From Phycisphaeraceae bacterium (GTDB lineage: Bacteria; Planctomycetota; Phycisphaerae; Phycisphaerales; UBA1924), in assembly GCA_021297895.1 (NCBI GenBank), contig JAJTHN010000023.1:1-33985 (forward strand): a stretch of 33,985 nucleotides of DNA, read 5' to 3'. Below the pieces are notes generated by a model. The model did no database searches. It was not told where the DNA came from and was given only the letters and a program-made list of their open reading frames with translations. Shown in pieces: positions 1 to 33,985 of this stretch. Positions within the stretch are counted from its first letter, which is position 1. Each line of letters starts with the position of its first letter. The position numbers and the translations under genes are program-made.

Positions 1-1
1 G

Positions 2-2515
2 CAGGACTTCACCGGCGTGCCCTGCGTCGTTGACCTTGCAGCCATGCGCGAAGCCATGAAGGCCCTCGGCGGCGACCCCTCGGCCATCAACCCACTGGTT
101 CCCTGCGATCTGGTCATTGATCACAGTGTTCAGGTCGACGCCTTCGGCGCTGGCGAAGGCGGCAAGACGGCCCTGACGATCAACTCCGAGAAGGAGTTCG
201 AGCGCAACAACGAACGCTACGAGTTCCTCAAGTGGGGCCAGAAGAGCCTGAGCAACTTCCGCTGCGTGCCCCCCGCCACCGGCATCGTGCATCAGGTCAA
301 CCTTGAGTACCTCTCTCCCGGCGTGCTGAGCAAGCAGGTCGACGGGGCCACGATCGTCTACCCGGACTCCTGCGTCGGCACCGACAGCCACACCACCATG
401 ATCAACGGCTTGGGCGTGGTCGGCTGGGGTGTCGGCGGGATCGAGGCCGAGGCCGTCATGCTCGGCCAGCCGTACTTCATGCTGCCGCCGGAGGTCATCG
501 GCTTCAAGCTCACCGGCAAGCTCCCCGAGGGCACCACCGCGACCGACCTGGTCCTCACCGTCACGCAGATGCTGCGCAAGAAGGGCGTGGTCGAGAAGTT
601 CGTCGAGTTCTACGGCCCCGGTCTGGCCGCGCTGAGCATCCCTGACCGCGCCACGATCGCGAACATGGCGCCGGAGTACGGTGCGACGATGGGCTTCTTC
701 CCGATGGATGAGCAGACCATCGCGTACATGAAGTTCACGGGCCGCGCTGAGCAGGCCGCGCTGACCGAGGCATACGCCAAGGCGAACAACCTCTGGTGGG
801 ACGCGAGCCAGCCCGACCCGATCTTCACCGACACGATGGAGCTCGACCTGTCCACCGTTCAACCGTCGCTGGCCGGCCCCAAGCGTCCGCAGGATCGTGT
901 GGACCTCAAGAACGTCAAGGCCGAGTTCCTCAAGAGCCTCGGCGCTCCGATGGGCAACTCCGGCTTCGGTCTCCCGGCCGACAAGATCTTCGGCGCCTTC
1001 GGCAACATCACCTGCCGCAGCGGCAAGCCCCGCACGCTCACGCACGGCGCGGTGGTGATCGCGGCGATCACGTCGTGCACGAACACGAGCAACCCCGATG
1101 TGCTCATCGCCGCGGGGCTGGTCGCCCGCAAGGCCCGCGCCCTGGGCCTGCGTCAGCGTTCGTGGGTCAAGACGAGCCTCGCGCCCGGCTCTCGCGTGGT
1201 GACGGACTATCTCGACAAGGCCGGTCTGACCGCGGACCTGGACGCGCTGGGCTTCCAGACCGTCGGGTACGGCTGCACGACGTGCATCGGCAACTCCGGA
1301 CCGCTGCCGGAGGCCATCGAGGCCGCGATCAAGGAGGGCGACTTCATCGCCGCGTCGGTGCTTTCGGGCAACCGCAACTTTGAGGGCCGCGTGCACCCGG
1401 CGGTGAAGGCCAACTACCTGGCCAGCCCGCCGCTGGTGGTTGCGTACGTGATCGCCGGCAGCGTCGCGATTGACCTGGCCACCGAGCCCCTTGCCACGAC
1501 CGCCGAAGGCAAGCCCGTCTTCCTCAAGGACATCTGGCCGACGCAGGCCGAGGTGCAGGCCGTCAAGGCCCAGTGCCTGAGCCCCGAGCAGTTCAAGAGC
1601 CAGTACGCCAAGGTGTTCACCGCCAACGAGACGTGGAACAAGGTGCCCGTCACGGGCGGCGAGCTCTACGCCTGGAACGACAAGAGCACGTACATCCAGC
1701 ACCCGCCGTACTTCGCGGGCATGAGCGCGACGCCGGCGCAGGGCGCGATGCCCGGCATCACCGGCGCCCGCGTGCTCATCAGCGTCGGCGACAGCGTCAC
1801 GACCGACCACATCTCCCCCGCGGGCGACATCGCCGAGAAGAGCCCCGCCGGCGAGTATCTCAAGACCCTCGGCGTGCCGCGGACCATGTTCAACAGCTAC
1901 GGCAGCCGGCGCGGCAACGACCGCGTCATGACCCGCGGCACCTTCGCCAACGTGCGCGTCAAGAACGCTCTGGCGGTCGATGAGTCCGGCAAGGTCCGCG
2001 AGGGCTGGTGGACCCGCGACTTCACGCGCGATGGCGGCCCGCTGGAGACGATCTTCAACGCCTCGACCAACTACAAGAAGGCCGGCACACCGCTGGTCGT
2101 GCTGGCGGGCAAGGACTACGGCATGGGCTCCAGCCGCGACTGGGCCGCCAAGGGCACGATGCTCCTGGGTGTCAAGGCCGTCATCGCCGAGAGCTTCGAG
2201 CGCATCCACCGCTCGAACCTTGTCGGCATGGGCGTGCTGCCGCTGACGTTCAAGCCGGGCCAGACGGCCGCGACGCTGGGCATCTGCCCGACGGACATCT
2301 TCGACATCGAGCTGCCGGCGGAGTTCGCGCCCCGGTGCGAGGTGCGCGTCACAGCGCACATCACCCAGGGTGAGAAGAAGGGCCAGAAGGTCACCTTCTC
2401 GGCGCTCTGCCGCCTGGACAGCGCCGTCGAGATCGGCTACTACCGCAACGGCGGCATCCTCCAGACCGTGCTGCGCAAGCTGCTCAACGAGAGCCGCCAG
2501 CCGCAGCACGCCTGA
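2..2515 (+). CDS. acnA: Aconitate hydratase, 5' end outside window
   Basis: Converts citrate to isocitrate via cis-aconitate in the TCA cycle, using a [4Fe-4S] cluster in the cytoplasm. The reading frame is open from base 2 ([16 protein letters not shown]), which in AcnA-type enzymes lies roughly 90 residues from the N-terminus, so the true start is upstream of the window. The three cluster cysteines are visible in [11 protein letters not shown] and [14 protein letters not shown]. Also present are [25 protein letters not shown] and [16 protein letters not shown] (substrate binding and swivel domain), and the C-terminal [18 protein letters not shown]. The frame is uninterrupted and ends at TGA. 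hutI follows 54 bases later on the same strand. The length and motif order fit the monomeric AcnA/IRP type rather than AcnB. Confidence 0.97.
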
Positions 2516-2552
2516 GCAGCACCACCACCGGCGGCACGTCCGGCGGGACAAC

Positions 2553-2558
2553 AGGAGG
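2553..2558 (+). promoter_or_regulatory. Shine-Dalgarno site that sets the hutI start
   Basis: AGGAGG, 11 bases before GTG 2570. It favours the GTG start over the in-frame ATG at 2576. The site lies in the 54-base gap after acnA, so the two genes may be cotranscribed. Confidence 0.65.
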
Positions 2559-2569
2559 CGAAAGACCGC

Positions 2570-3991
2570 GTGTCGATGGACCTGCAGATCATCAACGCGC
2601 GCCTCGTCACGCCGACTTCGCCCGCGAAGATCGGCTCGCCATGGCCCGCTCGCGCCGCACGCGGCGCGCAGATGGGCACGCTGCGCATCATCGACCGGGC
2701 GACTATCCGCATCCGCGATGGTCGGATCGTCGACATCGCTCAGGCCGCGGCCCGCTCCCGGGACGGCGCTGACGATAACGTCGGCCCGGGCGACGCGCCA
2801 AGCATGCTGCCGCCATCGCCCGGACAGCCCTCGCCCGCACCTCACGCACTTGCACCTCATTCACCCCCCGGGCCAACGACGCCTCGAACCATCGACGCCG
2901 CGGGGCGAGCGGTGGTTCCGGGCTTCGTCGACTGCCACACCCACGCGCTCTGGGCGGGCTCCCGGCTGGATGAATGGGATCTCAAGCGGTCGGGCGCGAC
3001 GTACCAGCAGATCATGGCCGCCGGCGGCGGGATCATGAGCACCGTGCGCGCTGTCCGCAGCGCCAGCCCCGAGCAACTGACCGCGAACGTGCGGGCCAAC
3101 CTCGACCGCATGCTCGCCGCGGGCTCGACGAGCATCGAGGTCAAGGGCGGCTACGGCCTGGACCTTGCGACCGAGCTGAAGATACTCCGGGCCATCCGTG
3201 CCGCGGCGGAGGGGTTCGCGGGTACGGTCGTGCCCACCGCGCTGCTGGGCCACGCGATCGATGATGCCGATCCCAACTTTGTGGATCGCACGATTCGCCA
3301 AACCCTCCCCGCCATCGCGGCGGAGTTCCCCGGCATCGCGGTCGATGCGTTCATCGAGAAGGGCGCGTGGAGCGTCGAGCAGGCGTGCGAACTGTTCGAG
3401 CGTGCCGCGGCTTTGGGGTTGCCGATCCGCATGCACACGGACCAGTTCACGAGCCTGGGCATGATCGGGCGGGCGGTCTCGATGGGCGCGCGATCGTGCG
3501 ACCATCTCGAGGCCGCGAGCGATGCGGACCTGGCGCTGCTGGCCTCCAGCCCGGCCTCCAGCCCGTGCGCGGGGGTGATGCTCCCGGCCTGCGGGTTTCA
3601 TCTCGATGGCCGCTACGCCCGCGGGCGACGATTCGTTGATGCCGGCGGGGGCGCGGGAGCCGGGGGGGCCGGGGGGGCCGCTCAGGCAGGCGGCCTGCTG
3701 GCGATCGCCAGCAACTACAATCCCGGCTCGGCACCCTGCGGCTCGATGGCGATGATCCAGGCGCTGGCCGTGCGTCACCTGGGCCTGAGCCCCGCCGAGG
3801 CCCTGACGGCCGCGACGCTGAACCCCGCGGCGATCCTCAACCTCCCCGACCGGGGCACGATCGAGCCAGGGGCCCGGGCGGACCTGCTGATCCTGCACGC
3901 GGCGGATGAGCGGATGATCTCCTGGGAGGCGGGCCTGTCGCCGGTGGCGATGGTGATCGCCGGGGGCAGACCGGTCCCGAGCCTCGGGTGA
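2570..3991 (+). CDS. hutI: Imidazolonepropionase (histidine degradation)
   Basis: Amidohydrolase that opens imidazolone-5-propionate to N-formimino-L-glutamate in histidine catabolism. The GTG at 2570 is chosen because AGGAGG at 2553-2558 sits 11 bases upstream; the ATG at 2576 would be 17 bases away. The metal-binding HTH is at residues 123-125 (FVDCHTHALWAGSR), followed by the family motifs GGGIMSTVRA, GGYGLD, RMHTDQFTSLG and DHLEAASDADLALL. Two low-complexity stretches are unusual: a Pro/Ser-rich segment of about 35 residues before the HTH, and a Gly/Ala run (encoded near 3645-3690) before the active-site loop. That loop reads ASNYNPGSAP, whereas the family normally has ATDxNPG, so the usual metal-binding Asp is Asn here. 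No other hut gene is in the window. Confidence 0.92.
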   Translation: MSMDLQIINARLVTPTSPAKIGSPWPARAARGAQMGTLRIIDRATIRIRDGRIVDIAQAAARSRDGADDNVGPGDAPSMLPPSPGQPSPAPHALAPHSPPGPTTPRTIDAAGRAVVPGFVDCHTHALWAGSRLDEWDLKRSGATYQQIMAAGGGIMSTVRAVRSASPEQLTANVRANLDRMLAAGSTSIEVKGGYGLDLATELKILRAIRAAAEGFAGTVVPTALLGHAIDDADPNFVDRTIRQTLPAIAAEFPGIAVDAFIEKGAWSVEQACELFERAAALGLPIRMHTDQFTSLGMIGRAVSMGARSCDHLEAASDADLALLASSPASSPCAGVMLPACGFHLDGRYARGRRFVDAGGGAGAGGAGGAAQAGGLLAIASNYNPGSAPCGSMAMIQALAVRHLGLSPAEALTAATLNPAAILNLPDRGTIEPGARADLLILHAADERMISWEAGLSPVAMVIAGGRPVPSLG

Positions 3992-4159
3992 TCGAGGGTG
4001 AGAGCGCTCGACCCGGGGCCCGGGCGGCGGGCGCGATGGATTTTCGGGCGTTGCCGCGGCTCCAAGCCCCCCGCAGATGGCGATGATCCGGTATGCTCCG
4101 GACCCGGTCCGCTCATCGGCCCCCACCGTCGGCCCCCACCGGCGGCCCCCGTCCCCGCT

Positions 4160-4201
4160 CCCGTTCCCGTTCCCGTTCCCGTTCCCGTTCCCGTTCCCGT
4201 T
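4160..4201 (+). repeat. Hexanucleotide microsatellite (CCCGTT)x7
   Basis: Seven uninterrupted CCCGTT units lie 51 bases upstream of the argF ATG, in an otherwise C-rich gap (3992-4251). The flanks (GTCCCCGCTC, CCCCCAGCCC) are of similar composition. Because the unit is 6 bases long, copy-number change would move promoter elements relative to the gene but would not shift a reading frame. I see no convincing promoter or terminator in the rest of this gap. Confidence 0.9.
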
Positions 4202-4251
4202 CCCCCAGCCCCCGCCCCCGCCCCCCACCCTTCACACCCGCCACACCGCCC

Positions 4252-5418
4252 ATGCCCAAGAAGACCTCTTCCAGCCGCCGTTCAACCGACGCCCCGGGGA
4301 CCAAGGCCCGCACCGCCAAGGCCCGCACGGACAAGCCTCGCACCGAGCAGCCTCGCACCCCCGCGGCCCGTCCCCCCGCGGCCCGCACCCCCGCGGCTCG
4401 CCCGGCCGCGAAGGCCGCCGGCGCATCGCGCGCTGGCGCCTCGGTTCCGGCCCTGACCCTGTCGCGTCCGGACTTTTTGGCGGTCGCGGCGCTCTCGATC
4501 GACGATGTGCACAACATCCTGCGCACCGCCGCGGCGATCAAGGCCGCACGCGGGGCGAACGTCGCCGATCGCCTGTCCGGCCGCGCGGTGGCGATGATCT
4601 TCGAGAAGGCCTCGCTGCGCACGCGCATGTCGTTCGAGGTCGGCATCGCCCGCATGGGCGGGCACCCGATCTTCTACGACCTTGGCGCCTCGGGCGACCG
4701 CATCGGCCTGCGCGAGAGCGTGCGGGACTTTGCCCGCAACATGGAACGCTTCGTCGACATGATCATCGCGCGGGTGTACTCGCAGGCGATCCTCGAGGAG
4801 GTCGCCGATGAGGCCCGCATCCCGGTGATCAACGCCCTGAGCGACGACCACCACCCCTGCCAGGGCCTGGCCGATGCGCTGACGATCACCGAGAAGTTCG
4901 GCACCATCCGCGGCACGCGGGTCTGCTACATCGGCGATGGCAACAACGTCTGCGTCTCGCTGCTGGAATCCTGCTGCAAACTCGGCGGCCACGTGACGAT
5001 CATCTGCCCGGAGGGATACACGCCGCCGGCCGAGCTCATCGCCCGCGCGCAGGCCGATGCGGACCTGACGGGCGGCTCGATCACCGTGACGGCCGATGCC
5101 CGAGCCGTCCGCGGCCAGCAGGTGGTGTACACCGACTGCTGGGTGAGCATGCACCACGCCGCGCCCGCGGGCCACGCCCCCGATGCCGGCGGCGGCGACC
5201 CGGCCAGCCGCGTGGCCGCGTTCGCGGCGTATCAGGTCAACGATGAGCTCATGGACCTGGCCGATACCCGAGCGATCTTCATGCACTGCCTCCCCGCCCA
5301 CCGCGGCGAAGAGGTCACCGACTCGGTGATCGACGGCCGCCAGAGCGCCGTCTACGACCAGGCCGAGAACCGCCGCTGGGCCCAAATGGCGGTGATGCTC
5401 GGCCTGCTCAAGGCGTGA
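4252..5418 (+). CDS. argF: Ornithine carbamoyltransferase with N-terminal basic tail
   Basis: Makes citrulline from ornithine and carbamoyl phosphate in arginine biosynthesis. The 388 residues include the carbamoyl-phosphate motif SLRTR (121-125; STRTR in many homologues), DDHHPCQGLADALT near 200, and HCLPAHRGEEVTDSVI near 345. The OTCase core starts around residue 68 (LTLSRPDFLAVAALS). Before it is a tail of about 65 residues rich in Lys, Arg, Ala, Pro and Thr with repeated KART, PRT and PAAR units, which most ArgF proteins lack. The ATG at 4252 is the only ATG in the frame close to the core apart from starts inside the microsatellite region. No Shine-Dalgarno is visible before it, so the start is less certain than the function. 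A start inside the tail cannot be excluded. Confidence 0.93.
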   Translation: MPKKTSSSRRSTDAPGTKARTAKARTDKPRTEQPRTPAARPPAARTPAARPAAKAAGASRAGASVPALTLSRPDFLAVAALSIDDVHNILRTAAAIKAARGANVADRLSGRAVAMIFEKASLRTRMSFEVGIARMGGHPIFYDLGASGDRIGLRESVRDFARNMERFVDMIIARVYSQAILEEVADEARIPVINALSDDHHPCQGLADALTITEKFGTIRGTRVCYIGDGNNVCVSLLESCCKLGGHVTIICPEGYTPPAELIARAQADADLTGGSITVTADARAVRGQQVVYTDCWVSMHHAAPAGHAPDAGGGDPASRVAAFAAYQVNDELMDLADTRAIFMHCLPAHRGEEVTDSVIDGRQSAVYDQAENRRWAQMAVMLGLLKA

Positions 5419-5436
5419 GCCCATCCGAGCCCCGGC

Positions 5437-5465
5437 GGGGGTGGGGTGGGGTGGGGCGGGGTGGG
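5437..5465 (+). other. G-run with quadruplex potential after argF
   Basis: Five runs of four or more G separated by single bases (GGGGG-T-GGGG-T-GGGG-T-GGGG-C-GGGG-T-GGG) begin 19 bases after the argF stop, on the coding strand. Such a run can form a G-quadruplex in the transcript or the displaced strand. No ordinary stem-loop terminator with a T-tract follows argF, so this may mark the transcript end, but that is inference. Confidence 0.55.
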
Positions 5466-5469
5466 AGTG

Positions 5470-5556
5470 GCGCAGTGGCAGAGTGGCAGAGTGGCGCAGT
5501 GGCAAAGGGCACAGGGCAAAGGGGCAAAAGGGCAAAGGGCAAACCGGCAAAGCACC
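5470..5556 (+). repeat. Degenerate short tandem repeats (AGTGGC.. then GGCAAA..)
   Basis: Four copies of an 8-9 base AGTGGCAG/AGTGGCGC unit are followed by five or more copies of a 7-8 base GGGCAAA/GGGGCAAA unit. The stretch is purine-rich on the + strand. No plausible start site or recognisable protein is encoded. Confidence 0.7.
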
Positions 5557-5566
5557 AAATCCGAAA

Positions 5567-5621
5567 GCACCTCCCCCGTTTCCAAACGGGGGAGGTGCCG
5601 AGTCCTCGAGGCGGAGGGGGC
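5567..5621 (+). repeat. Dispersed palindromic element, copy 1
   Basis: A perfect 15-bp inverted repeat (arms 5567-5581 and 5584-5598, two-base loop) is followed by CGAGTCCTCGAGGCGGAGGGG. A related element in the opposite orientation is at 12041-12100. Aligned after reverse-complementing, the two share CCCCTCCGCC, a CGGCACCTCCCCC block and the hairpin core with GGGGGAGG. This is a REP- or MITE-like intergenic element; the family name is unknown to me. Confidence 0.7.
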
Positions 5622-5672
5622 GACTCTTCGACCCAAAGGGGGCCCCGCCCCCCCGCCCCCGGCCCCCTCCGA

Positions 5673-5705
5673 TTTGAACTTTTCCCCATTTGAACTTTGA
5701 ACTTT
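5673..5705 (+). repeat. TTTGAACTTT direct repeats
   Basis: TTTGAACTTT occurs at 5673-5682, 5689-5698 and 5696-5705, the last two overlapping by three bases. This forms a locally AT-rich patch in a G+C-rich gap. No gene is associated with it. Confidence 0.6.
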
Positions 5706-5754
5706 CGCGGCGCATCGCCGCGCGTTCCCCCCCGTTCCCCGCGCAATCCCCGCG

Positions 5755-5777
5755 CGATCGCGAACACGATCGCGAAC
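5755..5777 (+). repeat. CGATCGCGAAC direct repeat pair
   Basis: Two perfect 11-base copies of CGATCGCGAAC start 12 bases apart (5755 and 5767). It is a short intergenic repeat of unknown role. Confidence 0.5.
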
Positions 5778-5825
5778 GTTCGACCCCTGATCCGCCCAAA
5801 ATCGACACAAAACCGAACACCAGAC

Positions 5826-5849
5826 GACCAAAAATTCCCAATTTTGGTC
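5826..5849 (+). other. AT-rich hairpin beside the 21-bp array
   Basis: GACC/GGTC outer arms and AAAATT/AATTTT inner arms pair with one bulged A and a CCC loop, giving 10 paired bases. Its right arm runs directly into the first inverted unit of the 21-bp array at 5847. It is one of the most AT-rich spots in the neighbourhood. No T-tract follows, so it is not a typical terminator. Confidence 0.5.
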
Positions 5850-6075
5850 CACAAGTCCGCGCCGCGCGTCCACAAGACGCCGTCTTGTGGACGCGTGACG
5901 GCATTTTGTGGACGCGCGGCGCCGTCTTGTGGACGCGCGGCGGCATTTTGTGGACGCGTGGAGCCGTCCCGTGGACGCGTGACGGCATCTTGTGGACGCG
6001 CGGAGCCAATCCGTGGACGCGCGGCGTCGTCTTGTGGACGCGTGACGCCGACGTGTGGACGCGTGGCGGCGTGAT
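5847..6075 (+). repeat. 21-bp phased array of GTGGAC units (11 copies)
   Basis: Nine direct units begin with GTGGACGCG at 5887, 5908, 5929, 5950, 5971, 5992, 6013, 6034 and 6055, exactly 21 bases apart. The other 12 bases of each unit vary. Two inverted units (GTCCACAAG) precede them at 5847 and 5868, also 21 bases apart. Where the orientation flips, a perfect 15-bp inverted repeat surrounds a single central C (5867-5897). TGTGGAC is intact in nine of the eleven units. There are no unique spacers, so this is not a CRISPR. Both strands stay open across it only because 21 is a multiple of three. No start codon with a ribosome site leads into it. Confidence 0.9.
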
Positions 6076-6325
6076 GACGACCCCTGAGGCGACCCCCACG
6101 CCCCCTCCGCACCCCCATCGGCGGCACCAAGCCCCCACGTGTTCACCATCAGTTCGGCCCGCCGCGACCGCCCTCGTACTCCCCGCGGCCGCAGCACACA
6201 CACCCCCCGCCCCGCGCGGCCGAACGCCCGAGAACACCGCCCCCCCCCAGTCCGCGCGCGTCGCCCGCTCCCCCTCCTTTTTTGAGACCTGAGACTCGCG
6301 CTTCGCGCGTGAATTTCTACCGCCG
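6076..6325. other. Non-coding gap, nothing recognised
   Basis: C-rich sequence downstream of the HNH gene (which runs on the - strand) and after the 21-bp array. It contains short C runs and one small stem (CGCGC-TTC-GCGCG near 6297) without a T-tract on either side. I see no gene, promoter or convincing terminator. Confidence 0.5.
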
Positions 6326-7177
6326 TCACGCCACAAAGACCTTGCGCCTGTGATACTCCAGCATCTCCGCCGTGGGCGCGAAGCGCTCGGGCATCGTGAT
6401 CGGTGCCCCGGCGCGGCTCTCGAACATCTCCTTGTAGATCGGAGCGGGCACTTCGGCCTTTAGCCGCTTGGAGACCCGCAGCGAGAAGTCGCCCGCCAGC
6501 GTGATGAGCCCGCGATCAAGCGCCGCGTCGTGCAGCGCGTTGAGGCACAGTCCGTTGCGAGGATCGAGCCGCAGGGCCGGGTCGGCGGCCCATGGCACGA
6601 TGTGGCTGGCCCGCAGCATCGCGGCGCTGCTGATCCCCGTGATGCAACACCGCCCATCGTGCGCCGCCATCACCGCGGCACGGAAGAACGCCTGCCCTCG
6701 CCGCTGCGCCGCTTCGCGGAGAACCTCCGTCGGCCCGCTGGGCGCGGTGTGCCGCTCCGCCGCCTCCACGTGCTCCGATGCCCCCTCCGACCCCACGCCC
6801 GCCAACACTCCGACGTCCCCGCGCCCCTCTTCATCCTGCCTCCCAGTTGAGCCCTGCATCTGGAGTTCTGCGCCTTCCCACTCGGCCCGCGCCACCGCGT
6901 TGGCGGCCAGCACGTCCCATCGGCCGTAGAACTCCGCCCATACCTCCCGGTCCGCCGCCGACGTGTTCCCCATCCCGCCGACGCCGCGGCCGCGGAGTTC
7001 AGGGTCCAGACTCGCAAAGTTGACAAGCTTCAGCGCAACCGCCGACGGCGTCCGGCCGATCACACCCGCAACAGCCACCACTGCCGGATTCCGCGAATGC
7101 ATCTTGCCGAAAGGAATCTGGCAGTACAGCGCCAGCGTCCGCACAAGTTGGTCCCGGTTCCATGCGCGTCGTTCCAT
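6326..7177 (-). CDS. HNH endonuclease (HNH_2 type)
   Basis: 283-residue protein with a C-terminal HNH nuclease module. GRCCITG (176-181) is followed by RASHIVPW with H192, then NGLCLNALHDAALDRGLITL with N208 and H216. This is the pattern of the HNH_2 family often annotated as putative restriction endonuclease. The N-terminal 60 residues (YCQIPFGKMHSRNP, GRTPSAVALKLVNFASLDP) form a helical segment commonly attached to this nuclease type. The middle (about 100-155) is acidic, low in hydrophobics and probably flexible. It is the last of six - strand genes in the accessory block and starts 113 bases after the HD gene stop. No methyltransferase is next to it, so a classical restriction-modification pair is not supported. 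A DNA-cutting defence or element-maintenance role is inference. Confidence 0.85.
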   Translation of the reverse strand: MERRAWNRDQLVRTLALYCQIPFGKMHSRNPAVVAVAGVIGRTPSAVALKLVNFASLDPELRGRGVGGMGNTSAADREVWAEFYGRWDVLAANAVARAEWEGAELQMQGSTGRQDEEGRGDVGVLAGVGSEGASEHVEAAERHTAPSGPTEVLREAAQRRGQAFFRAAVMAAHDGRCCITGISSAAMLRASHIVPWAADPALRLDPRNGLCLNALHDAALDRGLITLAGDFSLRVSKRLKAEVPAPIYKEMFESRAGAPITMPERFAPTAEMLEYHRRKVFVA

Positions 7178-7290
7178 CGGGCAATGGTATCGCGGCGGGG
7201 AGGGAATGCGCAGAGCGCAAGTCGCAAGCCTCGAATCGACAACTCAAGGCACGGAACACGCGCCGACAAAGCACGTCCAGCCAAGCTCCC

Positions 7291-8622
7291 TCACGCCTTA
7301 CGCAGCCGGTCTCGGAGTTGAGTCGCTTCGGTTCGAATCTCCTTGGGAACGTAGTACATAACGCGATCCTCCGGTGGGGCAATGACCGACTTGAGTCGCG
7401 GCAAGTACTGGCCGATCGATACCGGCTTGCCGCCGTCAACCACGCGGATGGTGTTCACGGCCGACTGATTTTCGGGTTCCTTCTCTTCGCGGTACGGTTG
7501 TCGGTACTTCCCTTTGACCTTGTCGGCCAGACAGTACATCGCGGGCTGTTGAAACCCATTCGCTGTCAGCAACTTATGGAGTTCCGGCTCCCACTCGCCA
7601 AAGTCATCAACCTTGAGCGGATTGGGCGGTGGTGGCGGCTCGATCATCGCGAAGCCGTCACGATTCAAAAAACGACGAGCGCAGTCGGCAAGCCCGCGAT
7701 CAGAGTGCCCGGTCCAGCGCTGGATCTGCTCAAGCACGGTGAACTCTTCGATTCGAAGGTAGTCGGCCACCGCCAGAGAGCCCGGGGCCGCCATCGGCAC
7801 GCTCCAAAACCGCTGAAGAGCGGGATTTGCATCGATCTCGCCGCCCTCCTGGCGCACAACATCGGCCCTCGTCCACATCGCTTGGAGCAACGCTTCAAAT
7901 CCCCTCGTGGTCTTGTGAAGATAGACGTTCTGGTACATGTAGTAGCGAGCGAAGATGTACTCTTCGATTGCCAGTGCCGTCTTGGCTGGCCAGACCAGAT
8001 CGGTCTCACTTTCATCAAACTGCACGGTGGTCAGCAGCCGGTGCCAGTCAAAGTGACCGTACCCTGCGCCACTGAACAGGCTGTCGCGTCGCAGGTAATC
8101 CAGGCGGTCGACGTCCAACTGACTCGACATCAATGCCCGCTGCCACGGGGGGTGACTGGAATTCTCCGAATTGATTAGGTCCGCGACATGATCGGGGAGA
8201 TATGCCCCCTGATTCTTGAGAACTCTGTGCACACCCGTGGTCTCATCTCTGATGATGGCGATCGACCACTGTTCGTGGTTGATGCCCAGGCACGGTTCGA
8301 ACAGATGCGAAAACGGCCCATGCCCCACGTCGTGCAGGAGCGCCGTTGCCAGAAGCGCCTGGCGTGCGTTCTTGATCCGCTCCGCGTTACTAACACGTTC
8401 AAGGTGCCCGAGCATGAGGAGCATCAGGTGCGTAACACCGAGACTGTGAGCAAAGCGGGTGTGATCAGCGCCCGGATAGGTAAAGTTGCTCACGCCAAGC
8501 TGATGGATACGCCGCAGGCGCTGGATTTCCGGGCAGTTGATCAAGTCGATCAACCAGCCGTCGCGTTTGCGGTCGAACGCGATGTAGTTGTACAATGGGT
8601 CGCGGAAGACTTTGTCGGTCAT
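7291..8622 (-). CDS. HD-domain phosphohydrolase (YwfO/EF1143 dNTPase-like)
   Basis: 443 residues. The HD metal site reads HTRFAHSLG (H59), LLHDVGHGPFSH (H97, D98) and SQLDVDRLDYLRRD (D170). The opening FRDPLYNYI and the QRLRRIHQLG segment match the SAMHD1-like HD family that includes Bacillus YwfO and the Enterococcus dNTP triphosphohydrolase EF1143, so dNTP or nucleotide hydrolysis is the likely activity. GGGAGGG lies 4 bases before the ATG. The gene upstream (8719-9231) is YwgA-like, and from memory ywgA and ywfO are also neighbours in Bacillus, which supports a functional pair. Visible base composition is less GC-rich than in the flanking metabolic genes. The exact substrate cannot be read from sequence. 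Confidence 0.85.
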   Translation of the reverse strand: MTDKVFRDPLYNYIAFDRKRDGWLIDLINCPEIQRLRRIHQLGVSNFTYPGADHTRFAHSLGVTHLMLLMLGHLERVSNAERIKNARQALLATALLHDVGHGPFSHLFEPCLGINHEQWSIAIIRDETTGVHRVLKNQGAYLPDHVADLINSENSSHPPWQRALMSSQLDVDRLDYLRRDSLFSGAGYGHFDWHRLLTTVQFDESETDLVWPAKTALAIEEYIFARYYMYQNVYLHKTTRGFEALLQAMWTRADVVRQEGGEIDANPALQRFWSVPMAAPGSLAVADYLRIEEFTVLEQIQRWTGHSDRGLADCARRFLNRDGFAMIEPPPPPNPLKVDDFGEWEPELHKLLTANGFQQPAMYCLADKVKGKYRQPYREEKEPENQSAVNTIRVVDGGKPVSIGQYLPRLKSVIAPPEDRVMYYVPKEIRTEATQLRDRLRKA

Positions 8623-8718
8623 ACGCCCTCCCTCATCCGGCTAGTTCACATGCGCTCGCCTGATGGCTGAACACCGACTGGTGCGGCTCCTGTGCTCAGG
8701 TGCCGTCTCCGACGTCCG

Positions 8719-9231
8719 TCAGTTCCGGCGGTTACGCTGCAGCCGTTGGGCCAGCTCAAGGGCCCTTTGGCTCGCCTCGATGGTGCTCGACACCTTCTTA
8801 AAGGCGCACGCACGCTCAAGTGCCCGATCCCAGTCCTTCGTCTGGCGGTAGTAGAACAGCACCGTCGAACCGAGTTCGAGGTGCCACAGATCCTCATTGA
8901 TCAACTGCTTGCCCAACTCCTCAAATGCCGACAATGAGGGATCGGGCTCCTGTCGCAGGAAGTCCTCCGCCATGGACGAGAGCGTGTACCTGTACGGGCC
9001 GCTGCCGCCGACCGGGCCACAGACTTCTTCAGCCAATTCGGCCGAAACCAGTTCATCGCAAGCGTCCGCCACGTCCCGGGAGTATGGCCCGAAGTGGTGC
9101 AACGTGTACTGACAGTCAAGCGGGCAACCGGCCTCCTGAAGGAAAAAGACCACCTTCTGAAGGCGCTTGCGCCCGTGAAGACCACTCTCCCCGGCCCACG
9201 AAATCAGCGTCGCCAACTGGAGTCGATTCAT
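8719..9231 (-). CDS. YwgA-like protein, partner of the HD protein
   Basis: 170-residue soluble protein. The ATG at 9231 is chosen because GGGAGG lies 6 bases upstream; the frame extends further but without a better site. The N-terminal part (RLQKVVFFLQEAGCPL...YTLHHFGPYSRDVADACDEL) has the pattern of YwgA-family proteins. It also resembles, more loosely, the Panacea/SocA-like (DUF4065) domain that acts as an antitoxin in some systems. The C-terminal half is helical (AFEELGKQL to the Arg/Asn-rich end). The HD gene starts 96 bases downstream on the same strand. The function is not established. The pairing suggests a regulator or binding partner of the nucleotide hydrolase. Confidence 0.7.
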   Translation of the reverse strand: MNRLQLATLISWAGESGLHGRKRLQKVVFFLQEAGCPLDCQYTLHHFGPYSRDVADACDELVSAELAEEVCGPVGGSGPYRYTLSSMAEDFLRQEPDPSLSAFEELGKQLINEDLWHLELGSTVLFYYRQTKDWDRALERACAFKKVSSTIEASQRALELAQRLQRNRRN

Positions 9232-9408
9232 TTGGTGCCTCCCATTCAAGCCCGGTAAAAGGCTACCACAGTATCCGAACATCGACCAGATTTCCGAATG
9301 TTCTGGAAAATGTCGTCCGCCGTTGGCGATGCCCGCCATCGGCGACCTGAGCAACCCGCTGGGCACCCAGTTGGGGACGCCGCCTTCTGATCGCTTGCCG
9401 GCTCGGCG

Positions 9409-9915
9409 TCAGAGATCTACGGGGACAGGAAACATAAAGCCGTAGTACGAGTCCTTGGGCTCTTTGTTCCAGATTGCAGCAAAACGTTCGTCTCTGGCGT
9501 AATGCTTCATCCCATTGTACCAAGCGTCCCAGACGCGTTGATCGATGTAACCCGCCTGGAAAAAGAGCCACTCTTCAGCGCAGAGATTGAAGTAGTCGAT
9601 GACGCCTTGGCGACCGGATTCTGCCCACTCTTCGAGGCTCTTTCGGCTGGCCCTGAGCTCAGCAAGCCGTTCGTTCATCGCGTCGTAGCGGGTGTTGAAC
9701 TTCTCGAAGAGGTGCGCAAAGAGTTCCGTCTGGCTGAGATGCTGCTGATAGACGAAGTAACCGAGCCCGCCGACCAGGCCAAGGACCGCAAGGGCAACCT
9801 CGGTCGTCACGACCGTCGGAATGAGCAAGCGAAGTCCACCGATCGCCAACGCAGATGCAGCCACGACTGGCGTAAACCACCTTCGTGAACTCAGTTGCAT
9901 TGGTCCCACGAACAT
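9409..9915 (-). CDS. Small membrane protein with conserved cytoplasmic domain, unknown function
   Basis: 168 residues. The ATG at 9915 overlaps the stop of the DUF2971 gene by one base (TGATG), which argues for translational coupling. Two hydrophobic helices (about 15-33 and 38-58) are followed by a coiled-coil-like segment (LFAHLFEKFNTRYDAMNERLAELRASRKSL). Then comes an aromatic-rich domain (YFNLCAEEWLFFQAGYIDQRVWDAWYNGMKHY) and a C-terminal FMFPVPVDL. I recognise the YFNLCAEEW pattern only as a recurring hypothetical family, not a named function. It is the third gene of a tightly overlapped set, so it likely acts with the DUF2971 protein, perhaps as a membrane effector or anchor (inference). 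Confidence 0.7.
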   Translation of the reverse strand: MFVGPMQLSSRRWFTPVVAASALAIGGLRLLIPTVVTTEVALAVLGLVGGLGYFVYQQHLSQTELFAHLFEKFNTRYDAMNERLAELRASRKSLEEWAESGRQGVIDYFNLCAEEWLFFQAGYIDQRVWDAWYNGMKHYARDERFAAIWNKEPKDSYYGFMFPVPVDL

Positions 9916-10607
9916 CAGCACTCCATCTCGTTGACAATTTCGCGAACAACAGTCCGGCCCCTGTGATCACTGAGCCCTACGTTCACGGTGATGACATTCC
10001 TCCTGGCCGCGACTTCCCGGATATGCGAGACGCGTTCCTGGTATCGCCGATGGACGTCCTGCACCTCCAGCGCGCGACGGTTGCACGCGTGCGAATGGGG
10101 CTGGCCAATATACACTTTCTCTACTCTCCCAATCGGACAAGCGCCCGGCTCGCCCTGAAAGAGCCAGCGTTGCTCGTATTCATGCTTCCAGGGCTTGAGT
10201 TTCGACGCGAGCACCTTGCGGACGGCATCCTCACCGTCCCCGTGCGTGACCGATGGAATCGACTGGGCATACTCGATCTTGTAGAGCTCTGGACAATTCG
10301 CGTCGATCGTGATCTCGATCGCGACGCCGCGAAGCCCATTAGCGTAGTAGCCCCACATAAGCGGCGACGAAATCGCAGCTCCGCTCGAGAACGAGCACAA
10401 TACGAGACTCGCCTTCTTTCCGAAGAAGGCGTCGACCGCCACGCTGCTGAAGGTGCTTGAATCCGAGAGAAACACACCCTCCATCGGATCGTTGAGTTCC
10501 CAGAAACGTGAACACCAGAACTCGCCCGTCTTGAGGATGTCGAGCACCCTCTCCATGTGCTCGCACGTGGCTACCGGTCGGAACTTGATGAGCTTAAGTT
10601 GAGTCAC
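9915..10607 (-). CDS. DUF2971 family protein
   Basis: 230 residues. The family pattern is clear: LIKFRPV near the start (R10), ILKTGEFWCSRFWELNDPMEG (LNDP 38-41), VLCSFS (C71), SPLMWGYYANGLRGVAIEI (81-99), and KPWKHEYEQRWLF (W140, E145, R147). The biochemical activity of DUF2971 is not known to me. The family often occurs in accessory and defence-like neighbourhoods. The GTG start overlaps the stop of the HsdR fragment by four bases (GTGA), and its own TGA overlaps the next start by one base (TGATG). The three genes are therefore likely made from one message in linked amounts. The codon mix looks less GC-biased than in neighbours such as manA, consistent with acquisition. Confidence 0.85.
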   Translation of the reverse strand: MTQLKLIKFRPVATCEHMERVLDILKTGEFWCSRFWELNDPMEGVFLSDSSTFSSVAVDAFFGKKASLVLCSFSSGAAISSPLMWGYYANGLRGVAIEITIDANCPELYKIEYAQSIPSVTHGDGEDAVRKVLASKLKPWKHEYEQRWLFQGEPGACPIGRVEKVYIGQPHSHACNRRALEVQDVHRRYQERVSHIREVAARRNVITVNVGLSDHRGRTVVREIVNEMEC

Positions 10608-10828
10608 CCGTGCCCGCCCGCCTCCGGGAAGACATCTCCGGCAATGATCCCAGCAATCCGCCGCTCGAACTCGCCGTCGGTCAGACGGACGCGGTTGAGG
10701 GCCTCAAAGTGCGTGCGGAAGTTCCGCTCAAGCGTCACGCGGTCGCGGATGTCGTCGCGGTGGACGTACTTCAGGTCGCCGAGTTTGGCGACGAGCTGGT
10801 CCTCAAGCTGTGCTTCAGAAGCAACCAT
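10604..10828 (-). pseudogene. N-terminal fragment of type I restriction subunit HsdR
   Basis: 74 residues from an ATG at 10828 with AAGGA two bases upstream of the start. The sequence (SEAQLEDQLVAKL, DIRDRVTLERNFRTHFEALN, RLTDGEFERRIAGII, DVFPEAGG) matches the first 70 or so residues of HsdR, normally about 1000 residues long. It stops at a TGA that overlaps the GTG of the DUF2971 gene (GTGA). The PD-(D/E)XK nuclease and helicase parts are absent, and no hsdM or hsdS is in the window. It may be the scar of a deletion that fused an hsdR 5' end to the next genes. Alternatively it is a retained small protein whose translation feeds the DUF2971 gene. The clean frame and good ribosome site allow the second reading. 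Confidence 0.7.
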
Positions 10829-11245
10829 GGTCCTTGGAGAACGCGGAAAGGAGCGACACGGGCCGAAAACGCGGGCGGACAAGCTTGGGGGCGGGGTTCG
10901 GACGCAGAGACAGCACACGCCGAGGGGTTCCCTTTACGGCCAGAGTGTACCCGAACACGCTCCGGGCCGCCAAACGCGCCGCCGAACGCCCGCGATGGTG
11001 CGAGAGCTTGCGTGCGCATCCCCCGGCTCGGCGGTCGTGCCGCAGTGCCGACCGTCAAGGCGCACCGGTCCGCGCGCCTGTTCCATTCATGCGGCCCGGG
11101 CCGCGAGAAATGTGCGCAAGTTTGGTTGGCAGTCGCGAAGTCTCGCCCCGATTGCGCCGATGGTTCTTTCAGCCCGCGGGAACGTCGCCTCGGTTGGCGG
11201 CAGACCTCGGTCGCGGGCGGATCCATCAACGCAGGAGCACGAAGC
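10829..11245. other. Divergent intergenic region without a recognised gene
   Basis: 417 bases between the - strand accessory operon and the + strand FN3 gene. Frames here are open by composition but give no recognisable protein. It should hold both promoters. Only the weak - strand candidate at 10944-10973 was seen. Confidence 0.5.
10944..10973 (-). promoter_or_regulatory. Possible promoter for the hsdR-fragment/DUF2971 operon
   Basis: On the - strand, TTGGCG and TACACT are separated by 18 bases, about 115 bases before the fragment's ATG. Each box matches four of six sigma70 positions. It is a weak candidate chosen for its location. Confidence 0.25.
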
Positions 11246-11938
11246 ATGTCTGTTTTGCCATCGAAGATCGAGCAGTTTCTCACGTTCCTCAACGAGCGCA
11301 ACGAGGTCTGGAGCGACCGGAGTCAGGAATTGGGCATTCCGACCAGCGCCCTTACGGAATGGACCAACCTTGTCTCGCAGGCCAACATCGCCTTCGACAC
11401 CGCCGGCAAGGCTCGCAACGCCGCCAAGGCCGCCGTCGATGCGCAGACCGTCGCGCTGAGCAATGTTCGCAAGGCCACCGCGAACATCATCCGGCAGATC
11501 CGGCTGACCGCCGATCGCTCCGCAACGCCGGAGAACATTTACATCCTCGCCCAGCTCCCCGCGCCGCAGCCGCCCAGCCCGCGGCCCGCGCCGGCCGCGC
11601 CGACCGATCTGCGCGCCACGCTCAACGCCTCGACCGGCAACCTCATCATCCGCTGGAAGGCACGCCAGCAGGCCGAGGTTGTGTACTTCGTCTCCCGCGC
11701 GACCATCGGCTCCACCGGCACCGTCGGGCCCGCCGAGCTGGTCGGGACCGTCGGCGGCAAGTCCTTCACCGATGAGGATCTGCCCGCCGGCGCGGCAGGG
11801 TTCCAGTACACCGTCCGCGCCCAGCGCGGCAAGGTCTCCGGCGAGCCGTCATCGACCCTGGTCGTCCGCCTCAGCGGCGGCGGCATGACCCAGAGCATCA
11901 TCAACGCTCGCGGCAAGGATGTGCGCATCGCGGCGTGA
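11246..11938 (+). CDS. FN3-domain protein of unknown function
   Basis: 230 residues from an ATG with AGGAG 8 bases upstream. The N-terminal half is helical and polar (IEQFLTFLNERNEVWSDRS, then an Ala-rich AFDTAGKARNAAKAAVDAQ). A Pro-rich linker (APQPPSPRPAPAAP, about 105-118) leads to a fibronectin type III-like domain (TDLRATLNASTGNLIIRWK to STLVVRLSGGG). The gene has no signal peptide or membrane helix, so it is probably cytoplasmic. It is monocistronic, with a strong terminator after it. The N-terminal part resembles housekeeping-type small proteins seen in planctomycetes, but I cannot name it. Confidence 0.75.
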   Translation: MSVLPSKIEQFLTFLNERNEVWSDRSQELGIPTSALTEWTNLVSQANIAFDTAGKARNAAKAAVDAQTVALSNVRKATANIIRQIRLTADRSATPENIYILAQLPAPQPPSPRPAPAAPTDLRATLNASTGNLIIRWKARQQAEVVYFVSRATIGSTGTVGPAELVGTVGGKSFTDEDLPAGAAGFQYTVRAQRGKVSGEPSSTLVVRLSGGGMTQSIINARGKDVRIAA

Positions 11939-11983
11939 GAGAAGAGCGGCCATCGGCCATCGGGCTTCGGCTCAGTGAACACA

Positions 11984-12024
11984 CAAGGGACGCGATCTGG
12001 TGATCGCGTCCCTTGTTGCGTTTT
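11984..12024 (+). terminator. Strong stem-loop terminator after the FN3 gene
   Basis: A perfect 14-bp stem (CAAGGGACGCGATC, loop TGGT, complementary arm 12002-12015) is followed by TTGCGTTTT. It lies 46 bases after the stop. The T-tract is interrupted, but the stem is the best terminator structure in the window. Confidence 0.85.
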
Positions 12025-12040
12025 GGGGAGGGATGGAGGC

Positions 12041-12100
12041 ACCCCCTCCGCCGCGGGGACGCGGCACCTCCCCCATTGGGAAATGGGGGAGGAGCTTTGA
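12041..12100 (+). repeat. Dispersed palindromic element, copy 2
   Basis: CCCCTCCGCC, then CGGCACCTCCCCC, then an 11-bp inverted repeat (12067-12077 with 12082-12092, loop GGGA) and GCTTT. It is the reverse-oriented relative of the element at 5567-5621. The arms differ by compensating changes (GTTT/AAAC there, ATT/AAT here), so the pairing is conserved although the bases are not. It sits between two convergent genes. Confidence 0.7.
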
Positions 12101-12131
12101 GGCTCGGTGCTATGATATTGCGTTTGGTGTG

Positions 12132-13316
12132 TTACACCCCTGCGCGCAGCACCGTGGCCCCGCCCCGTCCGCCCTCCACCCGACACCGCCCGCTGACTTC
12201 CGCCGGCACAAGCACCGTGCGCCCCGCCGGGAGCACCATCGCCGGGAACGATCCGTCATCGCTGCGCAGTTCCGCCGCGCCGGCGATGCACATGAGCACG
12301 ATGCAGGCATCGCCGGGGTCGCTGTGAACGGGCACGGATGCGCTTGCGCTCGGCCGGGACTCATCGAGCGTGAAGAAGCTCGTCGTGACCAAACGGCTCC
12401 AGCGACTCCCAGCCCCTCCACCACCCCCACCACCCCCACCGCTGGCCCCACCGCTGGCCCCACCGCTGGCCCCACTGCTGGCCCCGCTGCTGGCCCCGCT
12501 GCTGGCCCCGCTGCTGGCCGCGCTTGCGCCGCCGTGCCGCGTTGCCGCGGGCGCGGGGTGGAAGTCGATGCACGCCAGCGCCTGCTCGATGTGCAGCTCG
12601 CGGCCGGTTCGGCCCCAGTCGTACACGCGGAATGTCGTGTCGCTGGGTGTCTGCACCTCGGCCACCAGCACCCCCGCGCCCAGCGCGTGCACCGTGCCGC
12701 TGGGGAGGTTGTGGCACTCGCCCGCGACCGCCGGGACGCTCTCGAGCAGCTCGACAACGCCCCGGCCGTTTCCGCTGCGCAGGGCCGACTCGAACGCCGC
12801 ACGCGTCACGCCCGGTCGCACGCCCTTGTAGATCCGCGCCCCCGGCTCGGCGTGGAGGATGTACCAGCACTCGGTCTTCAGGTGCGCGCCGGGATGATGC
12901 CGCGCGTACTCCGGCGATGGGTGCACCTGCACGCTCAGGTCCTCGCGCGCATCGAGGTACTTGATCAGGAGCGGGAACTCACCGACGCCGCCGTGAGACA
13001 TGGGCCGCGATGAGCCCAGCAGCCGGTGCCCGTACGCGGCGATGGCTTCGCGGAGCGTGCGCCCGGCCATCGGCCCGGTCTCGATCACGCTGTGCGCTGC
13101 GCCGCCGCCCGCGCCGCTGGCGCTGGTGCTGGCCATGTCGGCCAGTTCCCACGATTCGCCGATGCGAGCGCCCGGAGCGACGCTCTTGCCGAAGCGCGAC
13201 AGGCGGTCGCCGCCCCAGACCTTCTCCATCAGCATGGGGCGGAAGGTCATCGGCGACAGCGGCGGCGCGCCGGTGGTGTGCGGGAGGCTTGCGCGATCGG
13301 TGCTCGGGGTGCTCAT
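12132..13316 (-). CDS. manA: Mannose-6-phosphate isomerase, class I
   Basis: Interconverts fructose-6-phosphate and mannose-6-phosphate, supplying GDP-mannose for glycans. With the ATG at 13316 (MSTPSTDRA) the protein is 394 residues. No clear ribosome site is visible, and upstream in-frame codons encode only Ala/Pro-rich sequence. PMI features: FRPMLMEKVWGG, GESWELAD, PLLIKYLDAREDLSVQVHPSPEYA (zinc ligands Q130, H132), KTECWYIL (E149), and the RVYDWGR...ELHIEQAL segment. A Ser/Gly/Ala linker of about 35 residues, encoded by a 12-bp tandem repeat, is inserted before the last beta domain. The gene stands first among glycan genes on this strand and fits a role in sugar supply for the glycosyltransferases upstream. 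Confidence 0.92.
   Translation of the reverse strand: MSTPSTDRASLPHTTGAPPLSPMTFRPMLMEKVWGGDRLSRFGKSVAPGARIGESWELADMASTSASGAGGGAAHSVIETGPMAGRTLREAIAAYGHRLLGSSRPMSHGGVGEFPLLIKYLDAREDLSVQVHPSPEYARHHPGAHLKTECWYILHAEPGARIYKGVRPGVTRAAFESALRSGNGRGVVELLESVPAVAGECHNLPSGTVHALGAGVLVAEVQTPSDTTFRVYDWGRTGRELHIEQALACIDFHPAPAATRHGGASAASSGASSGASSGASSGASGGASGGASGGGGGGGGGAGSRWSRLVTTSFFTLDESRPSASASVPVHSDPGDACIVLMCIAGAAELRSDDGSFPAMVLPAGRTVLVPAEVSGRCRVEGGRGGATVLRAGV
12441..12524 (-). repeat. 12-bp tandem repeat inside manA
   Basis: Seven units of GCTGGCCCC plus three variable bases encode, on the - strand, repeated Ser/Gly-Gly-Ala-Ser tetrapeptides. A run of CCACCCCCA-type triplets encoding poly-Gly adjoins it. 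The unit is a multiple of three, so copy-number changes alter linker length without breaking the gene. Confidence 0.9.
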
Positions 13317-13432
13317 GAGCGGAGCGTATGTTCGTGCGCTGGCGGGCGCGGCGGGGGATGGCACGGCAGGGGCGGGCGCTGCAGGGGCGGGCGCGGCGAG
13401 CACGGGCGGCCCGGGCCGCCTCACGCCGCGGA

Positions 13433-14623
13433 TTACCGCACGCCGATCTCGGCGTACTGGATCAGGTGGTCGCTGCTGGGCGACATGATCACCCGATACC
13501 GCAGCGCCCGCAGCGATGGCGACAGGAACACCTGGTCGATGTGCAACAGCGGCGAGGCCCGCGGCCAGGTCGGCATGGGTCCGAACCCGGCATCGTCGTA
13601 CGCGTGGTGCATCCCCGGCGCGAGCAGTTCAAGCGAGGCCCCGCCGCGCGGCGTGTTCGTATCGCCGAGCACGATGTCCGCCGGCTCGAGCCCCGCCGAA
13701 CGCATGCCCTGCGCCATCGCCAGCGCGTTCTCCCAGCGCGAGGCCATCGGGTCCGATGGGACATCGATGAACCGCACGCGCAGCTCGCGGCCCAGCACGC
13801 TCCGCGCATCGATCGTCACCGCGAGCACGCCGGCGTTCTCATCGCGCCGGAACTCGCGACGCTCAAGGCCGATGCGCTCGCCGAGCCGGTTGTACCACTC
13901 CTCGACGATCCCGCGCACGCGCGCAAAGCGCCGCTGCATCGCCGGCGTGGCGCCGCTCGTGCCGGGCACGGGGATGCTCAGCACCATCGCATCGCGCATC
14001 GGCAGCACGCTGGCGACGGTGAACCCGCCGCGATGGATCAGCGTGTACTCACGGCCGAGCTGCGCCAGCGCCCGCTCGATGTGCTGCTGTCGCGCGAAGC
14101 TTGTCAGAAAGATGACATCGGGCGGCGGCTCGGGAAAGACGCCGGCAAAGTCGCCACGCCAGTTGAGCGTGGAGAAGGCCTCCATGTTCCAGTGCACGAT
14201 CCGCAGACGCGGTGCATCGCCCCCGCCGCGGGACAGCGCGTTGAGCAGGCGGAACTCGACCAGGTGCGCCCAGAGCAGGGCCGAGGCAAGGCCCGTGTAG
14301 AGCAGCACCGCGATGCCCAGCCACACGCGTCCGCCCGCGGTGCGCGTGCGTTGGCCCTGCGCGTTCTGTCGCCATCGGCCCGCCCTGGCCAGCGGCAACG
14401 CGCCGCACGCCGCGGCCGCCGGCAGCAGCACGGCCCACGTCGGAATCCACGCCAGAAACTGCGCCTCGTACACGCGATCGCTGACCACGCGGCCGACGAG
14501 CCAGAGCGCCAGCGACATCGCCACGACAAGACACGCGAGCATGCCGATGGGTCGGATGACCCATCGAACGGCCCGGCCCGCCCGGGGCCGACCGTCCGCT
14601 CGCGCTGAAGCCGACGCGTTCAT
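13433..14623 (-). CDS. Membrane-anchored endonuclease/exonuclease/phosphatase-fold protein
   Basis: 396 residues. Three hydrophobic helices occupy the N-terminal 130 residues (RPIGMLACLVVAMSLALWLVG; FLAWIPTWAVLLPAAAACG; WLGIAVLLYTGLASALLW). The EEP-fold domain follows: RIVHWNM, PPPDVIFL, DIVLGDTNTPRGG (the GDxN motif), HIDQVFLSP and SSDHLIQYAEIGV. The acidic residue normally found after the first strand is not obvious, since VHWNMEAF has Glu two residues after Met. The active domain probably faces the outside or periplasm. Such proteins act as phosphodiesterases or nucleases, and the substrate is unknown. Its stop lies 117 bases upstream of manA; the glycosyltransferase stop is 4 bases before its start on the same strand, implying one transcript. 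Confidence 0.8.
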   Translation of the reverse strand: MNASASARADGRPRAGRAVRWVIRPIGMLACLVVAMSLALWLVGRVVSDRVYEAQFLAWIPTWAVLLPAAAACGALPLARAGRWRQNAQGQRTRTAGGRVWLGIAVLLYTGLASALLWAHLVEFRLLNALSRGGGDAPRLRIVHWNMEAFSTLNWRGDFAGVFPEPPPDVIFLTSFARQQHIERALAQLGREYTLIHRGGFTVASVLPMRDAMVLSIPVPGTSGATPAMQRRFARVRGIVEEWYNRLGERIGLERREFRRDENAGVLAVTIDARSVLGRELRVRFIDVPSDPMASRWENALAMAQGMRSAGLEPADIVLGDTNTPRGGASLELLAPGMHHAYDDAGFGPMPTWPRASPLLHIDQVFLSPSLRALRYRVIMSPSSDHLIQYAEIGVR

Positions 14624-14627
14624 CGCC

Positions 14628-17096
14628 TCAGCCTACGCCAAGGCCGGCACCCGCGTGCCGCGTGTCGCCGGTCGATGCCCGACCCGGCGCATCGGCGCGA
14701 GGAGCACCAGCGGCGTGATCGCGGGCGGCCATCGCCGCGTCGATCGAGAGCACGCCCATGCGGCTGAGCGCCAGTCGATAGCCGACGACGGGGTCGCCCT
14801 GGTGCCGCCACTCGCGCAGCACGCGGACGGTGTTCTCTCGCATGATCGGCAGGTTGCGCTCGTCGCTGACCTCGAGCATGGCGGTGGTCAGTTCGTCGAT
14901 GTTCGACGGGGTGAAGGTCCGCCCGTTGATGCCGTCGCGCACGAGTTCACCCGCCGCGCCGACGACGTTCGAGGTGATCATGGCGCACCCGGCCGCGGCC
15001 GCCTCATTGACGACCACGCCCCACGGCTCGTAATCGCTCGGCAGCAGGAAGATGTCGCTGGAGCGGTAGATCGCGCTGATCTCCTGCTGATCGCCGATGA
15101 ACCCCAGGAACCGCACGCGAGGGCGCAGATCGGCGGGGATCGTCGCCTCGATCTCCTTGCGGAGCGGCCCGTCGCCGATGAGGACAAGTTCCCAGTCCGG
15201 GCGCTGGCTCGCGATACGGCAGAAAGCCTCGACCGCCAGGTCCGGCCGCTTGGCACGGATCATGCGTCCGCAGAAGACCATGCGGCGGCGATTGCCCAGT
15301 GCATACTTGTCGCAGACCCGACGCAGATCGCTCGGGCCGAGCCCCTCGATGAGCGAATAGTCGGGCTCGTACGGGAAGAAGATGATCCGGCTCGGATCGG
15401 CGCCGTAGCGGTAGAAGTACCGCATGCCGAAGCGTCCGCAGGGCAGGACCATGTCCGCCCAGGACAGCACGCGTCGGAGCACCTGCTCCTTGAGCATTCT
15501 GCGCATGCCCGTGGCGTTGTCTCCGAAGACGTTTGAATCGGCGACGATGAAAACCGGCACGTTGTTGCTGTGGCACCAGCGCAGCAGTCGCATTCGTCCG
15601 ACGTCGTTGTATCCGCACAGGAAGACCGCCTGAACGTTCTTCTCGCGGATCCAACGGATGATGCGTCCGGCCTTGCGCCACTCGTGCAGCGCCCGCAGGG
15701 GCGAGTCGGCGGTCCGCACGTCCTCCCCCTGGCCGAAGTTCACGGGGCGGATGTCGTCGATGGCCGAGACCTGCCACGGCTGGTCGGGCGTGCCGTGGGT
15801 GTAGACGGTCCAGAGGCGAGTCTCGGGCACCTCACGGACAAGACGCTTGTGCAGCGCGACGCGATAGGGCGTCTGCACGTTCGTGATGATCGCGACATCG
15901 GCCGGCCCCCCGGGCACAACGCCATACGCGGGCCGGGCCGCGATCACGCGCTTGTACGACGCGACGGCACCGCGGGCGATCGCCGGCCACGTGTAGCGCT
16001 CCTCGACCATCGCGCGGCCGCGACGCGACAACTCGGCACGGTGCGCAGGGTCGGACACCACGCGGTCCAGCGCCGCGGTCAGTTCCGGCACCGTCCGCTC
16101 GATGACCTCCGCTGCGCCCGCCGCGGCGACCTCGGGCAGGTGGCAGTTGGTCGTAAAGACCGCGGGCGTTCGCGCGGCCATCGCCTCGGCGATGGACATG
16201 CTGAAGCCCTCGTGGAAACTCGGCAGGCAGAAGCACAGCGCCCCGGCGACCGCCTCCTTCTTCTCCACGCCGTAGAGCGGCCCGACAAGGTGCACACGGT
16301 CGCTCACGCCCAGCCGCGCGACCTGCTCCTTCAGCGGAACGCCCGCGCCGAAGTCCGGGCCCGCGATCACCAGCCGCAGCCGCGCGTGCTTCTTTGCCAG
16401 CGTCGCGAACGCCTCGGCCAGAAGGTCCAGACCCTTGACCGGGTGCAGACGCGCAAGGAACAGGATGTACGGGTCGCCGGCCAGTTCCGGATGACGCGCC
16501 AGAAACGCCCCGGGTGCGGGCGGCGGGTCGATGTCCTCGAGGAACACGCCGTTGGGCAGCACATCGACATTCGTGTGGAAGCCCTGGCGGGTGATGCACT
16601 CGCGGTCGTGCTCCGAGAGCGCGTGCAGCGCGGAGGCGTGCGTGACCAACTTGCGGAACGCGACGGCCAGGGCGATCTTCTTCTTCAGGGCCTTCTCGCT
16701 CAGCGACCAGTCGCTAAGCATGCCGTGCGGCGCGAGCACATACGGAACGCCCTCGCGTCGGCACACAGACGCGATGCGAAGGAGCAAAGGCTCCCACAGG
16801 CCGTGAAGATGGACGACGTCACACCGGGCGACCAGCTCCTCCGCGGCCATCCCCGCCTGCGCGCCGGTGAGACGCTCGAATCTCGACGGGACCGGCTGGA
16901 GCAGAAACTCCAGGGCGTTGATCCCTCGAATGCCGGACAACTGCACGCGGATGTCCGCCTCGCTCGGGACATGGCGATAGCCAAAGACGGCCACATCGTG
17001 CCCCAGCAGGGCCTGCCCCGCGGCGAGCGATGCGCAGGCCGTTGTCGGACCGCCGGAGGCTGGGTTCAGCGAATTGATGACATGCAGAATCCGCAT
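14628..17096 (-). CDS. Fusion of two GT4-family glycosyltransferases
   Basis: 822 residues from the ATG at 17096 (MRILHVINSLNPASGGP, the canonical GT4 N-terminus); upstream in-frame codons look non-coding. Module 1 covers residues 1 to about 385: HLHGLWEP, PHGMLSDWSL, PNGVFLEDIDPP, FLARLHPVKGLDLL, and the nucleotide-sugar motif HEGFSMSIAEAMA near 295. Module 2 starts near 400 (PADVAIITNVQTPYRVALHKRL) and has its own core: FCGRMIRAKRPDLAVEAF, LIGDGPLRKEIE and DYEPWGVVVNEAAAAG near 690. Both modules carry the paired Glu residues, so both may be active. A bifunctional enzyme could add two consecutive sugars. No frameshift or internal stop separates them. The Ala-rich C-terminus is probably disordered. 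Confidence 0.9.
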   Translation of the reverse strand: MRILHVINSLNPASGGPTTACASLAAGQALLGHDVAVFGYRHVPSEADIRVQLSGIRGINALEFLLQPVPSRFERLTGAQAGMAAEELVARCDVVHLHGLWEPLLLRIASVCRREGVPYVLAPHGMLSDWSLSEKALKKKIALAVAFRKLVTHASALHALSEHDRECITRQGFHTNVDVLPNGVFLEDIDPPPAPGAFLARHPELAGDPYILFLARLHPVKGLDLLAEAFATLAKKHARLRLVIAGPDFGAGVPLKEQVARLGVSDRVHLVGPLYGVEKKEAVAGALCFCLPSFHEGFSMSIAEAMAARTPAVFTTNCHLPEVAAAGAAEVIERTVPELTAALDRVVSDPAHRAELSRRGRAMVEERYTWPAIARGAVASYKRVIAARPAYGVVPGGPADVAIITNVQTPYRVALHKRLVREVPETRLWTVYTHGTPDQPWQVSAIDDIRPVNFGQGEDVRTADSPLRALHEWRKAGRIIRWIREKNVQAVFLCGYNDVGRMRLLRWCHSNNVPVFIVADSNVFGDNATGMRRMLKEQVLRRVLSWADMVLPCGRFGMRYFYRYGADPSRIIFFPYEPDYSLIEGLGPSDLRRVCDKYALGNRRRMVFCGRMIRAKRPDLAVEAFCRIASQRPDWELVLIGDGPLRKEIEATIPADLRPRVRFLGFIGDQQEISAIYRSSDIFLLPSDYEPWGVVVNEAAAAGCAMITSNVVGAAGELVRDGINGRTFTPSNIDELTTAMLEVSDERNLPIMRENTVRVLREWRHQGDPVVGYRLALSRMGVLSIDAAMAARDHAAGAPRADAPGRASTGDTRHAGAGLGVG

Positions 17097-17251
17097 CGCT
17101 GAACTTCTCGATCGTCTTTTGTTCTGTATGAGGGGCATGAAGATCCGCCGATGGTACGTTCGTCGTGCATCATCGGCCCATTGCTGGCATTCCGAGAGCC
17201 GGAATCGGGTCAAAACCCCAGACCGTCGCGATGTTCTGCCTTCGCTTCGGG

Positions 17252-18427
17252 TCAGCGAGCCCGGGGAGCGGTGCCAATCGGGTCCGCGGCGTACATCGCG
17301 TGGAATTTGGCGCGAATCTCATCAGGTTCGACGAACTTCATCACCCATTCGCGACCCTTCGCCCCAGCCGCGACTCGGGCGGGCTCGCTGGCAAAGTACT
17401 CGCGCGCGGTGGCGGCGATCTGGGCAGGCTCGCCATCGGTGATCTTTGCCGCCCCGGAGGCCTGAAGTTCTTGCCAGATCTTGACACCATTCGTCGTGAT
17501 GATCGGGGTGCCGGTGGCCAATGCCTCCAGAAGCACCATGCCCTGATTCTCGTGGTAACTGGGCAGCACCATCGCAGCAGATGACTGAAGGAGCGATAAC
17601 TTCAGACTGCCCGAGGCGGGGCCGGTCATCAGCACGCGGTCGCGGATTCCGAGTTCATCGATGAGTTTTCGGAGTTCCTGGATGTACGACTCGTCGCCGG
17701 GGCCGGTCAGAACGACCAGCAGATCGGCTCCTTCGGCGATGAGCGCCGCCGCGGCACGCAGCAGACGCTCGATGCCCTTGATCGGGTGCAATCGGCCAAG
17801 GAACATGAGCCGGTGAGCCGCGGCGGCGATCTGCGGGAAACGCGAGAGGGCCTCTGCTGGGCCGGGAAGGTTCGCAAAGCCGCGGGCATCGATGGGGAAT
17901 GGGATGACCACGCCCTTGCGCGGGTCAAAGTGTGCCTGAGACTGCTCGAGCTCGAGTCGAGCCGTGAGGTGGATGCGGTGAGCGCCGCGGAGCATGGCCT
18001 TGCCGAGGAACCACATGTGCAGGCGCTTTTTCCAGGCGCGGTGGTTCATGCAATCGGTGTCGAGCATCCCGTGGGGAGAGACGAAGTACGGCACGCCGAT
18101 GTCGCGGGCGATGGTGGCGATCTGGGCGTTGCAGAGCTCCCACATGCCGTGGAGATGCACGGCGTGCGCGGGCTCGATGAGTTCACGAATGACCCGGAGC
18201 TGACGCGGGCGGAGGAGCTGGTTGCGGACGGCCAAAGGGCCCAGGTCAACGACGGTCGGATGCTCGGAATGGCGGCCGTCCCAGTTGGGCGGAGCGTCGG
18301 CGGGGTCGTTGGTCCAGATGGTCACGTCGTGGCCGGCGTCGGACAGGAGCTGGCAGAGATCCAGCGCGGCGCGCACGGGGCCGCCTCGGTCGAGCCGCAG
18401 GGTCGGGATGACGTGAACGATCCGCAC
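17252..18427 (-). CDS. GT4-family glycosyltransferase
   Basis: 391 residues from a GTG (MRIVHVIPTLRLDRGGPVRAAL). Key segments are HLHGMWELCNAQIA, SPHGMLDTDCMNHRAWKK, FLGRLHPIKGIERLL, VLTGPGD and the acceptor/nucleotide-sugar motif YHENQGMVLLEALATGTP. It resembles module 1 of the downstream fused protein, suggesting duplication. It lies 155 bases upstream of that gene on the same strand, so both likely build one surface polysaccharide or glycan. It is cytoplasmic and inverting/retaining status is not certain, though GT4 enzymes retain the anomeric configuration. No Shine-Dalgarno is visible before the GTG. Confidence 0.9.
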   Translation of the reverse strand: MRIVHVIPTLRLDRGGPVRAALDLCQLLSDAGHDVTIWTNDPADAPPNWDGRHSEHPTVVDLGPLAVRNQLLRPRQLRVIRELIEPAHAVHLHGMWELCNAQIATIARDIGVPYFVSPHGMLDTDCMNHRAWKKRLHMWFLGKAMLRGAHRIHLTARLELEQSQAHFDPRKGVVIPFPIDARGFANLPGPAEALSRFPQIAAAAHRLMFLGRLHPIKGIERLLRAAAALIAEGADLLVVLTGPGDESYIQELRKLIDELGIRDRVLMTGPASGSLKLSLLQSSAAMVLPSYHENQGMVLLEALATGTPIITTNGVKIWQELQASGAAKITDGEPAQIAATAREYFASEPARVAAGAKGREWVMKFVEPDEIRAKFHAMYAADPIGTAPRAR

Positions 18428-18552
18428 AGGGGATCAAACTTAGGCACGCGATCGGGTGAACTGCCGCTGGGCGGAGCGCGGCGAGTCCCGGATACGCCGG
18501 ATCAAGCCGAGCAGAGACTGAGTCCGAACTACGATATTTAACAGAACGGTGC

Positions 18553-18594
18553 TTGACGAATGACCGACATATGGTAAGCTAACAGTGTTCACTG
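18553..18594 (+). promoter_or_regulatory. Candidate promoter and operator of the tetR efflux operon
   Basis: TTGACG (18553-18558) and TAAGCT (18575-18580) are 16 bases apart. The palindrome CAGTG-TT-CACTG (18583-18594) follows immediately, where a repressor would block transcription. It is the only ATG-rich, AT-richer patch in the gap between the divergent GT4 and tetR genes. That the TetR protein binds here is inference from position. Confidence 0.45.
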
Positions 18595-18642
18595 GACAAC
18601 GGGTGAAAAGTCGGTCGTTCGGGTGGGCCTGAGGAGCAGCCA

Positions 18643-19317
18643 GTGGGATCAGTCGATCGGCGAGCGCGGGAGAAGGCTGAGCTGCAGGAGAAGATCCTGG
18701 CCGCGGCACGCGAGCTGTTCATCCGAGAGGGGCATGAGGCGGTGAGCATGCGGAAGATCGCCGAGGCGATCGAGTACACGCCGCCGGCGATCTACACGCA
18801 CTTCCGGGACAAGGCGGACCTGATCCGCGCTCTGTGCAGGCAGGACTTCGGCGCGTTGAGCGATGCGATCCTGCGAGTGAGCAAGGTGCAGGATCCGGTG
18901 CACCGGATCATCAAGATCGGGCAGGCGTACATCCGCTTTGCGGTGGAGCACCCGCACCATTACAAGTTCATGTTCATGACGCAGCACCCTGCGGATGTCG
19001 AGCCCGACCCGGAGTCGATGGCGGAGAAGGACGACCCGGAGCGAAACGGCTACGCGGCGCTTCGCAAAGCGATCAGCGACGCGATGGCGGCCGGGCACAT
19101 GGCCGCGGAGCACAAGGACGCAGAACTGGTTGCACAGGTCTTCTGGGCGATGGTGCACGGGATCGCGAGCCTTGAAATCGCCATGGGCAAGGATGACTGG
19201 ATCGACTGGCGGAGCCTGGACAATCGTGCGCGGCTCGCGTGCGAATCGGTGCTCGTGGGGGTTCTCTCGGCCAAGGCCGCCGAGAGCTTCAGGAACAGCA
19301 AGGAGCGGCAGTCATGA
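18643..19317 (+). CDS. TetR/AcrR-family transcriptional regulator
   Basis: 224 residues from a GTG, with GAGGAG 6 bases upstream. The N-terminal helix-turn-helix is typical: LQEKILAAARELFIREG, EAVSMRKIAEAIEYTPPAIYTHFRDKADLIRAL (about residues 12-65). The C-terminal domain (ILRVSKVQDPVHRIIKIGQAYIRFAVEHPHHYKFMFM..., WAMVHGIASLEIA) is the usual ligand-binding/dimer part. The stop overlaps the permease start by four bases (ATGA), so the regulator and the exporter are translated from one message. It probably represses its own operon and responds to a substrate of the pump. An operator-like palindrome precedes it. Confidence 0.92.
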   Translation: MGSVDRRAREKAELQEKILAAARELFIREGHEAVSMRKIAEAIEYTPPAIYTHFRDKADLIRALCRQDFGALSDAILRVSKVQDPVHRIIKIGQAYIRFAVEHPHHYKFMFMTQHPADVEPDPESMAEKDDPERNGYAALRKAISDAMAAGHMAAEHKDAELVAQVFWAMVHGIASLEIAMGKDDWIDWRSLDNRARLACESVLVGVLSAKAAESFRNSKERQS

Positions 19318-20465
19318 TTCGTGTTGCGTTGCAGATGCTCGTGGGCGACAGGCTCAAGTATCTCGGCTTGATCGTCGGCATCGCCTTCGCGTCTTTGCTG
19401 ATCAGCCAGCAGGCGTCCATTCTCGTCGGGCTGGCGCACCAGACCGGCTCGTTCGTTCGCGACACTTCGCACGCCGACCTGTGGGTCATGGACAGCGAGG
19501 TCCGCTTCAGCCAGGACAGCCTGTCGCTCTCGGACAACACGCTGCTGCGCGTCCGCGGCATCGAGGGAGTTCAGTGGGCTGTGCCCCTGTATCAGGGCTT
19601 CCTCAAGGCCAAACTCCCGGACGGCACGCGCATGACCGCGATCGTCATCGGGCTCGATGACGCGACCCTCATCGGCGGCCCGCCGGAAATGGTGCAAGGT
19701 TCGCTCGCGGATCTGCGGCAGGACAAGGCGGTCATCGTCGATTACAACGCGCTCGAGTCCAAGTTCATGATGAAGCGCAGCGGGGGCCGGCCGATTCGGG
19801 TCGGCGACAACCTCTCGATCAACGATCAGGACGCTCGCCTTGTCGGCACGTACCGCGCCAGCCAGTCGTTCTTCTGGGAGCCGGTGATCTACACGACCTA
19901 TTCGCGGGCGCTGCAGTACGCACCCCGCGAACGAAAACTCATGACCTATGTTATGGTCAAGCTCAAGCCCGATGCGGACGTGGCCAAGGTCGCGGCGAGC
20001 ATCGAGGCCGCGACCGGGCTCAAGGCCAGAACCAATGACGAGTTCATCGCACTGACTCGTGATTACATCCTCAAGGAAACGGGCATCCTGATCAACTTCG
20101 GGCTCGCCGTGGGGCTGGGGTTCATCGTCGGGACGCTCATCGCCGGGCAGATGCTCTACAACTTCACGCTGGACAATCTGCGTCACTACGGGGCTCTCAA
20201 GGCCATGGGCGCTGGCAACGGCACGCTCGTGATCATGAACCTGATCCAGGCACTGACGGTCGGCGTTCTCGGCTACGGAATCGGGCTCGGGCTGGGCAGT
20301 CTGCTCGGCCAGCTCGTCGCGAGCGCGGGGCTGGCGTTCAGAATGCCGTGGCAGGTCCCGGTGCTCTGCGGCGTGGCGATCCTGATCATCTGTCTGATCG
20401 CCAGCGCGCTGAGTATCACCCGTGTGCTCAAGCTCGAGCCGGCGATCGTCTTCAAAGGCGGTTGA
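19314..20465 (+). CDS. ABC exporter permease, FtsX/DevC type
   Basis: 383 residues. The ATG overlaps the tetR stop (ATGA), with AAGGAG upstream. The N-terminal membrane helix (LKYLGLIVGIAFASLLISQQASILVGL) is followed by a large extracytoplasmic domain of about 200 residues. Three C-terminal helices follow (LINFGLAVGLGFIVGTLIAGQMLY; LIQALTVGVLGYGIGLGLGSLLG; VPVLCGVAILIICLIASALSI). This is the four-helix MacB/FtsX-like plan, and the size and N-terminus fit DevC-type permeases that work with a DevA ATPase and DevB adaptor. The next three genes are exactly an ATPase, an adaptor and an outer-membrane channel. The exported substrate is unknown. Confidence 0.9.
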   Translation: MIRVALQMLVGDRLKYLGLIVGIAFASLLISQQASILVGLAHQTGSFVRDTSHADLWVMDSEVRFSQDSLSLSDNTLLRVRGIEGVQWAVPLYQGFLKAKLPDGTRMTAIVIGLDDATLIGGPPEMVQGSLADLRQDKAVIVDYNALESKFMMKRSGGRPIRVGDNLSINDQDARLVGTYRASQSFFWEPVIYTTYSRALQYAPRERKLMTYVMVKLKPDADVAKVAASIEAATGLKARTNDEFIALTRDYILKETGILINFGLAVGLGFIVGTLIAGQMLYNFTLDNLRHYGALKAMGAGNGTLVIMNLIQALTVGVLGYGIGLGLGSLLGQLVASAGLAFRMPWQVPVLCGVAILIICLIASALSITRVLKLEPAIVFKGG

Positions 20466-20542
20466 TCGCCGCGGGTCGCAACCACAATCGACTTCAGGCC
20501 CAATGAACTGACACCATCACGATTCGCTCAACGGAGATGATC

Positions 20543-21316
20543 ATGTCCCCCGCCACCGCCCTCAAGTCGCCCGCGAACGCCGCATCGGGCGATACCGCCA
20601 GCAACGGCATCGCGATCGATTGCAAGGGCGTGACCAAGCATTACGGATCGGGTTCGTCCCGCGTGACCGCGCTCCGCGGCATCGATCTTGACGTTCGCTT
20701 CGGCGAACTGATGATGCTCGTCGGTCCGTCTGGCTGCGGCAAGACCACGCTCATCTCCGTGATCGCCGGCATTCTCGATCGCGATGAGGGCCAGTGCAAG
20801 GTCTTCGGCGTGGACTTCAACACCATGTCCGCCGGGCAGAAGACCAGTTTCCGCGGCGCCAATGTCGGCTTTGTGTTCCAGGCCTTCAACCTGCTGCCGA
20901 CGCTGACCGCGGAGGAGAACGCCGCGATCCCGCTGATGATCCTCGGCGAGAGCCGCGGCTCGGCGATCAAGCGCTCTCGCGACATGCTCGCTCGCGTCGG
21001 GCTGGGCGATCGTGGGCGCTCGCTGCCGTCGCAGTTGTCGGGCGGTCAGCAGCAGCGTGTGGCGATCGCGCGGGCCCTGGTTCACAACCCGCGTCTGATC
21101 GTCTGCGATGAGCCGACCAGCGCACTGGACCATGAGACGGGGCACAAGGTCATGGAACTGATGCGCGAGATCGCCGTGGGTCCGGATCGGACTCTGGTGA
21201 TCGTGACGCACGATGCCCGGATCTTTGAGTTCGCCGACCGGATCGCCAAACTCGACGACGGAATGGTGCAGTCGATCAGCAACGGCAAGAACGTGACGAG
21301 CAACGCGGCCAAGTAA
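20543..21316 (+). CDS. ABC transporter ATPase of the exporter
   Basis: 257 residues. The ATG at 20543 is preferred over 20537 because CGGAG ends right before 20537. Walker A is GPSGCGKTT (61-69), Q-loop Q113, signature LSGGQQQR (165-172), Walker B LIVCDE (185-190) and the His switch VTHDAR. The EPTSALD D-loop is intact, so the protein should hydrolyse ATP. The sequence fits the MacB/LolD/DevA class. It lies 77 bases after the permease stop, with no terminator in between. The first 20 residues (Ala/Ser-rich) are an unremarkable extension. Confidence 0.93.
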   Translation: MSPATALKSPANAASGDTASNGIAIDCKGVTKHYGSGSSRVTALRGIDLDVRFGELMMLVGPSGCGKTTLISVIAGILDRDEGQCKVFGVDFNTMSAGQKTSFRGANVGFVFQAFNLLPTLTAEENAAIPLMILGESRGSAIKRSRDMLARVGLGDRGRSLPSQLSGGQQQRVAIARALVHNPRLIVCDEPTSALDHETGHKVMELMREIAVGPDRTLVIVTHDARIFEFADRIAKLDDGMVQSISNGKNVTSNAAK

Positions 21317-21325
21317 TCGCCGCGG

Positions 21326-21346
21326 CAGCATTCAGCATTCAGCATT
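21326..21346 (+). repeat. CAGCATT x3 tandem repeat
   Basis: Three perfect 7-base units in the 47-base gap between the ATPase and the adaptor, just before the adaptor's AAGGAG ribosome site. No function is evident. Confidence 0.6.
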
Positions 21347-21363
21347 GATTCAAGGAGCAACCG

Positions 21364-22449
21364 ATGATTCGCAAGTATCTGATTCCGATTCTGGCCGTCG
21401 CGGGGCTCGCGTTCGCGATTCACACCGTCCGGAGCGAGGCGGCACCCCGTCCGGCGTCAACACCGGTGGCCGAGCCTGCTCGATCGCCCTTCGGCGACAG
21501 CGTCGCGGGATCGGGGATCATCGAGGCGAGCACGCAGAACATCGCCATCGGCACGCACGTCGCGGGCGTTGTCACGGAGGTGTTCGTCAAGCCCGGCGCA
21601 CGGGTGACCTCGGGCGACCCGCTGTTCAAGGTCGATGACCGTTCGCTGCAGGCGCAGCGCTCGGTGGCCGTCTCCAAAGTCGCGGTGGCCGAGCAGACGC
21701 TCGCGCGGCTACGGGCGCAGCCCCGCAAGGAGGATGTGCCCCCGGCCGAGGCGCGGCTGCGTGCAGCCAGGGCCGACCTGAGCGAGGCTCGCGAGCAGCT
21801 TGAGATGCTCGAGGCGGTGCAGGACCAGCGCGCGGTCGTACGCGAAGACCTGGTCCGTCGCCGCTCCGCGGTCGCGCACGCGGAAGCTCGCGTCGCGGAG
21901 ACCGAGGCCCAGTTGACGCTGCTCAAGGCCGGCGCGTGGGCGCCGGAGATCGCCATCGCCGAGGCGCAAGTGGCCCAGGCCCGCGATGAGGTCTGCCAGA
22001 TCGAGGTCGAAATCGAGCGGCTGACGGTCCGCGCCAAGGTTGATGCGGATGTGCTTCAGGTCAACGTCCGCGTGGGCGAGTTTGCGCAGGTCGGTCCTCT
22101 GACTCAGCCGCTGATCGTGCTGGGCGAGACGCGGACGCTCTGGGTCCGCTGCGACATCGACGAGAACGACGCGTGGCGGATCGTTCCCGGCGCCAAGGCT
22201 CAGGTATCGCTCCGCGGCAACCCCACCATCAAGACCGACAACGTCTCGTTCGTCCGTATCGAGCCGTACGTGATCCCCAAGCGCTCCCTCACCGGCGAGA
22301 GCACCGAGCGGGTGGACACCCGCGTGCTGCAGGTGGTCTACGCCTTCCCACGCGAGGCGCTCAACGCGTACGTGGGCCAGCAGGTGGATGTCCGCATCGA
22401 GGCCGGTGACGCGTCGCGAGCCGGGACTCAAGCGGTCATCGCCAACTGA
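21364..22449 (+). CDS. HlyD/DevB-type membrane fusion (adaptor) protein
   Basis: 361 residues from an ATG with AAGGAG 6 bases upstream. A signal-anchor helix (YLIPILAVAGLAFAIHTV) is followed by the first lipoyl half (GSGIIEASTQNIAIGTHVAGVVTEVFVKPGARVTSGDPLFKVDD). Next is a long alpha-hairpin coiled coil (about 95-215, rich in AEARL/AEAQV heptads), the second lipoyl half (LTVRAKVDADVLQVNVRVGEFAQ), and a beta-barrel/C-terminal domain. It bridges the inner-membrane ABC exporter and the outer-membrane channel encoded next. The 22450-22578 gap to that channel gene has no terminator that I can see. Confidence 0.92.
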   Translation: MIRKYLIPILAVAGLAFAIHTVRSEAAPRPASTPVAEPARSPFGDSVAGSGIIEASTQNIAIGTHVAGVVTEVFVKPGARVTSGDPLFKVDDRSLQAQRSVAVSKVAVAEQTLARLRAQPRKEDVPPAEARLRAARADLSEAREQLEMLEAVQDQRAVVREDLVRRRSAVAHAEARVAETEAQLTLLKAGAWAPEIAIAEAQVAQARDEVCQIEVEIERLTVRAKVDADVLQVNVRVGEFAQVGPLTQPLIVLGETRTLWVRCDIDENDAWRIVPGAKAQVSLRGNPTIKTDNVSFVRIEPYVIPKRSLTGESTERVDTRVLQVVYAFPREALNAYVGQQVDVRIEAGDASRAGTQAVIAN

Positions 22450-22578
22450 TCCTCCGGCGGCATGATCCCGCCGCGACCGGCGAGTGGTACGCTTGCCGCG
22501 ACGTTGTTCTTCGGTGCTTGTCCGCAGATTGCTCCCGACGGGCGCATTGCCCGCGGCGACTCGAGAAAGGTATGACCC

Positions 22579-24231
22579 ATGTCGGTTCTGAACGCTCGCA
22601 AATCAATCGCCGCGAAGGCTCGCTTCGGGGTGACGGCGTCGATGCTGCTGGCCATGGCGGGCCTGCAGGCGTGCACCGTCGGGCCGGACTATGTCCGTCC
22701 GGAGATCGTCACGCCGACGGTCTGGTCGGGCGAACTGGCCTCGGGCCTCGAGGCCACGCCGACGGACCTCGGCGCGTGGTGGAGCAGGCTCGGCGATGCG
22801 ACGCTCGACGGGCTGATTCAGCGAGCGGTCGCCTCGAATCTGGACCTGCGCCAGGCGCAGGCCCGCGTGCGCGAGTCGCGTGCGGCGCTCGGTGTGGCGC
22901 GGTCCGACGAGTTGCCGTCGGTCGATGCGAATGGCTCATACACCCGCCAGCGCAACAGCGAAACGACACGACAGGGCGGATTTTCCGGCCGCGATACCGG
23001 CGAGGGCTACGACCTATACAGCACGGGCTTTGACGCGGGCTGGGAGATCGACATCTTCGGTCGCGTCCGCCGCAACGTCGAGGCGGCCAGCGCGGATCTG
23101 GACTCGGCGGTTGAGGCCCGGCGCGATGTTCTGGTCACGCTGGTGGCCGAGGTGGCGCGGAACTACGTCGAGCTTCGTGCGCTGCAACGCCGGCTGGATA
23201 TCGCCCAGCAGAACCTGCGTTCGCAGGAGGACACGCTCACGCTCGTGCGCTCGCGCTTTGAGGCGGGGCTGACCAACGAACTGGACGTGGCCCGGGCTCG
23301 CACGAACGTCGAGACGACCCGCTCGCAGATCCCGACGCTGGTGGCCGGTGCCCGCCGGACGATCTTCCGTCTGAGCGTGCTGCTGGGCTCCGCGCCCGGC
23401 GCTCTGGCCCAGGAACTGGAGACGCCCGGCGCGATCCCGAGCGTGAGCGGCGCGATCCCCGTCGGCGTGCCCGGCGATGTAATCCGCCGGCGCGCGGACG
23501 TGCGGCGTGCCGAGCGTTCGCTCGCGGCGGCCACCGCCCGCATCGGCGTCGCGACCGCGGACCTGTACCCGCGCTTCCGCATCTCCGGCAACCTCGGCTT
23601 CCAGTCCGGCCAGTTCGGACAGTTCTTCAACGGCGACAGTTTCGCATGGGGCATCGGGCCCTCATTCACATGGGCGGTGTTCGAGGCCGGCCGCATCCGC
23701 GGGACCATCGCGGCACAGGATGCGCGGACCGAGGCCGCGATGATCGCCTATGAGGCCAGCGTTCTGCGTGCCATGGAAGAGGTCGAGGGGGCGATGGTCT
23801 CGTTCGCCCAGGAGCACAACCGGCGAGCATCGCTCGTCGTCGCGGCCGAGGCGGCCCAGCGGGCGGTCACGCTCTCTCAGGAGCTGTACTCCCGCGGCCT
23901 GACGGACTTCCAGAACGTCCTCGATGCGCAGCGGAACCTCTTCTCGCTCCAGGACGATGTCGTCCAGAGCGAGCGCACCCTGGGCACCGAGTTCATCGCG
24001 ATGTACAAGGCGCTGGGCGGCGGCTGGGAAACGTTCGAACCGACGGCGGACCAGCCCACGTCCGCCGACGGCAACGGCGCTCCCCCCGGCGACGCGCCGA
24101 AGCCGAATGCATCGGCAACGCCGGCCGGTGCGACCGCCGCGACAGCGAGCGGCGCGTCATCACCAGCGTCCGATCGCGGCGCATCGTCTCAGCGGACGGT
24201 GTTCCCGCCGGCATCGGCGATGGTTCCCTGA
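22579..24231 (+). CDS. Outer-membrane efflux lipoprotein, NodT/TolC family
   Basis: 550 residues. The signal peptide ends in the lipobox LQAC with C32, followed by TVGPDYVRPE, the hallmark opening of NodT-type outer-membrane factors. Two OEP repeats follow, with ASNLDLRQAQARVRESRAALGVARSDELPSVDANGSY in the first and DVRRAERSLAAATARIGVATADLYPRFRISGNLGF in the second. RRRADVRRAERSL is a diagnostic segment of the family. The C-terminal 70 residues are Ala/Pro/Ser-rich and probably disordered. The last 43 bases overlap the end of the convergent membrane-protein gene. It completes a tripartite exporter with the three genes upstream. AAAGG lies 9 bases before the ATG. Confidence 0.93.
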   Translation: MSVLNARKSIAAKARFGVTASMLLAMAGLQACTVGPDYVRPEIVTPTVWSGELASGLEATPTDLGAWWSRLGDATLDGLIQRAVASNLDLRQAQARVRESRAALGVARSDELPSVDANGSYTRQRNSETTRQGGFSGRDTGEGYDLYSTGFDAGWEIDIFGRVRRNVEAASADLDSAVEARRDVLVTLVAEVARNYVELRALQRRLDIAQQNLRSQEDTLTLVRSRFEAGLTNELDVARARTNVETTRSQIPTLVAGARRTIFRLSVLLGSAPGALAQELETPGAIPSVSGAIPVGVPGDVIRRRADVRRAERSLAAATARIGVATADLYPRFRISGNLGFQSGQFGQFFNGDSFAWGIGPSFTWAVFEAGRIRGTIAAQDARTEAAMIAYEASVLRAMEEVEGAMVSFAQEHNRRASLVVAAEAAQRAVTLSQELYSRGLTDFQNVLDAQRNLFSLQDDVVQSERTLGTEFIAMYKALGGGWETFEPTADQPTSADGNGAPPGDAPKPNASATPAGATAATASGASSPASDRGASSQRTVFPPASAMVP

Positions 24232-25313
24232 TCGGGATTCGGTGCGGAGATCGGGGTACCGGCGTGGATCGCCTTGCTCGGCTCTGCGTGGCGCGGGCCG
24301 ATGAGGCCGAGGCGGGCTGCGCCGAGCAGACCCATGCTCAGGTTCGCAACCGCATCAACCGCCGAAACGATGAGGATCACCGGGAGCAACTCCGCGCCGA
24401 GCACGAACGATGAGCCGGCCTCTCGTACGCCGGCGACGCCCGTCGGCGCTGCGCCCTGAATGAAGAAGTACGTTGCGCCGGCCAGCACGCTCTGCTCGAC
24501 GCTCATCTCCACCCCCGCGAACTTCGCGGCGAAGTAGAACCGAGCGGCCGCGAGGGCCAGATCGATCGATCGCAGCGCGATCACCCGCGCCACGACGCCC
24601 GGATCCCCAGCCATGCGCGTCGCACTGTGAAGCCGAAGGAACGACTGCGAGCGGACAAAGCGGCCGACCAGCGGCACGCGCGTCGCGTCGGACCATCGCA
24701 GGATCATGGCCAGGCCGGCGTCGCCCGAGAGCAGTCGCGCCATGCCGCAGGCCAGCGCGGCCAGCGCGATCGTGCCGCCGACGGTGGTGATCCACCAGAG
24801 CGTGTCCATCTCGCCGCGCCAGAGGCTGGCGACGACCGGCGGCGCGAGGCTGACGAGGATGAGCCCCGCGGTGGCGGCCATCCACGCGCCGATGGTCAGC
24901 AGAGGCACACCGTCGCGCGTGCGGTGATGCAGGACGCGGAAGATGAGGCTGGCCTTGAAAGGCAGGTATGACAGGGCGGAGCAGACTCCATTGACCGCGA
25001 TGCACTCGATCATCGACAGGCGGCGGACCGGGCGGAGAACACTGCGAAAGACCATGCCCGCAAGCGCGATGGTGGCGGCGCTGACGAGCACGAGCATAGC
25101 CACCTGCCACCATGGGACCTGCGCCAGTCGCTCGAAGGACTCCCGGAGCTTCGGGTCGCTCCAGACGAGCCATATGCAATAGCCCAGAAGCCCGAGGCTG
25201 ATGATGAACCCGACGATCTGCACAAGGCGCGACAGCACGCCGCGTTGCGGGATCAGCACGCCGGAGGCGTCGACATCGGGACTCTGCGCGGGCGCGGGGC
25301 CCTGGTCGGTCAC
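24189..25313 (-). CDS. UPF0104/LPG-synthase-TM-like membrane protein
   Basis: 374 residues with about eight hydrophobic helices (e.g. IVGFIISLGLLGYCIWLVW; VAMLVLVSAATIALAGMVF; LPVILIVSAVDAVANLSMGLLGA). The segment GAAPTGVAGVREAGSSFVLG matches the PxPGGxGxRE pattern of the lysylphosphatidylglycerol-synthase transmembrane/UPF0104 family, proposed to move lipid-linked molecules across the membrane. The GTG start overlaps the stop of the GT-C gene by four bases (GTGA), so both come from one message. A GT-C enzyme together with a flippase-like protein suggests lipid or surface-glycan work. The soluble Lys-transfer domain of MprF is absent. Confidence 0.8.
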   Translation of the reverse strand: MTDQGPAPAQSPDVDASGVLIPQRGVLSRLVQIVGFIISLGLLGYCIWLVWSDPKLRESFERLAQVPWWQVAMLVLVSAATIALAGMVFRSVLRPVRRLSMIECIAVNGVCSALSYLPFKASLIFRVLHHRTRDGVPLLTIGAWMAATAGLILVSLAPPVVASLWRGEMDTLWWITTVGGTIALAALACGMARLLSGDAGLAMILRWSDATRVPLVGRFVRSQSFLRLHSATRMAGDPGVVARVIALRSIDLALAAARFYFAAKFAGVEMSVEQSVLAGATYFFIQGAAPTGVAGVREAGSSFVLGAELLPVILIVSAVDAVANLSMGLLGAARLGLIGPRHAEPSKAIHAGTPISAPNPDQGTIADAGGNTVR

Positions 25314-27697
25314 GTGAGGTCTCCGGATGCGCGGACGCCGGGTGCGGGGGGTGAGGCGGGAGGTGCGGGCAGCATTGGGCGTGCCGGCGGTACGGGCGTG
25401 TCATCCAGTCGGATGAGCATCACGCCGAGATCGTCCCATCGTCGGACGACGTCGTTCAGGTCCGCGAGGTCCTTGATCACCAGGGCTGTGACGCGGGGGT
25501 CATACCAGCCCGAGCGTTGCAGCCTATCGATCTCGCCGGCATTGATGAGGATCCAGCGCACGCCGCGGGCTTGGAGCATCGGTCCCCAGGCCTCGGGCTG
25601 GTTGGGGCGCTCGCCGATGACCTCGCCCAGCGGCGAACGGTCCCACGTTGTGTGCCAGAGAATGTGACGCGGGGCGCGGGTGAAGTAGTACGGCCGACTC
25701 TCGCCCAGAAGGTACACGGTTTCATCCGGCGGCACGAAGATGTTGACGAACTCGAACGGCTGCAGGCCCGCGGCGAACTCATCGCGTTCGTCATCGGTCA
25801 TGCCGACCATGCGCGCACGGGCCGCTTCGCCCGACAGAAAGCCGCCGCCCAGCACGAGCATGCTGGCCGGTCGGCCCTTGCCCTCACGCATAAAGAGATT
25901 GAGTGTCCACGCGGACAACGCGGCGATCGCGGCGCTGAGGGCGATGATCGCCAGGCGCGCGGGCGAACCCATGCGTCCGGCCAGCAGCCGGTCCAACGCG
26001 GCGCTGGCACCCAGCCCGGCCAGAACCGCGCCCGGAACCAGCGCCGGGAGCAGGAACCGCGCCTGCGCGTGCGTGAAGAAGATCCACGCCACCAGCATGA
26101 GCCCGAGCGAGGCGAGCATCAGCAGCGTTGCGCGGCGGGCCGGGCAAATCAGAGCAAGCATGCCGGCCAGCAGTGAAAGCGGGAAGAACACGAGCCACTG
26201 CGGGTGAAAGAGCCCCCGGGGTGTGTTGGGCTCGCCGGGGGTCGCGGCGACCTCCCAAAGCAGGCGGAGCGCCTCTCGCGGACCGCCGGCGACGGAGTGG
26301 CCTGCCGCGAACCGCGCTGCCTGCTCGCTGGTCCAGTGGCCGGAGCCGAACAGCCCGGTCGCGAACGGGAAGATCGGGTTGCCCGTCGCCAGCGCGCAGC
26401 GGATGAGCACCGGCCCGAGCGCAAGCAGCGACGCGATCCCCGCGACGACCGCGACGGGGAGCCAGCGACGCATCGGAACCAGCACCGCACCCGCCAGCGC
26501 GATCGTCGGAACGCAGAAGAGCGCGGCGGTGGGCTTGCACGCGCAGGCCGCGCCGGTGAGGAGACCGGCGAGGATGGCCAGACGCACCGAGTGGCTTGTC
26601 GAGACCGGCGTTCGGAACTCCATCAGCAGCAGGAGCGTGCCGATGAACATGAGGTTCACCGCGTGTTCGTTGTACGCCAGCGACGCGGTGACGATGCTCC
26701 ACGGTGCCGCGAGATACGCGCTGGCCGCGAGCGAGGCCCCCATCGCCGCGACGCGCTGGGCGCGATAATCGCCCGCCGCGCTCGGCGGGAGGAGCACGCC
26801 CCAGACCAGCCGCGCGACCAGGCCCGCGGTCAGAATCGCCATCCCCGCGTGCAGAAACTGGCACGTGATGCCGCCGAGCCCCTCGCCGGCGACGAGCCCC
26901 ACGGGCAGGCCCTGCGCGTTGCTCAGTCCGCCCCCGAGCACCGCGGCGACGACCAGGAACAGCGACTGCACAAAGCCGCCCATAGGCAGGAACGAATAGA
27001 CATTGTTCAGTTCACCCGCCATCGGCCCCTGCTGCACCCACTGCTGAGGCAGCGCCAGGTGGTACGACATCGCATCGAACGCGCCGAATTCGCTCGACCA
27101 CAGTGCGCCCGGAGGGCTCGCCGACGCGACCATCAGCACCGCCAGCGCCGGCGCCGCGAGCAGCACTGGCCATCGCGCGCTGGGCAGCGGCGGCCGCGTC
27201 CGCACCGCTCGCACAGCACGAAGAAGAAGCCCCAGCGCGCCGACGCTCAGCAGCGCGAGGGCGACGATCTGGCCCTTCGGGCCGGAGAGCAGGCCGAACT
27301 GGCCGAGGACGTGCGCACAGAGCATGAGCAGCGCGGGGCCGAGGGCCACATCGAGCCAGCCCGGCAGGATGCGTTGACGATCGATCAGTTCGCGCAGCAA
27401 TCCGCTGAGCCCGAAAGACGCCAGCAGAATCGCGCCGGCCAAGCCGCCGGCGGAGAGGAGTTTCTCGATCAGGGCGATCGGACCCAGAATCCAGGTGGGC
27501 GCGGAGTGCCCGCCGATCGCGGTCATGACGATTGCGAGAATGAAACTGAGAGTCAGTGTCGCGATTGTCCACATGTGGCGACGCGCGCGTACCCCTAAAG
27601 GCGGGAGATCAGGAGGGCGATGTCCCTGAGTAGGCACCGCGTTCACTTGCCCGGATTGCGGTAAACTGGAGAATGTCACTGGGTTCTCCTGATTCAT
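25310..27697 (-). CDS. Polytopic GT-C-like glycosyltransferase/membrane protein
   Basis: 795 residues from the ATG at 27697; an in-frame ATG at 27574 (MWTIATLTLSFILAIVM) is a reasonable alternative. Neither has a clear ribosome site. About twelve hydrophobic helices fill residues 45-570, then a soluble C-terminal domain follows (about 590-795). The first large loop carries SEFGAFDAMSYHLALPQQW, with the acidic residues typical of the first extracytoplasmic loop of GT-C (PMT/ArnT-like) enzymes. The donor would be a polyprenyl-phosphate sugar. The C-terminal tail is Pro/Ala-rich. It overlaps the downstream flippase-like gene by four bases. The annotation as a GT-C enzyme is a fold-level inference. 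Confidence 0.75.
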   Translation of the reverse strand: MNQENPVTFSSLPQSGQVNAVPTQGHRPPDLPPLGVRARRHMWTIATLTLSFILAIVMTAIGGHSAPTWILGPIALIEKLLSAGGLAGAILLASFGLSGLLRELIDRQRILPGWLDVALGPALLMLCAHVLGQFGLLSGPKGQIVALALLSVGALGLLLRAVRAVRTRPPLPSARWPVLLAAPALAVLMVASASPPGALWSSEFGAFDAMSYHLALPQQWVQQGPMAGELNNVYSFLPMGGFVQSLFLVVAAVLGGGLSNAQGLPVGLVAGEGLGGITCQFLHAGMAILTAGLVARLVWGVLLPPSAAGDYRAQRVAAMGASLAASAYLAAPWSIVTASLAYNEHAVNLMFIGTLLLLMEFRTPVSTSHSVRLAILAGLLTGAACACKPTAALFCVPTIALAGAVLVPMRRWLPVAVVAGIASLLALGPVLIRCALATGNPIFPFATGLFGSGHWTSEQAARFAAGHSVAGGPREALRLLWEVAATPGEPNTPRGLFHPQWLVFFPLSLLAGMLALICPARRATLLMLASLGLMLVAWIFFTHAQARFLLPALVPGAVLAGLGASAALDRLLAGRMGSPARLAIIALSAAIAALSAWTLNLFMREGKGRPASMLVLGGGFLSGEAARARMVGMTDDERDEFAAGLQPFEFVNIFVPPDETVYLLGESRPYYFTRAPRHILWHTTWDRSPLGEVIGERPNQPEAWGPMLQARGVRWILINAGEIDRLQRSGWYDPRVTALVIKDLADLNDVVRRWDDLGVMLIRLDDTPVPPARPMLPAPPASPPAPGVRASGDLT

Positions 27698-27734
27698 ATC
27701 TCGGAAAACACTCGATTGCGGGTAGTCTTCAGCA

Positions 27735-28370
27735 ATGAGTGCTCCGTTCAACAACCCGAATGCAGATGCGTACGCGAATCCAGACGGCCTGCGGCACAAT
27801 GGAATGTACGCCCACGCGGGCGCAGCGGCGCAGCCGGCGGATGTGGTCTCGTCGATACCGGGGCGGCCGGGAGAGGGTCATCGCGGGCTCGATGCGTCGG
27901 CGATGGCGCCCGCGTGCGCGATCTTCCGCCAGAAGCTGCGTCAGCTCGGGCTGAAGTACACGCCCGAGCGTGCGCGGATTCTGGATGCTGTGCTGGCGGT
28001 AAGCCGTCCCTTCCAGGCGGATGAACTGCTGACGATGCTCAACTCGCCGCGGTCGCACGCCGCGCCGGGCGGCGCGGAGCGTGTGAGCAAGGCGACGGTG
28101 TACCGGACGCTGAAGCTCATGACCGAAGCCGGCCTGCTGGCCCGGGAACTGCTTGATGCCGATCAGGCGCACTATCGCCTGGCGCTGGGCAAGCGTTCGA
28201 GCGGGCTGCTGTACCGAACGGACACGAACGAAGTCGACGAGGTCGATTTGCCCGAACTGGCCCAGATCCGTGATCGGCTCTGCCGAAGCCGGGGGCTGGA
28301 GCCGAGCAATCACCGGTTCGTGATCTACGCCACGTCGGCGAGCGATCGTCCGCACCTGCGTACGACCTGA
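27735..28370 (+). CDS. Fur-family regulator lacking the usual metal ligands
   Basis: 211 residues from the ATG at 27735; starts at 27804 or 27903 are possible, and none has a convincing ribosome site. The Fur winged helix is clear: FRQKLRQLGLKYTPERARILDAVLAVSRPFQADELLTML, then RVSKATVYRTLKLMTEAGLLARELL. The dimerisation domain is altered. Where Fur proteins have HHDHLIC..CG and the HxH/CxxC zinc sites, this has SSGLLYRTDTNEVDEVDLPELAQIRDRLCRS. Only RGLEPSNHRFVIYA keeps the fold signature. The N-terminal extension of about 60 residues is low-complexity. DNA binding is likely, but ordinary metal sensing is doubtful. It is divergent from the GT-C gene with only 37 bases between their starts. Confidence 0.85.
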   Translation: MSAPFNNPNADAYANPDGLRHNGMYAHAGAAAQPADVVSSIPGRPGEGHRGLDASAMAPACAIFRQKLRQLGLKYTPERARILDAVLAVSRPFQADELLTMLNSPRSHAAPGGAERVSKATVYRTLKLMTEAGLLARELLDADQAHYRLALGKRSSGLLYRTDTNEVDEVDLPELAQIRDRLCRSRGLEPSNHRFVIYATSASDRPHLRTT

Positions 28371-28383
28371 TCATCGGCTGGAT

Positions 28384-28401
28384 GGCCCGGTGCGCCGGGC
28401 C
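28384..28401. terminator. Stem-loop between convergent fur-like and exbD genes
   Basis: A perfect 7-bp stem GGCCCGG-TGCG-CCGGGCC starts 13 bases after the Fur-like stop and ends 15 bases before the end of the convergent exbD gene. It lacks a T-tract on both strands, so it is a weak bidirectional terminator candidate. Confidence 0.4.
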
Positions 28402-28416
28402 CGGCCGCTCGCGTGC

Positions 28417-28998
28417 TCAATCTGTTGCCGGCGAAGGTGCCGCCGCGGGCCGATCGGGCTCGGCGGCGATGCCCACGCGCGGGATGCCGAGCTTCTGCAC
28501 GCCCTCGTGCACGCGGACGACATCGCGGTACGCCACGCCGACGCCGGGACGCACGAGCACCTCGACCTGCTGCGCGATCACGGCCGGGTCGAGCCCGCGA
28601 ACCACATCACTCAGCGAGGCGAGGATCAGATCGATCTCACGCGCCGGCTCGTCGTTGAGCCTGGCAAGCGTGCGGCCTTCGACGACCTCGATCGCGATGG
28701 TCAGGCGGATCGTGCTCAGGCTCGCAGGCGCGGTGGGCGGCGTCTTTGGCGGCTCGCCGCCGGCGTTGCCCGCCTGCTGCTCGGGCGGGCGGGCGATGAG
28801 GGCCTTGAGGAACCACTCCGGCCCGACGAACGCCGCGCTGGCCATGAAGAAGACCAGGATCACCATGACCACATCGACCATCGGCGTCATGTTCGGGCCG
28901 AAGTGCATGCTCGACCGATCGAGCGCGCCGCGGCGACGAAGTCGCCGGCGCGATCGCGGCGCAGGCTGATCCGATTCACTGTGCGATGGCCCGCTCAT
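28417..28998 (-). CDS. ExbD/TolR-family protein 2
   Basis: 193 residues from the ATG at 28998, which overlaps the stop of the upstream exbD by four bases (ATGA). An Arg-rich cytoplasmic start (PRSRRRLRRRGALD) is followed by NMTPMVDVVMVILVFFMASAAF. This is the ExbD helix with its conserved Asp in the PxVDxxx position. A periplasmic domain follows (about 65-180). It joins ExbB to carry proton-motive force to an outer-membrane partner. A TonB gene is not in the window. The Pro/Gly-rich linker after the helix is long for the family. Confidence 0.88.
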   Translation of the reverse strand: MSGPSHSESDQPAPRSRRRLRRRGALDRSSMHFGPNMTPMVDVVMVILVFFMASAAFVGPEWFLKALIARPPEQQAGNAGGEPPKTPPTAPASLSTIRLTIAIEVVEGRTLARLNDEPAREIDLILASLSDVVRGLDPAVIAQQVEVLVRPGVGVAYRDVVRVHEGVQKLGIPRVGIAAEPDRPAAAPSPATD

Positions 28999-29435
28999 GG
29001 CGCTCGCTCCGTGGCCAGACGCACGCCGATGATCCCGGCGCGCGAACACGCCGCGAGCACCGGAGCGACGGCCTCGAAGGGCAAGTCGCGATGCGCGCGG
29101 AGCGTCACCGGTGCATCGGTTCCGCCGGCCCGCAGCGCGGCCTCGAGCTCAGCACCGGTGCGGAGGAGCTGCTGCTCCAGCCGGACCTCGACGCCGCCGA
29201 ATGCGCCGCGGGCCGATGACTCGCTTCCGGGCGTGACGGTGATCGTTCGACCGGGCTGCTGTGTGGTCGTTCCGATGCCCGACTGGGGCAGTCGCAGGCG
29301 TGCGTCCGCATCGGTCGCGAGCTTGCCGACGATCAGAAAGAAAATGATCATGACCATCACCACGTCGATGAGCGGCGTGACGTTCACGGCCTCGAAGACC
29401 GGCTGTCCCGGGTTGACGGTGCTGCGGCGTCGCAT
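28995..29435 (-). CDS. ExbD/TolR-family protein 1
   Basis: 146 residues. FEAVNVTPLIDVVMVMIIFFLIVGKLA is a textbook ExbD/TolR helix with the essential Asp. The periplasmic part ends in DLPFEAVAPVLAACSRAGIIGVRLATERAP, close to the usual length. It lies 34 bases after the exbB stop and overlaps the second exbD by four bases. Two different ExbD proteins per operon, as here, are common in ExbB-ExbD-ExbD sets and may form mixed dimers. Confidence 0.92.
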   Translation of the reverse strand: MRRRSTVNPGQPVFEAVNVTPLIDVVMVMIIFFLIVGKLATDADARLRLPQSGIGTTTQQPGRTITVTPGSESSARGAFGGVEVRLEQQLLRTGAELEAALRAGGTDAPVTLRAHRDLPFEAVAPVLAACSRAGIIGVRLATERAP

Positions 29436-29469
29436 GGAGAGGGATGATCCCGGTGCGGGAACGGGGTCG

Positions 29470-30201
29470 TCAGAAGGGTTTGTCCGACTCGGGCTTGTCG
29501 GTCGTTGGCAGGCGTTCGACCAGATCGCTGGCGATCGACAGCGCCTCGTTGCAGAGGCGGTCGATGATCGGGCGGTAGAAGCCGAAGGCGGTCAGCGCAG
29601 GCAACGCCAGCAGCAGGCCCAGCATGGTGTGAAAGAGGGCCTTGGCAATGCCGGTGGAGAGGTTGGCGGGGCTGGCCTGGCCGCCGGCGGAGCCGAGTTC
29701 GGCAAAGGCGATGATCATGCCGTAGACCGTGCCCGCCAGGCCGAGCAGGGGGCCGAGGTTGCCCAGCACGTTCAGGGGCTCGATCTTTCGGAACCATTGC
29801 GCACAGCGTTCGCTCGCGGCGATTTCGGCGGCGTCGCGCATCGCGGCGCGGTCGCGCTGGCCGCTCGGCCCCATCGGCACGCTCAGCGCGGCGGCGACGG
29901 CCGCGGCGATGAGCGAGCCGTCTTCGCGGGCGAAGTTCCGCAGTTCGTCAACCCGATCGCCACTCATCAGGCGGCGCATCTCATCGAGGCTGCGCTGCGG
30001 AATGATCGTCGCCCTGCGGATCTCGATCATGCACCGCACGATCACCGCGACGGCGACGACGCTGCCGACCAGCAGCAGGATCGTGAAAACGTCAAAGGAC
30101 TGCGTGAACAGGTCCCAGACTCGGATGCCGCCGGACGGCGGCGCGGCGGACGCCGAGGCGGGCGTGGACTGTGCGATCACGGTGGCGAGCAACATCGACA
30201 T
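29470..30201 (-). CDS. ExbB/TolQ/MotA-family proton channel protein
   Basis: 243 residues from the ATG at 30201 (an in-frame ATG also lies at 30195). The first helix is FDVFTILLLVGSVVAVAVIVRCM. The two C-terminal helices carry the family signature: NVLGNLGPLLGLAGTVYGMIIAF and STGIAKALFHTMLGLLLALPALTAFGFY. The cytoplasmic loop (about 65-135) includes ALSVPMGPSGQRDRAAMRDAAE. It pairs with the two ExbD proteins downstream as an inner-membrane energy-transducing motor. The first 20 residues (ATVIAQSTPASASA) may be a cleaved or extracytoplasmic leader. Confidence 0.92.
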   Translation of the reverse strand: MSMLLATVIAQSTPASASAAPPSGGIRVWDLFTQSFDVFTILLLVGSVVAVAVIVRCMIEIRRATIIPQRSLDEMRRLMSGDRVDELRNFAREDGSLIAAAVAAALSVPMGPSGQRDRAAMRDAAEIAASERCAQWFRKIEPLNVLGNLGPLLGLAGTVYGMIIAFAELGSAGGQASPANLSTGIAKALFHTMLGLLLALPALTAFGFYRPIIDRLCNEALSIASDLVERLPTTDKPESDKPF

Positions 30202-30341
30202 AGGGCCGATGGTACGGAGGCCAAGCGGGGCCGGAATTCGGATCGCTCATGGCCGCGTGACTCGGGCGCGGCGTTGCCGACCGACAATGTCACCCCTCAA
30301 GCGACTTCAGAATGATCGGGGCATCGGCCCGCGGCAGCGGA

Positions 30342-31070
30342 TCAGGCGCGATCTGCGTCGTCATCTTCATCCATGTCCGGCCTGCCGCCGATGGCGTAGC
30401 GACCGGTGATCCACGCGCCAAGGTCCGCCATGCGGCAGCGCTGAGAGCAGAACGGGCTTATCGCGTCGGCATCGGGCGTGCGTCGCGTCGAGCCGCAGAC
30501 GGGACACGGGGTCGCCTGCCCCTCACCCCCCTCACCCCCCACACCCCCCACACCCGGCCCGGCATCCGGGTCCGCGAACTGCGCCAACAGGTGCCAGCCA
30601 TCGCGTTCGGCCCAGAGTTCCGGAGCGATCAACCGGAACCGTCGCTCATCGACACCGGTCGGCTCGATGGCCAGCCGCGCGTGGATCGTCCCCGGCGGCA
30701 GGAACGGCGCGAGGCGATCGGTCCACTCGCAAATCACGATCGCGTCCCCGTCGATGCACGAGTCGATGCCCGCGCTGTGAACATCCTCGCTGCCGCTGAG
30801 GCGATAGGCGTCGATGTGCACCAGCGGCGGAACACTTGGGCGATGAGCGGGGGCGCGGTACTCCTGCGCGATGGTGTAGGTCGGGCTGCTGACCTGGCGC
30901 ACATCCATGCCCAGGCCATCGGCGATGCCGCGGACAAGGTGCGTCTTGCCCGCGCCCATAGGCCCATCGAGCCCAATGACATCGCCCGGACGGATCACGC
31001 GCGCGAGGGTCTGGCCCAGCGCGTGCGTGGCCTCCGGGCTAGTCGTCAGCAGATGGATCGCGCAGAGCAT
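30342..31070 (-). CDS. tsaE: TsaE-YacG fusion protein
   Basis: 242 residues from the ATG at 31070. Residues 1 to about 150 are TsaE (YjeE), the P-loop ATPase of the tRNA t6A threonylcarbamoylation complex: LLTTSPEATHALGQTLA, Walker A GPMGAGKTHLVRGIADGL, VSSPTYTIAQEY, HIDAYRL and ICEWTDRLAPFLP. A Gly-rich linker (GVGGVGGEGGEGQ) encoded by C-rich repeats leads to a YacG-type zinc ribbon. There C189, C192, C208 and C212 are spaced C-x2-C-x15-C-x3-C, with PFCSQRCRMADLGAWITGRYAI and an acidic tail. YacG is a small DNA gyrase inhibitor in E. coli. The two are separate proteins in most bacteria. A start 14 codons upstream (31112) is possible. Confidence 0.85.
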   Translation of the reverse strand: MLCAIHLLTTSPEATHALGQTLARVIRPGDVIGLDGPMGAGKTHLVRGIADGLGMDVRQVSSPTYTIAQEYRAPAHRPSVPPLVHIDAYRLSGSEDVHSAGIDSCIDGDAIVICEWTDRLAPFLPPGTIHARLAIEPTGVDERRFRLIAPELWAERDGWHLLAQFADPDAGPGVGGVGGEGGEGQATPCPVCGSTRRTPDADAISPFCSQRCRMADLGAWITGRYAIGGRPDMDEDDDADRA

Positions 31071-31126
31071 GGTCGAATCATTGCACGCAAGGCCCGCATG
31101 CAGCACGAGCACGCGGCGCTGTCGGG

Positions 31127-32038
31127 TCAGACCGTCGCCCGGCGGCGACGGGTCGCGACAAGCCCGAGCGCCAGCATCGCGGCCGAGGTGCCCGGCCCCG
31201 GGATCATCTGCTGGGCGATGACCTCGTAGCCGGCGACGTTGGGGTGGATGTTGACGCCCAGCGGAGCATCATCGGCGATGTGCGAGAGTTCCGCCTCGCG
31301 TCCGGCGAACGCTGGGGCGATGTTGATGAAGCGCGCGCCGGCCTGCTGCGCGACAAGGTTCAGAACGCCGTTGAGCTGGGCGATCGCAAAGCCGGAGAAC
31401 GGCGTGGCGGGCGAGGACGGAAAGCCCGGGAACGGATCGAAGTAGCCCAGCACGAGGATGTCCGCCGCGGCGGTCTGCGGGCGAGATCGCAGGTCGCCGA
31501 GGATCGTCAGCAGGCTGTTGGTGACGTTGTTCATGGCCCCGAGGATTCTCCCGAAGCGCTCGCTGTCGGTGATGGTCGCAAAGTCCGGCGCGGTCGCGAC
31601 GGAGATCAGGTCGCCGCCGCCGAGAGAGATGCTGATGGAGCGAATGGGGCTGGTCGCATCGGTGATGGCCTGCGTCAGGCGCGCCGACTGCGAGATGTCG
31701 GCGGTATAGGTGGGGTTGAGCGCACGGGGCACGGAGGTGTTGAAGAACGACTGGGAGTTCTCGCCGCTGAGCCCGACGTTGACAACCGTCGGGCGGATCC
31801 CGGCGTTGATCGGCAGGGTCGCGAGGTGGTCGGCGTAGCGCGACGCATAGCCGCGGTCCCCGTTGCTGGAGACGGTGCCGCTGGCGAAGGTGGTGTAGCC
31901 CCAGGCGTACGAATCACCGATGGCAATGTACGTGCTCGCCGAAGCGCGGGCGCTGTCGGCAAGTTGCGGCGCGAGCATCGCGCCCGCGGCGGAGAGAACC
32001 ATCATCAGGGAACGACCGACGGGCAACGCACGAATCAT
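31127..32038 (-). CDS. Exported SGNH/GDSL-type hydrolase with PEP-CTERM-like tail
   Basis: 303 residues from an ATG with AAGGAG 6 bases upstream. A signal peptide (SLMMVLSAAGAMLAPQLADSARASA) precedes block I, IAIGDSYAWG, with Ser43. Block II is GLSGENS (about 89-95). Block III is GGGD (140-143), where the usual GxND Asn is Gly. Block V is NIHPNVAGY with His265, and the typical Asp three residues before His is Val. The C-terminus is a PEP-CTERM-like tail: PGPGTSAAMLALGLVATRRRR (280-300), with motif, helix and Arg cluster. It is probably secreted and sorted. The protein may be an esterase or carbohydrate-acting hydrolase, and the altered blocks make activity uncertain. Confidence 0.85.
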   Translation of the reverse strand: MIRALPVGRSLMMVLSAAGAMLAPQLADSARASASTYIAIGDSYAWGYTTFASGTVSSNGDRGYASRYADHLATLPINAGIRPTVVNVGLSGENSQSFFNTSVPRALNPTYTADISQSARLTQAITDATSPIRSISISLGGGDLISVATAPDFATITDSERFGRILGAMNNVTNSLLTILGDLRSRPQTAAADILVLGYFDPFPGFPSSPATPFSGFAIAQLNGVLNLVAQQAGARFINIAPAFAGREAELSHIADDAPLGVNIHPNVAGYEVIAQQMIPGPGTSAAMLALGLVATRRRRATV

Positions 32039-32166
32039 GCGGATCTCCTTCTTCCTTCGTTTTTGCGCCCGGGGATGCTGGCCCGGAAGGCTGAGGGCAT
32101 TCCGGGGGCAAAGGCGCGGACGAACTCATTCCCGAACCGAGCCGGCGCGGGGGCTCAAAGCGTACA

Positions 32167-33783
32167 TCACGAATCGGCCCGCGGCGAGCCGCGCAGCACG
32201 GACGGCAGCAGATTTTCAGGGGTGTTCTGCAGGCAGATCGCCCGGCACCACCGCTCGACGGCCCGGGGGCCGACGGCGCTGCTCGCCGGGGCGTTGGTCG
32301 CCGGAAACGGCCCGGAGTGGACCATGCCCGGCGCAACCCGCACGCCCGTGGGCGGTGAGTTGAACGCCACGCGGCCGGCGATGCCCGCAAGTTCTCGGGC
32401 GACGGGCACACCCACGCCGCCGGCGGCCAGGTCGTCCGCATCGGCGTACAGACTCGCAACGAGCAGGCCCGGGGCGTGAATCTCGGGCTCGCCGCGGAGC
32501 ACGCGGCGGAGGTCGGTGATGGCGCGCTCCGCATCACGGCCCGGCATGTCGGCGGGGATGTGCGCCGCGAGCGTCAGCGGTCCGAAGACCTCATCAAAAA
32601 CCGCGGGGCCGCCGGTCGCGAGCGTGTCGGGGTCGGTCCGGATGATCGCCGCGGGCGTTGTGGTGGCCGTTGCGCTCGGCGTGATGGTGAAGTCCAGGTG
32701 CCCGCCCGTGCGCTCGCCGAGCCGCCGCAGTTCTTCCATGCGCGCCAGGTAGGTTTCGTGGACCCGTCGCGAGAGCATGCGGCGCGGTTCGGCGTCGGTG
32801 ATCGCCGCGCGGATCGGCGCGGCGATGCGCTCGAAGTCCTCCTCATCGCCGAGCACCAGCAGCACGCCCATGCACGTGCACTGCTGGCCCCAGCGGAGCA
32901 GGAGCGAGCGCGCCAGTTCCTGCCCGATCGCATCGCCGCGGGAACGCGCCGCGTTCGGACAGACCACGACCACGTTGCGGCTGCCCATTTCGGCGAAGAC
33001 GGGGATCGGCCCGGTGGACCGCTCGCGCGCCAGAGCATCGAGCGCCAGCCCGCCGGCGCGCGAGCCCGTGAACCCGACGGCGGCAACCCGCGGGTGCTGC
33101 ACCAGCGCGCGGGCGATGCTCAAGTCGTGTTCATCCTCGTTGGCCACGTACTGCAGCATGTCGGCGGGCAGGCCCGCATCGATGAACGCGGCGCGGGCCA
33201 GACGGGCCAGCAGGCGGCCGGTCCGCGGCTGGGCGGGGTGCTCCTTGATGATGACCGGACAGCCGGCGCACAGGGCAGAGGCCGTGTCGCCGCCGAGAGT
33301 GCCGTACGCCAGCGGGAAGTTGCTCGCGCCGAAGACCACGACCGGCCCGAGCGGCACGAGCATGGCGCGGACATCGTGCGGCGGGCCGATGACCGGAAGA
33401 TCCGCGGCGCGGCTGATCGCCGGGCGGCACCACGACCCGCCGCGGGCCAGATCGGCGAACGTCGACAGTGTGGCGACCATGCGGTCGAACTCCGGCGCGA
33501 GCTCATCGATGCCCAGCGCCGACTCCCGGCTCGCGACGGCCAGGACCTCATCGCGCACGCCGCGGGCGCTCAGGCCCGCGATGATCGCGCTCAGCGCCGC
33601 GTGACCATCCTCCGGCGGCAGGCCCGCAACGAGGCGGGCGCGGATTGACCCGGCAAACAGCGCCCACGCCGCGTCGCACGCGGCAGCGGGCGCCGACAGG
33701 TCGCCAGCCCGGCCGCTCGCCCGGCCGCTCGCGGTCCCCGCCGTCGACTCATCGCCATGCCGCCCGGGCGTGCGTTCGCTCAT
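32167..33783 (-). CDS. Aldehyde dehydrogenase, ketoglutaric-semialdehyde type
   Basis: 538 residues from the ATG at 33783 (MSERTPGRHG). An upstream in-frame start at 33804 lacks support. The sequence follows the alpha-ketoglutaric semialdehyde (2,5-dioxopentanoate) dehydrogenase pattern: VFGASNFPLAYGTLGGDTASALCAGCPVIIKEHPAQPRTG (cofactor region), VGFTGSRAGG, FAEMGSRNVVVV with the catalytic Glu, and RWGQQCTCMGV with the catalytic Cys. EVFGPLTLA and VRVAPGMVHSGPFPATN complete the fold. It would oxidise 2,5-dioxopentanoate to 2-oxoglutarate in hydroxyproline, arabinose or glucarate breakdown, but no other gene of those pathways is in the window. The N-terminal 35 residues are low-complexity. The 32039-32166 gap downstream has a small CCCGGAA/TTCCGGG stem but no T-tract. 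Confidence 0.88.
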   Translation of the reverse strand: MSERTPGRHGDESTAGTASGRASGRAGDLSAPAAACDAAWALFAGSIRARLVAGLPPEDGHAALSAIIAGLSARGVRDEVLAVASRESALGIDELAPEFDRMVATLSTFADLARGGSWCRPAISRAADLPVIGPPHDVRAMLVPLGPVVVFGASNFPLAYGTLGGDTASALCAGCPVIIKEHPAQPRTGRLLARLARAAFIDAGLPADMLQYVANEDEHDLSIARALVQHPRVAAVGFTGSRAGGLALDALARERSTGPIPVFAEMGSRNVVVVCPNAARSRGDAIGQELARSLLLRWGQQCTCMGVLLVLGDEEDFERIAAPIRAAITDAEPRRMLSRRVHETYLARMEELRRLGERTGGHLDFTITPSATATTTPAAIIRTDPDTLATGGPAVFDEVFGPLTLAAHIPADMPGRDAERAITDLRRVLRGEPEIHAPGLLVASLYADADDLAAGGVGVPVARELAGIAGRVAFNSPPTGVRVAPGMVHSGPFPATNAPASSAVGPRAVERWCRAICLQNTPENLLPSVLRGSPRADS

Positions 33784-33845
33784 GAGGCGAACGTACGCCG
33801 GCACCCCGCGTCGGGGGAGTGCGGCACAGGCCCCGTCGAGCGGGG

Positions 33846-33985
33846 CTAGGTCCTGTCTGACGGATCGTTTGTACGGCGCGGGTTAGGTTGCGCTTTCGTG
33901 AAGCAGTCGTCACACTGTGGCTTCCGGCAAGGAGGCCAGCGATGGGCGCGACAGGACGCAAGCAGGGACGGGGCGATCTCTCCGA
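33846..33985 (+). mobile_element. Left end of a probable IS5-type insertion sequence (truncated)
   Basis: CTAG at 33846-33849 is followed by GTCCTGTCTGACGG, which resembles the termini of IS5/IS427-type elements. These duplicate a YTAR target, and CTAG fits. An open frame with a strong ribosome site starts about 95 bases inside. The other end lies beyond the window, so this remains a tentative call. Confidence 0.4.
33942..33985 (+). CDS. Start of probable IS5-family transposase (3' end outside window)
   Basis: An ATG with AAGGAGG 6 bases upstream (33929-33935) opens a frame reading MGATGRKQGRGDLS before the window ends. GRGDLS(D) followed by a Gln-Trp segment is the typical N-terminus of IS5-type transposases, but the decisive residues are cut off. 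The position just inside the candidate IS end supports the call. Confidence 0.5.
   Translation, partial: MGATGRKQGRGDLS

Follow-up and report, generated by a model that had tools for sequence, protein, structure and literature searches.

An intergenic array of 21-bp units and its sequence-divergent counterparts in a Phycisphaeraceae genome

The window, meaning the whole 33,985-nucleotide stretch analysed here (contig C38), carries an array of 21-bp units between two convergent genes, one resembling an ornithine carbamoyltransferase (argF-like) and the other, below threshold, a restriction endonuclease that binds phosphorothioated DNA. A GC-rich hairpin and an AT-rich hairpin accompany the array, and both of its flanks recur elsewhere in the same genome. 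The features are as follows, with a strand where one applies.

4093-5418, plus strand: argF-like open reading frame (352 bits from residue 126 on)
5567-5620: dispersed GC-rich hairpin element, found as a self-complementary match, arms within 5567-5598, with a GAGTCCTCGAG tail and copies elsewhere in the genome
5720-5832: conserved left flank (98% identity over 113 bp at contig C30; 89% over a 143-bp match at contig C46 that reaches into the array edge)
5826-5849: AT-rich hairpin, GACCAAAA...TTTTGGTC, right arm overlapping the first unit; dyads at 5837.5 and 5838; 8-bp stem in the predicted fold
5847-5873, minus strand: two inverted units, GTCCAC at 5847 and 5868, 21 bp apart
5865-5895: perfect 15-bp inverted repeat at the orientation switch, arms 5865-5879 and 5881-5895, centre 5880, dyad 10/10
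5887-6075, plus strand: nine direct 21-bp units (GTGGAC), from core positions, the phased-pair count and TRF
6074-6163: right flank, common to contig C73 (84% over 107 bp, 6064-6170) and, more weakly, C30 (74% over 90 bp)
6326-7144, minus strand: phosphorothioated-DNA-binding restriction endonuclease-like gene (sub-threshold, 47.5 bits against a cut-off of 180)

The direct cores start at 5887, 5908, 5929, 5950, 5971, 5992, 6013, 6034 and 6055, a constant step of 21 bp, while only 19 bp separate 5868 from 5887, where the orientation changes. The sequence-only reading had described eleven copies in exact 21-bp phase; that description holds within the nine direct and within the two inverted units and breaks between the two sets. 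Its count of nine intact TGTGGAC/GTCCACA cores among the eleven units (seven direct and both inverted) is confirmed by the core positions. The perfect inverted repeat at the switch is there, and the AT-rich hairpin that it placed against the array is present but runs into the first unit. The dyads of the inverted repeat and of this hairpin lie about 42 bp apart. Paired GTGGACGCG cores at 21-bp spacing match eight times in the window and not once in 100 shuffles, and TRF reports periods of 21, 42 and 84 (scores 191, 237 and 270).

Two further features of the window lie apart from the array. Positions 6326-9231 are low in GC (0.58-0.60 over 7-10 kb) and give weak matches, all below threshold, to an anti-phage dGTPase, a DarG antitoxin and a restriction endonuclease for phosphorothioated DNA; the stretch may perhaps represent a defence island. 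At 12434-12519, a 12-bp tandem repeat (7.2 copies, 97%) sits within a predicted gene matching mannose-6-phosphate isomerase.

The window unit also occurs on contigs C46 and C73, giving 18 phased pairs over the three contigs (8, 4 and 6) against none for a reversed-pattern control; relative to the left flank, the C46 units are oriented opposite to those of the window. At a fourth place, on C30, window-type left and right flanks enclose an unrelated 21-bp unit, GCGCTCTGGAGAGCGCAGAGG-like and without GTGGAC. From anchor to anchor the array measures 276 bp in the window and 255 bp at C30, a difference of exactly one unit, although such congruence taken alone has a chance of 1 in 21. Other copies fall into groups with common flanks. 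In group ii (L074, L075, L076) the lengths between anchors are 210, 189 and 210 bp. Group iii (L078, L096, L084, L090, L126) has a common 125-bp left flank ending in TTCACCCATCTGAGC, behind which L078 and L096 share one array type and the remaining members another. To the far anchor, four members of group iii measure 495, 495, 629 and 548, which are incongruent modulo 21; since the right flank is rich in gaps, these lengths are not decisive. The ten non-independent pairs of group iii flanks differ by 251 substitutions and 8 gap events. L088, L094 and L092 form group iv, and L088/L094, L078/L096, L090/L128 and L075/L076 are near-copy pairs of arrays.

The window array is one of many 21-bp arrays in its own genome, beyond the view of a single-window reading. 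A query of 5440-5800 gives 67 matches in this genome, and the hairpin pattern, allowing up to 3 mismatches, gives 58 copies; the pattern is present in 6 of 101 genomes. By eye, the G/C at a single position of the inner stem and the C/G facing it seem to swap jointly between hairpin copies (GTGGCGAG..CTTCGAGCC versus GTGCCGAG..CTTCGAGGC), which suggests that the structure is kept. A period of 21, 42 or 63 bp appears at 20 of 30 loci fetched around hairpin copies; two pairs of these overlap, leaving 18 separate places, whose units are mostly unlike one another. Arrays on C73, C33 (with no hairpin on its 20-kb stretch), C45, C40 and C25 bring the total to 23 places, 10 of them less than 600 bp from a contig end. 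Because C45/C40 and C25/C44 (identical over the stretch seen) may each be one array split by assembly, about 20 separate arrays is the safer figure; as most were found through the hairpin and self-matches at 21, 42 or 63 bp, these counts are lower bounds that favour in-phase arrays. Periods from 10 to 129 were also scanned in a 400-kb sample (C71:1-180,000, C33:1-160,000 and C83:1-60,000). Ten array groups fall outside those predicted genes that score over 40, six of the groups with a base period of 21 or 42, one of these being weak (L140:321-457); the other four have periods of 16, 16, 10 and 126, the 126-bp group lying at hairpin copies. One extra 21-bp group lies inside a gene. A hairpin arm is found within 200 bp of five of the six 21/42-bp groups, compared with 5% of random positions for a distance of 700 bp. 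Aligning 19 arrays yields a loose consensus (score 65.3 versus a null of 41.7, s.d. 2.2), so the copies are partly related by descent and hence not independent.

This wider distribution bears on the suggestion that the window array is a site for DnaA titration, an iteron or a partition site, which the regular 21-bp spacing and a 7-of-9 match of GCGTCCACA to TTGTCCACA had prompted. The arithmetic of that match is correct. However, the window lacks TTATCCACA on both strands and has its sole TTGTCCACA at 27565, outside the array, which thus contains no canonical DnaA box; a cluster of DnaA boxes or a datA-like locus was rejected for want of near-consensus boxes. A GC-skew check proposed with the suggestion shows no switch around the array. 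The neighbours are argF-like and restriction-endonuclease-like, and among 10 window proteins scanned (the gene finder predicts 28) there is no initiator and no parA or parB. An iteron-type origin was set aside on that count and because the arrays lie at 23 places, not in one cluster, and the unit sequence differs across copies. The C30 array has the same flanks without GTGGAC, a sister locus showing that one array read alone, as in the DnaA-like interpretation, can mislead. The suggestion is thus left unsupported, and we regard it as highly improbable. The occurrence of the same array at many unrelated loci, which the sequence-only reading took as the mark of a simple mobile repeat, is seen in part: the identical unit is present at three places, and many places show the architecture built from different units. 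CRISPR was also considered and dismissed, the units running head to tail without spacers.

What the arrays have in common is the 21-bp period. Neighbouring units of the same type differ at 966 of 4305 positions (22%), yet no unit compared over those positions aligned better at an off-phase shift of 1 to 5 bp; the analysis omitted the near-copy L094 and counted only alignments with at least 10 matches. That no such shift turned up, and that arrays unrelated in sequence have the phase in common, supports the earlier proposal that the two-turn phase matters. Tested against permuted columns, dyad symmetry at a fixed phase is in excess in 16 of 23 arrays; those that fail are the arrays of the window (C38), C73, C46, L077, L084, L091 and G023b. 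An initial form of this test had given 10 of 19. Pairing within units exceeds pairing between units at p<0.05 in 7 of 25 arrays and fails at that level in 18, with a combined p of 5e-8 in which homologous copies are counted apart; the signal comes mainly from arrays that alternate several palindrome types. The window array shows neither significant dyads (p=0.42) nor an excess of within-unit pairing (p=0.88). In L090, intervals of 42, 63 or 84 bp separate the strongest palindromes, and the units lying between them are not palindromic. The A/T positions tend towards a spacing of 2.625 bp, the 8th harmonic of 21, which ranks top in 17 of 24 own-genome arrays and 12 of 19 group representatives and is present in the window array (p=0.0035), having been picked out after inspection of 10 harmonics in 3 alphabets. 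It is top in none of three held-out arrays from another genus and perhaps reflects shared ancestry. The dyad test in the same three arrays gives p values of 0.010, 0.000 and 0.022, a result biased by their having been found as matches of a dyad-based pattern; the G010 array fails it (p=0.31). Since the arrays of this genome share a 21-bp repeat and mostly differ in sequence, it seems that the spacing, and often the mirror symmetry, is conserved across them, rather than the target word of one protein.

A period of 21 bp is also seven codons, and heptapeptide repeats would account for it. At least one of six frames is open in all 23 arrays, as expected at the given GC, and predicted open reading frames overlap L088 (score 37.9), L080/L135 (32.4) and, at one edge, L084/L136; in G023, most of the L157 array falls inside a predicted gene scoring 144. 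However, the differences among units follow no codon phase (combined p=0.93 over 25 arrays, G010a being the one exception at p=0.014), the variable sites of the left flank in group iii are split 7/6/7 among the codon positions, and the 3-bp A/T harmonic in the arrays does not rise above the adjacent harmonics while being strong (10.2-10.5) in ordinary tiles taken from the window and the sample. A 93-bp comparison in family i yields 6 variable sites (4/1/1 by codon position), a number too small for a verdict. Coding heptads such as the LTPEELR-like repeat in L088, attractive by eye, were rejected on the codon-phase tests, and translation of the arrays appears very unlikely. As far as tested, the array elements are mostly non-coding and intergenic. 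A transcribed chain of hairpins acting as RNA would fit the strong predicted folds and the within-unit pairing; against it, stem G-T and A-C mismatches are about equal when summed over arrays, with no overall strand bias (strands not being oriented by transcription), and no Rfam family reaches threshold in the window. The neighbouring genes stand in every orientation, being convergent, tandem or divergent across loci, which weighs against the RNA reading, an improbable one on balance, and means that no single role as part of a terminator or promoter fits.

Beyond this genome the arrays are patchy. The window element is absent from all 100 relatives searched, none of the same genus; five have only 22-36-bp matches to it, at loci where a self-comparison in 63-bp windows shows no repeat. 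Period scans covered 51-200 kb in each of ten other genomes of the family and 53-71 kb in each of five from other families of the order. They find two 21-bp arrays in 200 kb of G023, one counted inside a predicted gene, and one in 100 kb of G010, whose flanks are themselves short dispersed repeats; the scanned stretches of G002, G015, G012, G006, G013, G017, G022, G024 and G061-G065 contain none. A phased-palindrome pattern matches in 4 of 163 family genomes (G000 at 24 places, G023 at 2, G146 and G048 at 1 each), and its reversed control once each in two other genomes. The matches in G023 and G146 lie in long arrays of 21-bp units and that in G048 in a short one; a further G023 array can be aligned to the first in either orientation, as expected of dyad arrays. 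The 21-bp arrays are thus richest in the window's own genome and occur in at least two other genera of the family, most sampled genomes being without them. A GTDB scan for three phased GTGGACGCG cores returned 23 stretches in other bacteria, which, judging from their repeat units, appear unrelated to the window array and probably coding.

Some observations were made alongside these scans. By eye, a terminator-like hairpin with a T run lies close behind the palindromic 21-bp array at L157:9402-9714 (G023). L159:11312-11526, L156:274-462 and L143:14567-14819 hold coding tandem repeats of 81 or 117 bp that look dockerin-like by eye (DGDG...FDFL), the 81-bp form being common in G023 and the 117-bp form in the window's genome.

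The explanation that we favour, tentatively and at somewhat less than an even chance, is a dispersed intergenic element in which the core varies by complete 21-bp units while phase and dyads are kept for repeated protein binding. Such an element would consist of a core of 21-bp units between flanks common to groups of copies, usually near the dispersed GC-rich hairpin. The core would gain, lose and homogenise whole units, so that its sequence would turn over much faster than the flanks, while the unit length of two helical turns would be retained, as would a dyad every 21 bp in most copies, though not in the window's. We infer that phase and dyads may be kept because a putative DNA-binding protein with little sequence specificity, acting as a dimer or oligomer (a nucleoid or topology protein, for instance), occupies the same face of the helix at successive units. 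Each element is then probably a multi-site binding platform between genes. Counter to this, the window array fails the dyad and pairing tests and breaks phase at its switch.

A selfish minisatellite, in which hairpin-forming 21-nt units expand and homogenise by strand slippage or recombination with no need of a binder, is a serious contender; this mutational, hairpin-driven account is nearly as likely as the protein platform. Array lengths change by whole units, and units are replaced between equal flanks. Single-strand folds are predicted to be strong in all four arrays folded (z of -6.0, -9.7, -11.0 and -6.6), as would be expected under the platform and the mutational account alike. The minisatellite account leaves a single fixed period of 21 across unrelated units unexplained, minisatellites in the order-level genome G061 having periods of 29, 31, 47, 64 and 85, and it sits poorly with L090, where strong palindromes come at intervals of 42, 63 or 84 bp and the intervening units are not palindromic.

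A broader claim would be that these arrays form a class in which geometry, not sequence, is inherited: two-turn, mostly dyad-symmetric arrays whose units are replaceable between fixed flanks. We consider this less likely than not; if correct, it implies a protein, or a process acting on DNA, that responds to symmetry and helical phase. Repeats are usually recognised by sequence, and a family that keeps its period, and often its dyads, while its sequence is replaced would escape homology searches and would point to a constraint on DNA architecture. No description of such a 21-bp array family was found in the literature searched, subscription journals lying mostly outside its scope.

Several known systems offer partial parallels. 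Minisatellites and VNTRs are tandem units that change length by whole units and turn over rapidly; the arrays here are likewise tandem, step by whole units and turn over fast, but they keep one period across unrelated sequences and have dyads in most copies. Iterons and DnaA-box clusters are tandem sites about two helical turns apart, as are the units here, whereas the present copies have no core word in common and occupy many chromosomal loci, and the scanned window genes include no replication gene. MITE-like non-autonomous elements are multi-copy with shared flanks, as are these arrays, which differ in having a replaceable core.

REP elements and BIMEs come close. In the genome studied here, Y1_Tnp matches a single gene over its full length (86.3 bits) and gives one further, partial match (25 bits). 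The full-length Y1 transposase-like gene, at L138:3627-4127 (C71, about 143.6-144.1 kb), appears RAYT-like by eye, and the nearby palindromes CCACGGGT/ACCCGTGG, also by eye, look unlike the arrays, a point against mobilisation of the arrays by a RAYT. The arrays depart from the REP/BIME class in that no recognisable REP sequence recurs and the units differ by locus with a loose consensus only. REP/BIME elements are intergenic, palindromic, multi-copy and arrayed, BIMEs being made of recognisable REP sequences in alternating orientation (PMC2817692). The arrays described here are likewise intergenic, palindromic, multi-copy and arrayed, and differ in that the sequence of the palindrome varies by locus while the period stays fixed at 21 bp.
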